From positions 1 through 64,000 of the forward strand of contig JAFUTY010000023.1 of NCBI GenBank assembly GCA_017484005.1: a stretch of 64,000 nt of DNA, written 5' to 3'. The notes under the pieces were generated by a model. That model was given only the letters and a program-made list of their open reading frames with translations. It was not told where the DNA came from and did no database searches. This document shows, in pieces, positions 1 through 64,000 of this stretch. Source of the stretch: Selenomonadaceae bacterium (GTDB lineage: Bacteria; Bacillota; Negativicutes; Selenomonadales; Selenomonadaceae). The translations under genes were made by a program, and so were the position numbers. Positions within the stretch are counted from its first letter, which is position 1. Each line of letters begins with the position of its first letter.

Positions 1-46
1 ACTGAAAATCCCCGTGTCAGTGGTTCGATTCCGCTCTGAGGCACCA
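1..46 (+). tRNA. tRNA-Phe (GAA), 5' end outside window
   Basis: Only the anticodon loop onwards is present. The loop CTGAAAA gives anticodon GAA, the TTCGATT T-loop follows, and the 3' end carries an encoded CCA. It is the first visible member of a six-tRNA cluster. Confidence 0.9.
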
Positions 47-64
47 TCTCTAAACTCTCCAATC

Positions 65-140
65 GCTGGTGTAGCTCAATTGGCAGAGCAGCTGACTTGT
101 AATCAGCAGGTTGGGGGTTCAATTCCTCTCGCCAGCTCCA
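65..140 (+). tRNA. tRNA-Thr (TGT)
   Basis: A complete cloverleaf with acceptor GCTGGTG pairing to CGCCAGC. The anticodon arm is GCTGA-CTTGTAA-TCAGC (anticodon TGT) and CCA is encoded. Confidence 0.95.
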
Positions 141-144
141 TTTT

Positions 145-218
145 GCGGGTGTAGCTCAATGGTAGAGCCCTAGCCTTCCAAGCTAGTCACGTGGGTTCGA
201 TTCCCATCACCCGCTCCA
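145..218 (+). tRNA. tRNA-Gly (TCC)
   Basis: Acceptor GCGGGTG pairs with CACCCGC. The anticodon loop CTTCCAA gives TCC, and CCA is encoded. It lies four bases after tRNA-Thr, so the genes are probably co-transcribed. Confidence 0.95.
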
Positions 219-229
219 TTGCTTATTTC

Positions 230-313
230 GCCGGGGTGGCGGAACTGGCAGACGCAAGGGACTTAAAATCCCTCGAGGTTATACTCGTACCGGTTCGATT
301 CCGGTCCTCGGCA
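230..313 (+). tRNA. tRNA-Leu (TAA), CCA not encoded
   Basis: A class II tRNA with a long variable arm. Acceptor GCCGGGG pairs with CCTCGGC and the loop CTTAAAA gives anticodon TAA. The discriminator A is followed by TAT rather than CCA, unlike every other tRNA in the window, so CCA must be added after transcription. Confidence 0.93.
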
Positions 314-319
314 TATCCA

Positions 320-403
320 GCGGCAGTGGCGGAATGGCAGACGCGCTAGCTTCAGGCGCTAGTGGGGCAACTCGTGGAGGTTCAAGTCCTCTCTGCCGCA
401 CCA
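320..403 (+). tRNA. tRNA-Leu (CAG)
   Basis: A class II tRNA with anticodon arm CTAGC-TTCAGGC-GCTAG (anticodon CAG). Acceptor GCGGCAG pairs with CTGCCGC and CCA is encoded. Confidence 0.93.
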
Positions 404-439
404 TTTGCTCAGTTCCCTCTTTCATTTTAAAATCATCAC

Positions 440-526
440 GCGGTTGTGGTGGAATTGGCAGACACGCTACTTTGAGGGGGTAGTGCTCGTTTGGGCGTAT
501 GAGTTCAAGTCTCATCAACCGCACCA
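440..526 (+). tRNA. tRNA-Leu (GAG)
   Basis: A class II tRNA with anticodon arm CTACT-TTGAGGG-GGTAG (anticodon GAG). Acceptor GCGGTTG pairs with CAACCGC and CCA is encoded. It is the last gene of the cluster and a terminator follows 14 bases later. Confidence 0.93.
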
Positions 527-540
527 ATTTTGAAAGACAG

Positions 541-573
541 ATACCGGTCGGCGAACGTCGATCGGTATTTTTA
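541..573 (+). terminator. Terminator of the tRNA cluster
   Basis: A ten-base-pair stem (ATACCGGTCG with CGATCGGTAT, one G-T pair) is followed by TTTTTATTTCCG, the downstream end shared by many terminators in this window. Confidence 0.85.
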
Positions 574-599
574 TTTCCGAATCTTTACTATATCGGCGT

Positions 600-605
600 T
601 ATAAT
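600..605 (+). promoter_or_regulatory. Possible -10 box for the glycosyltransferase operon
   Basis: A perfect TATAAT lies 38 bases before the TTG start at 644, just after the tRNA terminator. I see no convincing -35 box at normal spacing. Confidence 0.45.
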
Positions 606-643
606 CTAGAATCTGCATAAAACAGGAAGAGGAGATTGATCAA

Positions 644-2368
644 TTGAACAAGATTGCAGTTGTGATGATGGTCAAAAACGAAATAGATGTTATCGAAAGT
701 TGCGTGCGACATGCGGCGACTTATGCAGATGACATTCTTATCTGCGATCACATGAGCACTGACGGAACTCTTGAAGTTCTCAAATCGCTGAAAGATGAAG
801 GTCTTCCAATTGAAATTTCAAGATGCTTTGATACTAAACAAGATCAACAATCAGTGACGACAAATTTGGTGCATGAAAGCATTAGACGTGGGGCAAATAT
901 CATTCTTCCAACGGATGCAGATGAATTTTTAATAATGGTTGGAGGCAAGGATTCTAAAGATCTTCGAACGTTTTTGCAGAATCTCGATCCAAATCAGGTT
1001 TACGAAATTCATTGGACTCAATGCGAATTTATCGATGCGGAAAAAGATCAAGAACAATTCACACTGGATCGCCCTGCATTGAAATCATTGCCAAAAGCTC
1101 CTAGTCTTTGGAGATCAAAAGCAGTTATCGGAAGCGGAGCATGGCAAAATTTTAAACTCAGAACGCAAAGAGGAAATCATTTCACAGAATATTTAGATGG
1201 GAAAGCCTTTGATAAATACATTCGAATCTATGAAATCGAGAATTTTCATTATAGATATCGGAGCAATGGACAATGGTTGTCAAAGGATCTTTGCAAATTT
1301 CTCGCACGCATTCTCAATGAAACTATGTATGGAGACATGGGCGCGAAAATCATGTTGAACAATGTCAAAAATTTCCTCTCACAGGATAATTTTGAATTGG
1401 CAGATATCGAGCCATTACCGAATATGTTGCCACCAACATCTTCAGATTTGGATCTTGCGCCGTATAGAAATACATGTCATTTAAAATATTCTCATGGCGG
1501 AGGAGTCGATCCTCTGAAAAATGTTTTCCGATATGCGATTGCTATTGCTATCGACAGCAAATTAAAAGATGTTTTCGCTTTGAAATGGACTGTGCGAATT
1601 TTTGTTTTCCATGAAGGCGATGCAAACAAAACGAATCGATCTATCGAAAGCGCGATCAATCAAAGTTATCCATTTATAAAAGTTCATGTTGTTTTGTTGA
1701 CTATGGAAAATGCCGATAAACTTAATCTCAATGAAAAAATGGCAATTGTTGAATCGAAAAATTTTGCCAAAGTTGTTATGAGATCTAGCGGAGATTTTGT
1801 TCAATTTGTCGTTCCAGGCGATATTCTGATGCGTGATAGAATTACTGATATGATTCAAATGTTTTTCACTGATAAAAATTATCACGCATGTTTTTCTGAG
1901 GCGGTTTATCCGAACAGTACTCAAGATTTGCCCAACTTTTTGAATGTGAAATATGATCCTAAATTTCCAGGTGGACGTTTCTACAGATTTAGACAAACCA
2001 AAGGAATGGATTTTTTCAAAGATATGTTGAAGACGGGACAAATCTTGAGATCAGGTGTCACTCGAGCTCTTTTCAAACAGGAATGTTTTAAAAATGAAGA
2101 TTTGTTGCAAGCTTGGGTGACTTATGGAGATATTCGAGCTCGACAGTTGATACTTTGGAATGCTGTTGTCGTGCCAGCGTTTACTTTTGTCAATGATCCG
2201 ATGATTGAATCAGACGACGTGGATTGGTCGCGAAAACAATTGATCATTTTTCTGCAGATCTGGAATATGGCTGTGGAAGATGCTCAAAAAGCTAAATTTC
2301 TATCCAATGATGATTACAAGAATGCAAAGAAAGGAATCAAGGAATGGCAAACAAGGTTATCGCAATAA
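644..2368 (+). CDS. Glycosyltransferase family 2-like protein with a second GT-A-like domain
   Basis: This 574-residue protein starts at TTG behind AGGAAGAGGAGATTGATC. Residues 1 to about 290 resemble a family 2 glycosyltransferase: a VVMMVKNE opening, CDHMSTDGT, and a DxD-type motif DADEF at 91-95 that would bind the metal and nucleotide sugar. From about residue 316 a second domain begins (VRIFVFHEGDA) that resembles a GT-A fold but shows no DxD. No signal peptide or membrane segment is visible, so it probably acts in the cytoplasm. The next gene is a paralogue with both domains and overlaps its end by 25 bases. Its place in the cluster suggests glycan or protein glycosylation. The sugar and acceptor cannot be inferred. 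Confidence 0.75.
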   Translation: MNKIAVVMMVKNEIDVIESCVRHAATYADDILICDHMSTDGTLEVLKSLKDEGLPIEISRCFDTKQDQQSVTTNLVHESIRRGANIILPTDADEFLIMVGGKDSKDLRTFLQNLDPNQVYEIHWTQCEFIDAEKDQEQFTLDRPALKSLPKAPSLWRSKAVIGSGAWQNFKLRTQRGNHFTEYLDGKAFDKYIRIYEIENFHYRYRSNGQWLSKDLCKFLARILNETMYGDMGAKIMLNNVKNFLSQDNFELADIEPLPNMLPPTSSDLDLAPYRNTCHLKYSHGGGVDPLKNVFRYAIAIAIDSKLKDVFALKWTVRIFVFHEGDANKTNRSIESAINQSYPFIKVHVVLLTMENADKLNLNEKMAIVESKNFAKVVMRSSGDFVQFVVPGDILMRDRITDMIQMFFTDKNYHACFSEAVYPNSTQDLPNFLNVKYDPKFPGGRFYRFRQTKGMDFFKDMLKTGQILRSGVTRALFKQECFKNEDLLQAWVTYGDIRARQLILWNAVVVPAFTFVNDPMIESDDVDWSRKQLIIFLQIWNMAVEDAQKAKFLSNDDYKNAKKGIKEWQTRLSQ

Positions 2369-4131
2369 CAAGCGTCAAAAATGATGCTGATATCGTTGAA
2401 AGTACAATTCGCCATGCGCTTCAATTCGCGGACGAAGTTTTTGTGCAGGATCAAGCAAGCATCGATGATACTCCCAAAATTCTCAAATCTCTTTGTGATG
2501 AAAAATTGCCTATCAAAATTGTCGATAAGGATATTGATGGGCTGATCAAAGACGCGATCAATTCTCAAGGCAAAATCATTATCCCGATGCAGGCGAATGA
2601 ATTTCTGATCGAGGCAAATAAAAAGGGAGCTGCTGAACTCAAAAAATTTCTCCAAAATTTGAATCCAAATCAGATTTATTGTGTCACGCGGACTCAATGT
2701 CGTTTTGCTGAACCTGATAAAGATCAAGATCGATTTGCGCTCGCTAGATCTGTAATTCATTCCAAAAATATGAATTCAAATTCGCAAATGTTGATCATCG
2801 GCGCAGATGCATGGAAAGATCTCAACTTCTCCAAAGCGATGCAGTTGAAAAGTCATATTTTTATACTCGGATTATATTCGTTCTATTTTGATGAACGAAG
2901 TGCATTGCAGAAAAAATTCCACGATTTCGTTTCTCAAATTGAGCGCGAGATGATGAATAAAAATCAGCCTGCCGCGGCGAATTCTGAATCAAAGGATATC
3001 AGCGATCCAATTTCTGCAGATGCGGAACTTGCATGCTATCGTGAAGAATGTCAGTTGAAATACACGCCGAAAGCTGTAGATCTTTTGCAGAATGTTTTTC
3101 AATTTGCATTATCTGTGGCACGTTCAAAGAAAGTAGAATCGACTCCAGCACCGAAACCAGCGCCATCTCCAGCACCAAAACCTGCACCGGCTCCAGCATC
3201 AAAACCTGCACCGGCTCCAGCACCGAAACCTGCACCGGCTCCAGCACCGAAACCTGCACCGGCTCCAGCACCAAAACCAGCACCGGCTCCAGCACCAAAA
3301 CCAGCACCGGCTCCGGCACCGAAACCTGCACCAGAGCCTCCTAAAGTTGTAAGAGTTTTTGTTTTGCATACGGGAGATGCTACAAAGACTGTTAAATCAA
3401 TCGATTCCGTGCGTGCTCAAAATTATCCACATAAAGAAATTTCGGTGGTTATGCTAAATTTGAGTGGCATAGAATCAGTCTTTGATGCGGAAAAGAAATC
3501 GCTCGCTGAATTGAAATTTATCGATTTCGAAAGTTGCGCGAAAGTTTTCGAAAAAGGAAAGGATTTCGTTCAATTCGTTACGGCAGGAGATATATTGAAA
3601 CCGAATCGCCTGTCTAGAATGATTGAGCTTTCCAATGAACATAAGGATTGTGACGTTCTATTTTCCGAGTCAACGATTCCAGAAAAGAATTTCCTTGCCG
3701 ATTATCTAAAAATTGTTTACACGAAAAAAGCTGGGCAAAAAATCGGTGTTGCATCTTGCTCAGGAATTGAATTTTTCACCAAAATCCTCGAAACTGGATT
3801 TGCAGTTCCAGCCGGAGTAACTCGCGCTTTCTTCAAACAAAACTTCTTTAACGGACAAAAATGGATCGATGCTTGGCTTGTGAATCGAAACGCTGAATCG
3901 CGTCAAATGGTGCTATGGAATGCAATGCTCAATTCAAAACTCCAATTTTTCGATGAAATTCTTGTCGAAAGTGGTGCGGAAGATTGGTCGATTGCAAATT
4001 TGAACGCATATTTAAGTCTTTGGATCAATCAGTTGAATCATTTCAAAAACACACATTTCCTTGCTGAATCACAATTTGAAAAAGGACGACAAAAATTCGA
4101 TTCGGTAATTGCAAAGGCGAAAAAGAGATAA
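2344..4131 (+). CDS. Paralogous glycosyltransferase-like protein with Pro-Ala-Lys repeat linker
   Basis: This 595-residue protein is related to its upstream neighbour along both halves and starts at ATG inside that gene's 3' end. In the N-terminal domain the position of DADEF is occupied by QANEF (83-87), so the metal-binding aspartates are missing and this domain may be inactive. Residues 268-331 are eight copies of PAPKPAPA-like octapeptides, absent from the paralogue. They should form a stiff extended linker to the C-terminal GT-A-like domain, which starts near residue 335 (VRVFVLHTGDA). It may be a scaffold or regulatory partner of the first protein. That role is inference. Confidence 0.7.
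   Translation: MANKVIAITSVKNDADIVESTIRHALQFADEVFVQDQASIDDTPKILKSLCDEKLPIKIVDKDIDGLIKDAINSQGKIIIPMQANEFLIEANKKGAAELKKFLQNLNPNQIYCVTRTQCRFAEPDKDQDRFALARSVIHSKNMNSNSQMLIIGADAWKDLNFSKAMQLKSHIFILGLYSFYFDERSALQKKFHDFVSQIEREMMNKNQPAAANSESKDISDPISADAELACYREECQLKYTPKAVDLLQNVFQFALSVARSKKVESTPAPKPAPSPAPKPAPAPASKPAPAPAPKPAPAPAPKPAPAPAPKPAPAPAPKPAPAPAPKPAPEPPKVVRVFVLHTGDATKTVKSIDSVRAQNYPHKEISVVMLNLSGIESVFDAEKKSLAELKFIDFESCAKVFEKGKDFVQFVTAGDILKPNRLSRMIELSNEHKDCDVLFSESTIPEKNFLADYLKIVYTKKAGQKIGVASCSGIEFFTKILETGFAVPAGVTRAFFKQNFFNGQKWIDAWLVNRNAESRQMVLWNAMLNSKLQFFDEILVESGAEDWSIANLNAYLSLWINQLNHFKNTHFLAESQFEKGRQKFDSVIAKAKKR
3145..3336 (+). repeat. 24-bp tandem repeat, eight copies, coding for PAPKPAPA
   Basis: Eight in-frame 24-base units (CCAGCACCAAAACCTGCACC plus GGCT and close variants) encode proline-alanine-lysine octapeptides. 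Several central units differ by only one or two third-position changes, which points to recent expansion. Gain or loss of a unit would change linker length without breaking the frame. Confidence 0.95.
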
Positions 4132-4212
4132 AATCAAAAATCCGGTACAGTTGCAGGAAAAATATTCCAAATCGCAAAAAGATCCCGAGGGACTAAAAGG
4201 AGAGTGTATTTT

Positions 4213-6717
4213 TTGGGCAAAGATAAGAATGAAATTGAATCGCTGAACGGAACAATCAAATGGAACATTCGTGAAATATCAAAGTATGATCAATCGCGAG
4301 ATGCTGATGCGGAAATATCGGAAGTGCTTAAACTTTCAATCGATGAAAAACGAGATCTTTTAATTAAACTTCGACAGGAATTATCGGATCTCAGAAATCA
4401 ACAACTCGTTTTAATCGGCGGAAACACTTTCATGACTCTCGAAGAATTGCGCGAAAAAGTTAAATGGAATATTCGCGAAGTCGGTAAAATTGATTCCGAT
4501 TTTTCCGTCGATAAAGAGATGAAAGCGATATCCAAAATGACTCCACCTCAATTGGCAAAACGATTGATTGAACTTCGTCAAATCCGCGATCCTAAATCGA
4601 CTATTCCAATTTCAGAGCAACCAAAACCTGATAAGGAATTGGATAAGTCACTTCCGTATTTCATGCGTGGAATGACTTCGAGACTCTCTGCAGATGAGCT
4701 ATTCAAAATTTTATCGCAATATGACGTGATTTCATTCGATATTTTCGACACAGTGTTACTTCGAAAAGTTGAATTTCCAGATGATGTATTTCAAATAATG
4801 TCTGTCGAAATGGGACACAATGATTTTAAAAGTGTAAGAAAATCGGCGGAAAATGATGCTCGCGATGCTAAGGAAAAATCGGAAGGAACGCGCGAAGTCA
4901 ACATCGATGAAATTTATGAAATCCTCGAAAAGAATTTTGGAATCGATCCGAAATGGAAAGATCGCGAGATCGAATTGGAATTGTCACTGTGCGAAGCGAA
5001 TCCAGTGATTCTTGACGTCTATAATCGACTCAAAAACATGGGCAAAACTCTAGTCTTCATGTCTGATATGTATTTGAAACGTGAGACTCTCGATGCGATG
5101 CTCAAAAAGATCGGTTATTCAGGCTATGAAAAGATCTTTTTGTCAAATGAATATGGAACGCGGAAGGGCGAAGGAACTCTTCAGCCGGAATTGGTGAATG
5201 CATATCCGGATAAATTCATCGTTCATGTTGGAGATAATTGGAGTGCCGACGTTGTCAAAACTGCAGAATGTGGAATTTCGACGTTATATTGGGCAGCACC
5301 ACGTCTAGCATTTCGCGAAAATAATTTGGAATCGATCGCTGGAAATTTCTATCGCGGCTTGATGAATAATCGATTGGCTAGCGGGAATTTTGTCGATGAA
5401 AACATATATTTCACGCATGGCTGGCGAGTCGGTGGAATATTGACAGCAGGATTTTGTCAATTCGTCGATCAACTTGCTAAGTCTCAAAACGCTGAAAAGA
5501 TTCTATTTTGCGCTCGAGATTGCGATGTCATTTTCAAAGCATATCGACAATTTTGGAATGATATTCCGAGTGAGTATATCCAGATTTCGAGATATGCAAT
5601 ATTCGAGGCGACTTCCGATCGATATCTTTACGATTTTCTGAATCGAACGGTATTGCGAGCAATGGATGAATATCGAAACACAAAACCATTGCGTGAAATT
5701 TTGCAGGATACTGGATTTGGATATCTAGTTGATGATTTGGAATCGTTCGATTTGGAGCAATTTGCATTTCCACAAGCAGTTTTCGATTGCAAAAAGAGAT
5801 TGCGTGAATTTTTGTTTGCAAATGCAGACAAGATTCGCGAGCATTGTCAATCGCGAGTCGATGCAGCGCGGAAATATTTCATCGATAAAATTGGTGACGC
5901 GCGAAATATTCTTGTTGTCGATATCGGTTGGAGCGGAACATGTATCACGGCACTGAAATATTTCCTCGAGACGCAATTTCCAAATGAGGATTTTCAAGTC
6001 AGAGGAGCACTTTTGGCGACAAGTCGAAATCGTCCGCTAATCAATAGTTTGGAGGATGAAACTCTCAAATCGTATGTCTATTCTCCATTTCACGATCTGG
6101 ATATCGGGCGATTCATTGTTCCAGCAGGAAAAACGACAATCAAGGATTTGGATATTCTGCATATGCCGCTCGAATATTTATTCACATCGTCAGAGGCGTC
6201 ACTGTTGTCGTATGAGTTGGATAAAAATGGTGAAATTCAATTCATTCGAACTCCACGATCGCCGAAAAATGTTGATCAAATTGAATCGATGCAGGATGGA
6301 ATTCTAAAATTTTTGGAGGAGTTCTGCGAAAATCTGAAATGTGCAGATCTGAATTTGCAAGAGATCACAATATCTCCATATCTAGCATTTCATCCGCTGA
6401 TGGAAACGATCAAGCACAAGGAGTATATCAAATCGATCTATAAAGATTTTCCGTATGACAATTTTACTTCCGCTTTCGAGAGTCAAACACAGAGATTTGG
6501 CGCGATTCTCGGGGGGGGGGGGATTTGGATTCAGATCAAGAGATCGATCCCTCAAAAAGAATCCTCTTTGTATCGCCGGAACTCATCTACGTTGGAGCTC
6601 CGCGATCTCTACTCCGTATCTGCAAAGTCGCACGCGATCTTGGTTATTATCCATATGTCTGGAGTGCAAAACCGGGCGCATTTCAACAGGAATTCGAGAT
6701 CGAAAATATTCCTGTAG
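4213..6717 (+). CDS. HAD-like protein of a glycan locus, frame broken at a G12 tract
   Basis: I place the start at TTG 4213 because AAAGGAG lies at the right distance, while GTG 4204 sits on top of it. Two helical repeats at the N-terminus share the core KWNIRE (near residues 15 and 85). A HAD phosphatase-like domain follows, with FDIFDT near 175-182, MSDMYL and VGDNWSAD. A second conserved region begins near residue 429 (ILFCARDCDVIF). The natural frame runs 766 codons to the G12 tract. Then about 64 residues follow that look like out-of-frame translation of the next gene, up to a stop at 6717. One more G, or two fewer, would fuse it to the downstream glycosyltransferase as a protein of about 1,398 residues. 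The substrate is unknown. Confidence 0.7.
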   Translation: MGKDKNEIESLNGTIKWNIREISKYDQSRDADAEISEVLKLSIDEKRDLLIKLRQELSDLRNQQLVLIGGNTFMTLEELREKVKWNIREVGKIDSDFSVDKEMKAISKMTPPQLAKRLIELRQIRDPKSTIPISEQPKPDKELDKSLPYFMRGMTSRLSADELFKILSQYDVISFDIFDTVLLRKVEFPDDVFQIMSVEMGHNDFKSVRKSAENDARDAKEKSEGTREVNIDEIYEILEKNFGIDPKWKDREIELELSLCEANPVILDVYNRLKNMGKTLVFMSDMYLKRETLDAMLKKIGYSGYEKIFLSNEYGTRKGEGTLQPELVNAYPDKFIVHVGDNWSADVVKTAECGISTLYWAAPRLAFRENNLESIAGNFYRGLMNNRLASGNFVDENIYFTHGWRVGGILTAGFCQFVDQLAKSQNAEKILFCARDCDVIFKAYRQFWNDIPSEYIQISRYAIFEATSDRYLYDFLNRTVLRAMDEYRNTKPLREILQDTGFGYLVDDLESFDLEQFAFPQAVFDCKKRLREFLFANADKIREHCQSRVDAARKYFIDKIGDARNILVVDIGWSGTCITALKYFLETQFPNEDFQVRGALLATSRNRPLINSLEDETLKSYVYSPFHDLDIGRFIVPAGKTTIKDLDILHMPLEYLFTSSEASLLSYELDKNGEIQFIRTPRSPKNVDQIESMQDGILKFLEEFCENLKCADLNLQEITISPYLAFHPLMETIKHKEYIKSIYKDFPYDNFTSAFESQTQRFGAILGGGGIWIQIKRSIPQKESSLYRRNSSTLELRDLYSVSAKSHAILVIIHMSGVQNRAHFNRNSRSKIFL
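6511..6522 (+). repeat. G12 homopolymer, probable phase-variation tract
   Basis: Twelve consecutive G residues lie within coding sequence. Upstream the frame is open for 766 codons, and downstream the conserved frame of the glycosyltransferase is offset. Thirteen or ten G residues would read through as GGGG or GGG then DLDSDQEIDP. Long poly-G tracts are a classical substrate for slipped-strand mispairing. Confidence 0.9.
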
Positions 6718-8408
6718 CGATTGTCACGGAAAAGGATCTCGAAAAACAAGAAATCAAAGAATGGGCAAAACGATTCTCCATGGCGGTATGCAATACTATC
6801 GTGACGGATAAATTTGTTCGATTTTTGGAGAAATTGATTCCTGTCGCATGGTATATTCGTGAGGCAACAAATATTCCCGATTTCTGTCGCCGGAATCCAG
6901 AACGTCTAGACGCATTGCGAGACAGCAAAAATCTAGTCTGTGTGAGTCAATATGCAGCCGAGGCAATTTCAAAATTTGCAAAATATCCTCCGCGAGTCAT
7001 TCACAATTGTATAGAAGACGAGTCGAACATGGCAATTCCATATGTGCCTAGCAAGAATGACAAGATTCGATTTGTACAATTCGGAACGATTGAACGTCGC
7101 AAGGGCTATGATATTTTGATTGAAGCATATTTATCGATGCCGGAGAAATATCGCGCGAAATCTGAAATTCATTTTGCGGGAGGATTTATCAACAGCGGGA
7201 CTGCATTTGCATCTCAACTGTTTCGTCGAATCAAAAACGAATCGAGCATTCATTACCATGGAATAATTCGTGGCGAAGAAAATAAAATTCAAACTCTATC
7301 GCAAATGGATGTTGTTGTCGTTGCATCGAGAGACGAATCATGTTCTCTCGTAGCATTGGAAGGCGCAATGTTATCAAAGCCGTTGATTGTCACTGAAAAC
7401 GTCGGCGCGAAATACATGATCAAAAATGGCAATGGAAAGATCGTCAAAACTGCAGACGTTGATTCACTTCGTGGCGCGATGATGTATATGATTGACAATC
7501 GCAAAAAGCTCGAATCTATGGGAATTCAATCTCGAAAAAATTATGAATTAATGGCGAGCATGGATTCGCATAAACGAGAATTGGCAGGATTATTCGGAAG
7601 TAAAAAATCCGATGTCATAATATCTCTCACGACGTATCAAGCGCGAATCAAAATTGTATCTCAGACGATAAAATCGCTCCTTGATCAAACTGTGATGCCT
7701 GAAAAGATTCTATTATGGCTTTCAGAAGAGAATTTTCCGAGAAAAGAGTCTGAATTGCCTCAAGAATTACTCGATCTTCAAGAAAATCCAAAATTCGAGA
7801 TTCGATTCGTCCCTGAAGATCTAGGATGTCACAAGAAATATTTCTATACGATGCAAGAATATCCGAAAAATCCAGTTATTGTTGTCGATGATGATGCAAT
7901 TTATGATAAAAAGCTCGTCGAGATGTTGCTTGAGAGTTATAAAACCTATCCAAATAGTATTTCTTGCATGCGTTCCAATCGAATAATGTTCAAGGAGAAT
8001 GGCGAAGTTCGAAGTTATCAGAGTTGGCGATTTGACGATCGAAGTGTGCTAGATCAGCCGTCATATTCATTGTTGCCGGTAGGAGTTGGAGGAGTGTTGT
8101 ATCCTCCCCATTCGATACCGCCCGATGCATTCGATGCGCAAGCGATTATGGGATTTTGTCCGATGGCAGATGATTTGTGGCTGAAATTATGGTCAATGCA
8201 AAATGGATATTCAGCAGTTCGTCCGAAGGATTTTTGCGAGTATAAGGAAATCAAAGGCTCGCAAGAAACTGCGCTCCATAAACAGAACGTCCATAAAAAT
8301 CAGAACGATGTTGCGTTGAAAAACACATTGGAGTATCTCGATGAAATATTTGGCGATGGAACGAGCAAAAAATTACTCGATTTAATGCGGTGTGAATATT
8401 TCATGTAA
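6525..8408 (+). CDS. Two-domain glycosyltransferase (GT-B then GT-A), frame depends on the G tract
   Basis: The open frame could start at TTG 6525, but the only sequence upstream is the poly-G tract, so independent translation is doubtful. Normal expression probably needs in-frame fusion to the preceding HAD-like protein. Residues 10 to about 360 look like a GT4-type GT-B enzyme: VSPELIYVGAPRSL, FGTIERRKGYDILIEAY, and the E-x7-E motif ESCSLVALE. A second domain from about residue 364 (ISLTTYQARI) has a DDD metal site in VVDDDA near 452 and MADDLWLKLW near the end. The protein is predicted to act in the cytoplasm on a surface glycan. The donor sugars are unknown. Confidence 0.75.
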   Translation: MDSDQEIDPSKRILFVSPELIYVGAPRSLLRICKVARDLGYYPYVWSAKPGAFQQEFEIENIPVAIVTEKDLEKQEIKEWAKRFSMAVCNTIVTDKFVRFLEKLIPVAWYIREATNIPDFCRRNPERLDALRDSKNLVCVSQYAAEAISKFAKYPPRVIHNCIEDESNMAIPYVPSKNDKIRFVQFGTIERRKGYDILIEAYLSMPEKYRAKSEIHFAGGFINSGTAFASQLFRRIKNESSIHYHGIIRGEENKIQTLSQMDVVVVASRDESCSLVALEGAMLSKPLIVTENVGAKYMIKNGNGKIVKTADVDSLRGAMMYMIDNRKKLESMGIQSRKNYELMASMDSHKRELAGLFGSKKSDVIISLTTYQARIKIVSQTIKSLLDQTVMPEKILLWLSEENFPRKESELPQELLDLQENPKFEIRFVPEDLGCHKKYFYTMQEYPKNPVIVVDDDAIYDKKLVEMLLESYKTYPNSISCMRSNRIMFKENGEVRSYQSWRFDDRSVLDQPSYSLLPVGVGGVLYPPHSIPPDAFDAQAIMGFCPMADDLWLKLWSMQNGYSAVRPKDFCEYKEIKGSQETALHKQNVHKNQNDVALKNTLEYLDEIFGDGTSKKLLDLMRCEYFM

Positions 8409-8445
8409 ATCCATAGCAGGAAGAAATTTTTCAAGCGCGAAAAAA

Positions 8446-8484
8446 ACTCCCGAGGATCGAAAAGATCTTCGGGAGTCTTTTTTA
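8446..8484 (+). terminator. Terminator of the glycosyltransferase locus
   Basis: The stem ACTCCCGAGGATC pairs with GATCTTCGGGAGT around loop GAAAA. A TTTTTT run and the recurrent GTTCGG end follow. Confidence 0.9.
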
Positions 8485-8503
8485 GTTCGGGAGGAGAATT
8501 TTG

Positions 8504-9490
8504 ATGAAAACTTTTTTTGTGACTGGCGGAGCTGGATTCATCGGCGCGAATTTTGTTTATTACATGCTCGACAAACATCCGGAGGATCAAGTTGTCTGTT
8601 TCGATAAACTCACTTACGCAGGGAATCTCGAGACTCTCAACGATGCGATGAAAAACCCGCGATTCAAATTCATCAAAGGAGATATTGCGGATCGAGATTT
8701 CGTCTACAAAACATTCGAGGAGATCAAGCCGGATTATGTGATCAATTTTGCGGCAGAAAGTCATGTCGATCGATCAATTGACACTCCCGAGATCTTTCTC
8801 AAAACAAATATCTTTGGGACGAGTGTGTTGCTCGATGCTTGCAGAAAATTCGAGACGGAGAGATATCATCAAGTCTCAACCGATGAAGTTTATGGAGATC
8901 TTCCGCTCGACCGACCAGATCTATTTTTCACCGAGCAGACAAATCTTCACACATCGAGCCCATATTCTGCATCGAAAGCCTCGGCGGATCTATTGGTTCA
9001 AGCATATGTTCGGACGTTCAAAATTCCTGCGACGATAACGCGATGCTCGAACAATTATGGGCGATTCCATTATCCAGAAAAATTGATTCCGCTGATGATT
9101 CTCAACGCGCTGCATGATAAAAAATTGCCGGTTTATGGAGTCGGTGCGAATGTTCGAGATTGGCTGTATGTTGAGGATCATTGCTCGGCTATCGATTTAG
9201 TCGTGACAAAAGGTCGAATCGGTGAAGTCTACAACGTCGGCGGTCATAATGAGCGTCATAATATCGATGTTGTCAAAGCGATTCTCAAGCAGCTCAACAA
9301 ACCGGAATCGCTAATTGAATTTGTGACAGATCGCAAGGGACATGACCGTCGTTATGCTATCGATGCAACAAAAATCGAGACTGAACTCGGCTGGAAACCT
9401 CAAACGAAATTTGAAGATGGTTTGAAATTGACAATCGATTGGTATCTCGCGAATCGTTCATGGTGGGAAAAACTCTATGCTAATCAGTGA
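8504..9490 (+). CDS. rfbB: dTDP-glucose 4,6-dehydratase
   Basis: This 328-residue protein is a short-chain dehydrogenase of the RmlB type. It converts dTDP-glucose to dTDP-4-keto-6-deoxyglucose for deoxysugar synthesis in the cytoplasm. Visible motifs are the NAD-binding GGAGFIG (about 8-14), STDEVYGDL with the catalytic Asp-Glu, and YSASK with the catalytic Tyr and Lys. ATG 8504 follows GGGAGGAG. The other rhamnose-pathway genes (rfbA, rfbC, rfbD) are not in the window. Its position after the glycosyltransferase cluster suggests it supplies sugar for the same glycan. The last 14 bases overlap cbiT. Confidence 0.93.
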   Translation: MKTFFVTGGAGFIGANFVYYMLDKHPEDQVVCFDKLTYAGNLETLNDAMKNPRFKFIKGDIADRDFVYKTFEEIKPDYVINFAAESHVDRSIDTPEIFLKTNIFGTSVLLDACRKFETERYHQVSTDEVYGDLPLDRPDLFFTEQTNLHTSSPYSASKASADLLVQAYVRTFKIPATITRCSNNYGRFHYPEKLIPLMILNALHDKKLPVYGVGANVRDWLYVEDHCSAIDLVVTKGRIGEVYNVGGHNERHNIDVVKAILKQLNKPESLIEFVTDRKGHDRRYAIDATKIETELGWKPQTKFEDGLKLTIDWYLANRSWWEKLYANQ

Positions 9491-10043
9491 TTCGGAATTC
9501 ATTCGCGCGGAAAAGATTCCAATGACTAAAAAAAATATTCGACTCCTCGTTTTGGCGGAATCGAATATCGAAAAAAATTCGATTGTCTATGATATCGGCG
9601 GAGGGACTGGAGCGTTGTCGATTGATGCGGCGCGAATCTGTTCAGAAGGATTTGTTTATACTCTCGAAAAAAATCCTGCGAGCGTTGATTTGATTCGTCA
9701 AAATCTCGAAAAATTCCATGTCGAAAATTTAAAATTGATCGAGTCAAATGCTCCCAATGGAATGGAAAATCTTCCGCCCGCCGATGTAATTTTGATCGGC
9801 GGCAGTGGTGGAAATCTGGAAAAAATTCTCGAGAGATCTGTTGAGAATTTAAAATCGCATGGAAGAATTATCGTGACAGCGATCACTCTTCAAACGATCT
9901 CAACAGCTCTCGATTTCTTCAATGATCATGCGGAATTCAACTGTGAATCGATTCAAGCGCAAATCAATAGAATCGAGCGCGTCAAAAATCTCGATATGCT
10001 TCGTGCGGAAAATCCAATTTTCATTCTGAACGCGTGGAGATGA
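9477..10043 (+). CDS. cbiT: Precorrin-6Y methylase, decarboxylating subunit (CbiT-like)
   Basis: This 188-residue SAM-dependent methyltransferase matches CbiT. It has the family opening (ISDSEFIRAEKIPMTK), the SAM loop YDIGGGTGALSIDAA and a downstream ILIGGSGG. CbiT methylates C15 and decarboxylates the C12 acetate of the corrin precursor in anaerobic cobalamin synthesis. The start inside rfbB is kept because the opening is conserved. No other cobalamin gene lies nearby, so it is either a dispersed pathway member or a methyltransferase recruited to another job. The next gene begins on its stop codon (ATGA). Confidence 0.8.
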   Translation: MLISDSEFIRAEKIPMTKKNIRLLVLAESNIEKNSIVYDIGGGTGALSIDAARICSEGFVYTLEKNPASVDLIRQNLEKFHVENLKLIESNAPNGMENLPPADVILIGGSGGNLEKILERSVENLKSHGRIIVTAITLQTISTALDFFNDHAEFNCESIQAQINRIERVKNLDMLRAENPIFILNAWR

Positions 10044-10243
10044 ATTCAGTGAAAATCGATCCTGAAGATAAAGAGATTCTCGATTTTCTCGAAGATATCA
10101 TTGACGAAACGATCATTCGTGAGAGGATCAAATATTTGGATCTCGATGATGAATCGCAATTGATCAGTGAAGAAGAATTGATGGCAGAATTGGGAATCTC
10201 GGAAGAAGATCTTGAAAAGGTTGGAGATGTTCGATTCGAGTAA
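10040..10243 (+). CDS. Antitoxin-like acidic protein, first of two paralogues
   Basis: This 67-residue acidic protein starts at the ATG overlapping the cbiT stop. Its C-terminal half (DDESQLISEEELMAELGISE, ending GDVRFE) matches the antitoxin-like gene immediately downstream, and it has the same size and charge. No toxin follows directly, so it looks like a duplicated, orphan antitoxin. The antitoxin role is inferred from the paralogue next to a RelE-type toxin. Confidence 0.6.
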   Translation: MNSVKIDPEDKEILDFLEDIIDETIIRERIKYLDLDDESQLISEEELMAELGISEEDLEKVGDVRFE

Positions 10244-10263
10244 ATTTATGGAGGTGATTTATA

Positions 10264-10482
10264 ATGAAAGCAGATCGAAATCAAGTTATGGAAGTCGATT
10301 CAGAGGAGGAGGAACTTCGCGAGATATTGGATGATTTATTGGACGCCTCAATGATTCTTGACAGAACTCGAAACTTCGATTGGGATGATGAATCAAATTT
10401 CGTGACACGCGAAGAGATTATGGCGAGATATGGAATCACGGAAGAAGATCTTGCAAAAGTGGGAGAGGTTCGATTTGAGTAA
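10264..10482 (+). CDS. Antitoxin of a RelE-type toxin-antitoxin pair
   Basis: This 72-residue acidic protein lies behind GGAGGTG and ends in a region (DDESNFVTREEIMARYGITE, GEVRFE) shared with the preceding gene. It overlaps the toxin start by eight bases, the usual arrangement for a co-translated antitoxin. It should bind and neutralise the toxin and may repress the operon. I recognise no DNA-binding fold with certainty. Confidence 0.7.
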   Translation: MKADRNQVMEVDSEEEELREILDDLLDASMILDRTRNFDWDDESNFVTREEIMARYGITEEDLAKVGEVRFE

Positions 10483-10822
10483 AAGCTGGAGCTTGATCTA
10501 CACAATCGAAGCACAAAATGATCTCGACAAACTAGATAATAGTCAACGAATGCAAATACAGTCTGTGATCGATCGTTTCATAAAAAATCCTCTTCCAAAA
10601 TCTGAGGGCAGCTATGGAAATCCATTGCATGGACAACTGGCTGGATATTTCAAAATCAAACTGCTCGATTCCGGAATTCGAATTCTCTACACATTGAAAC
10701 GCCGCAAGGATAAAATGATCGTCGTGTTGATTGGTATGCGCCGCGATGATGAAGTCTATGAAATTGCTTTGGAACGATTGAAAAAATTCCGATCGCGTAA
10801 ATCTCGGAAATCTCAAAATTAA
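10475..10822 (+). CDS. RelE/ParE-family toxin
   Basis: This 115-residue basic protein begins at TTG 10475, with GGGAGAGG upstream inside the antitoxin gene. It has the RelE/ParE layout: YTIEAQNDLDKLD helix, GNPLHGQLAGYFKIKLLDSG, IRILYTLKR and VVLIGMRRDDEVYEIA. Family members cleave mRNA on the ribosome or poison gyrase. Which activity applies cannot be decided here. The C-terminus is very basic (KKFRSRKSRKSQN), typical of RNA contact. Confidence 0.82.
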   Translation: MSKSWSLIYTIEAQNDLDKLDNSQRMQIQSVIDRFIKNPLPKSEGSYGNPLHGQLAGYFKIKLLDSGIRILYTLKRRKDKMIVVLIGMRRDDEVYEIALERLKKFRSRKSRKSQN

Positions 10823-10841
10823 ATCGAGAGAGGTGTTTTAA

Positions 10842-11177
10842 ATGATCAAAAAAATTTCGGCGATTCTGATTCTGGTGCTCGCACTGATGATCTCGAATTC
10901 TCAACAAAATTCCGCTGAAGCTGCTGAAGTTTATGTCGGCAGTTACAGCGATGGAACGAGCGTCATGCTGCTCACTGAATCGGTGCATATTAGAAGTCGG
11001 TCTCCATATTCATTCACTTGCACGATTCGAGCCGGGCGGGATTATCTCGATTATTCCTTCTTTCCATACAACGGAAGCCCATATTATCGCAATTCCGAGG
11101 GCTATGAAGGATATGTGCATGGCGGTCAGTCTCCAGTTGCAGAATCAATTTATCGATATGTTTTGAACAATTGGTAA
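10842..11177 (+). CDS. Small exported protein, unknown function
   Basis: This 111-residue protein has a signal peptide (MIKKISAILILVLALMIS, probable cleavage after AEA). The mature part is rich in Tyr and Ser and has no domain I recognise. ATG 10842 follows GAGAGGTG. It lies after the toxin and before a terminator, and may be the last gene of the rfbB-to-toxin transcription unit. Confidence 0.6.
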   Translation: MIKKISAILILVLALMISNSQQNSAEAAEVYVGSYSDGTSVMLLTESVHIRSRSPYSFTCTIRAGRDYLDYSFFPYNGSPYYRNSEGYEGYVHGGQSPVAESIYRYVLNNW

Positions 11178-11187
11178 AAAATTGAAA

Positions 11188-11222
11188 ACTCCGAGGTCAA
11201 AAAGCTCTCGGAGTCTTTTTTT
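11188..11222 (+). terminator. Terminator after the small exported protein
   Basis: ACTCCGAG pairs with CTCGGAGT. A seven-T run and the recurrent ATTTCCG end follow. Confidence 0.88.
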
Positions 11223-11236
11223 ATTTCCGTGAAAAT

Positions 11237-11336
11237 TTGACAGCGTCAAGAAATTGATAGGATTTTTTCTCGCAATTGATTAAGTTTGCATTTATAATTC
11301 TTCACAAAATCAATCTCGATTCAATTCGAAGATTGA
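11237..11336 (+). promoter_or_regulatory. PTS operon promoter region with two inverted repeats
   Basis: A perfect small palindrome TTGACAGCGTCAA (11237-11249) overlaps a TTGACA and is followed by TGATAGGAT (11255-11263), an extended -10-like box at short spacing. A second -10-like TATAAT is at 11293-11298. An imperfect hairpin, TCAATCT with AGATTGA (11310-11336), lies just before the ribosome site. These are candidates for promoter, operator and leader structure of the PTS operon. I do not see a sigma-54 -24/-12 pair. Confidence 0.45.
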
Positions 11337-11362
11337 TAATTCAAAAAGAGGAGGTGAATTAG

Positions 11363-11800
11363 ATGTTCGGAATTATCGTTGGAACTCATGGCGCTTTCGC
11401 AACTGGTATCGTTCAATCGTGTGAGATGATCTTCGGCAAACGTGAGAATTTGAGAGCTGTCACTCTCGTTCCTGGCGAAGGTCCTGACGACGTCGTTGCC
11501 AAATACGAAAAAGCTATCAAAGAGCTCGGAAATCCTGATCGAATTCTCTTTCTGAATGATTTGCTCGGCGGCAGTCCATACAACGCCGCATGCAGAATCG
11601 TCGCGCTGAATGAGAATTATGGAATCGTCGCAGGAGTTAATCTGCCGATGCTTATCGAAATGTCATCCGCGCAGGATATGGATGACGGTTCAGCATCAAT
11701 CGCGGATCTCATGGCGCAGGCTGAAGAGGCTGGCAAAAATGGAGTCAAAGTTTCTTCATATGAAAGCTTGAACGCCTCATCGGACGACGATGAACTCTAA
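11363..11800 (+). CDS. Mannose-family PTS component IIA
   Basis: This 145-residue cytoplasmic protein has the phosphorylated histidine at position 9 in GTHG, and FLNDLLGGSP typical of EIIA-Man. It passes phosphate from HPr to IIB during sugar uptake. It starts behind GAGGAGGTG and is the first of four PTS genes in the order IIA-IIB-IIC-IID. The family imports mannose, fructose, sorbose or amino sugars. The substrate cannot be read from the sequence. Confidence 0.93.
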   Translation: MFGIIVGTHGAFATGIVQSCEMIFGKRENLRAVTLVPGEGPDDVVAKYEKAIKELGNPDRILFLNDLLGGSPYNAACRIVALNENYGIVAGVNLPMLIEMSSAQDMDDGSASIADLMAQAEEAGKNGVKVSSYESLNASSDDDEL

Positions 11801-11820
11801 AATCGAAAGGAGATTATCAA

Positions 11821-12312
11821 ATGGAAATCGCTTTCTGTCGAATCGATGATCGTCTTATCCACGGTCAAGTCGCGACTGTCTGGTCAAAAGTCACCGGCTG
11901 CAATCGAATCATGTGCTGCTCTGATGAAGTCGCTCAAGATGAACTTCGCAAAAAACTCCTCCTCCAAGTCGTTCCTCCAGGACTCAAAGGCTATGTCATT
12001 CCAGTTGACAAAGCTGTCGAGGCTTACAAAAATCCAAAATATGAATCCTTCAAAACTCTCTTCCTCTTCACAAAACCTCGCGATGTCGTTCGTGCGGTTA
12101 AAGGCGGAATTCCGTTCAAATCAGTCAACCTCGGCGGAAAATGCTTCAAAGACGGCGATACAATGATTTCGCAGGCTGTCGCTGTCGATGCTGATGATGT
12201 TGCAGCGATTAAAGAACTCGTTGACATGGGAATCGAAGTGGAAATCAGAAAGCTCGTCAACGATACCAAAATCGACGCAATGGACGCATTAAAGTCCAAG
12301 GGGCTGGTTTAA
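11821..12312 (+). CDS. Mannose-family PTS component IIB
   Basis: This 163-residue protein has the active histidine at position 14 in DDRLIHGQV, the diagnostic EIIB-Man motif. It receives phosphate from IIA and gives it to the incoming sugar at the IIC-IID transporter. It starts 20 bases after IIA behind AAAGGAG. IIC begins one base after its stop, so the genes are probably translationally coupled. Confidence 0.93.
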   Translation: MEIAFCRIDDRLIHGQVATVWSKVTGCNRIMCCSDEVAQDELRKKLLLQVVPPGLKGYVIPVDKAVEAYKNPKYESFKTLFLFTKPRDVVRAVKGGIPFKSVNLGGKCFKDGDTMISQAVAVDADDVAAIKELVDMGIEVEIRKLVNDTKIDAMDALKSKGLV

Positions 12313-12313
12313 T

Positions 12314-13126
12314 ATGTCTGAAGTACAGTTGATTTTGCTGTTCATCGTCGCGGCTATCACTGGTATGGCGTCAGTTCTCGACGAAATGCAGTTTCATCGT
12401 CCGGTTGTCGCTTGTACAATGACTGGAATGGTTCTCGGCGATACAACCACTGGCGTTATCCTCGGCGGAACGCTTGAAATGATGGCTCTCGGCTGGATGA
12501 ACGTCGGTGCAGCTATGGCGCCAGATGCCGCACTTGCATCAGTTGTCTCGGCGATTCTTGTTATCGTCGGGCATCAGGATATCAGTGCAGGTATAGCACT
12601 AGCAGTTCCTCTCGCTGCTGCTGGACAGGTTTTGACGATTTTCGTTCGTACAATCACAGTTTTCTTCCAACATCTCGCCGACAAGTATGCAGATGAAGGA
12701 AGTATGCGCGGAATTGAGATGTGTCACTTGGCAGGTCTCATTCTTCAAGCTCTCCGTGTTGCATTGCCAGCTATCGCGATTGCTATGGTCGCTGGAACTG
12801 ATACTGTCAACAATGCTCTCAACGCGATTCCTGAAGTTATCACTCGCGGCTTGCAAGTCGCTGGCGGTTTCATCGTTGTCGTTGGTTACGCGATGGTTAT
12901 CAACCTGATGAATGCTCAAAAACTCATGGTCTACTTCTTCCTCGGATTCCTTATCGCTGTTTTCACCGATGTCAACTTGATCGGTTTTGGCGCGATTGGT
13001 GCTATCTGCGCATGGTTCCATATTAAGGATATGCAGAAAGATATCGCTATCGAAGAAGCAGCTAAAACTGGCGGCGGCGGTGGAGCTGTCGAGGGTGCAG
13101 ACATCGACGATTCCGATTTGATGTAG
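12314..13126 (+). CDS. Mannose-family PTS component IIC
   Basis: This 270-residue polytopic membrane protein matches EIIC of the mannose family: several hydrophobic helices and TGMVLGDTTTGVILGGTLEM, typical of the substrate-binding region. With IID it forms the sugar channel in the cytoplasmic membrane. The tail is Gly-rich and acidic. Confidence 0.92.
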   Translation: MSEVQLILLFIVAAITGMASVLDEMQFHRPVVACTMTGMVLGDTTTGVILGGTLEMMALGWMNVGAAMAPDAALASVVSAILVIVGHQDISAGIALAVPLAAAGQVLTIFVRTITVFFQHLADKYADEGSMRGIEMCHLAGLILQALRVALPAIAIAMVAGTDTVNNALNAIPEVITRGLQVAGGFIVVVGYAMVINLMNAQKLMVYFFLGFLIAVFTDVNLIGFGAIGAICAWFHIKDMQKDIAIEEAAKTGGGGGAVEGADIDDSDLM

Positions 13127-13141
13127 GAAGGAGGAAGTTAA

Positions 13142-13963
13142 GTGGGAGATAAAAAAGTTACCAAAAATGATCTGTTTTGGGTTTTTATTAGATCGAATTT
13201 CCTGCTTGGATCGTTCAACTTCGAACGTATGCAGGCAATGGGATTCTGCGTCGCAATGATGCCAATTCTCAAACGAGTCTACAGTGGCGACGATCTCAAA
13301 GCAGCTCTTAAACGTCATCTCGAATTCTTCAACACACAGCCATTCGTTGCGGCAGCTATCATGGGAATCATTGGCGCAATGGAAGAGCAAAAAGCTAACG
13401 GTGCAAACATCTCCGCGGCTACTCTTTCCGGTGTCAAGGTCGGTTTGATTGGACCTCTCGCAGGCGTCGGCGATCCTATTTTCTGGGGAACAATTCGTCC
13501 GGTTCTCGCAGCTCTCGGTGCAGGTATCGCGATGACTGGATCTCTCATTGGTCCATTTATCTTTTTCATCGGCTTCAATATCATTCGTCTTTTGACTCAC
13601 TGGTACGGCGTTAAATATGGCTATGAAAAAGGTACTGAGCTCGTCGAAAACATCGGCGGAAATGAAATGCACTTCTTGACTGAAGGCGCATCAGTTCTTG
13701 GACTTCTCGTCATGGGCGCACTCGTTGCGAAATGGACAACTGTCAACATGCCGCTCGTTATCTCGGAATATGATAATTCTGCCGGCGAACATGTTGTCAC
13801 AACCTTGCAGAACATTCTCGACAGTTTGATGCCTGGAATGGTTGCATTATTCATGACTTTCGCATGCATGTGGCTCCTCAAACGCGGCGTCAATCCTCTC
13901 GTTATCATCATTGGACTCTTTGTCATTGGTATCGTTGGATACGCAATTGGGCTTTTCGCTTAA
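13142..13963 (+). CDS. Mannose-family PTS component IID
   Basis: This 273-residue protein starts at GTG behind AAGGAGGAAG. It matches EIID: an N-terminal helix starting DLFWVFIRS, NFERMQAMGFCVAMMPIL, GVGDPIFWGTIRP, and C-terminal membrane segments. It completes the IIC-IID transporter and is the last gene before a strong terminator. Confidence 0.92.
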   Translation: MGDKKVTKNDLFWVFIRSNFLLGSFNFERMQAMGFCVAMMPILKRVYSGDDLKAALKRHLEFFNTQPFVAAAIMGIIGAMEEQKANGANISAATLSGVKVGLIGPLAGVGDPIFWGTIRPVLAALGAGIAMTGSLIGPFIFFIGFNIIRLLTHWYGVKYGYEKGTELVENIGGNEMHFLTEGASVLGLLVMGALVAKWTTVNMPLVISEYDNSAGEHVVTTLQNILDSLMPGMVALFMTFACMWLLKRGVNPLVIIIGLFVIGIVGYAIGLFA

Positions 13964-13989
13964 TTCAGATTCACACACAAACAAAAAAA

Positions 13990-14025
13990 GATCCGAGGAT
14001 CATTTCGATCCCCGGATCTCTTTTT
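13990..14025 (+). terminator. Terminator of the PTS operon
   Basis: GATCCGAGGATC pairs with GATCCCCGGATC around ATTTC. A T-run and the recurrent ATTTCCG end follow. Confidence 0.92.
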
Positions 14026-14101
14026 ATTTCCGATTTTATCTAGAGGACTTTCTGCATTTTCAGAGAATGTATCAAGAAAATTCTTCGAGAGGAGGAGTTT
14101 C

Positions 14102-16141
14102 ATGAATTCGGAACAAAAAATTCTACTCAAATTGCTCGATGGAAAAAATGTCTTTCAATTGCCAGTGTATCAGCGAAATTACAATTGGGAATCGAAACAT
14201 GTCGAAAGATTTCTTGAAGACATTGAAGCAATATTGAATGGTCGAGATACACATTTTTTCGGTGTTTTCGTTGGAATTGAAAAAAGCAGCTCGTTTGTTG
14301 ATCGAAAAACTTTAATCGATGGACAGCAGAGACTCACGACGACGATGATTTTTCTCAAGGCACTTCATGATTTCATCCTTGATCAAAAATATGATCGTGA
14401 ATCGGAAGCGAATTCAAATAGAAATCTCGCGACTGATATCATGACTTCATATTTAACAAACAATCTTTCTGGAAAAGATAGAGTCAAACTTCAATTGCTT
14501 GGAGTAGATCGCGAAAATTATCTCCGGCTGCTCGAAAATCCAACGCTGTGCGATCAAAATAGCCGAATCAAACAAAATTATTCCACATGCCGCAAAAAAA
14601 TCGCTGAGTGGATCAAATGGGAGAAGAAAACTCCTCAAGAAATTTTTGATACGCTCGCAAAAATTCAAGTCATATATCTCAAGTTGTTTGATGGAGAAGA
14701 TGATCCTCAATTAATTTTCGAGTCTATCAATTCAACGGGTTTGGATCTCGCAAAATCGGATCTGATTCGAAATTTTCTTCTGATGGGAATTCAAAATCGT
14801 GATGAACAGGAAAGACTTTTCAAGGAGTATTGGCTGAAAATTGCTGATGAAAATTTGCATCGCGATAATGATTCAATCGAAAAATTTTTTACTCATTACG
14901 TCACGTACAAACTCGAAATTTCCGATGTGAAATCTGAAAATCTCTATGAAAAATTTAAATCGCTTTGTGAAAAATCAACTCACGAGGAAATTTTGATAGA
15001 GCTCGAGAAATTCTCTCAATATTTTAGAGCATTCGTTTACTTTGAAGGGAATTATTCCGAGACGGTGTTCAAATATCTTCGCGCTCTGTCTGAACTCAAA
15101 CATACGACTTGTTTTCCATTTTTATTCCACCTGTTTGAAGATTTTTCAAATCAAGTTATCGATGAATCGACGCTCGAGAAAGTTTTGAAATTGATCGTAT
15201 CATATTATGTTCAGACACAAGTCTGTGGAAATCCAACTTCAAAACGCCGCGAATTTTTTATCACGCTGCACCGTCGAGTTTTCATCGTCGAATCAAACAA
15301 GAAAAAGTATTTCGAGGCAGTCAAAAAATTCATGTGCAAAATTCAAACTACAGCTCAATTGCCTTCGAACGAAAATTTCTTCGATAGAGTTCAGGAAATC
15401 AATCTATTCTACGTCGCTGATTTGTGCAAATTCCTTCTAAAAGATATAAACGACGGCAATATCGATGGACTGAAACCTGCTATCATACTTCCAAAAAATC
15501 TCGAAGATGGCTCGTGGAGTATTTCTTCGGAAGATCACGAAAAATATCGATATCGCCTTGGGAATTGTACGCTTGTCTCTCACGATAGACCAAGTTCTTC
15601 GTTTCCAAAGAAGAAGGATATTTACAATGAGGATTCAACTTCCGAGCTTAACTTCGATGTTGTGAATCAAGTTTATTGGGGAATTGATCAGATCGAATCG
15701 CGTGGAAATCGGCTCGCACAAATTTTACTCAAACATTTTAACGTCGATCGGAATTTCGATGCGGAAATCGTTTTCACTCAGCAGCAGACCAAAATCAAAA
15801 CTATCTCTTTAGATGATTGGAAGAATATCGATAAATTCACATTGCTCGGCTATAATTTTCGTGATGTATCGCATGAAGTCAAGTCATGGAAAAGGATGTT
15901 CGAAGAGATTTTGGTGATCCTCGATGAAAAATATTCGAAAGAACTCGATTCGCTCGCGGATGTAGATGGAAAATATCCTAAAATCACTCGAAACCAGATC
16001 GATGATACATTTGAGATTCATCACAATCTTTATGCAGATACAAATCTTGATCCTCAACTCGTGATTCTGTCGATTCAATCTTTGTTTCAACACCTAAATC
16101 TCCCGAAAAATTTGATCTCATTCACTGTCGCTGAAAAATAA
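14102..16141 (+). CDS. DUF262 (GmrSD-like) protein, first of a tandem pair
   Basis: This 679-residue protein begins with a ParB/Srx-like DUF262 domain: FQLPVYQRNYNW, then DGQQRLTT near residue 78. Families with DUF262 include type IV restriction enzymes of the GmrSD kind and other phage-defence proteins, where it is thought to bind or hydrolyse nucleotides. A DUF1524-like HNH region is recognisable from RLGNCTL, but the place where EHILPQ is expected reads AIILPK, so the catalytic histidine seems lost. A further C-terminal domain follows. Start ATG is behind GAGAGGAGG. It has its own terminator, and its paralogue follows. Defence is inferred, not shown. Confidence 0.8.
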   Translation: MNSEQKILLKLLDGKNVFQLPVYQRNYNWESKHVERFLEDIEAILNGRDTHFFGVFVGIEKSSSFVDRKTLIDGQQRLTTTMIFLKALHDFILDQKYDRESEANSNRNLATDIMTSYLTNNLSGKDRVKLQLLGVDRENYLRLLENPTLCDQNSRIKQNYSTCRKKIAEWIKWEKKTPQEIFDTLAKIQVIYLKLFDGEDDPQLIFESINSTGLDLAKSDLIRNFLLMGIQNRDEQERLFKEYWLKIADENLHRDNDSIEKFFTHYVTYKLEISDVKSENLYEKFKSLCEKSTHEEILIELEKFSQYFRAFVYFEGNYSETVFKYLRALSELKHTTCFPFLFHLFEDFSNQVIDESTLEKVLKLIVSYYVQTQVCGNPTSKRREFFITLHRRVFIVESNKKKYFEAVKKFMCKIQTTAQLPSNENFFDRVQEINLFYVADLCKFLLKDINDGNIDGLKPAIILPKNLEDGSWSISSEDHEKYRYRLGNCTLVSHDRPSSSFPKKKDIYNEDSTSELNFDVVNQVYWGIDQIESRGNRLAQILLKHFNVDRNFDAEIVFTQQQTKIKTISLDDWKNIDKFTLLGYNFRDVSHEVKSWKRMFEEILVILDEKYSKELDSLADVDGKYPKITRNQIDDTFEIHHNLYADTNLDPQLVILSIQSLFQHLNLPKNLISFTVAEK

Positions 16142-16145
16142 AAAA

Positions 16146-16179
16146 ATCCTCGATCGCAAATGATCGGGGATCTTTTTTT
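16146..16179 (+). terminator. Terminator between the two DUF262 genes
   Basis: ATCCTCGATC pairs with GATCGGGGAT, followed by seven T and the recurrent GTTCGG end. The two paralogues are therefore probably separate transcripts. Confidence 0.88.
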
Positions 16180-16255
16180 GTTCGGCGAGGAGTTTTCAAA
16201 CAGGATTTTCGAATTCGATAATCGAAACGAGAAGTAAAAAATTGGAGGGATTGAA

Positions 16256-18286
16256 TTGAATGCGCAGCAATGTCCACTCAAGGAATTTTTGCAGGGCGAA
16301 AAAATTTTTCAACTGCCAGTCTATCAACGAAATTATGCATGGCATGAACGTCACGTGGTTAGATTTCTTGACGATATCGAGCAGCTGATCCGTGGGCGAA
16401 AAAATCATTTTCTCGGTGTCATTGTTTACGTCACCGATAGAATTCCAACTTCTCCCGCGCAGAGAACAATCATCGATGGACAGCAGAGACTCGCGACAGC
16501 TATGATATTTTTACAGGCACTTCGCGACGCAGATGAATCGCTCGCCGACAGAATTTCTCGAAGTTATTTGCAAAATGAATTTATCACTGGCGTCAACAAT
16601 ATCAAATTACATCTTGTCGAACAGGATCAGCAGAATTTTGTTGCATTGATAAACAATTCTGGAAAGTGCGATCGATTAAGCCGCATTTGGGATGCATATA
16701 ATCTTTGCAAAAAGCGAATCGCGGATTGGATTGCGTCTGGAAAATTTGCGGAAGAGATTCTCGCGGCGTTTGAAAAAATTCAGATCGTTTATCTGCAGCT
16801 TTTAGCGGATGAAGATGAACCGCAGCTGATTTTCGAATCTATCAATGCAACAGGATTAGATCTTTCAACGGCGGATCTGATTCGAAATTTTTTGCTGATG
16901 GATGTGCGCGATCCAGTCGAGCAGCTGCGGCTTTTCAAGACGTATTGGATTCCAATCGCAGAGAAAAATTTGCATCGTGACAATAACAAGCTCAATGATT
17001 TTTTCATGCATTTTGTCACGTTCAAACGCGAATCGCTCGATATTTCCAAAGAGAGACTTTACGATGCGTTCAAAGATCTTTGCGAGGATCAAGATCGCGA
17101 GCGAATTTTGGTCGAATTAGAAAAATTCTCGGAATATTTCGAGGCGTTTGTCTTTCCAACGGAAAAATATTCCGCGCCAATTCAAAAATCGCTCCTCGCG
17201 CTGATGAAACTCAAACAGACAACATGTTTTCCATTCCTATTCCACCTGTTCGATGATTTTGCGAATCATGTAATCGATGAATTGACGCTCGAAAAAGTTC
17301 TGCATTTGATCGTGTCATATTATGTTCAAGTGATCGTTTGCGGTATCGCGACAAGTTCCAGACGTGAATTGTTTGTAAAACTATACAGCCGCGCGTTTGC
17401 AGTTGAATCGAATCGGCAAAAATATTTCGAGACAATCAAGAAATATATCTGCACACAGAATTCGATGCGTGAAAAAATGCCGTCTCCAGAATTATTTTTC
17501 TCGAGTTTAACAGAGATCAAACTGCTTAATAATCGAACGCTTTGCAGATTTATCCTCGAAGATCTCGCCGGAATTGACAGCGATCGTTTGAAAGTTATAA
17601 CAATCATGCCGGAGATTTTTTCGAAGAAATGGAATTCAGAACTTCCACGCGGCAAAAAAATCTCGACAGAGGAGCATGAACGAATTCGATATACGCTTGG
17701 CAATTTGACGCTCGCTGAAAAAGATCTTCCGCTCGCAACGTTCGAAGAAAAAAAGGAACTTCTGAAATATTCTCCCGCTAGAGAATTGAATCGCGACGTG
17801 CTCGATAAAGATTCTTGGAGCGTAATGGAAATCGATGAACGGAGTTGGCAGCTCGCGCGAATTCTGTCAGATCGTTATGGCATCGATCAAAATTTCGATC
17901 CGTCAATAACTTTTGATCCCAGCGTCAAAATTCTTCCAAATATCACGCTGGAGGATTGGAATGAATCGATAACCGGCAGATTGCTCGGATATTCTTTTGA
18001 AAACTCGATGCATGAAATCAAAACGTGGCGAGAGATGTTCGAGGAGATTCTAAAACTTCTCGATGAAAAGAATCCCTCGATTTTGGTAAACATGGCGAGT
18101 CAGCCGGATTCAGAAAAAATGTTTCCAATCAGCACAAAACATTTTCTCGGCTCAAGTCGAATTCGCGAGGGAATTTTTGTACAGACTGATTTCAATACGA
18201 AGGGATTTATCGAAACACTTCAAAAACTTTTGCCGCTTTATGAAATTCCAAACGATTCAATTTCGTTCATTATCGTTGAAGAATAA
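16256..18286 (+). CDS. DUF262 (GmrSD-like) protein, second of the pair
   Basis: This 676-residue paralogue of the preceding gene can be followed along its whole length: FQLPVYQRNYAW, DGQQRLAT, DEPQLIFESINATGLDLS, RYTLGNLTLAE. It starts at TTG behind TTGGAGGGA. As in its neighbour the HNH signature is degraded: ITIMPE stands where EHIMPQ is typical, and the following Asn positions are replaced. Both copies would therefore lack nuclease activity by this route while keeping DUF262. They may form hetero-oligomers or recognise different triggers. That is inference. Confidence 0.8.
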   Translation: MNAQQCPLKEFLQGEKIFQLPVYQRNYAWHERHVVRFLDDIEQLIRGRKNHFLGVIVYVTDRIPTSPAQRTIIDGQQRLATAMIFLQALRDADESLADRISRSYLQNEFITGVNNIKLHLVEQDQQNFVALINNSGKCDRLSRIWDAYNLCKKRIADWIASGKFAEEILAAFEKIQIVYLQLLADEDEPQLIFESINATGLDLSTADLIRNFLLMDVRDPVEQLRLFKTYWIPIAEKNLHRDNNKLNDFFMHFVTFKRESLDISKERLYDAFKDLCEDQDRERILVELEKFSEYFEAFVFPTEKYSAPIQKSLLALMKLKQTTCFPFLFHLFDDFANHVIDELTLEKVLHLIVSYYVQVIVCGIATSSRRELFVKLYSRAFAVESNRQKYFETIKKYICTQNSMREKMPSPELFFSSLTEIKLLNNRTLCRFILEDLAGIDSDRLKVITIMPEIFSKKWNSELPRGKKISTEEHERIRYTLGNLTLAEKDLPLATFEEKKELLKYSPARELNRDVLDKDSWSVMEIDERSWQLARILSDRYGIDQNFDPSITFDPSVKILPNITLEDWNESITGRLLGYSFENSMHEIKTWREMFEEILKLLDEKNPSILVNMASQPDSEKMFPISTKHFLGSSRIREGIFVQTDFNTKGFIETLQKLLPLYEIPNDSISFIIVEE

Positions 18287-18289
18287 AAC

Positions 18290-18335
18290 AAGCGTGATGA
18301 TTAATCTAAAACAGATCGATCGTCACGCTTTTATA
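18290..18335 (+). terminator. Terminator after the second DUF262 gene
   Basis: A long stem of about 18 pairs, with outer part AAGCGTGA and TCACGCTT, is followed by TTTTATATTTCCG. Confidence 0.85.
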
Positions 18336-18373
18336 TTTCCGAATCAATGAAAATTCTCAATTCGAAATCTATC

Positions 18374-18402
18374 TTGCAAGTGACAAATTTCATTCATATA
18401 AT
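18374..18402 (+). promoter_or_regulatory. Sigma-A-type promoter of the envelope operon
   Basis: TTGCAA (18374-18379) and TATAAT (18397-18402) are separated by exactly 17 bases. Transcription would start near 18409, which excludes the upstream ATG at 18347 as the start of the LCP gene. Confidence 0.7.
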
Positions 18403-18442
18403 ATTCATAATCGAGACGAAATCGAAAAGCGAGGCGACAATT

Positions 18443-19603
18443 TTGCCACAAGAATCAGATTCAAAACGCGATCTGTTGATTCGACGAATCTTCATCATCG
18501 TTATCGTTCTAGCGTTGAGCTGTTGCATCGCAATTTCAACAGTCACAGCCGTCGTGTTTTATAAAAATCCAAGTGTCAAAAAAGATTTTCAGCAGGCGTT
18601 TTCGAATTTTTTCATCGCGATAGGCGAAATGATTTCTCCAAAACCGAAAGAATCTCCCGCGCCAGTTGAAGAAAAACCGATGGAACTTCCAACGCTCGAA
18701 GAACCGATGTATGTCTTGATAATGGGAGTCGATGAGCGTGAGGATGATTTTGGGCGTTCAGACACCATCATGGTCGCGCAAATCGATACGATGAATGATC
18801 GGCTTGCACTTCTATCAATTCCACGCGACACTCGAGTCATGATTCGCGGCGGTTATGACAAAATCAACGCGGCGTATGCATATGGCGGAATTGAACTTGC
18901 AAAGCAGACTGTCGAGGATTTTTTGGATTTGGACATCGATCGATATTTCATTTTCAACACGCGCAATCTGATAAAAATGATTGACGCGATGGGCGGAATT
19001 GATATCGATGTTGAAAAGCGAATGTTTTATGAAGATCCCTGGGATGACAATGGCGGGCTGTATATTGATCTTCGTCCAGGCTTGCAGCATATGGATGGGA
19101 AAACTGCAATGACGTATGTTCGATTTCGCGATTGGGAGGGGGATATCGGAAGAGTTCGCCGGCAGCAGAAATTTGTCCATGCAGCTTTGGAAAAATTGCA
19201 GTCTCCCGAAATGATTCCGCGAATCCCTGCGATGGTCGGTGAAGTCTATCGATCGGTGCAGACTGATTTGTCATTGCGCGAGGTTTTAGCGATCTCTGGA
19301 ACGATTCAAACTGCTCGCGAGGGATCAAATTTCACGACTGGAACGATTATCGGCGATTGGCAATTTGTCGGTGAGACAGGATATTTAATCCCGACGGAAT
19401 ATGGCGTCGAGCGAGTCATTTCACAAACTTTCGCAATTCCGATTCGAAATTTGAATTATGATTATTTCACCGAGGAGAATTTCGATGAATTTTTCCTGGA
19501 CGAATTGGATGAAAGCACCAGGGAACAGGATGAAGAGGAGGGCTATTTTGAACGTGACGACTATTCCTATTCAGAACAGCAGGGCGAAATCTATGATTGG
19601 TAG
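18443..19603 (+). CDS. LytR-CpsA-Psr (LCP) family ligase
   Basis: Starting at TTG 18443 behind GCGAGGCGAC, this 386-residue protein has one N-terminal membrane anchor (about 13-37), a Pro-rich stalk and an extracytoplasmic LCP domain. Conserved pieces are LIMGVDERE, GRSDTIMVAQID, SIPRDTRV, KINAAYAYGG, and TYVRFRD with GRVRRQQ. LCP proteins transfer polymers from lipid carriers to the cell wall. A longer frame from ATG 18347 begins upstream of the promoter and is unlikely. The following deacetylase gene overlaps its end by 11 bases. Confidence 0.9.
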   Translation: MPQESDSKRDLLIRRIFIIVIVLALSCCIAISTVTAVVFYKNPSVKKDFQQAFSNFFIAIGEMISPKPKESPAPVEEKPMELPTLEEPMYVLIMGVDEREDDFGRSDTIMVAQIDTMNDRLALLSIPRDTRVMIRGGYDKINAAYAYGGIELAKQTVEDFLDLDIDRYFIFNTRNLIKMIDAMGGIDIDVEKRMFYEDPWDDNGGLYIDLRPGLQHMDGKTAMTYVRFRDWEGDIGRVRRQQKFVHAALEKLQSPEMIPRIPAMVGEVYRSVQTDLSLREVLAISGTIQTAREGSNFTTGTIIGDWQFVGETGYLIPTEYGVERVISQTFAIPIRNLNYDYFTEENFDEFFLDELDESTREQDEEEGYFERDDYSYSEQQGEIYDW

Positions 19604-20582
19604 GTCGATTCTTGTCAGCGCGATAATGTGTTTCACATTTTTATCGAGCGGCTGCTTTTCCCAAGCCGATGGTCATTATTCCGCCCGCGACTTGAATCGA
19701 GGCTCGAAGGATTCATACTGGAGCGATGATTATGCAGATGATGATCTTGACGACAGAGAATCCGATGATTATGACGATGATGGCGGCGATGATTCCGATA
19801 TTGTCATGAATCCGGAGGTAAAAAAAGATCCGAGTTATATTGTCGTGAATAATGATTTTTCGAATCTGCAGGTTTACAATCCGCGAATTCCGATTTACGA
19901 TCAATACACTTTGGAACAGCGGCGCGCGTTGAATCTTCCGACGCAGCTCCCGCCAGTTCAAAAATTCAGCGGAATCAAGATGGCGTATTTGACTTTCGAC
20001 GATGGTCCAGATGATATAAACACACCGCGAATTCTGGATATTCTCAAGATGTATGGAGTTATCGCGACATTCTTCGTCTGCGGGAATATGGTTGACACTT
20101 ATCCCAGCGTTCTCAAGCGAATTTTCAATGAGGGACATGCGATTGGCAATCATTCGTATAATCATAATTACAAGCAATTATATCCCTCGGCGAGCAATTT
20201 TCTATATCAAATGGAAAAGACTGACGAGGCGATTTTCGATGTTATCGGGATGCGTCCATTGATTATTCGAGCACCGGGCGGAAAATATGGAGCATTCACG
20301 TCGGAATATTATCCAATGCTCGATAAAAATGGTTATGTTGAGTATGATTGGAACGTTGACAGCGAAGATGCAAAATCGCAGCTCAAATCCGCGCAGGCTC
20401 TGATAGATCAAGTCGATCAGCAGACACAGAAAAAATTCAAAAACGATTCCGCAATAATTTTGATGCATAGTACAGCGGCAAAGACTACGACGGTCGATGC
20501 ATTGCCGAAAATCATTCAAATTTTGAAGGAACGCGGCTATATGTTTGGAGTCATTACTCCAATGACACCGCAGCCATGGTGA
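19593..20582 (+). CDS. Polysaccharide deacetylase (NodB/CE4) lipoprotein
   Basis: From ATG 19593 the 329-residue product has a lipoprotein signal (lipobox LSSGC, Cys21). An acidic low-complexity stretch full of Asp follows, then a NodB domain with TFDDGPDD, the zinc site HSYNH and RAPGGKYG. Such enzymes remove N-acetyl groups from peptidoglycan or other envelope polysaccharides. Being tethered outside and co-transcribed with an LCP protein and a beta-lactamase-fold protein fits a wall-modifying role. Confidence 0.88.
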   Translation: MIGRSILVSAIMCFTFLSSGCFSQADGHYSARDLNRGSKDSYWSDDYADDDLDDRESDDYDDDGGDDSDIVMNPEVKKDPSYIVVNNDFSNLQVYNPRIPIYDQYTLEQRRALNLPTQLPPVQKFSGIKMAYLTFDDGPDDINTPRILDILKMYGVIATFFVCGNMVDTYPSVLKRIFNEGHAIGNHSYNHNYKQLYPSASNFLYQMEKTDEAIFDVIGMRPLIIRAPGGKYGAFTSEYYPMLDKNGYVEYDWNVDSEDAKSQLKSAQALIDQVDQQTQKKFKNDSAIILMHSTAAKTTTVDALPKIIQILKERGYMFGVITPMTPQPW

Positions 20583-20586
20583 CATG

Positions 20587-21561
20587 ATGAAACAAGAATC
20601 TAAAACGCAGCCGATAATTTTTTTCCTGATACTCACAGCGATTTTCACCGCAATTTTTTATAAAGTCGTCGCGTATGTCGATGAAAATGATTTGACAATT
20701 GCGCGAGATCCAGTTGTCGAAGAGCCAATTCAATCGACGCCAAGATCCATGGAAATCAGTGCGACGAATGACGATACTGAAGAAATTTTGACGCTGTTTC
20801 ATGCGATTCTCGGAAATGACGAGGAAAATTTTTCGATTTATCTATATCGTCCAGATCTCGAAGAAGATCCATTAATGTTTCGATCTCGTCCAATGCCGCC
20901 GGCGAGCATGATAAAAGTTTTCATTCTAGCGAAATTGATGCAGGATGTTCACGATGAAAAAATTTCTCTCGACGATAAAATCGAGCTGAAGAGTTCAGAT
21001 CTCACTAGCGGATCTGGCGTTGTCAATGGATATAAGATCGGGACGCAAATCGAGATTCGAAAGCTCGCGGAATTAATGATTGCTGAAAGTGATAACACCG
21101 CGACAAATATGATCATTGACAAAATTGGAATCGATGAAATCAACAAGTATCTCGATGAAAATGGATATTATGACACGCAGTTAAATCAAAAAATGATGCA
21201 GGTGACTCGCCGCGGAAGGTTGAATTCGTCGTCAGTGGAGGATCTCGGAACGCTTTTCAGTCGAATTTATCGGCATGAATGTGTGAATCCGGAGCTCGAT
21301 GATTTAATGGTGACTTTTCTACTGCGGCAGAAGGATTCAGAATGTTTTCCAGCGGCACTTCCAAATTGGAGAATTGCGCACAAGACAGGCGAAATCGATC
21401 GGCTCTATGATGATGGCGGAATTTTTTACGGCTCAGATTCAGATTTTATCCTCGTGATTATGAATGAAAATTATTCCGGCAGGGCTGAAACGATTGAAAA
21501 AATGCAGCGAATCGCAAAATTAATCGCGCTGAATTACATGGAAAAAATTCATCAGGATTAA
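20587..21561 (+). CDS. Class A beta-lactamase-fold serine hydrolase, membrane anchored
   Basis: This protein of about 324 residues has an N-terminal hydrophobic anchor. The class A motifs are intact: SxxK in PASMIKVF, SDN in AESDNTATN and KTG in AHKTGE. It could be a beta-lactamase or a peptidoglycan-acting relative. The envelope operon favours the latter, but activity cannot be told from motifs. Two adjacent ATG codons (20584, 20587) are possible, and the second is better spaced from GGTGA. Confidence 0.82.
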   Translation: MKQESKTQPIIFFLILTAIFTAIFYKVVAYVDENDLTIARDPVVEEPIQSTPRSMEISATNDDTEEILTLFHAILGNDEENFSIYLYRPDLEEDPLMFRSRPMPPASMIKVFILAKLMQDVHDEKISLDDKIELKSSDLTSGSGVVNGYKIGTQIEIRKLAELMIAESDNTATNMIIDKIGIDEINKYLDENGYYDTQLNQKMMQVTRRGRLNSSSVEDLGTLFSRIYRHECVNPELDDLMVTFLLRQKDSECFPAALPNWRIAHKTGEIDRLYDDGGIFYGSDSDFILVIMNENYSGRAETIEKMQRIAKLIALNYMEKIHQD

Positions 21562-21576
21562 TTTCACAAACAAAAA

Positions 21577-21614
21577 ATCCCTCGGAGATCAAAGCGATCT
21601 TCGAGGGATCTTTT
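21577..21614 (+). terminator. Terminator between convergent genes
   Basis: ATCCCTCGGAGATC pairs with GATCTTCGAGGGAT around AAAGC. It has an A-run before and TTTT after, so it can serve both the plus envelope operon and the minus restriction gene. Confidence 0.9.
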
Positions 21615-21615
21615 G

Positions 21616-24252
21616 TTATTTCCGGATTAATTCTTGATACATCTCGAAAAGTCTCGAGACAATTTCAGATTCCGAAATATTTTTTGGAAAGTTGTAAGCA
21701 TCTAAAACTGCTCGATCATTTTCTTCATGAGCCTTCCGAAGATCCGTTGACATCAAATTTGGATCATATAATTCAGCGAGACTTGAATTTGGATGATTCG
21801 ATCTGGCATCGAGGATTTTTTGAGCTGTAACTTCGATCTTTGGATTTGATTTTGGAAATGGAAAATTGTTATATACAACTTGAGCTGAATAATTGAAACT
21901 CGTTCCGAGATATCCAGCGACAGTCTTTACCCATGCCATGTGAACTTTCGACATCAGAATTCCAAAAAGCTCCAATGATCCGTTCGGAATGATTTGAAGA
22001 GAATCCAAAACGATCGTTTCAAAATTTAGAAATCCCATCGGAATATATTTTCGACGCTCGCCAGAGATTCTTGGAATGACGATATAATTTCCATCCTTCG
22101 GTTGACGAATTTCTTGAGGAAGAGTTGGAAATTCTGCTGAATCTTGAGTCTGTTTTTTCTTGCTTGAGAGTCGAGATTTTCTCACCGCATCAACTCTAGC
22201 ATAAACATTTTTCATGGATTTGATCTCGGAAGGCTCAGCATCAATCAACCACAAGCAATATCGATCTTTTTTGTGAAGAAATGATTCTGCGCCAATCAAT
22301 GGATGAATAAATTTTTTAGCTCGAGGATCTTTTTCGAGGAATGAATCGAGATCCTCCGCTTCAATGATCAAATTTGTTCCATCGGCGAATTTATTTCCAT
22401 AAACGATTTTAGGAACATCCATTAAAGAATCTCTTCGACTCTCGATACAAACATTCGGCGCGTCTTGAAGATATCCATTGATATTTTTGACAGGATTTCC
22501 ATCGAGCAATTTTATCTTCCGATCGAATCTCGAGAATCCAACTATCACACAATAAACATGCGCCATTGATTTTTTGTCCGGAGATTCATTACTCCATTTG
22601 AAAGTTGACCATGCAAAATTGATCTTGATTCCATCCTCGAGGAGATCTTTCCATAGAAATCCAACATGCTCGCCTTGACAGATTGAATTCGTCGAGACAA
22701 ATCCAACTTCGACTCTCGAATCGCGAATATATTCAGCCGATTTTTTGAACCAAGCACATACGTAATCCATTTTTCCAGCCGCTCGATATCCCTCGAAGAT
22801 CTTTTTCATGTCTGATTTCTGATCCGGAGTTTGCATCGAATATCCAATATATGGAGGATTTCCAATGATAAAATCTGCATCCGATACGACAGACTTCCAA
22901 TCGATCGATAGAGAATTTCCCTCAATGATATTTGTTTTTGAAAAATCTTGAGTGTGATTCATCTGATGTTCGGAAATCCACAACGCCAATTTTGCAACTT
23001 GCACCGCGAAATCATTTATCTCGATCCCATAAAAATTCTCGATTTTGATTTTGATCGATCCACCGATTTTCTCGATAACTCGATTTTCCAACTTTCGAAG
23101 TGAAATGTAAGTCTCAGTCAAAAAATTTCCAGATCCACATGCAGGATCAAAGAATTTTAATCGAGCAATTTTGTCATGGAATTTCTCGAGATCGTCACAA
23201 TTCTTGAATTCGGAATTCAAATTATCAAGGAAGAGCGGATCAATGACTTTATGAATATTATCAATCGAAGTGTAATGAATCCCGCCGCCGCTTCTTGTAT
23301 CATCCTGCAGCACTGATTCAAAAATTGATCCGAAAACTGTCGGCGAAATTTTCGACCAGATATTCTTCTCAGCTGCATCGATCAATTTCAAGATCAACTG
23401 TCTCAAATCGAAATGACCATCGAGCTGATCCAAAATTTCGAGAGATTTTCCATCGAATAGACTGATATTGACGTACGGAAATTTTTTCAATCGAGAATCG
23501 ATGCCTCGCGGCAATTCTTTCAATGACAATCTCCAAAACAGATTCGAAAGATCCTCTTTGACTTCGACGAGTGATTTATTTGTCAAATCTCGCAAGTAGT
23601 TCAAAAAAATCTTCCGCGGAAAAATTTCTGAATCCTCAGCATACATGCAGAAAACCAATTGAATGCAAAGTTTGTTGAGCGATTTGATTTCAGATTCAGA
23701 CATCGCGTCTTTCGAATTCAAAAACAGATCGCGAATTTCTCTGATTAGAGATCCAGCCGATGCAGATACATATTCCGCCGTTTTGATTTCAGATTCATGC
23801 TCGTCGACGAGAAAATCTAATTCACCGAATCGCTCCGGAAGTTCTTCGAGTTTGATTTTCCGAACATGATTCTCTGGTCGATCTGCTTCTAAATTGTAAA
23901 TCCAAAATTCATCGAAATTGCAAGTGATAATCCATCGAGCTTTCTCGGAAGTTTTGCGATGATCGTCATATCTTTTCGCTTGACCGAATGGATTTAACAT
24001 CGATCCATCAGATTGCCTTTCAACTTTATCGAGCTTTCGACCTCTCGATTTTTGCTCAATGATCACTCGCGTTCCTGGAATCCAAAAATCGATATAGCAT
24101 TGAGAATCTCCCACTTGTACTGGAACTTCAAATTTCATCAATTCATTAGGATTTAAGATTTTCCAAAACGTTCGAAACATGGCATCCCAAAATTGGTGTG
24201 AATCAGATTTTTCATTGCCGCGCGATTTCCATTCCGCTAAAAAATTTTGCAT
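21616..24252 (-). CDS. MmeI-like (type IIL) restriction-modification enzyme
   Basis: This 878-residue single-chain enzyme starts at ATG behind AAAGGAGG. The N-terminal nuclease has a PD-(D/E)XK-like site (YIDFWIPG, IIEQKSRG) followed by QSDG and GQAKRYDD, as in MmeI relatives. A helical spacer leads to an N6-adenine methyltransferase with FDPACGSGNFL and NPPYIGYSM, and a C-terminal target-recognition region follows. The family methylates one strand of an asymmetric site and cuts about 20 bases away. The recognition sequence cannot be derived here. It stands alone, 3 kb from the DUF262 pair, so this stretch may be a small defence region. Confidence 0.88.
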   Translation of the reverse strand: MQNFLAEWKSRGNEKSDSHQFWDAMFRTFWKILNPNELMKFEVPVQVGDSQCYIDFWIPGTRVIIEQKSRGRKLDKVERQSDGSMLNPFGQAKRYDDHRKTSEKARWIITCNFDEFWIYNLEADRPENHVRKIKLEELPERFGELDFLVDEHESEIKTAEYVSASAGSLIREIRDLFLNSKDAMSESEIKSLNKLCIQLVFCMYAEDSEIFPRKIFLNYLRDLTNKSLVEVKEDLSNLFWRLSLKELPRGIDSRLKKFPYVNISLFDGKSLEILDQLDGHFDLRQLILKLIDAAEKNIWSKISPTVFGSIFESVLQDDTRSGGGIHYTSIDNIHKVIDPLFLDNLNSEFKNCDDLEKFHDKIARLKFFDPACGSGNFLTETYISLRKLENRVIEKIGGSIKIKIENFYGIEINDFAVQVAKLALWISEHQMNHTQDFSKTNIIEGNSLSIDWKSVVSDADFIIGNPPYIGYSMQTPDQKSDMKKIFEGYRAAGKMDYVCAWFKKSAEYIRDSRVEVGFVSTNSICQGEHVGFLWKDLLEDGIKINFAWSTFKWSNESPDKKSMAHVYCVIVGFSRFDRKIKLLDGNPVKNINGYLQDAPNVCIESRRDSLMDVPKIVYGNKFADGTNLIIEAEDLDSFLEKDPRAKKFIHPLIGAESFLHKKDRYCLWLIDAEPSEIKSMKNVYARVDAVRKSRLSSKKKQTQDSAEFPTLPQEIRQPKDGNYIVIPRISGERRKYIPMGFLNFETIVLDSLQIIPNGSLELFGILMSKVHMAWVKTVAGYLGTSFNYSAQVVYNNFPFPKSNPKIEVTAQKILDARSNHPNSSLAELYDPNLMSTDLRKAHEENDRAVLDAYNFPKNISESEIVSRLFEMYQELIRK

Positions 24253-24280
24253 CGAATCCTCCTTTCAAAATTTTATTGAT

Positions 24281-24289
24281 ATATTACCA
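24281..24289 (-). promoter_or_regulatory. Extended -10 box of the restriction-modification gene
   Basis: On the minus strand TGGTAATAT forms a TGn-plus-hexamer box about 30 bases before the start, giving a short leader with AAAGGAGG. No clear -35 is visible. Confidence 0.45.
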
Positions 24290-24290
24290 C

Positions 24291-24328
24291 AAAAAAATCC
24301 CCCGATCATTTTTCAGATCGAGGGATCT
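24291..24328. terminator. Bidirectional terminator downstream of the CofE-like gene
   Basis: ATCCCCCGATC pairs with GATCGAGGGAT, flanked by an A-run and a T-run. It should end the minus-strand operon that stops at 24332. Confidence 0.85.
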
Positions 24329-24331
24329 TTT

Positions 24332-25009
24332 TTATTTCCGGAGCGATTCTTGATACTGACGGAAATTTTTCAAAATGCAAATCGGACGCTTTTCAGAAGC
24401 ATTCCCGAAAGGATTATCAATCAACAATTGCGACGCCAATTCTCCATCCATTCCAGGAGTCACACCGACAATTCGCGAGCGTTTTAAATCATTGACATCT
24501 GCGATAATCGCACCGAAACATCCAAGTTTCGATTTGAGATTCGCAACAACTTTATCCGGTTCAGCTGGACCATAGACAACACATTTATCGAAGGGCGGCA
24601 TCGTTCCAGTCACGTCATCGATTAATGCAGCCTGCTCGCCTCCCCATTTGTAAAACATTCCGCGCAATCCTACCAATTTCAACATAAATCCGGCGAACAA
24701 TGCAAATGCAACTCGATACTTGCCTTCAGCATTCATCAAACTTTGCATTCCATGCGGAGTTGCGAGCGATCCATAATCCGGAATGAATCGACAGCAGAGT
24801 TTTGCGAGCCCTGAAATTTCAATTTGATCCGCGACGAGAAATTTTCCCTGTGTGATTGCGACAACACTTTCTGCAACGCAAATCACATCATTCTCACCGA
24901 TTTTTCCGCGAGTATATTTATCAACCATTTCGACGATATCATCTTTTTGAGTCAAAATTCGCGTCGAAATTGGAATTGTTTCCACTCGAAGTTCTTGAGT
25001 TGTTGTCAT
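24332..25009 (-). CDS. Coenzyme F420-0:L-glutamate ligase-like (CofE family) protein
   Basis: This 225-residue protein starts at the ATG behind AGGAGG at 25009. It has the CofE/FbiB-type layout: an N-terminal RILTQKDDIVEMVDKYT region, DVICVAESVVAITQG, and a C-terminal DVNDLKRSRIVGV with SQLLIDNPFGN. True CofE adds glutamate to F420-0. Bacillota that carry this family usually lack the F420 pathway, and no other F420 gene is present here, so the real substrate is uncertain. It is the last gene of an overlapping six-gene operon. Confidence 0.7.
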   Translation of the reverse strand: MTTTQELRVETIPISTRILTQKDDIVEMVDKYTRGKIGENDVICVAESVVAITQGKFLVADQIEISGLAKLCCRFIPDYGSLATPHGMQSLMNAEGKYRVAFALFAGFMLKLVGLRGMFYKWGGEQAALIDDVTGTMPPFDKCVVYGPAEPDKVVANLKSKLGCFGAIIADVNDLKRSRIVGVTPGMDGELASQLLIDNPFGNASEKRPICILKNFRQYQESLRK

Positions 25010-25019
25010 GAAATTCCTC

Positions 25020-25583
25020 CTAATCTTTGAGTAATGTGACACCAGCGACCTGCGTGATTTCTTCAGCCGTCAATACAATCCGAAATTTTGAATAATGACA
25101 TGGATTTCGTCCTGCAGTTTCATAAATGAAATCGATTGGCACGTCAACCATGTGAGCCAGTGCCTCATCGATGTGAAAATTCTTGCGAGCTTTCAATGTC
25201 ACGAGAGCTTTGACCATCAGCGATTCTTGATGCTCGATTATCATTGCCGCGAAATAATCATCCTGCCGAGGATATTTCTCACATTCAACGCGACCACGCA
25301 CTTCAACAGCATCATACTGTTCGAACGGAAGTTGAGTTCGCGCAATGACATCAATCAACATCGCGGAAGATTTTCCCTCGTTCGCAAATAAAAATTTCGT
25401 CGAAAGCGTTATCGATGTTTCGTCGCGATTCTCGACTTGCCATGGCGATCGCTTTTCAAAATGCGGCACGACGATTTCTGTTCCGCGAAGTTTCAAAAAT
25501 AATCGAATTAGGAGATCGAAAATCGATATGATCATGAGAATTCCTAATCCGATGACGCATGCAACTGGAAATTCAAGTGTCAC
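25020..25583 (-). CDS. Membrane-anchored protein of unknown function
   Basis: Start GTG 25583 follows TGAGGAG, which overlaps the end of the thioesterase gene. The 187-residue product has one N-terminal membrane helix (about 5-30) and a soluble domain in which I recognise no family. Its operon position between a thioesterase and a CofE-like protein is the only clue. Confidence 0.6.
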   Translation of the reverse strand: MTLEFPVACVIGLGILMIISIFDLLIRLFLKLRGTEIVVPHFEKRSPWQVENRDETSITLSTKFLFANEGKSSAMLIDVIARTQLPFEQYDAVEVRGRVECEKYPRQDDYFAAMIIEHQESLMVKALVTLKARKNFHIDEALAHMVDVPIDFIYETAGRNPCHYSKFRIVLTAEEITQVAGVTLLKD

Positions 25584-25587
25584 GCTA

Positions 25588-25998
25588 TCACTCCTCAAAC
25601 ACTTTTTTGAATTTGCTTACATATTTATCCGGCAATTTGGAAATCTTGCCAGTCTGGATATTCGTGAAAACATTTTGAGATTTTCCCGAGACAATCACTC
25701 GAGTTTTATCGGGATCTTTGCGCGTGATTTTGTATTCAAATTCCATTTTTGCCGCGGTGAGAGCTGTCGGAATGACTTCGATTTGCAAAATTTCATCGAA
25801 ATGCGAGGGATTTTGAAATTTCGCCTCGACTTGACGAATTGGAAATAGATATCCATCCTGCATAATTTCGTCGAGCGTGATTCCGATTGAGCGCAAAAAT
25901 TCGATTCGCGCAATTTCAAACCAGCGAATGTAATTTGCGTGATGAGTGACTTGCATCAAATCAGTGTCGAAAAAATCAACTCTTTTTTCGAAAATCAT
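25588..25998 (-). CDS. Hotdog-fold acyl-CoA thioesterase (YbgC/FadM-like)
   Basis: This 136-residue protein has the 4-hydroxybenzoyl-CoA thioesterase signature: RVDFFDTDLMQVTHHANY with the catalytic Asp, then IRWFEIARIEFLR. It hydrolyses acyl-CoA or acyl-ACP thioesters in the cytoplasm. It starts in a four-base overlap with the ZnuA-like gene. The physiological acyl group is unknown. Confidence 0.85.
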   Translation of the reverse strand: MIFEKRVDFFDTDLMQVTHHANYIRWFEIARIEFLRSIGITLDEIMQDGYLFPIRQVEAKFQNPSHFDEILQIEVIPTALTAAKMEFEYKITRKDPDKTRVIVSGKSQNVFTNIQTGKISKLPDKYVSKFKKVFEE

Positions 25999-26891
25999 TG
26001 TAACGCCTCCTTCAAAACATTCATATTTTCTCTCATTTTATCGATGTAGGAATTTTTCGCGTCGAGATTTGCTTCGCCCGTGACAATTGGATCGAGCGTG
26101 AAAATTTGAGCTCCAGTTTCTCGAGCGATCGTTTCAGCGGCTTTTGGAGAATATTGCGGTTCAGTGAATAAAACTTTCGTCGGGAGTGTATTGATTTTTT
26201 CAATTGTCTCCTCGAGTTCCTTTGGAGTCGGCTCTTGACCCGGCTCGCGCTCGATTACGTCGATGATTCGCAAATCGAATTCCTTGGCGAAATATGGAAA
26301 TGCTTCGTGAAATGTCACTATATCCTTGTGCGGGAGATTATCGAGTTCAAGATGCATTTCATCACGAAGTTTTGAGAGATCCGTAACATATTTTATCGCG
26401 TTGTCTCGATACTGTTTTGCGTGATCTGGATCGATTTCGCAAAGTTGCGACGTGATCGATTTGACTTGATCGATTGAATATGTGACGCTCGTCCAAACAT
26501 GAGGATTCGGCTCACCATCTTCAAGAATCGGTTCAATATGTTCTGACTTCGACGCGTCAATAATTTTCAAATCTTTATTCGCGGAAATCGCTTTTTCCAA
26601 AAAACTTTCCATGCCGAGCCCGTTGACGATGAAAATATCTGCAGATTCAAGCGTTGTCATATCTTCCGTCGTGAGTTGATAATCGTGCAGGCATCCAGTT
26701 TGAGGTTTTGTCATGTTTTTGATTTCGACGCCATCGATTCCGCCCGCAATATTTATCGCGTCAATGTAGATAGGATAAAACGACGTGACGATGTGAAGTT
26801 TTCCATCATCTTGAGAATTTTTTCCGCAGCCGGAGAAAATTGTCAGCGAAAAAATTGAGAGAATCGCTAAAATTTTTTTCAGATCGATCAA
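25995..26891 (-). CDS. Zinc/manganese ABC transporter substrate-binding lipoprotein (ZnuA-like)
   Basis: The product of up to 298 residues has a lipobox (FSGC) and the metal-binding fold: TSFYPIYIDAINIAGG, a metal histidine in GCLHDYQLT, NPHVW, and TFHEAFPYF with a third His. Such proteins deliver Zn or Mn to an ABC importer, but no permease or ATPase gene is adjacent. The first possible start, TTG 26891, touches the AGGAG ribosome site. CTG 26882, nine bases after AGGAG, would give MKKILAIL, a more normal signal peptide. Confidence 0.85.
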   Translation of the reverse strand: MIDLKKILAILSIFSLTIFSGCGKNSQDDGKLHIVTSFYPIYIDAINIAGGIDGVEIKNMTKPQTGCLHDYQLTTEDMTTLESADIFIVNGLGMESFLEKAISANKDLKIIDASKSEHIEPILEDGEPNPHVWTSVTYSIDQVKSITSQLCEIDPDHAKQYRDNAIKYVTDLSKLRDEMHLELDNLPHKDIVTFHEAFPYFAKEFDLRIIDVIEREPGQEPTPKELEETIEKINTLPTKVLFTEPQYSPKAAETIARETGAQIFTLDPIVTGEANLDAKNSYIDKMRENMNVLKEALQ

Positions 26892-27250
26892 CTCCTACGC
26901 GTATAATACATCAAACTTCCGACGTTCAAATTTTCAAATGTCATTGAATCGATTTCATCGCCGTGAAAAATTAATCGGCATGGAACATCACTGCCTAGAA
27001 ATCGAGTCATTATGATCGTTTGATCCTCGTCAAAGGTGACAGATTGAATCTCATATCGCGCTCTTCCGAGAACTCCTTGATTTCCAGTTTCATCAGCATA
27101 AATTGATAGCTCGCCATCATCATCGCGAATCCACTCGCCATCGATCAATTGATTTGCCCATTCAAAAACTTCATTGCGATCGAATGCATCGGCTTGCGTC
27201 GGGAATGTTATGAAAAAGATCGCGAGCAGGATCAAAAAAATTTTTTTCAT
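26888..27250 (-). CDS. Small exported protein, unknown function
   Basis: This 120-residue protein has a clear signal peptide (MKKIFLILLAIFFITFPTQA, then DA). The mature acidic part looks like a small beta-rich domain with no family I recognise. It overlaps the aminotransferase stop (ATGA) and, depending on the start used, the ZnuA-like gene, so it is translated as part of the operon. Confidence 0.65.
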   Translation of the reverse strand: MKKIFLILLAIFFITFPTQADAFDRNEVFEWANQLIDGEWIRDDDGELSIYADETGNQGVLGRARYEIQSVTFDEDQTIIMTRFLGSDVPCRLIFHGDEIDSMTFENLNVGSLMYYTRRS

Positions 27251-28431
27251 TTCAAATATTCCTCGGCGAGAAGTTTGAATTTTGGAATTGAGCGTTCAAT
27301 CGTTTCAGTCTTGATGCAATATGCCGCGCGGAAATATCCAGGGCAGCCGAAATCTTTTCCTGGGACGAGTAAGAGATCGAATTTTTTCGCTCGCTCGCAA
27401 AACGCTTCATCGTCAGACTCCAACGCTTTTGGAAACAGATAGAACGCGCCTTGAGGCTTGACACATTCGAATCCCGCCGAAATCAAACCTTCATACAAAA
27501 TCTTTCCATTCCGCTCGTAAGTCGAAATGTCAGAAGGTTTTCCAGCGCATCGAGCTATCACGAGCTGCCAAAGTGATGGTGCATTGACGTGAGTCAAAAC
27601 TCGAGCTGCTCCCGCAATCGCTCCATAAATTTTTTCGAAGTCTGCAATTTCATCCGGCACAATTATATATCCAATTCGCTCGCCAGGCAGTGAAAATGAT
27701 TTACTGTATGAATAGCAAACTAGCGTGTCTGAATAAATCTGCGGAACATATGGAACTTCAAGATCATAAGCGATTTCTCGATACGGCTCGTCGCTGATTA
27801 TAAAAATTGGATGTCCAAATTCGCTCGATTTCTTCTTCAAAATTTCCGCGAGCTTTTCCAAAGTTTCTCGGGAATAAATCGCACCGCTTGGATTGTTCGG
27901 TGAATTGATAATGACTGCTTTCGTATGTGAATTCAGACTCGATTCGAATTTATCAAAATCGATCTGCCAATCTGAAGTCTGCGCTGGAATGACAATCAAT
28001 TTTGCGCCGACCGATTCAACGAAAACTTTGTATTCTGGAAAATATGGCGCGAATGTCACGAATTCATCTTGATCTTCCGCGAGTGCTTTGAATGATATTG
28101 TTATCGCGGCAGCTGCTCCGGCTGTCAAAAATAGATTTTTTCCCTCGAGATTCGTCGAAAATTTGTCGCTCAAAGATTTTGCCAAAATTTCTCGAACTCT
28201 CGGATTTCCCGGCGCGACTGTATATCCATGAACTTTCGAAGGCGGCAGTGTTTCAAGAATATCAACAATCGCATCTTTTACAAATTTTGGAGTCGGAACA
28301 TTTGGATTGCCAAGGCTGAAATCGAAGATGTTATCCTCGCCAACCTCCATCGCGCGCTTCCGTCCAAACTCAAAAATCGTGCGGATCGTGGATTTTTTCG
28401 TCCCGAGCTCATACATTTTGGAATTTATCAT
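27247..28431 (-). CDS. PLP-dependent class I/II aminotransferase
   Basis: This 394-residue fold-type I aminotransferase has INSPNNPSGAIY, ISDEPYREI and the PLP lysine in SYSKSFSLPGERIGY. It belongs to the aspartate/aromatic aminotransferase group. The exact amino acid cannot be assigned. ATG 28431 behind AGAGGAG is preferred over the TTG one codon earlier. It is the first gene of the operon running to 24332. Confidence 0.85.
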   Translation of the reverse strand: MINSKMYELGTKKSTIRTIFEFGRKRAMEVGEDNIFDFSLGNPNVPTPKFVKDAIVDILETLPPSKVHGYTVAPGNPRVREILAKSLSDKFSTNLEGKNLFLTAGAAAAITISFKALAEDQDEFVTFAPYFPEYKVFVESVGAKLIVIPAQTSDWQIDFDKFESSLNSHTKAVIINSPNNPSGAIYSRETLEKLAEILKKKSSEFGHPIFIISDEPYREIAYDLEVPYVPQIYSDTLVCYSYSKSFSLPGERIGYIIVPDEIADFEKIYGAIAGAARVLTHVNAPSLWQLVIARCAGKPSDISTYERNGKILYEGLISAGFECVKPQGAFYLFPKALESDDEAFCERAKKFDLLLVPGKDFGCPGYFRAAYCIKTETIERSIPKFKLLAEEYLK

Positions 28432-28483
28432 CAAATTCTCCTCTCTTCTGAAAATTGAGAATGGAAATCTGAAAAACGCGAGA

Positions 28484-28492
28484 ATCCTATCA
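28484..28492 (-). promoter_or_regulatory. Extended -10 box before the aminotransferase operon
   Basis: On the minus strand TGATAGGAT lies about 50 bases before the start, matching similar boxes before cmk, cydA and the TIGR04076 gene. No -35 is obvious. Confidence 0.4.
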
Positions 28493-28502
28493 CTCCTCGA
28501 CG

Positions 28503-28546
28503 CAAAAAAAAACTCCCGACAGATTTTTTTCCGTCGGGAATTTTTT
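28503..28546 (-). terminator. Terminator after the DUF4127 gene
   Basis: The stem ACTCCCGAC/GTCGGGA has a T-run on the minus strand, directly downstream of the stop at 28553. It separates this operon from the aminotransferase operon. Confidence 0.85.
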
Positions 28547-28552
28547 ATTCGG

Positions 28553-30130
28553 CTATCTCAAAACGTCAGATTCAAACATTCGATGCCATGGAAAGACAAC
28601 TCGAACATCTCCAAAATCAAACGGCGGCAGGTTGTCTTCGATGAATCGATTTAAAAGTTTCGTCGATCGAGCTTCGATTTGAGTTTCAATGTCAGTTATC
28701 GACGCCTTGGGATATCGAAAACCGTTCATCTGATTCAACACGATTCGACGAACGTTCGATTGATATGCCCAATCGTCGAGATATCGCGTTATCAAAAGAT
28801 CGTCAACATCCCAATAATTCATTCGAGTTGCAAGCATTGCAGTTCCAAGAACGAATCCCGTCGAATTTGTCGGAGTGTTCCATCCTCCATATGCTCGAAT
28901 TTTGAATAACAGTGCGCGATCCCGCAATTGATTCATCAATGCATTGTCAGATCCATTTGCGAAAGCTATATCTGCAATGGCGACAGGATATCCCTTGCCG
29001 ACATTTTCTGAAACCATGTCTGCAAATTCAATCGTTCCGGGGCGAATCTGTCCATAATTTCCAGGTACAGCGTTCAGCGATTCATACGTCGCGCCATCGA
29101 TATTCGTGTTGACTAATAGCACAACATTAGCATTGTCGGGCTTTGGAACTGGATAACCTCCCGTCGAAATTATAGCTTCTTGAATCGACTGCTCGATTGT
29201 TTCATCGCTATAAGCAGGGATCGTCTTTTCACCTGTTCCAATATTGTATTGCGTGTAGACAAATGGAACGTCGCCAGTGATTGTATTAACTGCGCGAGTC
29301 AACATCAATAAAGCCAATTCATCAATTCCCGCTACAGTCTGCATTCGAGTTTTGCCGAGATCCTTGGCATATTCCTTCAAATGTCTGCCTTCCATATGAG
29401 TTTGAGAATATGGAGCATTGTCATCTCGTCCCAATAAAAAGTATCCAAAAACATCTTTCCGCGTGAGATCGACCAATTTTTTATTGGCGTTGAAATTTTT
29501 CGATCGGCGTTTCATCCAATCCTCGAGAGCTTCTTTCGGAATTGAATTTTCGAGATTTTTCAGCGATTTTTTCTCCTGCTTCGTCAATTTTTCAGTTTCC
29601 TTTTTATCGAGGAGCGAAGTGTATTGAAAAATCGACGCGCCATATTGCTTGTAATAATCAGTTTCTTCCGAGCCGACACCCTCGCCAGTTCGTGGAGTTC
29701 TCATAATCGATGCGAATGTAAACATCTTTAAATATGGAAATTTTTCATGGATTTTCTCGAAATTTTCGATTCGATTTGCGATTGTCTTTTCATCGATCGA
29801 ATGCTTTCGCGATGCAACTAGACTTCCATATAACATTGCATCGGAAGAAATGACTGCTGTCACTGCACCATCTGCATTTTGCTCGAGCCATTTCCAAAGT
29901 TTATCCGGCTCGCCAAAATTTTTTTCATTGCCAAGCAATTCAATCGGCGGAGTTACAACTTCATAACCAAGTTTTTGAACGACTTCCGCGGATTGTTTAT
30001 TGGAAATCGGTCTTGAATCGTGAGGGATGAATATGATTTTTTCACCGCTGGCTTCAACGCTCGAAAAAATTGTGAGAGTTGAAATTCCAGCGACAAGAAT
30101 CGATTTCAAAAATTTTTTGATTGAGATCAC
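28553..30130 (-). CDS. DUF4127 family exported protein
   Basis: This protein of up to 525 residues matches DUF4127: FIPHDSRPISNKQS near the mature N-terminus, SSDAMLYGSLVASRKH, ASIMRTPRTGEG, GRDDNAPYSQT, and ADIAFANGSDN. A signal peptide is present. The function of the family is not known to me. GTG 30130 lies inside an extended Shine-Dalgarno-like AAGGACGTGATC. A start at ATC 30121 would give MKKFLKSIL at normal spacing. It is the third gene after the GH13-GH77 fusion and the FkbM methyltransferase. Confidence 0.85.
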   Translation of the reverse strand: MISIKKFLKSILVAGISTLTIFSSVEASGEKIIFIPHDSRPISNKQSAEVVQKLGYEVVTPPIELLGNEKNFGEPDKLWKWLEQNADGAVTAVISSDAMLYGSLVASRKHSIDEKTIANRIENFEKIHEKFPYLKMFTFASIMRTPRTGEGVGSEETDYYKQYGASIFQYTSLLDKKETEKLTKQEKKSLKNLENSIPKEALEDWMKRRSKNFNANKKLVDLTRKDVFGYFLLGRDDNAPYSQTHMEGRHLKEYAKDLGKTRMQTVAGIDELALLMLTRAVNTITGDVPFVYTQYNIGTGEKTIPAYSDETIEQSIQEAIISTGGYPVPKPDNANVVLLVNTNIDGATYESLNAVPGNYGQIRPGTIEFADMVSENVGKGYPVAIADIAFANGSDNALMNQLRDRALLFKIRAYGGWNTPTNSTGFVLGTAMLATRMNYWDVDDLLITRYLDDWAYQSNVRRIVLNQMNGFRYPKASITDIETQIEARSTKLLNRFIEDNLPPFDFGDVRVVFPWHRMFESDVLR

Positions 30131-30143
30131 GTCCTTTTAAAAA

Positions 30144-31309
30144 TCAACGCGCGAAAAGTACCAATTCATAGCCCGCTGAATATCGCATCGGCAAATCGAA
30201 TTTTTTGCAGAAATCTACGATATGTGGATTTGCCAAAAACAAAAATGGCTCATTATCTGAACTTGCTTCGAAGTGACGAAAAGCAAATTCATAATCTGGA
30301 CGAATCGATCTCACAAAATCGATAAGTGTCCAAAGATCTTCCGGTTTATGATATGCAGACAGAGCTAATTTTGGTTTAAATCGAGTGATAGTGTCTACCG
30401 ATCCTTTGAGCATTGCGAGCTCAGCACCTTCGATATCGAGCTTGATAAAGTCAACGCTTGGAAGATTTTTCTCGCGAACGTATGCATCAAGAGTTGTGAG
30501 TTGAGTTTTTGGAGATCCATCCGGCGCAAGTTGATTAAAATAAATTCTACTCGCGCCGCCACCTTGTTTATATTCAATTTCGCGTGGAAAATCTGCAAGT
30601 CCAAGATTTTCGAGGATGAATCCCTTTTCGTCAGCAAGTTTTTTAGCGTCTGCAAAATTTTTCTTAGACATTTCGAAGGAATAGACTTTGCAACCGAGAT
30701 CAGTAAAAAACGCGGCAGTTGCTCCATCACACGCGCCACCGTCAATCATTATATCCCCAGCTTGCGGCAAAAATCCGTTCAATAAGTATTGCGATTGAGG
30801 AGCGAATTTGCAGAATGAAACTCGTCGCGACACCCATTGCAATATGAATCCTAGGAGTGTTTCGCGCGATTCATCATCGATTAAATCTTTGTAAATTCGA
30901 AAAATATCCTCTAAATGCGCAAGATAGAAATTGAATCGCTCGCGTAAACCTCTAGCATTGTCATTGATAATCGGTTCAATTCCCCATTCGATAAATTTCT
31001 GTGCCGCAATCATCGAAACGTGTTCTCTAACTAGAAACACAAATTCGATCTTATTGTTCGGGGGGGGGGGGCGAACTTGACAGATTGAATTCCATCGAAA
31101 GGTTTTTCAAATTCTTCCGGCTCAACGGCAAAAAGATATTTGAATTGAATTCCGGAACGCTGAAATTGCGCAATCAATTCAGCTTTTTGCTCTCGTGACC
31201 ATCTCGGTGCGAATAAAGCGACAGGAGTATTGTTTTTCGCGATTCGTTGATTTGTATATTCGTAACGAATTTCGCTCATTTGGCTGACGAAATTCAGAAA
31301 ACGATTCAT
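30144..31309 (-). CDS. FkbM family methyltransferase, frame interrupted by a C12 tract (OFF state)
   Basis: From ATG 31309 (behind AGAGGTGA) the frame gives about 79 residues ending VKFA, then meets 12 C on the coding strand and stops at 31031. The conserved part continues in another frame from 31040: GDIMIDGGACDGATAAFF, VYSFEMSKKNF and VDFIKLDIEGAELAMLKG, the FkbM SAM-binding and catalytic segments. One extra C, or two fewer, restores one protein of about 388 residues (VKFA, prolines, NNKIEFVFLVREH). The family O-methylates sugars and other metabolites. In the state read here it should not be made in full length. Confidence 0.85.
31060..31071 (-). repeat. G12 homopolymer (C12 in coding sense), probable phase-variation tract
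   Basis: Twelve G on the plus strand interrupt the FkbM gene. The flanks GTTCG and CGAAC form a small inverted repeat around it. As at 6511, lengths 13 or 10 are in frame and 12 is out of frame. Confidence 0.9.
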
Positions 31310-31314
31310 ATTTG

Positions 31315-34300
31315 TCACCTCTTGTATTTTTGACAGAGCGAGCGAAGTCTTGCAGCGTCTGCATTCTCTTTGTAATCTGAACTCATTGACCAGCGCCAAT
31401 TGATTCCGACAGTTCCAGGAGTATTCATTCGCGACTTCGAATCGAGTTTCAAAACGTCTTGCATCGGAACAATTGTCATTCGAGCGTTAGATGCATATCC
31501 AAACTCGATCAACTTCGAGCAAACATCATCCGGACGTCTCCAATCTGCACCGAGCAATGCAGCGATTGCAACTTGAGTCGGCTCGTCGAGATCTTCGAGA
31601 TACCAGCCGACCGTAGTATTGTTATCGTGAGTTCCAGTGTAAACGATCGAATTTTCCGGTGCGACAAATCCCATGCGACCTTCTTCGTTGAAATGCAATG
31701 TGAAATGTAGAACTTTCATGCCGGGGAATCCACAATCAGCGCGGAGTTTCTCGACTTCGTCAGTGATAATTCCAAGATCTTCCGCGACGATCGACAATTT
31801 TCCGAACGCCTGTTCGATTGCATAGAAAAAGTTTTTGCCAGGACCAGGTTTCCATTTTCCATCGATCGCAGTTTCAGCCTCGCCATCGATTTCCCAATAC
31901 GATTCAAAACCGCGGAAATGATCGATTCGAACGATATCAACCAATTCCGAGAGCCGCTTGAATCTCAATTTCCACCAGCCATAATGATCTTTCTGCATTG
32001 CCTTCCAGTCATAGAGTGGATTTCCCCAGAGCTGTCCAGTCGCAGAGAAATAATCTGGCGGAACTCCAGCGACAGTCTTCGGCGTGCCATCTTTGTTGAG
32101 ATCAAACATTTTCTGATTTGCCCAAACATCGGCGGAATCTGCGGAAACAAAAATCGGCATGTCGCCCATGATTTCGATTTTCTTTTCGCGAGCATAACTA
32201 TGCAATTTTTCCCATTGACGGTGGAAGATGTACTGCTTGAATTTCTCGAGGAACACTCCATCTTTGAGCTTGTCACGAAGTTCCTTGAGAGTCGATTCAT
32301 CGCGCGTCCGAATCTTTTCATCCCATTCAGTCCACGCACGAAGTTTATTTTTATCTTTGATCGCAATGAATAAAGCATAATCCTCGAGCCAATATGCTTC
32401 GCTCGTGCAGAAATCATCGAAATCTTTCCGGAGCTCTTCATTTCCACTGATCATTTCTTTGAATTTCGCGGCAGCTTTTTTCAGACATTTATTTTTGAAA
32501 ATCTCAGCCTTGGCAAAATCGACGAATTGCGATTTGACTTGACGATCGACTTTCACATCGCCCTCGTTGAGAAGTCCACGAGATACTAGATCATCGACAG
32601 AGATCAACATTGGATTTCCGGCGAATGCTGAGGGAGATTGATACGGTGAATATCCATAACCGACAGGATTCAGTGGGAGCATTTGCCAAACTGTCTGTCC
32701 TGCAGATTCGAGATAATCGACAAAATCGAAAGCCGCCTGCCCAAAATCACCGATTCCATATTTCGTCGGGAGAGATGTTGGATGCAGCAAAATTCCAGCC
32801 TTGCGATCGTGATGCTGTTGATCCGCTACATTTTTCAACAGAATTCCAGTGAATGGTTTGAGATTCAGATAAACTCTTCCGCGCATAACTGGAATCGATT
32901 CCGAAGGTTTCAAGACATCGATGAATTTTCCATCTGCAAAATCACTGACATCGAAGGAAATCTGTCGATCCTCTCCCGCGCGATTGAATGCAATGACAAA
33001 TGTTTCATTCTCCGCTTCAACTCCAAAGACATCGTGACCGGTGCGAATCGTTCGAGCATATGCAACAATATCTCCGCCTGCATGCAATGGTAGCAATTCG
33101 CCAGTTCGAAGAGCTGTATGATCATTGCGAATTCCAATCAACGTCTTGAAGAATCCACGAAGCTCTTCATCCGCGCGATCCCATTCATACGCACCGCGGC
33201 AATATGGATCTTTGAATCCCTGCATTCCGATTTCATCTCCGTAATAAATGCTCGGAACACCTGGATAGGTCATTTGCCACATCGCTGCCATTTTCAGCCG
33301 CGCGATTCCGAGTTTCAACTTCGATTCATCGAGCCGATATTTTGCCTGATCCATATCTGGCATTTCGTCATAATATGGAGCTTCGCCGAAAATCGTCAAA
33401 ATTCTCATGCGATCGTGAGAGCCGATTAAATTCATCATTGCATAGAAATTCTCTTTTGGATAATTCTCACGCAACGACTCGAGCCGGCGCATTGCTAGAT
33501 TTCCATCGATGTGCCCGAGCAAAAATTCGATAACCTGCTCGCGGAATGGATAATTCATCGCGGAATCGAGCTCACGTCCGCATAAATATTCACGCTGAAC
33601 TCCATATGAAACTTTGTTCGATGCATCTTCCCAAACTTCACCGATTAACACCGCTTCAGGATTCAACTTTTTCAATTCTGAATAGAAAGCTTGTGAGAAT
33701 TCTGGCGGAAGTTCATCGACAACATCGAGACGCCAGCCGCTGATTCCCTCGCCAATCCAATGATGCAAAACTGAATCATCGCTGCGAATTATGAAATCCA
33801 TGTATGACGGAGTTATCTCACGAATGTTCGGAAGAGTGTTATGTCCCCACCAAGCCTCATATTCCGTCGGCCATTTATGGAATGTATACCAATCAAAATA
33901 TGGCGAATCTTTCGATTGACACGCACCGACTGAATTATATTCGCCGAGGACGTTGAAATAGATCGAATTTGCGCCGCTGTGAGAAAAAACTCCATCGAGG
34001 ATTATATGAATTCCCATCTCGCGAGCCTTGTCAACCAATTCGCGAAAATCCTGATTCGTTCCGAGCATTGGATCGACTTTGTGATAATCGCCGGTGTCAT
34101 AATGATGATTCGATTCTGATTCGAAAATCGGATTAAAATAGATCGTATTGATTCCGAGATCCTTCAAATAATCGAGTTTTTCCTCGACGCCTTTCAAATT
34201 TCCGCCGAAGAAATCGTAAGCAATGATCGCCTTCGTCGTTGGATCTTTGTAATAGTTTGGCGAATCATTCCAATCTGCATGGATAACTGCACGCTTTTTC

Positions 34301-34770
34301 GGAATGATTCGATCGCCGGAACGATAAAATCTGTCGGGGAAAATCTGATAAATCACTGAATGTTTGAACCAATCGGGAGTCTTTGCGCCTTTGAGATAAA
34401 CTGTGATTTGATATGAGGGCGGGACATGATCGTAGATTTCACCGAGCCCGCCGAGTTGATCTTCTTTGTTGCCATAGAAACTTGTGCCGCTCGAATGTGC
34501 AATGATAAAATAATACCAGAGCAGACATCCTTTGCTCGGCATCGTGACTGCGACGCTGTAAAATTTATCGTTGCCAGTGTCGCGAGTTGTCAATGGAATC
34601 AATTTCTCGCCAGAGCCGTCTTGCCATGTGCGGAGGAGAACTTGTTTGATCTCCTCGTCAGTGCGAATTCGAATTCCGAGCACGACTTCAGATTCAGTTT
34701 CAGCCGCACCGACAGTCGAGCGATAGTAGATGTTTTGCGAATTATGTTCGACGCTTCCTCGTTCGAGCAT
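31315..34770 (-). CDS. Fused GH13 amylase/debranching enzyme and GH77 4-alpha-glucanotransferase
   Basis: This 1,151-residue protein joins two glycan enzymes. Residues 1 to about 630 are a GH13 enzyme with a beta-rich N-terminal domain: YQIFPDRF, GWRLDVVDE (nucleophile), LIGEVWED (acid) and LIGSHDRMR. From about 635 it is a MalQ-type GH77 enzyme: RKAGILLHPTSLPTKYGIGD, VRIDHFRGFESYW (nucleophile), VAEDLGII (acid) and TGTHDNNT. No signal peptide is visible, so it should process glycogen or imported maltodextrin in the cytoplasm. Start ATG follows AAAGGAG. The FkbM gene begins five bases after its stop, whose TGA lies in that gene's ribosome site. Confidence 0.92.
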   Translation of the reverse strand: MLERGSVEHNSQNIYYRSTVGAAETESEVVLGIRIRTDEEIKQVLLRTWQDGSGEKLIPLTTRDTGNDKFYSVAVTMPSKGCLLWYYFIIAHSSGTSFYGNKEDQLGGLGEIYDHVPPSYQITVYLKGAKTPDWFKHSVIYQIFPDRFYRSGDRIIPKKRAVIHADWNDSPNYYKDPTTKAIIAYDFFGGNLKGVEEKLDYLKDLGINTIYFNPIFESESNHHYDTGDYHKVDPMLGTNQDFRELVDKAREMGIHIILDGVFSHSGANSIYFNVLGEYNSVGACQSKDSPYFDWYTFHKWPTEYEAWWGHNTLPNIREITPSYMDFIIRSDDSVLHHWIGEGISGWRLDVVDELPPEFSQAFYSELKKLNPEAVLIGEVWEDASNKVSYGVQREYLCGRELDSAMNYPFREQVIEFLLGHIDGNLAMRRLESLRENYPKENFYAMMNLIGSHDRMRILTIFGEAPYYDEMPDMDQAKYRLDESKLKLGIARLKMAAMWQMTYPGVPSIYYGDEIGMQGFKDPYCRGAYEWDRADEELRGFFKTLIGIRNDHTALRTGELLPLHAGGDIVAYARTIRTGHDVFGVEAENETFVIAFNRAGEDRQISFDVSDFADGKFIDVLKPSESIPVMRGRVYLNLKPFTGILLKNVADQQHHDRKAGILLHPTSLPTKYGIGDFGQAAFDFVDYLESAGQTVWQMLPLNPVGYGYSPYQSPSAFAGNPMLISVDDLVSRGLLNEGDVKVDRQVKSQFVDFAKAEIFKNKCLKKAAAKFKEMISGNEELRKDFDDFCTSEAYWLEDYALFIAIKDKNKLRAWTEWDEKIRTRDESTLKELRDKLKDGVFLEKFKQYIFHRQWEKLHSYAREKKIEIMGDMPIFVSADSADVWANQKMFDLNKDGTPKTVAGVPPDYFSATGQLWGNPLYDWKAMQKDHYGWWKLRFKRLSELVDIVRIDHFRGFESYWEIDGEAETAIDGKWKPGPGKNFFYAIEQAFGKLSIVAEDLGIITDEVEKLRADCGFPGMKVLHFTLHFNEEGRMGFVAPENSIVYTGTHDNNTTVGWYLEDLDEPTQVAIAALLGADWRRPDDVCSKLIEFGYASNARMTIVPMQDVLKLDSKSRMNTPGTVGINWRWSMSSDYKENADAARLRSLCQKYKR

Positions 34771-34890
34771 GTCTTCAACTCCTTTGCAAATTTTGTTTGA
34801 GACTTGAAAAATTTTCGACGTTTCAAAACATTTTCCTTCATTGCGGCGAATTTGAGATTCATTCTTCGATTGAGTTTCACAAATAAAAAA

Positions 34891-34929
34891 AGATCACCGA
34901 TCATTTTTCGATCGATGAATCTTTTTTTG
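34891..34929. terminator. Hairpin with A- and T-runs, bidirectional terminator-like
   Basis: GATCACCGATC pairs imperfectly with GATCGATGAATC, flanked by AAAAAAA and TTTTTTT with a GTTCG end. It lies between the partial mutarotase copy and the GH13-GH77 gene, and would stop minus-strand readthrough. Confidence 0.7.
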
Positions 34930-34941
34930 TTCGTAATGAAT

Positions 34942-35161
34942 TTATAAGGGCAATTCAGTTTCATAAATCTGCAGCAAAAGTCCAGCTTCAGATGAAAAGA
35001 CTTCCGCAGCATTTTTTAAACCTGCATCGAGATAATCGATTGGACAAGTCGGATCATATCCAAATTGTCCGAGTTCCATTTCAACTTCCGCCTCGCGATC
35101 TCGAATTTCCCATTTGAAATCATAATCGCTTGTCAATGCTTGATGCTCGCCTTTGAATTCA
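34942..35161 (-). pseudogene. Partial copy of the mutarotase-like gene
   Basis: Positions 35001-35161 match 35379-35539 inside the neighbouring gene with a single mismatch. The next 60 bases match less well, but the encoded residues stay similar (SSEAGLLLQIYETELPL, then stop). The N-terminal 60% of the gene is missing, and the open frame begins inside a terminator. I read it as a remnant of a duplicate, not a working gene. Confidence 0.75.
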
Positions 35162-35170
35162 AATAAAAAA

Positions 35171-35209
35171 AAAGATCCACCGATCAACTTCGATCGATGG
35201 ATCTTTTTA
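35171..35209. terminator. Bidirectional hairpin terminator
   Basis: GATCCACCGATC pairs with GATCGATGGATC around AACTTC, with a nine-A run before and a five-T run after. It lies downstream of the mutarotase-like gene on the minus strand. Confidence 0.75.
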
Positions 35210-35237
35210 AATTGGGTCAAGCGTCACGCTTGTTTTT
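35207..35237 (+). repeat. Terminator-like element shared with the hypF 3' end, copy 1
   Basis: AAATTGGGTCAAGC, then GTCACGCTTGTTTTT, forms a plus-strand hairpin (CAAGCG with CGCTTG) with a T-run. The same 14-base lead sequence and hairpin occur after hypF at 44529. No plus-strand gene precedes this copy. Confidence 0.7.
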
Positions 35238-35961
35238 ATCGCGATTTCAAAACATAGACAACCTGTCCTTGAGTCATTCCGCCTGTCTCGATCAACAATC
35301 CACTTTTGACTGCGGAAAAATGCAATGGCAATTCAGTTTCATAAAGTTGCAACAGAATTCCAGATTCCGAAGAAAAAACTTCCGCAGCATTTTTTAAACC
35401 TGCATCGAGATAATCGATTGGACAAGTCGGATCATATCCAAATTGTCCGATTTCCATTTCAACTTCCGCCTCGCGATCTCGAATTTCCCATTTGAAATCA
35501 TAATCGCTTGTCAATGCTTGATGCTCGCCTTTGAATTCATCTGAAAACACTTTGATCTTAGGATCTTTCAAAATCTCGGTATTGAAAACGAGCCGATTAT
35601 GAAGTGCAGCGGTGTGAGATTCATATTTGATACTCAATTCGTTATCATTCGACAGAGAATAGATAACAGTCGAGCCGAGTTGAACGAGTTTCAATCCCTC
35701 GTAAGTCTCCTCAGCCTCCCAAATTTCCTTCGTGAGATCTTTTTCGCTGTTGATAACTGCACCGCGAGATTGATCGGAAACGTCAGAATTTGCGAGAACA
35801 TCGACGAATTTATAACCTTTGCCGAGAAATCTCCATGAAATCAGCCGCGCACCGTAGGTCAGAACTTTAATCGCCGTGCCTTTATTGTTTCTGAGAGTAT
35901 AGACATCGGCAGAAATTCCCTCGGAAATTGTGATTGGATCTTCCTTTTTGATATGCGCCAT
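35236..35961 (-). CDS. Short aldose 1-epimerase-like protein
   Basis: This 241-residue protein resembles galactose mutarotases at its ends: an N-terminal VLTYGARLISWRF, and a C-terminal YETELPLHFSA and GLLIETGGMTQGQ. It is about 100 residues shorter than GalM and lacks the usual central histidine motifs. It may be a non-catalytic carbohydrate-binding relative. It starts 24 bases after the REC-GGDEF-EAL gene on the minus strand. A partial copy lies downstream. Confidence 0.6.
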   Translation of the reverse strand: MAHIKKEDPITISEGISADVYTLRNNKGTAIKVLTYGARLISWRFLGKGYKFVDVLANSDVSDQSRGAVINSEKDLTKEIWEAEETYEGLKLVQLGSTVIYSLSNDNELSIKYESHTAALHNRLVFNTEILKDPKIKVFSDEFKGEHQALTSDYDFKWEIRDREAEVEMEIGQFGYDPTCPIDYLDAGLKNAAEVFSSESGILLQLYETELPLHFSAVKSGLLIETGGMTQGQVVYVLKSR

Positions 35962-35984
35962 GAAAAAAACTCCTTCCGAAAAAA

Positions 35985-37796
35985 CTATTCCGCTTTCGAT
36001 TCCAGATTTTCGGGCGAATCATCCCAATCCTTTCTAAGTTTTTCGATGAAATCTGGAACTGGAAGAGGTTTCGAAAAATAATATCCTTGAATGTCATCCG
36101 CACCAATGCTCGCGAGAAAATCGACCTGCGCTTTTGTCTCGACTCCTTCGACGACAACTCCCATATCCAGATCGAACGCCAAATGCATGATCGATTTCAA
36201 AATTGATCTAGCTCGCGCAGATTTTTCCAATTCTCTAACGAAAGCCATGTCAATTTTCAACACGTCAACAGGCAGATTCTTCAACATGTTCAGCGACGAA
36301 TATCCACTTCCAAAATCATCCATTAGAACTGGAAATCCTTCTTCACGGAAAACTTTGATAACGCTTGTCAACTGGTGTGGATTATCTGTATACGCGCTTT
36401 CAGTGATTTCAAGTTTCAACATCCACGGCTCAAGCTCATACCGCTCAATCAAATTCAACAAAAACTCGAGCAGATCGAGATTGTAAAAATTCATTCTTGA
36501 AACGTTGACTGAAACTGGAATCAATTTTTGCCCACTCTCGCGCTGGCGTTTGAGAAATTTGCAAACCTCTTCCCAAACAAATCGGTCGAGCTTGACAATG
36601 AATCCATTCCGCTCGAAAACTGGAATGAATTTGCCTGGCGAAATCATTCCGTTGACTGGATGAAACCACCGAACTAATGCTTCCGCGCTGACGATGTGAT
36701 TCGATACGAGACTATAAACCGGCTGCAGAAAAATCGTGAATTGATGTTCCTGCAGCGCAAAATTCATATCGCGCACGATCATTTGTTCCTGCAGCATTTG
36801 ATCGCGCATGCTCGCATCATAATACGCGTAGCGATTCATGTAATTGCCTTTGATTTTGTTGAGAGCCATGTGAGCACGGTCGCACATCTGATCGACTGGC
36901 AAAGCTGTCTCTTCAACTGGATAAACGCCGGCATAAAATAGAATGTTATGACTGATTCCGAGTGAGAGAATTGTATTATCGAGTCCCTCGATTAGACGCT
37001 CGATATTCAATTGCTCCTCCGGCATGCAAATCACAAAATGATCTGCTTCGATTCGCGCGGCTAAACTCGTTTCGAGATCGATTGTCGCTAAAAAATAGTA
37101 TGCAGACGTTCGAAGAATCAGATTTCCAGTTTCAACGCGGAAAAGATCATTGATCGCCTTGAAACATGAAATATCAAGATAAATAATGCAAAATTTTATA
37201 TCGCTGTGATCTCGAATCATGTCTGCCGTGCGCTGATAAAATGCTTCGCGATTATAAAGTCCAGTCAACGCATCGCGCTCGATTGTCGCATGCATTTCCA
37301 CGATCTGCTGATCCTTTGCGACCTGCTCGAGCTTTTGCCATTCATTTTCAACTCGCGCCATGACATTTCTGACGCGACATTGCACGACAGTTGGATTATA
37401 CGGTTTGGTTATGAAATCAGCCGCGCCCATCTCCATCGCTCGAGCTTCACTTTCACCGTCATTCCGCGCAGTCATGACGATTACAGGGATATCAATTGAT
37501 CTGCGGCGCAGAACTTTCAAAACTTCATAGCCATCCATCACGGGCATCACGAGATCGACGATTAAAATATTGACGTCATTTTCTTCGATTAATGCAATTG
37601 CCTCGCGACCATCTGACGCCTCGAGAATATCATACTTGTCTTGAAAAAATTGCGACAGGAGCACTCGATTCATTTCAACATCGTCCGCGATTAGCATGAC
37701 TGGACGCTTTGGAACTTTTTCGAGAGCCTTGTCCAATTCTTCTTTGCTCATGGATTTCGGATCGTCAGCGATTGAGCCGACATCGTTTTTCAACAA
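35985..37796 (-). CDS. Response regulator with degenerate GGDEF and intact EAL domain
   Basis: This 603-residue protein starts at TTG behind GAGGGGATAATC. It has a receiver domain (about 32-150, phosphorylation Asp in ILIVDLVMP), a GGDEF-like domain whose active loop reads IEADHF rather than GGDEF, and an EAL domain with SAEALVRW, DDFGSGYSSL, LKIDMAFV and EGVET. It should therefore hydrolyse cyclic di-GMP under control of a histidine kinase, while the GGDEF part may only bind GTP. Its place next to PilT suggests control of twitching or attachment. That link is inference. Confidence 0.92.
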   Translation of the reverse strand: MLKNDVGSIADDPKSMSKEELDKALEKVPKRPVMLIADDVEMNRVLLSQFFQDKYDILEASDGREAIALIEENDVNILIVDLVMPVMDGYEVLKVLRRRSIDIPVIVMTARNDGESEARAMEMGAADFITKPYNPTVVQCRVRNVMARVENEWQKLEQVAKDQQIVEMHATIERDALTGLYNREAFYQRTADMIRDHSDIKFCIIYLDISCFKAINDLFRVETGNLILRTSAYYFLATIDLETSLAARIEADHFVICMPEEQLNIERLIEGLDNTILSLGISHNILFYAGVYPVEETALPVDQMCDRAHMALNKIKGNYMNRYAYYDASMRDQMLQEQMIVRDMNFALQEHQFTIFLQPVYSLVSNHIVSAEALVRWFHPVNGMISPGKFIPVFERNGFIVKLDRFVWEEVCKFLKRQRESGQKLIPVSVNVSRMNFYNLDLLEFLLNLIERYELEPWMLKLEITESAYTDNPHQLTSVIKVFREEGFPVLMDDFGSGYSSLNMLKNLPVDVLKIDMAFVRELEKSARARSILKSIMHLAFDLDMGVVVEGVETKAQVDFLASIGADDIQGYYFSKPLPVPDFIEKLRKDWDDSPENLESKAE

Positions 37797-37818
37797 GATT
37801 ATCCCCTCTTCTTGGCTA

Positions 37819-38817
37819 TCAAATCAGATCGTCGATAACCAAATCGTGCATAGCGGATTCCATGGTTTTCATACCGATATCTTGACTGCTCATCATTGTA
37901 TTAATGAGTTGAGTGTATTTTCCTTGACGAATCAAACTGCGAACTGAAGTTGTTGCCAATAAAACTTCTGTCGCATTGATTCGACCGCCTTTTCTTGCAG
38001 GAACTAATTGCTGGGAGAAAATTCCACGCAAAACATCGGCAAATTGATCTCGAATTGCGTCGCGTTGATCTGCAGGGAACATCGATTCGACACGCATTGC
38101 AGTATCAGCCGCACCGCGAGTATGCAGCGTTCCAATGACAAAAATTCCAGCTGCTGCTGCCTCGATTGTCACACGCATCGATTCCGCGTCACGAATCTCT
38201 CCGACTAGCAATATATCCGGCATCTCGCGAAGAGCTGCTCGAAGTGCATCGGGGAATGACATGAAATCTCGACCAAATTCACGTTGAGAAATCATGCAAT
38301 TCGGCGAAGAATATTCATATTCAATTGGATCTTCAAGCGTCAAAACATGGAGTGCACGTCGATGAAGCATCGTGTTCAAAAACGCCGCGATCGATGTTGA
38401 TTTTCCAGATCCAGTTTTGCCGGTGAATAATAGAAGTCCATTCAGCGGCTCGTCAACCATTTGCATCATGATTGGCGGAAGTCGCAATTCGATCAAAGAC
38501 GGAATTCTGTCGGGGATCAATCGAAGTGCGATTGCGAGATGTCCGCGTTGAAAATATGCATTCCCACGAAAACGTCGACCGCTTGCCGTCCACGAAAAGT
38601 CGATCGAGTAATTATGGGAAAGGAGATCCTGTTGATCATCGTTGACCATTGACGCGAGACATTCTTCGAGAAATCGCTCGGTGAGTGGCTGCTGCATGAT
38701 TGGCTGGAGCTGTCCGCTTTGACGCATGAATGGCGGCTGATCCACCGTGAGATGAATATCAGACGCGTTAGCATCAACCGCGGCGGCAGAGAGTTCATAG
38801 AGCATGTTATCAATCAT
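37819..38817 (-). CDS. pilT: Twitching motility ATPase PilT
   Basis: From ATG 38817, behind AAGGGGGATAAAATT, the product has 332 residues. It shows PilT features: ASDIHLTVDQPP, Walker A TGKTGSGKST, LEDPIEYEY, LLVGEIRDAE and the GTLHTRGAADTAMR histidine box. PilT drives pilus retraction at the cytoplasmic membrane. It lies apart from the pilin genes at 50572-53269. A longer frame upstream to 38931 is not supported by a ribosome site. Confidence 0.92.
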   Translation of the reverse strand: MIDNMLYELSAAAVDANASDIHLTVDQPPFMRQSGQLQPIMQQPLTERFLEECLASMVNDDQQDLLSHNYSIDFSWTASGRRFRGNAYFQRGHLAIALRLIPDRIPSLIELRLPPIMMQMVDEPLNGLLLFTGKTGSGKSTSIAAFLNTMLHRRALHVLTLEDPIEYEYSSPNCMISQREFGRDFMSFPDALRAALREMPDILLVGEIRDAESMRVTIEAAAAGIFVIGTLHTRGAADTAMRVESMFPADQRDAIRDQFADVLRGIFSQQLVPARKGGRINATEVLLATTSVRSLIRQGKYTQLINTMMSSQDIGMKTMESAMHDLVIDDLI

Positions 38818-38882
38818 AATTTTATCCCCCTTATTTAATGTAGTGATTTGTTTTTGATCTTCCAAAAATAGACAATCCAAAT

Positions 38883-39911
38883 TCAATTTGAGATTGCGAA
38901 ATGCGGCATATCGAAGAAATCTCCGCGCCATCTTTTAGGAAGATATTGTTTCAAATTCGGATCTGCCAAAATACATCCAAAGTTATTTTTAGATACCAGT
39001 TTGGTAAAATCCTCCACAGATTTCAATCGACGATCATACGGCTGGCACAAATAATTTTGCATCATGAAAAAACTCGCGACAACAATTCTCGAGACTGGAT
39101 ATTGAGTCTGAAGCCAATGACGGAATGAATTCGCTTTGAATTGCTGATGAACGATCAAAATTTTTTCATAACCATTCGGCTTGTCGCTGATGTGAATCTG
39201 CATTTCTGACATGAAAAGTGGATAATCAATGTGAAATGGAATTCCGAAAGTCTTTTGCAAAAATTTAGCCGCTGGAAATCCACTCGGTGCAACGACTAAA
39301 ACTTCCTCGATTGAACTTGCATCGCGAAAAATTTCCAATCCATGATCTCGTCCGAAGCAATAGATCTTCTGCCAGCCTTTTCGAGTATATCGACGTCTCA
39401 ACTCATCAACTGCAGGAATTTCAAAATCAAATGGCGTGACTCCTAGAACTCCAAGAGCCCATCGCTTTTTGACTTGTTGAGGTTCAGTCATTCGAAACAG
39501 CGTCGCAAGATAAATTTCTTGAATTCCATCATCATAAAATTTTGTTTCATCGCAGCCAGCGGCAATTGAAACTCGATGAAATTTCTCCTCGATGTTTCGA
39601 CAGATTTCCGCGATATTCAATCCAAAAACTGAAACTCGCGGAACTCCAATCAATCCAATAAGTGTAGAATCACCGATAATCGATTCGACTTTCGAAATGA
39701 TTTCTGAATCGTCGCGAAGTCTATCAATCAGAGTATAGAGGGGAATATTGAGCTGCAGAATTCGATTTTGATCGATAATCCCGCACCATTTTGGATTTTG
39801 TAAACCGCTGATATTTTCGCTGGACGAATTGCAAATGATACAAACTCCGCCCATCGATTGAATCGCTTGAATTGCGCCGATGATATCTGGTGCGAGACTC
39901 AAGCCGCTCAT
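38883..39911 (-). CDS. Nitrogenase component 1-like protein
   Basis: This 342-residue protein starts at ATG behind GAGGAGGATAAG. Short stretches recall nitrogenase-like component 1 proteins: LIGVPRVSVFGLNIAEICRN, LGVTPFDFEIP and VVAPSGFPAAKFLQKTFGIP. It is shorter than NifD, and no nifH-like partner is visible, so nitrogenase activity is unlikely. It is the first gene of an operon with PilT and a cyclic di-GMP phosphodiesterase. Family membership is tentative and the role is unknown. Confidence 0.5.
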   Translation of the reverse strand: MSGLSLAPDIIGAIQAIQSMGGVCIICNSSSENISGLQNPKWCGIIDQNRILQLNIPLYTLIDRLRDDSEIISKVESIIGDSTLIGLIGVPRVSVFGLNIAEICRNIEEKFHRVSIAAGCDETKFYDDGIQEIYLATLFRMTEPQQVKKRWALGVLGVTPFDFEIPAVDELRRRYTRKGWQKIYCFGRDHGLEIFRDASSIEEVLVVAPSGFPAAKFLQKTFGIPFHIDYPLFMSEMQIHISDKPNGYEKILIVHQQFKANSFRHWLQTQYPVSRIVVASFFMMQNYLCQPYDRRLKSVEDFTKLVSKNNFGCILADPNLKQYLPKRWRGDFFDMPHFAISN

Positions 39912-39943
39912 AACTTATCCTCCTCGACGGAAAATTTTTTTAC

Positions 39944-39949
39944 ATTATA
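39944..39949 (-). promoter_or_regulatory. -10 box of the nitrogenase-like/pilT operon
   Basis: TATAAT on the minus strand lies 32 bases before the start at 39911, with GAGGAGG between. No good -35 is seen. The divergent pncB promoter region lies next to it. Confidence 0.45.
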
Positions 39950-40046
39950 CACTGCAATAATGGAATTTGATCTGAAAAAAATTCCGCGAGCAAAATTGCG
40001 GCGAATGTAGTATATTTCAGAAAAATTCAAGAAGGGACGATCTCTT

Positions 40047-41504
40047 TTGACACAATTCGACAAACGCAACATTTCCATGATGATGGATTTGTATGAAATG
40101 ACAATGGCGAATGGATATTTCGTCGATCAAAACGTGAAATCTCAAGTCGCGTTCGATGTTTTCTATCGTCGAAATCCTGATCACGGCGGATTTGCAATCT
40201 TTGCAGGGCTCGAGCAAATTCTCGAGTATCTCGAAAACATGCATTTTGATTCTGCGGATATCGATTATTTCCGCTCGCTGAATCTGTTTTCGGAAAATTT
40301 TTTGGAGTATCTCCGCGATTTTAAATTCACTGGATCGATCTATGCATTTCCCGAGGGCACGATTATGTATCCAGATGAGCCAATTTTGACGGTTGTCGCG
40401 AATTTAATCGATGCTCAGCTCGTTGAAACTGCAATTCTCTCACAAATAAACCACCAATCTTTAATCGCAACGAAAGCTCGTCGAATTGTCAGAGCAGCAA
40501 ATGGGCGGGCAGTTTCAGATTTTGGCGCACGTCGAGCTCACAATATGGATGCGGCGACCTATGGAGCTCGAGCAGCGTATATCGGTGGAGTCAATGGAAC
40601 AGCGACAGTCAGTGCGGGCGAGATGTTTGGAATTCCTGTCGGTGGAACGATGGCTCACAGCTGGGTTATGTTTTATCGAAACGAATTCGAGGCGTTCAAA
40701 AAATATGCCGAGACCTATCCAGATGCCGCGACGCTGTTAGTCGATACATATGACGTGATTCATTCTGGAATTCCCAACGCGATTCGAGTTGCTCGCGAAA
40801 TTCTTGAACCGATGGGCAAACGTCTCAAGGGAATTCGAATCGATTCCGGCGACTTGGCATATTTATCAAAACGAATTCGAACGATGTTAGACGATGCGGA
40901 TCTCAAAGACTGCAAGATCGTCGCGTCAAATTCTCTCGATGAATTTACAATCGCCTCGCTGTTGAGTCAAGGTGCGCAAATCGATTCATTCGGCGTCGGT
41001 GAAAGATTAATCACGGCGAAATCTGAACCAGTTTTCGGTGCAGTTTACAAAATCGCGGCGGTTGAAGAGAATGGAAAATTCGAGCCGCGAATCAAAGTCT
41101 CGGAAAATGTTGAAAAAATCACGAATCCAGGTTTGAAAGATGTCTATCGAGTTTATGATCCGAATGGAAAAGCTGTCGCGGATCTTCTAGCGCTGCACGG
41201 TGAAAATGTTGATATGTCACAGCCGTTCCGCTATGTTGATCCTTTGAAACCGTGGAAAAATCGATCGTTTGAACATTGCACGGCGAAAAATTTGCGTCGA
41301 TTGTATTTGGAAAATGGAAAACGCGTTGAGAATCTGCCAAGTCTCAACGAAATTCGAGATTATGTTCAATCGCAGCTCACGAATGAGATTTGGCAGGAGG
41401 AACAGCGATTTGAAAATCCACATAAACATTATCTGGATATGAGTCCAAACTATTACGAGATGAAGATGTCGCTGTTATATGAAACGCGGAAGAATTTGGA
41501 GTGA
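40047..41504 (+). CDS. pncB: Nicotinate phosphoribosyltransferase
   Basis: This 485-residue protein starts at TTG behind AAGAAGGGACG. It makes nicotinate mononucleotide from nicotinate and PRPP in NAD salvage. The sequence shows MDLYEMTMANGYF, FGARRAHNMDAATYGARAAY, GTMAHSWVM and GIRIDSGDLAYLSKRIR, all typical of the long PncB form. The aroE gene starts four bases after its stop. Confidence 0.93.
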   Translation: MTQFDKRNISMMMDLYEMTMANGYFVDQNVKSQVAFDVFYRRNPDHGGFAIFAGLEQILEYLENMHFDSADIDYFRSLNLFSENFLEYLRDFKFTGSIYAFPEGTIMYPDEPILTVVANLIDAQLVETAILSQINHQSLIATKARRIVRAANGRAVSDFGARRAHNMDAATYGARAAYIGGVNGTATVSAGEMFGIPVGGTMAHSWVMFYRNEFEAFKKYAETYPDAATLLVDTYDVIHSGIPNAIRVAREILEPMGKRLKGIRIDSGDLAYLSKRIRTMLDDADLKDCKIVASNSLDEFTIASLLSQGAQIDSFGVGERLITAKSEPVFGAVYKIAAVEENGKFEPRIKVSENVEKITNPGLKDVYRVYDPNGKAVADLLALHGENVDMSQPFRYVDPLKPWKNRSFEHCTAKNLRRLYLENGKRVENLPSLNEIRDYVQSQLTNEIWQEEQRFENPHKHYLDMSPNYYEMKMSLLYETRKNLE

Positions 41505-41508
41505 TTCG

Positions 41509-42321
41509 ATGAATTTTGCAGTTATCGGCTATCCAATTGAGCATTCTCTATCTCCAAAAATGCATCAGGCGGCACTCGATAAAATTTTCCCAGATTCAAG
41601 CTACATTCGACTTTCGATCGCACCGGAAAATTTGAAAATCGGAGTTGAATCATTGAGAAATTTGAATTTTCGAGGATTCAACGTCACAATTCCACACAAA
41701 ACTTCGATCATGGAATTTTTGGACGAGATCGATTCAGACGCTCAAGAAATTGGTGCAGTGAATACTGTTGTTAATGTATCTGGAAAATTGATTGGATTCA
41801 ACACGGATCATTTGGGATTTTTGCATGGATTGGGCGATTTTTTGATAGAGAATCGAGATGTCACGATGTTGGGAGCTGGTGGAGCGGCTCGAGCGGTTTA
41901 TCATGCGTTCAAAAAGAATCGAGCGCGTCGAATCACAATTGGAGTTCGAAATTTGAATCGCGCCAAAAATTTTGATTCCGCGGAAATTTTTCAATTCGAA
42001 GATCCAGAATTTGTTGAAAGACTCGCGACAACAGATCTAATCGTCAACACTACTCCTCTCGGAATGAATCCAAATGTTGATTCTATGCCGCCAATCGATA
42101 TTGAAAAAATGAATCGGGAAGCATTTGTCTACGATTTAATTTATACTCCGGAGCTCACAAAATTTTTGCAGGAATCTCAAAAGCGCGGGCATCGAATTGC
42201 GAATGGCGTTCCAATGCTAGTGGGACAAGGGGCTGAAGCGTTTCGACTTTGGACGGGAAAAATTCCAGATATCGATTCAATGCTTGACGCGCTGTTAAAT
42301 CAACTTCGATGCAAGAATTGA
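41509..42321 (+). CDS. aroE: Shikimate dehydrogenase
   Basis: From ATG 41509, behind TTTGGAGTGATTCG, the 270-residue protein has the AroE landmarks: GYPIEHSLSPKMHQAA, NVTIPHKTSI with the catalytic Lys, GAVNTVV, NTDHLGFL and the NADP loop GAGGAARAV. It reduces 3-dehydroshikimate in aromatic amino acid synthesis. hypF overlaps its last 13 bases, an unusual partner. Confidence 0.93.
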   Translation: MNFAVIGYPIEHSLSPKMHQAALDKIFPDSSYIRLSIAPENLKIGVESLRNLNFRGFNVTIPHKTSIMEFLDEIDSDAQEIGAVNTVVNVSGKLIGFNTDHLGFLHGLGDFLIENRDVTMLGAGGAARAVYHAFKKNRARRITIGVRNLNRAKNFDSAEIFQFEDPEFVERLATTDLIVNTTPLGMNPNVDSMPPIDIEKMNREAFVYDLIYTPELTKFLQESQKRGHRIANGVPMLVGQGAEAFRLWTGKIPDIDSMLDALLNQLRCKN

Positions 42322-44525
42322 TTCGCGTTTTTGGAATCGTTCAAGGAGTGGGATTTCGACCATTCATCGCAAATTTGGCGCGAGATTTCAAGCTTCGAGG
42401 GACAGTTTCGAATCGAGGAGCATTCGTCGAAATTTTTTGTGATGGTGAGGGCGATCGATTAGATGAATTTCGTCGAGCGATCGTTCAAAAAAAGCCTCCG
42501 CGATCGATAATTTTGCAAGTTGAATTCGAGCCGGTGAAATTTGATCCTCCCAACAATTTTGAGATTATCGAAAGCAATTTTGAAACTGGAATTCGATTTG
42601 TCTCACCAGATATCGCGATTTGTCCAGATTGTCAGCGCGAGATGTTAGATCCCAATGATCGGCGATATTTACATCCATTTATCAATTGCACTGCCTGCGG
42701 AGCTCGATTGACAATCATTGAAAAACTTCCATATGATCGCGAGCGCACGACGATGAAAATTTTTCCGATGTGCGAAAGTTGTCGCGAGGAGTATGAAAAT
42801 CCAAATTCGCGGCGATATGATGCTCAGCCGATTTGTTGCAATGATTGCGGTGCGAGCTATTTTTTATTGAGCGATTCAAAAATCAAAAATCTCGAGGCAA
42901 TTCATCGAGCCTGCGAGATTGTCAAATCGGGCGGAATCGTTGCAGTGAAAGGGATTGGTGGATTTCATCTTTGCTGCGACGCTCGAAATCCTTCCGCGAT
43001 TCAAAAATTGCGCGATCGAAAACATCGACCATCGAAACCGTTTGCAGTGATGTTTCGAAATATCGAGGCAGTTCGATCAAATTGTTTCATTAATATAGTG
43101 TCGGAAAAAATTCTCGACGGCTATCAAAAACCGATTCTACTTTTGCCGAAAAAAAAATCATCGACACTGCCGGAATCGATCGCGCCGATGAATTCGAAAA
43201 TCGGAGCATTTTTGCCATATGCGCCGATTCATCTATTAATTTTTCAAGAATTGCAGACTGATTCGCTAATTATGACGTCAGGAAATGCCTCAGGATCTCC
43301 AATCTGCCGAAATGATTCCGAGGCTCAAGAATTTTTGTCTGAAATAGCTGACGAGATTTTGACAAATGATCGCGAAATTTTGTTGCGAGCTGACGATTCA
43401 GTTGCAGAAATTTTTCGCGATGAAATCTATATGATTAGACGATCTCGAGGATTTGCGCCGCTGCCATTCCATGTAAAAATTTCAAAATCGAAAAAAATTT
43501 TAGCACTCGGCGCGGATCTCAAAAATTCATTCTGCTTTTCAGATGGAGAATTTGTCTTCAATTCACCATATATCGGCGATCTGTCAGATTTACGATCGAT
43601 TGAAACTTTGCGAGAATCAGTGAATCGAATGCTCGATTTATTCGAAATTCAGCCGGATCTCGTTGCATGCGATCTTCATCCTTTATATCAATCTTCGAAA
43701 ATTGCAACTGAATTGAAACTTCCGATCAAAAAAATTCAGCATCATCACTCACATGTTGCATCGTGTCTAGCTGAAAATAATTTTCATGGTGACTCGATAG
43801 GAATTGCATTCGATGGAACAGGATTTGGACTTGACGGATCGATTTGGGGCGGAGAAATATTTGTGAATTTTGAAAGACGATTCTCGATAAATTCATTCAT
43901 CCATGCTGGAGGAGATCAAGCATCGCGCGATGGATCTCGAATTGCAAATTCAATGTTGATCGATCTTTTTCCAGATCCTCAAAAAGTTTCCGAAATTCTA
44001 GGGATCGATTCAACATTCAACGCGACAAAATTTTTAAGAGATCGGAATTTGAACTGTATCAAATCGACAAGCTGTGGAAGATTGTTCGATGCAGTTTCAG
44101 CGATTTTAGGAATCAAATCTGTATCGACATTCGAGGGAGAAGCGGCAATCGATCTTCAAAATTGCGCGATGAAATCTAGCGATTCGATAGATCGACCAAA
44201 ATTTTCGATCGATCAAACTAACGATCTATTTCGATTTTTGGTTGAAAAGAGAATCGAGGGAGTCTCGACAGATCTTTTAGCTTTGGAATTTCATCGATCA
44301 CTCGCGGAAATGATCCTCGATGCATGCTTAAAAATTCGTCGAGAATCTAAAATCGAGACAGTCGCGATATCTGGAGGATGTTTTCAAAATACATTGTTAC
44401 TTGATTTAACGATGAATCTTTTAGAGAAAAATTCATTTCAAGTTTTGATTCATCATTTGAATCCGCCGAATGATGGTGGAATTGCGCTTGGACAAATATA
44501 TCTCGCTAGCAGGCATGACGTTTGA
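42309..44525 (+). CDS. hypF: [NiFe] hydrogenase maturation carbamoyltransferase HypF
   Basis: This 738-residue protein has all HypF modules in order: an acylphosphatase domain (VQGVGFRPF), two zinc fingers (CPDCQREMLDP, INCTACGARLTII, CESC, CCNDCG), a YrdC-like domain (VKGIGGFHLCCDA, KPFAVMFR) and a Kae1-like domain (HHSHVASCLAEN, DGTGFGLDG, SGGCFQN). It makes the thiocarbamate that becomes the cyanide ligand of [NiFe] hydrogenases, together with HypE. No other hyp or hydrogenase gene is in the window. Confidence 0.94.
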   Translation: MQELIRVFGIVQGVGFRPFIANLARDFKLRGTVSNRGAFVEIFCDGEGDRLDEFRRAIVQKKPPRSIILQVEFEPVKFDPPNNFEIIESNFETGIRFVSPDIAICPDCQREMLDPNDRRYLHPFINCTACGARLTIIEKLPYDRERTTMKIFPMCESCREEYENPNSRRYDAQPICCNDCGASYFLLSDSKIKNLEAIHRACEIVKSGGIVAVKGIGGFHLCCDARNPSAIQKLRDRKHRPSKPFAVMFRNIEAVRSNCFINIVSEKILDGYQKPILLLPKKKSSTLPESIAPMNSKIGAFLPYAPIHLLIFQELQTDSLIMTSGNASGSPICRNDSEAQEFLSEIADEILTNDREILLRADDSVAEIFRDEIYMIRRSRGFAPLPFHVKISKSKKILALGADLKNSFCFSDGEFVFNSPYIGDLSDLRSIETLRESVNRMLDLFEIQPDLVACDLHPLYQSSKIATELKLPIKKIQHHHSHVASCLAENNFHGDSIGIAFDGTGFGLDGSIWGGEIFVNFERRFSINSFIHAGGDQASRDGSRIANSMLIDLFPDPQKVSEILGIDSTFNATKFLRDRNLNCIKSTSCGRLFDAVSAILGIKSVSTFEGEAAIDLQNCAMKSSDSIDRPKFSIDQTNDLFRFLVEKRIEGVSTDLLALEFHRSLAEMILDACLKIRRESKIETVAISGGCFQNTLLLDLTMNLLEKNSFQVLIHHLNPPNDGGIALGQIYLASRHDV

Positions 44526-44528
44526 TCT

Positions 44529-44562
44529 AAATTGGGTCAAGCATCATGCTTGTTTTTTTATT
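44529..44562 (+). terminator. Terminator of the pncB-aroE-hypF operon, copy 2 of the repeated element
   Basis: AAATTGGGTCAAGC leads into hairpin CAAGCATCATGCTTG with seven T and an ATTTCCG end. The lead sequence and hairpin recur at 35207. Confidence 0.88.
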
Positions 44563-44569
44563 TCCGAAC

Positions 44570-44605
44570 AAAAAAAGAATCCGTCCCGATTTCTCAGAAC
44601 GGATC
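44570..44605 (-). terminator. Terminator of the GGDEF gene, overlapping its stop codon
   Basis: On the minus strand GATCCGT pairs with ACGGATT, followed by seven T and GTTCGG. The stop codon at 44594-44596 lies in the loop. Together with the hypF terminator it shows that GTTCGG and ATTTCCG are opposite ends of one junction, ATTTCCGAAC. Confidence 0.85.
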
Positions 44606-46429
44606 TTGAATTATCAGCGCGAATTTCGATTTTCCCTCTTCCCAATCGATGTTGTACGTCCGCGTTTCAGTCAATTCACCCCAATTATTCATCTGCGACA
44701 ACAGATATTCATTGCCATCCTTCGACAGCCGCTCAACTGGACAATTTGCGCACGGAAAATCGAGATTATGAAATCGCTTGAAACATGGCTGCGTCGTTGA
44801 AATTGGCGTGAGGAATTGTCGAATCGTCTGATTGAAAAACACAGGCTCATGTGTCTCCTTGTCAATCACGTAGACAAATTCCTGCATTCGATCAAGGATG
44901 TCACGAAGTCTTGTATTTTCTTCGAGAATCTTTTCATCGCTTGAACGCACTAGGAGAATGTTGCCGAGGAGCACTGAAAACACATTCAAATCCTGCTTTT
45001 CTTTATCTGAAAATTCGCGGGGAGCGGCACTTTCGAAACAAAAACTTCCGAGATCTGTCGTGCCATGTGTGATTCTGATATGTGCAAATGATCCGAGTTT
45101 GAAAAATCGCACTGTATCTTGATATTTCGCACTGACTTCACGAGTATCATTGCAAATCGCCATGACTCCCAGCGGTGTTGGATGATACATTTGCAACATC
45201 AATTCAGTTCGAGAATCGATCAAACTTGAAATATTCTCGATGTGATGTTCAGTTTTTGTCGAAACTCCATTCGGTGAGAGCCATTCGAAATCCGTGGAAT
45301 ATCGATTCGCAATTCGATCGTAAACTTCAATCGAGACGCGATCGAGATTGTACTGTCTTCCAAACATCCCGAGTGTCCATGAAATCGTCGCGGTTGGATC
45401 ATTCGTTTCGAAAAGAATTTTGAAAACGAATTCAATCATATTATCTTGAAACGCTTTCTGCTGTGCGTCTGAAAGATCGTGAATATCCCGCGTAGATTCA
45501 ACTGAAGAATTTCCGATAAATGACGGCTTGTAAATATGAAATTGATCGCGTCCATTCGCTTTCGATTCATACAGCGCGCGATCTGCATGTGCAAATAATT
45601 CTTGATAGCTCAATCCATGCTCCGGATAAAATGCAATTCCCATGCTGATTGAAAATGGAATCTGTTTATCCTCATTGCCATAGGATTTTCGCAATTCATT
45701 TCCGAGTTCCGTACAATATTTTGTGACTAGATCCTCGTCAGGAAATTCTCTAACTATCGTGACAAACTCATCGCCGCCGATTCGTCCCATAAAATCGATT
45801 GGGCGGAAAATTTTTCGAATCGCGATCGCCATTTCAGTCAACACTGCATCGCCAAATAGATGTCCAAATGTATCATTGATCGATTTAAAATTGTCAGCAT
45901 CAATGATTATCAATGCAGATCGATTCGGCTTTGAATTTAAAAAATCCTCGGCATGATGTTCCAGCGCGATCTTGTTCAAAAATCCTGTCAATTGATCATG
46001 TTCCGCTTGATGCTGCAATTTGATCTGCCAAATCTGCTCGTCATTGATATTTCGCATCGCCCCGAAAACCATGACCGGCATCGATTCATCATAATACGCC
46101 AGCATTCGCAATTCGACCCAAAGATAATCGATTCCATTCTTGCCGCGCATGCGAAATTTCTGAACGATTCGACGCACTTCGCCGGGACTTCCATTCGAAT
46201 ACAGCGCGTCAATATATGTATCAAGATGTTCCTGATCATCCTTGTGAATCAAACCGGTGTAAAAATTTGTTGACGCCTGCTCAATCCTCTGCTCAAAACC
46301 GAACGGAGTGTCTTCCATTGATTCTTGAAATTCCAGCACGTCGCTCACGAGATCCCACTTGAAATAGAAAAGATGCTCGAATTCGCGGAGCTGTCGCATT
46401 ACATTTCTATCAAACTCAATTGGTATCAT
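44594..46429 (-). CDS. Diguanylate cyclase with PAS-like and GAF-like sensor regions
   Basis: From ATG 46429 (AAGGG six bases upstream) the product has 611 residues. An N-terminal PAS-like fold (about 10-140) precedes an intact GGDEF domain (DQLTGFLNKIALEHH, RIGGDEF) near 145-300. A GAF-like region and a C-terminal PAS-like region (VYVIDKETHEPVFFNQTI, with CANCPVE) follow. It should make cyclic di-GMP in the cytoplasm. Having the cyclase before the long C-terminal sensors is an uncommon order. The ATG at 46435 touches the ribosome site and is less likely. Confidence 0.88.
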   Translation of the reverse strand: MIPIEFDRNVMRQLREFEHLFYFKWDLVSDVLEFQESMEDTPFGFEQRIEQASTNFYTGLIHKDDQEHLDTYIDALYSNGSPGEVRRIVQKFRMRGKNGIDYLWVELRMLAYYDESMPVMVFGAMRNINDEQIWQIKLQHQAEHDQLTGFLNKIALEHHAEDFLNSKPNRSALIIIDADNFKSINDTFGHLFGDAVLTEMAIAIRKIFRPIDFMGRIGGDEFVTIVREFPDEDLVTKYCTELGNELRKSYGNEDKQIPFSISMGIAFYPEHGLSYQELFAHADRALYESKANGRDQFHIYKPSFIGNSSVESTRDIHDLSDAQQKAFQDNMIEFVFKILFETNDPTATISWTLGMFGRQYNLDRVSIEVYDRIANRYSTDFEWLSPNGVSTKTEHHIENISSLIDSRTELMLQMYHPTPLGVMAICNDTREVSAKYQDTVRFFKLGSFAHIRITHGTTDLGSFCFESAAPREFSDKEKQDLNVFSVLLGNILLVRSSDEKILEENTRLRDILDRMQEFVYVIDKETHEPVFFNQTIRQFLTPISTTQPCFKRFHNLDFPCANCPVERLSKDGNEYLLSQMNNWGELTETRTYNIDWEEGKSKFALIIQDPF

Positions 46430-46546
46430 TGCCATCCCTTGCCTCTGAAAAATCCACTCCAGAATTTTTTCGGAAGTATATCGAAATTGCGAATTTAATT
46501 CAATCTGATTTGAAATCTGAAAAGTTCTCGAAAAATGTAAAATATA

Positions 46547-46555
46547 TGATAGAAT
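46547..46555 (+). promoter_or_regulatory. Extended -10 box of the cmk operon
   Basis: TGATAGAAT ends 32 bases before the TTG start of cmk, with AAGGAG between. The same nonamer precedes cydA and the TIGR04076 gene. Confidence 0.5.
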
Positions 46556-46587
46556 TCGCTCGCAATCTGAAATAAGGAGTGACGCTT

Positions 46588-47280
46588 TTGTCTGCAGTCA
46601 ATACAAAAATTGTCGTGGCAATCGATGGTCCAGCGGGAGCAGGAAAATCGACTGTCGCAAAGATTTTGGCGGAGAAACTTCATTGTACGTATATCGATAC
46701 TGGCGCAATGTATCGAGCTGTTGCGTTTGAAATTCTCGAAAAATCCAAAAATCCTACGGAGGATGAAATCGAGATTCAAGCTCAAAAAATTCTCGAGGAT
46801 TTTCAAATCGATCTGAAATTCGAAAATGGAATGACTCGAGTTTTTGTGAATGGACGAGATATTTCCGAAGAAATTCGAACTCCTCGAGTGTCTCAACTCG
46901 TTCCATATGTCGCGTCGATCGATTTTGTCCGCGAGAAATTGGTAGATCTGCAACGGAAAATGTCTCGAAATCAATCTGTCGTTTTGGATGGAAGAGATAT
47001 TGGAACAGTTGTCCTTCCTGATGCAAATGTGAAAATCTTTTTGACAGCATCGATCGAGGAGCGAGCGCGTCGAAGATTCGAGGAGTTGAAATCGAAGGGA
47101 ATTGAATCGGTTGACTTGGAAACTTTGCAGCGAGAAATTGCAGCTAGAGATCGAGCAGATATCGAGCGAAAAATTTCTCCATTGAGACAAGCTCCAGACG
47201 CGATTCGAATCGATTCAACGAATGACCGGATCGATCAAGTTGTCGCGATGATTCTCGAGCAGTGTGAATTGATTAGGTGA
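46588..47280 (+). CDS. cmk: Cytidylate kinase
   Basis: This 230-residue protein starts at TTG 46588, eight bases after AAGGAG. It phosphorylates CMP and dCMP. Visible motifs are the P-loop IDGPAGAGKST, YIDTGAMYRAVA, LDGRDIGTVVLPDA and the lid RRFEELKSKG. plsC follows five bases after, a frequent pairing in Bacillota. Confidence 0.95.
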   Translation: MSAVNTKIVVAIDGPAGAGKSTVAKILAEKLHCTYIDTGAMYRAVAFEILEKSKNPTEDEIEIQAQKILEDFQIDLKFENGMTRVFVNGRDISEEIRTPRVSQLVPYVASIDFVREKLVDLQRKMSRNQSVVLDGRDIGTVVLPDANVKIFLTASIEERARRRFEELKSKGIESVDLETLQREIAARDRADIERKISPLRQAPDAIRIDSTNDRIDQVVAMILEQCELIR

Positions 47281-47284
47281 CGCG

Positions 47285-47872
47285 ATGTTTTATTGGTTTA
47301 TGCAGCGATTTCTGCGAATCCTGTTTCGACTATTTTTCAAAACGGAGATTCGCGGAATGGAAAATGTCCCGTCAGATGGCAAAATCATTCTAGCGGCAAA
47401 TCACATGAGCAATTGGGATCCTCCATTTCTAGCCTGTTTTCTCGAGCGACCTGTCTATTATATGGCAAAACAGGAACTCTTTGAAAATCCAATATTCGGC
47501 GGAGCGATTCGCGCGTTGCATGCATTTCCAGTAAAGCGCGGAGAATCAGATCGCGGTGCGATTAAAATTGCGCTGGGAGTTTTGAAATCCGGCGAATGTC
47601 TTGGCATTTTTCCAGAAGGAACTCGATCAAAAACTGGAGAAGTTCAAAAAGCTGAAGCTGGAGTCAGTTTGATTGCAGCAATTAGTCAAGCTCCGATTGT
47701 ACCTGCCGCAATTGTCGGGACAGATCAGATGAAGATTTCTCGAAAACTTTTTCTGATTTTTGGAAAACCGATGCAATTCGAGGGCAAAAAAAATGACAAA
47801 GTCGCAATGGAAAAATTTTCCGATGACTTGATGAATGAAATTCGTCGTCTCAAAAATTCTGTTAATGTGTAA
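47285..47872 (+). CDS. plsC: 1-acyl-sn-glycerol-3-phosphate acyltransferase
   Basis: This 195-residue membrane-associated acyltransferase has the HX4D motif in NHMSNWD and the substrate motif FPEGTRSKTGEVQKAEAG. It makes phosphatidic acid from lysophosphatidic acid. It starts right after cmk and probably shares its transcript. Confidence 0.92.
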   Translation: MFYWFMQRFLRILFRLFFKTEIRGMENVPSDGKIILAANHMSNWDPPFLACFLERPVYYMAKQELFENPIFGGAIRALHAFPVKRGESDRGAIKIALGVLKSGECLGIFPEGTRSKTGEVQKAEAGVSLIAAISQAPIVPAAIVGTDQMKISRKLFLIFGKPMQFEGKKNDKVAMEKFSDDLMNEIRRLKNSVNV

Positions 47873-47893
47873 ATTTTTCGAGAGGTGATCGAT

Positions 47894-48568
47894 ATGCGCG
47901 TCCTCCTCGCCGAAGACGATGAGCGTTTGGGAAATCTCACGCAATATATGTTGAAACAAAACGAAATCAGTGTCGAATGGATTAAAAACGGCACAGAAAT
48001 TTTCGAATATGCGATGTATGCAGATTATGATATCTTGATTCTCGATTGGATGATGCCCGGCGAATCTGGAATCGAGGCCTGCCGTCGACTTCGAAAAAAT
48101 GGATATGAAAAGGCAATTTTGATTCTCACCGCTCGCGATGGTGTTGAAGATCGCGTGACAGGTCTGGATGCTGGTGCTGATGATTATTTGACAAAGCCTT
48201 TTGAATTCGCTGAATTACTGGCGAGACTTCGAGCACTTGCACGTCGCAGTACTCAAAAGATTCAGCAGGAGATCATTGAATTTGGATCTTTCACGCTGAA
48301 TCGCACTGCAAAAATTTTGAAGAAAAAGGATCAAGTGATTCAACTTTCTCCGCGCGAATTTCAAATTTTCGATTTGCTCGTCCAAAACATCGGAATCGTT
48401 GTGCCGCGCGATGTCTTGCTCGATAGAATTTGGGGCTATGAATCGGAAGTTTCATCGAACAACATCGATTCGTATATGAAAATTTTGCGAAAGAAAATCG
48501 AGCCAGGCGATGGAAAAGTCTTGATTAAAACCGTTAGAGGCGTCGGCTATCGTCTGGAAGCGGAGTAA
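47894..48568 (+). CDS. OmpR-family response regulator
   Basis: This 224-residue protein starts at ATG behind AGAGGTGATC. It has a receiver domain (AEDDERLG, phosphorylation Asp in ILILDWMMPG, TKPF) and a winged-helix DNA-binding domain (LSPREFQIFDLLV, KTVRGVGYRLE). The kinase follows directly (TAAATG). Target genes cannot be inferred. Confidence 0.94.
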   Translation: MRVLLAEDDERLGNLTQYMLKQNEISVEWIKNGTEIFEYAMYADYDILILDWMMPGESGIEACRRLRKNGYEKAILILTARDGVEDRVTGLDAGADDYLTKPFEFAELLARLRALARRSTQKIQQEIIEFGSFTLNRTAKILKKKDQVIQLSPREFQIFDLLVQNIGIVVPRDVLLDRIWGYESEVSSNNIDSYMKILRKKIEPGDGKVLIKTVRGVGYRLEAE

Positions 48569-49864
48569 ATGGGGATATTCAAGCGCAGCAGAATGCGGCT
48601 CACGATTGCATATTCAATCGTGATGTTTGTATTTCTCTCAGCTCTAATCAGTCTCGTCTACAAAGCAATGGATTGGTCGATTTTTTCTGAGCAGGAAAAA
48701 GAGATTCGCGAGATGGCAGAAAATATCGCGACGACGCAGAATTATTACAATCAGCGACCGGATTTGAGTTTTGACGAGAATCAGATCTATCGAAACTCCA
48801 ATGATCGATTATTTTTTTACATTTTCGACGAAAATCGACGTCTATTGAGTTTTTCGCGAGCAACATTTCGAATCGAGCCGTTTATCCTCGATGTAATTTC
48901 AAAATGGAGTCTACGTGAGAATTCAGTAGGAATTTTTGCGAAAGCGAATGAGCAGGGACGAAGCACTCGAGTCATGATGACGAGCCGAAAGATCGATGGC
49001 GGACGAGTTCCTCAAACTGTTTATGTTGGAAAAGATGTCACTGCACTTTATTCCGGAATGCAAAAAGCTATCTATATAATGATATTTTTAGCATTCATCG
49101 CGCTAATTCTGTCGCTGATTTTTGGGTATTTTCTTGCGGGGCGGGCGATGAAACCAATCGAGCAGGCGTATGAACGTCAACGGCAATTCGCGGCAGATGC
49201 GTCGCATGAACTTCGAACACCGCTTGCAGTTGTCATGGCGTCTGCAGATCTGTTGATGAATGATCCATCGATACAAAATCCATTTTTGAAACAAGTTATC
49301 GAGGACGTTCGCGATGAAGTTAAAAAGATGACGCGACTTGTATCGGATTTGTTGACGGTGATTCGTTCAGAAAACAACGCGTTGAGCTTAAATATTCAGC
49401 GTTTCGATTTGAGTCAAATCATTGAGCAGCAAGTTCGAATCATGCAGCCACTCGCCGAGCAAAAACAGATCGACTTGCGATCGATCGATCTCGAATCGGT
49501 TGAAGTTCCATGCGATGAGCAAAAAATGAAGCAACTCGTATTGATTCTCGTCGATAATGCCGTGAAATATACGCCAGATGGTGGAAGTGTCACGGTGAAA
49601 ATGTGGCAGTCACGCGGTAGAGTCAATTTCAGTGTCGAGGATACTGGAATTGGAATCAAACCGGAGGATCGAGAGAAAATTTTCGATCGATTTTACCGAG
49701 TTGACAAGGCGAGATCTCGAGCAATGGGCGGAAATGGATTAGGATTAGCGATTGCGATGGAGATTGTTCAGCTTCATCAGGGCGAAATCGATGTAGAATC
49801 GGAATTTGGGCACGGAACGAAGTTTATCGTCTCACTTCGAACGAAACTCAAAGGAGGAATTTGA
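48569..49864 (+). CDS. Sensor histidine kinase
   Basis: This 431-residue kinase has two membrane helices (about 10-32 and 166-190) enclosing an extracytoplasmic sensor. HisKA follows with ADASHELRTPLAVV, then HATPase with LVDNAVKYTPDGG, DTGIGI and GNGLGLAIAMEI. No clear HAMP domain is seen between the second helix and the H-box. It should phosphorylate the regulator immediately upstream. The signal is unknown. Confidence 0.93.
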   Translation: MGIFKRSRMRLTIAYSIVMFVFLSALISLVYKAMDWSIFSEQEKEIREMAENIATTQNYYNQRPDLSFDENQIYRNSNDRLFFYIFDENRRLLSFSRATFRIEPFILDVISKWSLRENSVGIFAKANEQGRSTRVMMTSRKIDGGRVPQTVYVGKDVTALYSGMQKAIYIMIFLAFIALILSLIFGYFLAGRAMKPIEQAYERQRQFAADASHELRTPLAVVMASADLLMNDPSIQNPFLKQVIEDVRDEVKKMTRLVSDLLTVIRSENNALSLNIQRFDLSQIIEQQVRIMQPLAEQKQIDLRSIDLESVEVPCDEQKMKQLVLILVDNAVKYTPDGGSVTVKMWQSRGRVNFSVEDTGIGIKPEDREKIFDRFYRVDKARSRAMGGNGLGLAIAMEIVQLHQGEIDVESEFGHGTKFIVSLRTKLKGGI

Positions 49865-50575
49865 TTGCGCGTCAAACTTTTATCGCACACAAATGATCCA
49901 GAAAAAATTGTTGCAGCGGCGGCAAGATGTTGTTACTCGAATGACGATCCTGACAATCTGCTTGAATCGCTGACAGATGATCGCGTTGAAAAATTCCTCT
50001 CGAAACTTGTCGAAATGAAACATGAATCGCCATTTGAACACGCGTCATTCACATTTTCAATCAGCGGAGTCTCTCGAGCACTGTTAGCTCAAATCACTAG
50101 ACATCGCGTCGCAAGTTTTTCTGTCAGAAGTCAAAGATATTGCGAGTTCAAAGATGCAGACTTTGTACTTCCAGATTCAATTTCTCGAGATCCTCGAGCG
50201 TCTGAAATTTATTTGGAATCGTTGAAAAATCTGAAATCAACTTACGATTCGCTTTTGGAATTTGGAATTCCCAAGGAAGATTCGCGAATGATTCTTCCAA
50301 ATGCCGCGGAAACATCGATGGTTTTGACAATGAACGCTCGAGAATTGCTGCATTTTTTCTCGCTCAGATGTTGCTCGAGAGCTCAATGGGAAATTCGAGC
50401 TGTCGCAAATGAAATGTTGAAACTCGTCAAAAATGTCGCGCCAAATCTATTTCGTCGAGCCGGTGCAAACTGCATTCGACTGGGATATTGTCCGGAAGGA
50501 AAGATGTCTTGCGGCAAATTTCCAACGCTCGAGCAAATTTTGAATGATTTTAATGAAAGGAAGTCGAATCAATGA
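49865..50575 (+). CDS. thyX: Flavin-dependent thymidylate synthase
   Basis: This 236-residue protein starts at TTG directly after the kinase stop, behind AAAGGAGG. ThyX makes dTMP from dUMP using FAD and methylene-tetrahydrofolate. The signature RHRVASFSVRSQRY is present, with HESPFEHASFTF upstream. It has an extra C-terminal segment with YCPEGKMSCGKFP. The pilin gene overlaps its stop by four bases, so thyX is locked into a signalling and pilus gene string. Confidence 0.93.
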   Translation: MRVKLLSHTNDPEKIVAAAARCCYSNDDPDNLLESLTDDRVEKFLSKLVEMKHESPFEHASFTFSISGVSRALLAQITRHRVASFSVRSQRYCEFKDADFVLPDSISRDPRASEIYLESLKNLKSTYDSLLEFGIPKEDSRMILPNAAETSMVLTMNARELLHFFSLRCCSRAQWEIRAVANEMLKLVKNVAPNLFRRAGANCIRLGYCPEGKMSCGKFPTLEQILNDFNERKSNQ

Positions 50576-50961
50576 TCTCAGATCAGCGCGGCTTCACTCT
50601 AATCGAAGTGCTTGTAACTGTGACAATTCTCGGAATCATGGCGGCTATCGCAATTCCGAGATTCGATAACGCGACAGCTCTTGCAAATACAGCCAAGATT
50701 CAATCTGACTTGCAGACAATCGATTCAGCAATCGTGATGTATCAAATGGAAACTGGCTCAAATCCTACAACGCTCGCGAATTTATCGAATTATCTTACTG
50801 ACGCGACGAATCTAAAACCGCCAACTGGAAAATGTTTCATGCAAAATTCTTCTTCATCGAATGTGCCGGCAGATTCATATACAATCACGACAACTGATCC
50901 GATTCGCGCTCAATGTGGTGCTGGAAATACTTCCGATAAATTTGGACGAGCATCGAATTAA
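50572..50961 (+). CDS. Type IV pilin-like protein
   Basis: This 129-residue prepilin has a short leader ending in Gly (MISDQRG), then FTLIEVLVTVTILGIMAAIAIP, the class III signal and hydrophobic spine. The globular part has two Cys that may form a disulfide. It starts in an ATGA overlap with thyX. The prepilin peptidase and PilC genes follow, so it is probably a major or near-major pilin. Confidence 0.9.
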   Translation: MISDQRGFTLIEVLVTVTILGIMAAIAIPRFDNATALANTAKIQSDLQTIDSAIVMYQMETGSNPTTLANLSNYLTDATNLKPPTGKCFMQNSSSSNVPADSYTITTTDPIRAQCGAGNTSDKFGRASN

Positions 50962-50962
50962 A

Positions 50963-51541
50963 ATGCAAAATGAATTTGAACCTCAAGACTTTTCAATTTC
51001 AATGATTCGCGCAGAGTCAAAATGGATTCTGTTCGCGATGATTATACTGTTTCCAATTCTATGCATCCGCGCCCGATCTTGGGGAATGCTCGCGGCGGAA
51101 GTTGTCTTTACGATTTGCATTCTAATCGTGAGTGTCCTCGATTTGCGATACGGAATGATTTTCGATAAATTCCTGTTGCCGATGGGAATTCTAGCGATTG
51201 GATTTTCGCTTGCAGGATTCATCATCCCGTTTCATCGAGGAATCATTGCGGCAATTCTCGGCTATTTACTTCTATTCATCGTGAGAATGGTGAGCAGCGG
51301 CGGACTTGGCGGCGGCGATGTCAAATTTGCATTTGTGTTAGGATTATGGCTCGGCGGAAAAGGATTGATTGTCGCGTTGTTTTTAGCATTTACAGTTGGA
51401 ACGGTCGCGTCATTGATTTTCGCACTGAAATTTCGATCGCTGAAAATCGCAATTCCATTCGCACCATTCCTATCACTCGGCGCGGAACTTGCATTTCTAT
51501 ATCAACGCGAATTGATTGAAATTTATCGATCTTTTTGGTAG
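50963..51541 (+). CDS. Prepilin peptidase (A24), lacking the methylase domain
   Basis: From ATG 50963 the protein has 192 residues with several membrane helices and the two aspartates of A24 peptidases, in SVLDLRYGMI and GGLGGGDVKF. It is shorter than full PilD and lacks the N-terminal Cys-containing N-methyltransferase part. It should cleave the leaders of the flanking prepilins. The ribosome site is weak, so coupling to the pilin gene is likely. Confidence 0.87.
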   Translation: MQNEFEPQDFSISMIRAESKWILFAMIILFPILCIRARSWGMLAAEVVFTICILIVSVLDLRYGMIFDKFLLPMGILAIGFSLAGFIIPFHRGIIAAILGYLLLFIVRMVSSGGLGGGDVKFAFVLGLWLGGKGLIVALFLAFTVGTVASLIFALKFRSLKIAIPFAPFLSLGAELAFLYQRELIEIYRSFW

Positions 51542-51550
51542 GAGAACTCC

Positions 51551-52756
51551 ATGAGATTCACTTTTAAAGCCTATAATTCGTCCGGCAAGATTGTCAATGG
51601 TGAAATCGATGCGGAAGATCATTTCACGGCACTCAATATCCTCCGCGCAGATAATTTGTCAATTGCAAAACTTGAATCACAAACTAAAAAACGTCACAGT
51701 TTATGGCATCGCGATGTCAGTAAACATGTGGCGTTCTTTTTTCGACAATTGGCGGTGCTCGTTGATTCAAGCACTCTCGAAGAATCGCTGGCGGCAATGA
51801 AATCTCAGCGTGACAATCAATTTCTGTTTGAGTTGACAATTTTTTTGCATGATCAAATTTCGAATGGACGAAAATTTCACGATGCGCTCGAAAGATATAA
51901 TTTCGACAGGACAGAAATTTTTTCCGAATATGTTATCGGAATGGTTAGAGTTGGTGAAGAATCTGGAAAGCTGCAGCAGATTTTTGAACTTCTTGCGAAT
52001 TTTTTGGAGAAAGATTTTATCCGTCGTGAAAAATTTCAGTCGTCACTGATTTACCCCAAAATGTTATTTGGAATTGCACTTGTCGCGATGGGATTTCTGC
52101 TGACTTTCATCCTGCCGACGTTCGCGAATCTATTCGAAAGTTTTCATGCGGAACTTCCACTTCCGACGCGAATTCTATTGACGCTCGGAAATTTTTTGTT
52201 CGATTATGGATTTCTGATTTTCGCCGCGATAATTGGATTAATCATTGCATTTGAAATTTTATACCGTCGCGAGGATTTTCGTCTAATTTTTGATCGATTC
52301 AAGCTGCAAATTCCGATTCTCGGTGAGCTTGAGCGTCAAATTGCGTGTATGTATATATTTCGCGCACTGGCAGTGATGCTTGAAAGCGGCATGCCGATTG
52401 ACGAGGCAACGAAAATTCTTTATAAAATCCCGCCAAATCGATTTTTTCAAAAGATTCTCCGCGAATTTCACGATCAAATTTTGCATGGTTTAGCGATTCC
52501 GAAATTTTTTGATCGTCAGCAGATTTTTCCAAGATCGCTTGTGAGTTTGATTCATGCGGGATATCAAGGTGGCAAGCTCGAAGAAATGTTTCAAAAATGC
52601 GGCGATTATTGCGAGTTGAATGCTGAAAATTTATCAACGCGAATGCAATCAATGATCGAGCCGATTTTGATTCTATTTCTAGCTGGCATGATTTTTACAT
52701 TCGCAAATTCAATCGTATTGCCACTTCTCGATGCCATGACGCAGATTGGGAGGTGA
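51551..52756 (+). CDS. pilC: Type II secretion/type IV pilus inner-membrane platform protein PilC
   Basis: This 401-residue protein has two repeated T2SSF domains: FFFRQLAVLVDSS near 62-75, and MYIFRALAVMLESGMPIDEA near 255. Three membrane segments are present. It forms the pilus assembly platform that the extension and retraction ATPases act on. The extension ATPase PilB is not in the window. Confidence 0.92.
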   Translation: MRFTFKAYNSSGKIVNGEIDAEDHFTALNILRADNLSIAKLESQTKKRHSLWHRDVSKHVAFFFRQLAVLVDSSTLEESLAAMKSQRDNQFLFELTIFLHDQISNGRKFHDALERYNFDRTEIFSEYVIGMVRVGEESGKLQQIFELLANFLEKDFIRREKFQSSLIYPKMLFGIALVAMGFLLTFILPTFANLFESFHAELPLPTRILLTLGNFLFDYGFLIFAAIIGLIIAFEILYRREDFRLIFDRFKLQIPILGELERQIACMYIFRALAVMLESGMPIDEATKILYKIPPNRFFQKILREFHDQILHGLAIPKFFDRQQIFPRSLVSLIHAGYQGGKLEEMFQKCGDYCELNAENLSTRMQSMIEPILILFLAGMIFTFANSIVLPLLDAMTQIGR

Positions 52757-52759
52757 ATC

Positions 52760-53269
52760 ATGCAACGAGGATTCTCTTTAATTGAAGTAATTATATTCTG
52801 CTTTGGAATTTCAATTTTGACAGCTGTCATACTTCCAAGAGGATTAGAGTTTTATCAACGAACAATGATGTACACTGAAACTCAAAGACTTCATACAAAT
52901 TTGCGACTTGCGCAGGATTTAAATTCGACAGTGACTTCTGAAATTGGATATTTAGATTTTCCTTCAATTAACGACAAGTCTGGTGAGGTTAGATTTCAAA
53001 TCGATTCAAACAGGCATGGATATTATTTGACTGAAAAAAATTTAATGTATAAAAAAATTTTGCATCAACAATTTCCGCGCTGGATGAGTATATCTATGAA
53101 TTCAATATTACCAATTTACTTTATGAAATCTGGAACGCTTGCAAATCAATCTCGCACGACAATAACTCTAAATCGCGATGAATCAATGAGTTTTGGTGAG
53201 AAATATCATATAATCTTGCATGACAATGGAAGAATTCGTGCAGATTTTAGATATCCAAACGGAAATTAA
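52760..53269 (+). CDS. Minor pilin/pseudopilin
   Basis: This 169-residue protein has a very short prepilin leader (MQRG) followed by FSLIEVIIFCFGISILTAVI. The rest is a small beta-rich domain resembling GspH or ComGD. It starts behind GGGAGGTG three bases after pilC and is the last gene before a terminator. Confidence 0.85.
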   Translation: MQRGFSLIEVIIFCFGISILTAVILPRGLEFYQRTMMYTETQRLHTNLRLAQDLNSTVTSEIGYLDFPSINDKSGEVRFQIDSNRHGYYLTEKNLMYKKILHQQFPRWMSISMNSILPIYFMKSGTLANQSRTTITLNRDESMSFGEKYHIILHDNGRIRADFRYPNGN

Positions 53270-53272
53270 AAA

Positions 53273-53309
53273 GATCCTCGATCTGAAAAATGATCGGGGA
53301 TCTTTTTTT
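53273..53309. terminator. Terminator between pilus operon and cydB
   Basis: GATCCTCGATC pairs with GATCGGGGATC, with seven T and a GTTCGG end on the plus side. On the minus side the sequence is a short T-run followed by AATTTCCG. It serves both convergent units. Confidence 0.9.
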
Positions 53310-53319
53310 GTTCGGTGAA

Positions 53320-54336
53320 TTAATGAGATGAATCATTCACAATAGAAATTCGTTTTCTGAAAATCCAATACGTGAATCCTTGATAAATCAAGACAATCGG
53401 GACGAACACTCCTGCGGCGATTGTCATAAGTTTCAATGTGTGTTCAGTCGACGATGCATTGTAAATTGTCAAACTCCAGTCTGAACTTAATGACGAAGAC
53501 ATCAGATTCGGAAAAATTCCGGTGAAAACTGCAGTTGTGAAAAAAATTATCGCAATCGAGCCGGAGAAAAATGCTAATCTGTCATTGATATCGCCGATGC
53601 ATTTCAAGGCGAAAAACAGAGATCCAGCGGCTAAAATGAATAATACTAGAGAAATTGGCTTATCGTTGAGGATAGATGTTTTCATCCAAATCGCAGCGAG
53701 TAAAAATACACAGCAGCCGATTGCAGTTTTTCCAAATGACGCCGCCATTGATCGAAGTTTATGAATAAATTTTTCGTCCTGCATACGAAGAGATGCAAAC
53801 ATTGCGCCATGTGCTAAAAAAATTGCGACAAATGTCAATCCGCCAACAATTGCGGCAGGTGTTACAAGATCTAAAAATGTTCCGCTGAATTGAAATCCTT
53901 TGACGATCGGAAGTCCAAGCATTAAATCTGCAACGACAACTCCCCATAAAAATGCAGGAATATAACTTCCGAACGCGATTGCCCATTCCCAGCGAGTTTT
54001 CCAGGTTTTCGAATCGATTTTGCCGCGCAATTCAAACGCAATTCCGCGAAGAATCAATGCGACAAGCATTAAAAACAGTGCGAGATAAAACGCTGAAAAC
54101 ATTGTCGCGTAGACATGTGGAAATGCTGCAAACATCGCGCCGCCTGCAGTTATCATCCAAACTTCATTGCCATCCCAAACCGGAGCGATTGAGCGAATCA
54201 ATTGATCGCGCTCCGATTCATCCTTGACAATTGGTAAAAGCATTCCAACTCCATAATCGAATCCCTCGAAGAAAAAAAATCCTGTGAATAGCACTGCTAT
54301 CAATACAAACCAAACAATCTGCAGCGTCTCGAGCAT
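53320..54336 (-). CDS. cydB: Cytochrome bd ubiquinol/menaquinol oxidase subunit II
   Basis: This 338-residue membrane protein matches CydB: FFFEGFDYGVGMLLP near the N-terminus, APVWDGNEVWMI, and FLWGVVVADLMLG. With CydA it forms the high-affinity oxidase. The ATG overlaps the cydA stop (TGATG). The cydCD genes for assembly are not adjacent. Confidence 0.93.
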   Translation of the reverse strand: MLETLQIVWFVLIAVLFTGFFFFEGFDYGVGMLLPIVKDESERDQLIRSIAPVWDGNEVWMITAGGAMFAAFPHVYATMFSAFYLALFLMLVALILRGIAFELRGKIDSKTWKTRWEWAIAFGSYIPAFLWGVVVADLMLGLPIVKGFQFSGTFLDLVTPAAIVGGLTFVAIFLAHGAMFASLRMQDEKFIHKLRSMAASFGKTAIGCCVFLLAAIWMKTSILNDKPISLVLFILAAGSLFFALKCIGDINDRLAFFSGSIAIIFFTTAVFTGIFPNLMSSSLSSDWSLTIYNASSTEHTLKLMTIAAGVFVPIVLIYQGFTYWIFRKRISIVNDSSH

Positions 54337-55700
54337 CAAGATTCACTCCTTTCATAAACAATTTCGAAAGTGCGAATGAATCTCACCGCGGCGTAAATTG
54401 CGAGAATCGCGATGATTGTATATAAAATCGTGAATCCGATAAGCGTCAACAGCACTTGATTCGTCGTGATATTTGGCGACAGCGCGTCAGTCGTTTTCTG
54501 CAGACCGACAACAATCCATGGCTGGCGGCCGACTTCCGCGATATACCAGCCGACGGTGTTTGCGATGAATGGCAGCGGCAGAATCAGCGGAATGAATCGC
54601 AAAATTTTTTCGAGCATCGATTTTCTCTTCCAATATAGAAGGATAATCAATCCCGCGACGCTGATCAATGCTCCGCCCGATGCAACCATGATTCTGAAAC
54701 TCCAAAACAGACTTCGAACTGGAGGAGTATAATTGCCTTTTCCAAAATTTTCTTCCGATTCAGCTTGAAGTTGATTGATTCCGCGAATCTCTCCATCGAA
54801 TTTGTTGTAAACCATAAATGAAAACAATCCCGGCACAGTGATTTCGGAATTATTGCGGCGTTCAGTTTGATTGACATCGGCGATAATTGCGAATGGAGCA
54901 GGATTTTCAGTCTCCCATAACGCTTCGATTGACGACAATTTCATCGGATTCGCCTGCGCTAAATATTGAGTATGCATGTGTCCAGAGCCCATTGTTCCAA
55001 GAATTCCAAATCCTAGATAAATTGCGCCGGCGATCAAGCATTTTTCAAACGGCTCGCGAGAATTTTGAACATGTAAAATCTTCCAGGCACAAATCGCGAC
55101 AATAAAAGTTCCAGCCGTCGAAATTCCTGCAAACATCGCATGAGAATATTCACCAATAACATATGGATTCGTTATCAATTCAGAAAAACTTTTCAATACA
55201 ACTCTGCCATCTTCAAGCTCAAAGCCAACTGGATGCTGCATAAATGCATTGGCGACTAGAATCCAAAATGCTGAGATACAGCTTCCAATCGCGACGAGCC
55301 AAATCGTCAAGCAGTGAATTCTCGGTGAGAGTTTATCACGTCCAAAAATCCAAAGTCCCATGAATGTTGATTCGAGAAAAAATGCTGTCAATGCTTCGAG
55401 TGCCAGCGGTGCGCCAAAAATATCTCCCATGAATCGTGAGTATTCAGACCAATTCATACCAAAATGAAATTCGAGAACGATTCCGGTGACAACTCCCATC
55501 GCGAAATTGATCACAAAAATTTTTCCAAAAAAATCGATAAGTCCTTTGAGATAAGTTTTCCAGGGATCAAGGATTGTTCGAATGTAAGCCGTTTCGAGAA
55601 TCGCGATGAAAAATCCTAATCCAAGCGTCAGCGGCACGAATAGAAAATGAAAGCTTGTTGTCATTGCGAATTGTAGACGCGATATAAATAGAGCATCCAA
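54336..55700 (-). CDS. cydA: Cytochrome bd oxidase subunit I
   Basis: From TTG 55700, seven bases after GGAGG, the product has 454 residues and begins MDALFISRLQF as in other CydA proteins. His18 lies in FHFLFVPLT. GRQPWIV and MGSGHMHTQY are present, and the quinol loop is short. It carries the haems and quinol site of a bd oxidase, giving oxygen scavenging to an otherwise anaerobic-looking organism. The ATG at 55706 touches the ribosome site and is less likely. Confidence 0.94.
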   Translation of the reverse strand: MDALFISRLQFAMTTSFHFLFVPLTLGLGFFIAILETAYIRTILDPWKTYLKGLIDFFGKIFVINFAMGVVTGIVLEFHFGMNWSEYSRFMGDIFGAPLALEALTAFFLESTFMGLWIFGRDKLSPRIHCLTIWLVAIGSCISAFWILVANAFMQHPVGFELEDGRVVLKSFSELITNPYVIGEYSHAMFAGISTAGTFIVAICAWKILHVQNSREPFEKCLIAGAIYLGFGILGTMGSGHMHTQYLAQANPMKLSSIEALWETENPAPFAIIADVNQTERRNNSEITVPGLFSFMVYNKFDGEIRGINQLQAESEENFGKGNYTPPVRSLFWSFRIMVASGGALISVAGLIILLYWKRKSMLEKILRFIPLILPLPFIANTVGWYIAEVGRQPWIVVGLQKTTDALSPNITTNQVLLTLIGFTILYTIIAILAIYAAVRFIRTFEIVYERSES

Positions 55701-55728
55701 ATTCATCCCTCCAATCAAATTTTTATCG

Positions 55729-55737
55729 ATTCTATCA
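55729..55737 (-). promoter_or_regulatory. Extended -10 box of cydAB
   Basis: TGATAGAAT on the minus strand lies about 30 bases before the cydA start. It is divergent from, and only 15 bases away from, an identical nonamer serving the opposite gene. Confidence 0.5.
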
Positions 55738-55752
55738 AAAATTTTTCGCGCG

Positions 55753-55761
55753 TGATAGAAT
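55753..55761 (+). promoter_or_regulatory. Extended -10 box of the TIGR04076 gene
   Basis: TGATAGAAT on the plus strand lies 30 bases before the ATG at 55791, with GGGAGGG between. It mirrors the cydA promoter, so the two divergent genes may be regulated together. Confidence 0.5.
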
Positions 55762-55790
55762 CAGTCGAGCAAAAATCGGGAGGGATTTCG

Positions 55791-56321
55791 ATGCAGCATA
55801 TGTGTGTGATTGAAGTCATCGATAAGAAGGTTTTTCCAGATTTTCAGCAAAAATTCTTGGCAGATCCGAAATCTGGCGCGTGTCCATTCTACAACGTCGG
55901 CGATCGATTCGTCTTTCGCCGCTATGGAGATGACGATACATTTTGGACAATCGGCAAGGGATCTCAATGCGCGGAGGCATGGGATTGTATCAGCCGATAC
56001 ATTTATACAGCGTTGCAGGGTGGATCGATCATGCGTCATTGGACAAATGACGAACGAATGATGATCGCTTGCTGCAATGATGGAACGCGTCCAGTGATTT
56101 TCAAAATCGAGCGGCTCGATTATTTCGCGATTTATCTCGATGAAAATCCAAGTGAAATCGATGTAAAAGATTCGCTGAAAAATGTCGAGGGAATTTTGAG
56201 CGTCAATTCATACAAAGATTTTTTCGAAGTTGTCATTGATTCCCACAATCCCATTATTAATGAGGGAAAAATTCGTGAGGCGATCGAAAAATCTAGATTC
56301 AAGATCGATCGAATCGATTGA
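55791..56321 (+). CDS. TIGR04076-family protein
   Basis: This 176-residue protein begins at the ATG behind GGGAGGG. The first 110 residues resemble TIGR04076 proteins: GACPFYNVGDRFVF, CAEAWDCISRYIYTAL and MIACCNDGTRPVIFKIE. Several conserved cysteines suggest a metal or redox role. The C-terminal 65 residues look like an added small domain. The function is unknown. A flavodoxin-like reductase follows 11 bases later. Confidence 0.7.
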   Translation: MQHMCVIEVIDKKVFPDFQQKFLADPKSGACPFYNVGDRFVFRRYGDDDTFWTIGKGSQCAEAWDCISRYIYTALQGGSIMRHWTNDERMMIACCNDGTRPVIFKIERLDYFAIYLDENPSEIDVKDSLKNVEGILSVNSYKDFFEVVIDSHNPIINEGKIREAIEKSRFKIDRID

Positions 56322-56332
56322 GGAGAGTTGCG

Positions 56333-56983
56333 ATGAAAAAATTGATCGCTGTCAATGGAAGTCCGCGAAAAAATTGGAACACTGTTGAATTGTTGAAAAG
56401 TGCGATGCTCGGTGCGGAAGATGCTGGCGCGGAATCGAAATTGATTCATCTATACTCGTTGAATTTCAAAGGCTGCACGAGTTGCTTTGCATGCAAAATC
56501 AAGACACGTGAGCATGGATTTTGCGCGATGAAAGATGATCTGTCGTCAATTCTCGAAGAAATCAAAACTGCCGATGCGATAATTTTCGGCTCACCGATTT
56601 ATTTCATGAATTTATCCGCTGGAATGCTGGCATTTCTCGAGCGGCTTTTCTTTTCAAATTACATCTACAGTCAAGAAATTCCGAGTGTCTTTCCAAAAAA
56701 ACTTCCGAATGCATTTTTTCTCACGATGAATATGACTGCAGAAAATTTTGAGCGATTCAAGATGAATGAGCGATTGAATTTCTATTATTTTTCCGCGGAA
56801 CGAATTTTGAAATCGCGTTCGAAAAAGCTCATGGCTTATGACACAGTTCAATTCAAGGATTATTCGAAGTATGAATCCTCGATTTTTTCGGAAGAAGAAA
56901 AGCATCAATATCATGATGAAACATTCGAAAAAACTTTGGAGGATGCTCGGAGAATAGGTCGCGAATTGATTCAGATTGATTGA
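56333..56983 (+). CDS. Flavodoxin-like NAD(P)H-dependent FMN reductase
   Basis: This 216-residue protein starts at ATG behind GAGGAGAG. It has the FMN-binding flavodoxin fold: AVNGSPRKNWNT, the CTSCFACK cysteine pair typical of the iron-sulfur flavoprotein-like group, and IIFGSPIYFMNLSAGMLAFLE. It probably reduces flavin or quinone-type substrates. Co-transcription with the Cys-rich TIGR04076 protein suggests a redox pair. I see no terminator after it. Confidence 0.82.
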   Translation: MKKLIAVNGSPRKNWNTVELLKSAMLGAEDAGAESKLIHLYSLNFKGCTSCFACKIKTREHGFCAMKDDLSSILEEIKTADAIIFGSPIYFMNLSAGMLAFLERLFFSNYIYSQEIPSVFPKKLPNAFFLTMNMTAENFERFKMNERLNFYYFSAERILKSRSKKLMAYDTVQFKDYSKYESSIFSEEEKHQYHDETFEKTLEDARRIGRELIQID

Positions 56984-57124
56984 CTCGAACTAAGTTGGAA
57001 TAAAAAATTGAAATTCTCTCGCGAAATATGAATCAAATTCATCGCGAAAAAGTGTTGAAACCGATATTCGTTATGCAGAATATAAATTGTGAAATTTGAT
57101 TTATGAAAAATTTTCTCGCAGCTA

Positions 57125-57153
57125 TTTACAAACTCGGAAGGATGTGATATTTT
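57125..57153 (+). promoter_or_regulatory. Stable-RNA promoter of the fMet-Thr-Met tRNA operon
   Basis: TTTACA (57125-57130) and TATTTT (57148-57153) are 17 bases apart, with an extended TGA before the -10. The discriminator CTCCCGCG is GC-rich, as in stringently controlled stable-RNA promoters. Confidence 0.6.
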
Positions 57154-57159
57154 CTCCCG

Positions 57160-57182
57160 CGTGCTAGGAATCAGGGCACGCA
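57160..57182 (+). other. Leader hairpin before tRNA-fMet
   Basis: GCGTGC pairs with GCACGC around TAGGAATCAGG, directly upstream of the first tRNA. It may help 5' processing or simply be leader structure. Confidence 0.4.
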
Positions 57183-57185
57183 AAT

Positions 57186-57261
<76 letters not shown>

Positions 57262-57264
57262 ATC

Positions 57265-57340
57265 GCTGATGTAGCTCAGTCGGTAGAGCGTATCCTTGGT
57301 AAGGATAAGGTCACCAGTTCAATCCTGGTCATCAGCTCCA
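57265..57340 (+). tRNA. tRNA-Thr (GGT)
   Basis: The anticodon arm is TATCC-TTGGTAA-GGATA (anticodon GGT). The acceptor pairs fully and CCA is encoded. It lies three bases after tRNA-fMet. Confidence 0.95.
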
Positions 57341-57346
57341 TATAGA

Positions 57347-57423
57347 GGCGGCATAGCTCAGCTGGCTAGAGCATTCGGTTCATACCCGAAGTGTCCGGAG
57401 TTCAAATCTCTGTGCCGCCACCA
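57347..57423 (+). tRNA. tRNA-Met (CAT), elongator
   Basis: Acceptor GGCGGCA pairs fully with TGCCGCC, unlike the initiator. The anticodon arm is TTCGG-TTCATAC-CCGAA and CCA is encoded. Confidence 0.93.
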
Positions 57424-57425
57424 TA

Positions 57426-57447
57426 CAGCCCGAGGAGGGCTTTTTTA
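57426..57447 (+). terminator. Terminator of the tRNA operon
   Basis: AGCCC pairs with GGGCT around GAGGA, followed by TTTTTTATTTT. Confidence 0.8.
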
Positions 57448-57834
57448 TTTTGCTCAATTTCAGATTCGATAAAATTTTTCTGATATCGAAATCAGCTCCA
57501 ATTCTTGAGATTTTATCAGACGCTCGGTCAGCTCCCCTTCCTTGAAATCTTTGATTATCGGGAAGAATGTTGATTCCTGCTCTCGATTCATCCGCGGAAT
57601 TTATACTGATTTTCGATTCTAGTCTAAATTTGATTCGAATCTGTGAGAGAAACAGATTTTTTTCGCGGCTTCGGACATTTTTACCACTGATTTTTCGATT
57701 TCCCGAAGTTTGTAAAAATTTCTCGATATATTTTTTAATTAGCGATCCCCAAAAATTTTTATACTGTTTTCTCGATTTCAGTCTAAATTTGTTCCGAAGT
57801 CGTGGAAAATTCTTGATTCGAAAGGAGAATCCCG
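57448..57834 (+). promoter_or_regulatory. Long upstream region of the rpmG-secE-nusG operon with an imperfect direct repeat
   Basis: There is no gene in this stretch. Two similar blocks (about 57600-57648 and 57758-57806) share TTTATACTG, then AGTCTAAATTTG and a following CGAA. Each contains a -10-like TATACT, so they may be duplicated promoters or a duplicated binding site for a regulator of the translation operon. I see no good -35 boxes. An open frame through the region is not convincing as a gene. Confidence 0.45.
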
Positions 57835-57984
57835 ATGCGCACCGCCATCACTCTCAGTTGCACGGAATGCAAACGCCGCAACTATCAGAAAGACAAAAAC
57901 AAAAAAAATACTCCAGACCGTCTCGAATTGAAAAAGTATTGCCGATTCTGCAAAAAACACACTCTCCATCGAGAGACGAAATGA
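57835..57984 (+). CDS. rpmG: 50S ribosomal protein L33
   Basis: This 49-residue protein is easy to miss. It reads [18 protein letters not shown], and ends [14 protein letters not shown], with two CxxC zinc-ribbon pairs. ATG follows AAAGGAG. It is a small surface protein of the large ribosomal subunit, in its usual place before secE and nusG. Confidence 0.95.
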
Positions 57985-58004
57985 TCTCTCACGAGGTGAC
58001 GCGC

Positions 58005-58208
58005 TTGGAAGAACAAAAAGATTCTGGATTTAACTTGAAACAATTTCTCACGGAAGTAAATTCCGAGATGAAAAAAGTTTCATGGTCAACCAAGCAGGAA
58101 CTCGTTTCATACACAGCCGTCGTCGGAATTGCTGTCGTGATTGTTTGTGCCTTGATTTGGATTTGTGACACCGTTTTCGCCAGATTGTTCACTCTTTTCC
58201 TTAGCTGA
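58005..58208 (+). CDS. secE: Preprotein translocase subunit SecE
   Basis: This 67-residue protein starts at TTG 58005 behind CGAGGTGA. ATG 57981, on the rpmG stop, is an alternative. It has the amphipathic FLTEVNSEMKKVSWSTKQEL, then one membrane helix (TAVVGIAVVIVCALIWI). SecE clamps the SecY channel. A much longer open frame upstream in the same phase is spurious because it reads through rpmG. Confidence 0.93.
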   Translation: MEEQKDSGFNLKQFLTEVNSEMKKVSWSTKQELVSYTAVVGIAVVIVCALIWICDTVFARLFTLFLS

Positions 58209-58219
58209 GGAGGATTCCG

Positions 58220-58741
58220 ATGGAAGAAGAAAAAAGTGTACGCGCGTGGTATGTGATTCATACTTATTCCGGCTATGAAAACAAAGTCAAAGCGAATCTC
58301 GAACATAAAATCGCTGCGCAAAATCTTCAAGACAAAATTTTCGATATCGTCGTGCCAATGGCTGATGTCAATATCATTGACAAAGACGGCTCAGAAAAAT
58401 CTGTCCGCCGAAAATTGTTCCCTGGATATCTGTTAATCGATATGATTGTCGATCCAGGCACATGGTATGTCGTTCGAAATACTCAAGGCGTCACTGGATT
58501 TGTCGGTTCAGAAAAAAAGCCGATTCCATTGACTGACGAGGAACGCGACAAAATTCTCAATCCGCAGGTCGAAATCAGTAAACCAGATTTTGCAGTCGGT
58601 GACAGAATTCGAATCACTTCCGGCTGGATGGAAGATTACACTGCGACAATTCAATCAATCGACGTCGAAAATCAATCGATTCGCGTTTTGATCAAAGATA
58701 AACCGTTCGATTTGGATTTCGATCAAGTCGAAAAAATTTGA
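58220..58741 (+). CDS. nusG: Transcription termination/antitermination protein NusG
   Basis: This 173-residue protein has the NGN domain (WYVIHTYSGYENKVKANLE, FPGYLLIDM, VRNTQGVTGFVG) and a C-terminal KOW motif (FAVGDRIRITSGWMEDYTA). It binds RNA polymerase and links it to Rho or the ribosome. Start ATG is behind GAGGAGG. Confidence 0.96.
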   Translation: MEEEKSVRAWYVIHTYSGYENKVKANLEHKIAAQNLQDKIFDIVVPMADVNIIDKDGSEKSVRRKLFPGYLLIDMIVDPGTWYVVRNTQGVTGFVGSEKKPIPLTDEERDKILNPQVEISKPDFAVGDRIRITSGWMEDYTATIQSIDVENQSIRVLIKDKPFDLDFDQVEKI

Positions 58742-58762
58742 TCCACGAAAGGTGGTGAGATT

Positions 58763-59185
58763 ATGGCGAAGAAAGTTATCAAGATGGTTAAACTTCAAGT
58801 TCCAGCGGGCAAAGCGACTCCAGCTCCTCCAGTAGGTCCTGCGCTCGGTCAAGCTGGAATTAACATCATGTCCTTCGTGAAGGAATTCAACGATCGCACC
58901 GCGCAGCAGGCAGGATTGATTATTCCTGTCGAAATCACCGTTTTTGAGGATCGTTCCTTCACTTTTATCACCAAAACTCCTCCAGCGGCAGTTCTCCTCA
59001 AAAAAGCGGCGAATATCGATAAAGCTTCCGGCGAGCCGAATAAAACGAAAGTTGCAAAACTTCCGCGCGCTAAAGCTCAAGAAATCGCTGAACTCAAGAT
59101 GAAAGATCTCAACGCAGCAGACGTTGAAGCTGCAACGCGAATGATTGAAGGAACTGCAAGAAGCATGGGAATCGAAATTGTTTGA
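58763..59185 (+). CDS. rplK: 50S ribosomal protein L11
   Basis: This 140-residue protein opens [20 protein letters not shown] and has [19 protein letters not shown], the GTPase-centre protein of the large subunit. ATG follows AAAGGTGG. Confidence 0.97.
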
Positions 59186-59288
59186 GAAAAAATTCTTGAC
59201 AAATCGATTCAAATGTGATCTCAAGGAAAAATTTCCGTGGAAGATTTCAAAAATTTTTTGAGATCGTTGACCACAAGGAGGATTTTCA

Positions 59289-59975
59289 GTGGCAAAGAAG
59301 GGCAAAAAGTATCAAGATGCTGCGAAACTCGTTGACGCATCGAAACTCTATCAAGTCGGAGAAGCGATTGATCTTTTGAAACAGTTCAAAGTCGCAAAAT
59401 TCGATGAGACGGTCGAGCTCCATGTGCGGCTTGGCGTCAATCCAAAATATGCAGATCAACAGGTTCGCGGCGCAGTTGTTTTACCGAATGGAATTGGCAA
59501 GACGAAACGCGTTTTAGTCTTTGCAAAAGGCGAGAAAGTTTCTGAAGCTGAATCGGCAGGAGCAGATTTTGTCGGCGGCGAGGAGCTTGCAGAAAAAATT
59601 CGCGGCGGCTGGATGGATTTCGATGTCGCGATTGCAACTCCGGACATGATGGGCGTCGTTGGTAAACTCGGAAAAATTCTTGGTCCTCGCGGATTGATGC
59701 CGAATCCAAAACTCGGAACTGTCACGATGGATCTTGCCAAGGCTATCAACGAGGCGAAAGCAGGCAAAATCGAATATCGCACCGATAAAGCGGGAAATGT
59801 TCATTGTCCAATCGGCAAAGTTTCATTCGACGCTGATAAAATCTTGGGCAACTATCAAACTTTGATGGATGCTCTGATTAAAGCAAAACCTGCAGCGGCT
59901 AAAGGACAGTATGTGAAATCAATCACTCTGACCGCAACAATGAGCCCAAGCGTTCATCTCGTTTTGAACTATTGA
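59289..59975 (+). CDS. rplA: 50S ribosomal protein L1
   Basis: This 228-residue protein starts at GTG behind AAGGAGG. It has the L1 motifs [26 protein letters not shown] and [14 protein letters not shown]. It is 103 bases from rplK, a wider gap than usual. The gap contains TTGACA at 59196, possibly an extra promoter or an L1 regulatory site. Confidence 0.97.
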
Positions 59976-60039
59976 CAACTGAATAATCGGATCGCAGACA
60001 GCGAGTTGATTTTATATCGTAAAAATAAGTAAAAATCTC

Positions 60040-60118
60040 GCCGAGATCGAATGGTACTTTGAAGTCCTTCGGCTCGAACTGCGTCCCGAAGGATTTTTTA
60101 GTTCCTTAATCTCGTCAA
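60040..60118 (+). promoter_or_regulatory. rplJ leader with terminator-like hairpin, probable L10 autoregulation site
   Basis: Between rplA and rplJ a hairpin, TCCTTCGG with CCGAAGGA (60065-60093), is followed by TTTTTT. In Bacillota the L10-L12 genes are preceded by an L10-binding leader that acts by attenuation. Position and structure fit this, although I cannot match the full consensus by eye. Confidence 0.6.
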
Positions 60119-60128
60119 GGAGGTGAAA

Positions 60129-60686
60129 ATGTTGTCCGCTAAACATGACAAACCTATTTCCGACAAGAAAAAAGCGATTGTTGCGGAACTCGAAAGTGAG
60201 TTGAAAGACGCGAAAGGTGCAGTCTTCACAAGTTTTAAAGGCTTGACCGTCGCGATGGATACTGATCTTCGACGCCAGCTTCGCGCTGCTGGAGTTTCTT
60301 ACAAAGTTGTCAAAAATACAATGGTGAGAATCGCGGCAGACAATATCAATCTCAGCGGAATCGATTCGCATCTCGAGGGAACTACCGCGTTTGCATTTTC
60401 CAAAGACGATGCAGTTGCGCCGGCGAAAGTCATTTGCGATTTCATCAAAAAGAATCGCCTTGAAGATGCAGGAATTCTCACGGTGAAAGTTGGACTTGTC
60501 GAAGGAAAAGTTATCGATGCAAACGGTGTCAAAGCTCTTGCAGCATTGCCATCGAAAGAAGTTCTCATTGCGAAACTTCTTGGAACGATGCAAGCTCCAA
60601 TCGCAAATACAGTTGGAGTTCTTTCTGGAATCCTTCGCAAACCGCTTTATGTTCTCAACGCTATCGCAGAAAAGAAATCAGCGTAA
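60129..60686 (+). CDS. rplJ: 50S ribosomal protein L10
   Basis: From ATG 60129 behind AAGGAGG the 185-residue protein shows KKAIVAELESELKDAKGAVF, LRRQLRAAGVSYKVVKNTMV and a C-terminal helix for L7/L12 dimers. It forms the base of the ribosomal stalk. Confidence 0.95.
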   Translation: MLSAKHDKPISDKKKAIVAELESELKDAKGAVFTSFKGLTVAMDTDLRRQLRAAGVSYKVVKNTMVRIAADNINLSGIDSHLEGTTAFAFSKDDAVAPAKVICDFIKKNRLEDAGILTVKVGLVEGKVIDANGVKALAALPSKEVLIAKLLGTMQAPIANTVGVLSGILRKPLYVLNAIAEKKSA

Positions 60687-60720
60687 AAATTTGCGCATGA
60701 AATTTTGGAGGTAAAATCAT

Positions 60721-61095
60721 ATGACTAAAGAAGAAATCATCCAGGCTATTGAAGGCATGACAGTTCTCGAACTCAGCGAACTCGTCAAAGCTCTCGAAGA
60801 AAAATTTGGCGTCTCGGCAGCAGCTCCAGTTGCAGTTGCAGCAGCAGCTCCAGCAGGCGGCGATGCAGCTCCAGCGGAAGAGAAAACTGAATTCGACGTC
60901 ATTCTCAAAGAAGTCGGCGACAAGAAAATCAACGTCATCAAAGTTGTCCGCGAACTCACTGGTCTCGGCTTGAAAGAGGCTAAAGCTCTTGTCGATGGTG
61001 CTCCTGGCGCAGTCAAAGAGAAAGTTTCCAAAGCGGATGCTGACAACTTCAAAGCAAAACTCGAAGAAGCTGGCGCAACAATCGAGATTAAGTGA
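60721..61095 (+). CDS. rplL: 50S ribosomal protein L7/L12
   Basis: This 124-residue protein has the N-terminal dimer domain ([13 protein letters not shown]), an Ala-Pro-rich hinge and the C-terminal domain ([39 protein letters not shown]). ATG follows TTGGAGG. It is the last gene of the cluster. rpoB does not follow here. Confidence 0.97.
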
Positions 61096-61124
61096 TTTTT
61101 CTCGAATCAATTCCGAATCAAAAA

Positions 61125-61160
61125 GATCCGGGGATCAACGCGATCCTCGGATCTTTTTTT
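61125..61160. terminator. Strong terminator after rplL
   Basis: GATCCGGGGATC pairs with GATCCTCGGATC around AACGC, followed by seven T and ATTTGTG. An A-run before it gives weaker termination for the convergent minus-strand operon. Confidence 0.92.
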
Positions 61161-61167
61161 ATTTGTG

Positions 61168-61755
61168 TTATGAAATTTTGCAGCGCGATAGGAGAATTTC
61201 GACAACCTGTTCAGATGCTTTTCTAATTGCGTTATGAACATTTTCCTTTGAAACTTTGACAGTTCCAATCATCAACAAATCTCCACCAACGCTCGAGCTT
61301 TTCGATTTTCCTTCACCTTTAGCCGCCATCAAAATTTTTCCAGTTTCAACATCCATTAATCTCGCGACGACATGCGCTTTAATCGATCGCAATTTGACAT
61401 TCGCAACGATATTCGCGCCATCCTCGCCATTCACAATATCGACAACGTTTCCATAGATCAAATATCTGACGCCAAGAATTTCGCCGATTTTTTTTGCCGT
61501 GTCTGGATCGATTATGCCGACAGGTTTTTTATCGAGCATTTCTTTATCGATAATGTTGAAATTTTTTTCGACAAGCTTTTCGATGATGTAATCGCTCGCA
61601 ACAATTCCAACATTTCTATCGTCGGAAGTTCCTGCATGAGATCCAAAATCCATGACTGCAAAATTTTCATTCCGATCGATTTTGACTTCCGCTTGAGCTT
61701 GAGAAAATTGCAGAATAAATATCGCCGCAATTATCCATGTGAAAAAATTTTGCAT
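61168..61755 (-). CDS. Exported CsgG-like protein
   Basis: This 195-residue protein starts behind GGAGTGATCA. A signal peptide (ending AQA) precedes a CsgG/FlgT-like alpha-beta fold: ENFAVMDFGSHAG, ASDYIIEKLVEKNFNIID, EILGVRYLIYGNVVDI and ARLMDVETGKILMAA. It follows another CsgG-like gene by three bases. Relatives are periplasmic or outer-membrane components of secretion or envelope systems. The exact role is unknown. Confidence 0.65.
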   Translation of the reverse strand: MQNFFTWIIAAIFILQFSQAQAEVKIDRNENFAVMDFGSHAGTSDDRNVGIVASDYIIEKLVEKNFNIIDKEMLDKKPVGIIDPDTAKKIGEILGVRYLIYGNVVDIVNGEDGANIVANVKLRSIKAHVVARLMDVETGKILMAAKGEGKSKSSSVGGDLLMIGTVKVSKENVHNAIRKASEQVVEILLSRCKIS

Positions 61756-61758
61756 TGA

Positions 61759-62547
61759 TCACTCCAAAAACAATTTGTAACGATCTTCGATAAGTGTATC
61801 GACAATTTTTTGAGTTGCATCATCCATCGCTTGCGAATACATTTCTGAAGTTAATTTTGTAGTTCCAATTTTGATAAACAAGCCGACTTCAGTTTTAGTT
61901 TGAGTTTTTTTACCGACAACTCTCTTTCCCCAGACAACTTCACCGGTTGACGCGCGAATCACTCGAAGATCGACTTGAACGCCGATTCCAGATACTGTTT
62001 GATCAAATAAAATTGGCGAATTGCTGCCAGAGGCTAGTGAAAGTGCGTTTCCGATACCTCTTCCAATAGCTTCGCCATCGACATCTTCCCACGCGCCGCT
62101 TCCTATGTTGACGAGAGTTCCTTGAATCAAATATTCTGCGTTGTGAGCTCGACCGATTTTTGAAGTGATTTCCGGCGAAATAATTTGACCGACTTTAGCA
62201 GTTGCGAGAGATTGAGCATATTTGTCATTAAATCCTGATCCCTCAAAAAGATTGTTCAGATTTCCACTGTTAATTGCATGATAGACGTCGGAAATCTCGC
62301 GAAGTCGAATATCGAACAGTTGTGATTCAATATTGTAATCAATCGGTTTTGATTCAACGAGATCGAATTTTCCACTCGCCAAAAGCTTTTCAACGACCAG
62401 ATCACTCAAAACTGACGCGGAATCGATGTTGTGAAATCGAGTATCGTTTTCGAATCTCACGAGAACGCATGTTGGTGACGCTTCAACTTGCGAGGAGAAA
62501 ATCGATGCAGCTGCAAAAACTCCCGCGAGAATTTTTTTGAGATTCAT
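61759..62547 (-). CDS. Exported CsgG-like protein, larger paralogue
   Basis: This 262-residue protein has a signal peptide (MNLKKILAGVFAAASIFSSQ, then VEA). It shows the same pattern as its neighbour: TCVLVRFENDT, LSDLVVEKLLASGKFDLVES, IGRAHNAEYLIQGTLVNI and LRVIRASTGEVVWGKRVV. It starts in an ATGA overlap with the upstream gene. The two may assemble together, which is inference. Confidence 0.65.
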   Translation of the reverse strand: MNLKKILAGVFAAASIFSSQVEASPTCVLVRFENDTRFHNIDSASVLSDLVVEKLLASGKFDLVESKPIDYNIESQLFDIRLREISDVYHAINSGNLNNLFEGSGFNDKYAQSLATAKVGQIISPEITSKIGRAHNAEYLIQGTLVNIGSGAWEDVDGEAIGRGIGNALSLASGSNSPILFDQTVSGIGVQVDLRVIRASTGEVVWGKRVVGKKTQTKTEVGLFIKIGTTKLTSEMYSQAMDDATQKIVDTLIEDRYKLFLE

Positions 62548-63461
62548 TTCGATTCCTCCTCAGATTTTTTTGATTTGGCTTTCAAAGTGTCGGGAAGTTT
62601 CAGCAGTGATTGATCTGGAGTTGCCGAGAATTCTGTAAACTTGATAATCGTCTTTTCATATCCAGTTCGTCCATCGAGATTATTTGCATATGCGACGATC
62701 TTGGCAGATTTCAATTCATCCCCATCGAAATAATATCGAATCGCATGGAAAATTCCGTTCTCATTCGAAACATAATCCTCATAGTTCGTTCCATTGTCCA
62801 AAGTTCCCGCGTCGAAATATTTATAATTTGGAGTGAATGCAGTTTGAATCACTCGAGACGGCGGGAGAATTGGGAGCAGTGCTTTCGATAAATCTTTGCT
62901 TCCAAAATAATATTCCTCGATCATTGCGGTGTAAGTGTTTGCTTCGTCAGAATCTACATCGATTGACTCTATAGTTTTAGAGCCGGAAAACATTTTCCAA
63001 ACTGATTTGAAATAATCGCCATCGGAATATTTTTTCTCATTCTTTTTGTTGACTGAATATTCAAAGTTGAAAATTTCGCCGTCTTTAACCAGTTTGCACA
63101 ATCCACGTTCAGGAATTTGTATTTTATCGGAAATTTCGGCTTTCTTTTTTTCTGCATAATACGAAAGTTCGCGAACAAAATTTCTGCTTTGCTCGATATA
63201 CCGATTTTCGCCGTCGAGCACAACAATTCCAGCATGCGGTTGATTTTCAAAAAACGCTATGGAATTTTGATTTGCCACAAGTCCTTTCTCAGTCAATTTT
63301 CCTTCTTTACTCATTTCACGCATTGGAGCTTGATCGATTTCGTATCGAATTGTCACTGAATTATTTTCGAGCATTTGACGATATCGATCGAGTTTTGCCG
63401 CCTCGGAATTTGATGCTGTCAAAAGAGCTGCGAGTGTGAGAGTTAAAACGATCTTTTTCAT
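62544..63461 (-). CDS. Exported protein of unknown function
   Basis: From ATG 63461, behind GGAGGT, this 305-residue protein has a signal peptide (MKKIVLTLTLAALLTASNSE, then AA) and a charged C-terminus (KAKSKKSEEESK). I recognise no domain. It starts in a TGATG overlap with the preceding gene of the operon. Confidence 0.6.
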   Translation of the reverse strand: MKKIVLTLTLAALLTASNSEAAKLDRYRQMLENNSVTIRYEIDQAPMREMSKEGKLTEKGLVANQNSIAFFENQPHAGIVVLDGENRYIEQSRNFVRELSYYAEKKKAEISDKIQIPERGLCKLVKDGEIFNFEYSVNKKNEKKYSDGDYFKSVWKMFSGSKTIESIDVDSDEANTYTAMIEEYYFGSKDLSKALLPILPPSRVIQTAFTPNYKYFDAGTLDNGTNYEDYVSNENGIFHAIRYYFDGDELKSAKIVAYANNLDGRTGYEKTIIKFTEFSATPDQSLLKLPDTLKAKSKKSEEESK

Positions 63462-64000
63462 CACTTTTTACCTCCCAGCTCACCAATTTGTTCCGGCTGT
63501 TCAATAAGATCACTCATCGTTCCGATACTTGCATCGTAGAGTTTCAATTTTTGAGTGATCGAAAATGCAGTATCTGGAATTTCGTTTGTGAATTCTTGAA
63601 TCAACAGTTCACGAGCCAAAGTTTCATGCCCGTTTCGAACAAAATATTTTTGAACATGAACGAGATCTCCATTGGAATCGTAGAGATAATTATATTTCCA
63701 TTGCGCAATTATATCGCCTGCCATGTTTTTGATATCCAAAACATAAGTATCGCAATCGAGATCGTCTTTCTTTGAACTCTCGACAAATTGCGGTGCGGAT
63801 TGTTTCAATGGATTATAATGGTAGATTGAATCCCAGCATAGAATTGCGATTTCTTGAGGAACTGCTAGATCGCGTTCGACAAAATCCCACTCTTGATCTG
63901 GCTCTAAATCTGGAGAATTGAGTTGATCTGCTGGCAAAACATATGCGCGAATCTCTTTGATTTTCACGTTATTTTTTGTGAGTTGACCAAGCCCCATAGC
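63461..64000 (-). CDS. Protein of unknown function, 5' part outside window
   Basis: At least 178 residues are visible and end LGGKK. The frame stays open to the window edge, and the Met at 63997 has no visible ribosome site, so the true start is probably outside. The visible part has no recognisable domain. It is the first visible gene of the minus-strand exported-protein operon and overlaps the next start. Confidence 0.55.
   Translation of the reverse strand, partial: AMGLGQLTKNNVKIKEIRAYVLPADQLNSPDLEPDQEWDFVERDLAVPQEIAILCWDSIYHYNPLKQSAPQFVESSKKDDLDCDTYVLDIKNMAGDIIAQWKYNYLYDSNGDLVHVQKYFVRNGHETLARELLIQEFTNEIPDTAFSITQKLKLYDASIGTMSDLIEQPEQIGELGGKK

Follow-up and report, generated by a model that had tools for sequence, protein, structure and literature searches.

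A conserved poly-C tract as a putative phase-variation switch in an FkbM-family methyltransferase gene of an uncultured, Quinella-related Selenomonadaceae bacterium

The DNA considered here, referred to as the window, is the whole 64,000-nucleotide stretch at positions 1 to 64,000 of contig JAFUTY010000023.1, from the assembly GCA_017484005.1 of a Selenomonadaceae bacterium (Bacillota; Negativicutes). An operon on its minus strand carries, in order, a malQ-like gene (31315..34770) for a fused amylase-like/4-alpha-glucanotransferase of 1151 amino acids, an FkbM-family methyltransferase gene (30144..31309, from ATG 31309 to a stop codon at 30144-30146) that is proposed here to be phase variable, and a gene for a DUF4127 protein (28553..30130). 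A Shine–Dalgarno-like AGAGGTG (31314..31325, minus strand) lies a few bases 5′ of ATG 31309 and overlaps the 3′ end of the malQ-like gene, to which the FkbM gene is probably translationally coupled. Between the malQ-like and DUF4127 genes of at least ten other species (compare 30131-31314 of the window) there is instead an ORF of approximately 230 amino acids with a zinc ribbon, presumably DUF2225-like, so that the FkbM gene represents an insertion into, or a replacement within, a conserved operon and is specific to this lineage. The C-terminal part of a neighbouring gene is partially duplicated in tandem at positions 34942-35220 and 35236-35961 of the window, with approximately 60–70 near-identical amino acids.

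The proposed slippage switch is a homopolymer at 31060..31071 on the minus strand, C12 in the coding sense of the FkbM gene. The first-pass annotation of this DNA had described it as the second G12 tract of the window, and so it proved: the run is exactly 12 G on the plus strand and there are two such tracts. The other (6511..6522, plus strand) is inside a large gene that is out of frame as assembled, with 658 codons before the tract and 627 after it and GT4/GT2 domains in the latter part; this gene has a paralogue of 75% identity on contig C50, likewise with a G12 at that place. Besides these two tracts, the G/C runs of at least 5 in the window comprise five of length 5 and none of 6–11. A first-order model predicts 2.4e-5 runs of at least 12 G per window, and none of 100 dinucleotide shuffles of the window attained the observed count of 9-G matches; the length of the tract is beyond chance. 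The flanking sequences GTTCG and CGAAC are present as had been described, but they are incidental, and a flanking inverted repeat was rejected as a functional element, the mean arm being 2.0 over 86 tracts versus 2.07 in shuffled flank pairs. The bases immediately bordering the tracts are species-specific, i.e. C[Gn]C in this genome, at coding and promoter tracts and in both orientations, and other bases in other species (compared in the genomes G023, G036 and G016).

Translation from ATG 31309 reaches the tract after 79 codons (31072..31309) and ends at a stop at 31031, giving an ORF of 92 codons, while the FkbM domain lies in a different frame that opens at GTG 31040 and runs to the stop at 30144, much as the first-pass annotation had it from the SAM motifs. 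This downstream frame (30144..31040, minus strand) encodes the remainder of the N-terminal domain and the SAM-binding FkbM domain. In a scripted series of tract lengths from 9 to 15, 10 and 13 C restore single ORFs of 387 and 388 amino acids, respectively, the same two lengths that had been named, and 9, 11, 12, 14 and 15 all lead to termination within 85–93 codons. The gene is thus out of frame at its assembled length of 12, and a change of one unit switches the reading frame and leaves the rest of the gene intact, with no further stop or frameshift and with all catalytic motifs retained.

The 79 upstream codons are part of the FkbM gene, as indicated by the good Shine–Dalgarno sequence before them, by their homology to the N-termini of relatives and by the single predicted domain that they form with the residues after the tract. 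Whether these codons are foreign to the gene in relatives had been put forward as a check on the whole idea; the N-termini of relatives are homologous, and in relatives without a tract the upstream frame is open, which disposes of that objection. Against a profile of 35 intact relatives, the 79-codon peptide scores 24.3 bits, where the best of 200 shuffles reaches 3.5, and once the protein is read through the tract it aligns with its relatives from end to end. The family assignment is supported by PF05050 (61.8 bits, cut-off 22.7) and the NCBIfam model TIGR01444 (57.1, cut-off 37.7), together with the SAM motifs. An AlphaFold2 model with a mean pLDDT of 81.9 predicts residues 1–115 to be a single alpha/beta domain, with pLDDT of about 84–91 on both sides of the tract, and places the tract-coded prolines in a loop joining the strands 75–78 and 89–93. 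The nearest solved structure, top in both sequence and fold searches, is the FkbM methyltransferase 2py6, with a TM score of about 0.55 across the whole model. The protein resembles the family in its SAM-binding domain, which is above the curated cut-offs, and in its best fold, and differs from it in the tract-encoded poly-proline loop of the N-terminal domain. Phage records, searched with this gene, gave no match.

The source genome falls in the genus of Quinella sp. 1Q7, and the position of the tract was surveyed at 29 FkbM loci from 28 other genomes of this genus, drawn from one search batch and covering 104,793 bases. All 16 runs of at least seven C on the coding strand were found at the homologous place, 66–87 bases 5′ of the point that corresponds to residue 1 of the downstream frame, with none in the remainder of the 104,793 bases. 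The upstream ORFs have 61–127 codons in every case, and the 16 tracts divide evenly, eight being in frame and eight not. The genome's own paralogue, on contig C3, has a C13 at the homologous place and is also out of frame. One relative without the N-terminal tract (locus L068, 2662-3807) has an APPPP insertion within its SAM domain, which may mark a further tract site.

The tract is one of many. The genome (2.44 Mb in 72 contigs, about 58% A+T, the latter figure being that of the window) contains 88 tracts of at least nine G, versus 0.26 expected from a first-order model; the most common length is 12 (36 tracts), and 11 and 13 account for 18 tracts each. Runs of at least nine A number 84. Across the remaining 65 genomes of the genus the count of such G tracts is 2–46 per genome, and across approximately 147 genomes from other genera of the class it is 0–13. 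Among the clearly intragenic tracts 15 of 44 are in frame, the one-third share that is predicted for free-running slippage. A further group of about 15–17 tracts separates TTGACA-like (−35) from TATAAT-like (−10) boxes, where the control rate is 0.35% per site; the ten such loci listed have spacers of 14–22, and these promoter-spacer tracts are candidates for transcriptional phase variation. Paralogues differ in tract length at the same site, with 11, 12, 13 and 13 in the TonB receptors and 11, 12, 12 and 15 in the DUF4422 genes, the length comparisons throughout being drawn from paralogues and from other species with one genome per species. The contigs C36 and C55 share a common flank next to tracts of 19 and 15; they were considered as direct length variation and rejected, as they are paralogues of approximately 85% identity.

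The genes that bear or adjoin the tracts are typical targets of phasomes. They include glycosyltransferases (GT2, GT4, GT8, GT11 and GT61), WcbI, WbqC, TupA-type ATP-grasp, DUF4422, hexapeptide acyltransferases, methyltransferases, radical SAM/SPASM proteins, TonB-dependent receptors, flagellin, a type ISP restriction-modification enzyme and citrate lyase ligase. Four TonB-receptor-like paralogues, one of which was run against Pfam, have C13, C13, C12 and C11 near their 5′ ends, a G14 tract (contig C44:90282-90291) is closely upstream of a flagellin gene, and a G10 tract (contig C58:833-842) within the type ISP restriction-modification gene is in frame as assembled, such that restriction by this enzyme is possibly phase variable. 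Both mutS and mutL are intact, so that the abundance of tracts is not attributable to a loss of mismatch repair.

Considering how else the split FkbM frame could arise, an unlikely explanation is slippage by RNA polymerase, programmed or statistical, or ribosomal frameshifting on the C12, either of which would yield full-length and truncated protein in constant proportion from unchanged DNA. Transcription could slip on a homopolymer of 12 bases and the downstream frame is intact, but a constant programmed frameshift does not fit a tract whose position is conserved while its frame is mixed, half of the homologous copies being in and half out, nor a genome where one in three intragenic tracts is in frame, and frameshifting would be meaningless at the promoter-spacer tracts. 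The conserved position and mixed frames also argue against a decaying pseudogene in which the frameshift is an ordinary inactivating mutation; such decay would explain why the gene is out of frame as assembled, but with every catalytic motif retained, no second lesion, and a tract kept in relatives, half of them in frame, it is the most improbable of these explanations.

It is quite unlikely that the downstream frame alone makes up a complete gene, starting at GTG 31040 or ATG 31013, with the 79 upstream codons dispensable and the tract length nearly irrelevant. In its favour, the entire SAM domain is 3′ of the tract and ATG 31013 is preceded by a weak Shine–Dalgarno sequence (AGAGAA), so that this internal start might yield a truncated SAM-domain product when the gene is off; against it, the upstream codons have a better ribosome-binding site of their own, are homologous to intact relatives and form half of a single folded domain in the predicted structure. 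We consider it very unlikely that the true tract is stable and in frame, encoding an intact FkbM protein with a poly-proline loop, and that its length was misread in sequencing or assembly. Homopolymers of 12 are error-prone and a few contigs (C8, C36, C42 and C55) do end at tracts, but G/C tracts recur at the same gene position in independently assembled genomes, and a wrong length would create neither the tracts nor their two-state frames; long conserved homopolymers would be mutable in any case.

Slipped-strand phase variation is very probably the best explanation of the FkbM tract, and the suggestion that a single continuous FkbM gene is phase variable draws strong support from the conserved tract position with mixed frames, the upstream homology and the set of 88 tracts. 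As judged from sequence features, i.e. excess length, a frame switch and conservation with mixed frames, the tract would qualify as a simple-sequence contingency locus. DNA polymerase would slip on the 12-base homopolymer and gain or lose a base, such that cells of a population would come to differ in tract length. At lengths of 10, 13 and so forth, one frame would run through both the N-terminal part and the SAM domain and the gene would be ON; at other lengths, including the assembled 12, the protein would end after about 85–93 residues and the gene would be OFF, so that about one-third of lengths would be ON. The OFF state of the assembled gene is tentative, as homopolymer lengths in assemblies can err by one. 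One proline more or less would presumably be tolerated, as the prolines encoded by the tract are predicted to form a loop between two strands of the N-terminal domain. Loss of repair favours slippage in Campylobacter, whereas in Neisseria intact mismatch repair is no bar to phase variation; with mutS and mutL intact, slippage here would proceed without a boost from repair loss, which we count against the mechanism.

The FkbM gene may be one of approximately 60–70 tract-controlled genes, mostly for cell-surface glycans, receptors and flagella, and the likely consequence of its switching would be random variation in the methyl decoration of a surface molecule. The first-pass annotation held that FkbM enzymes methylate sugars, which is too broad, as the founding FkbM acts on a macrolide. 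Given that founding substrate and the location of the present gene in a malQ–DUF4127 operon, a glycan is a presumed substrate of this enzyme. The benefit to the bacterium could be the evasion of phages, of protozoa or of host immunity or recognition.

The closest known parallels are the poly-G/C contingency loci of Campylobacter jejuni, such as Cj1295 (PMC3068675; reviewed in PMC8355987). Both systems combine an AT-rich genome, three-frame ON/OFF switching and G/C homopolymers, some intragenic and others intergenic, that are associated with glycan, flagellar and modification genes; the present one differs in belonging to the Negativicutes within the Bacillota, in the presence of mutS and mutL and in having more tracts per genome, and its tracts were compared across species and paralogues. 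In the homopolymer-spacer promoters of Neisseria, a tract between the −35 and −10 boxes alters the spacer length, as about 15 of the other tracts may do here, whereas the FkbM tract is intragenic. SSR phase variation itself is known; the novelty lies in a phasome this large in a rumen Negativicute that is neither pathogenic nor cultured. A search of open-licence papers for SSR phase variation in Selenomonas, Negativicutes or rumen bacteria returned no prior report, which is weak evidence.

We think it likely that this uncultured, non-pathogenic member of the Negativicutes from the rumen has a poly-G phasome that ranks among the larger ones known, with approximately 88 tracts, both intragenic and in promoter spacers, that extend to TonB receptors, flagellin and a type ISP restriction enzyme; its mismatch repair is intact and the C[Gn]C flank is species-specific. 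Some low-methane sheep carry abundant Quinella, which is uncultured, in their rumen, and the Quinella genome paper describes granular and smooth cell surfaces in one sample (PMC9585023). That paper is silent on homopolymers, and uses of ‘phase’ in it refer to phase-contrast microscopy. A phasome of such size would explain the heterogeneity of granular and smooth cells in Quinella, an observation that fits phase variation without proving it, and is directly testable in existing rumen reads. According to a recent review, it is an open question whether multi-locus phase variation is restricted to pathogens (PMC11868660). If the present interpretation is true, large multi-locus phase variation would not be confined to pathogens, and this bacterium would provide a commensal counter-example.
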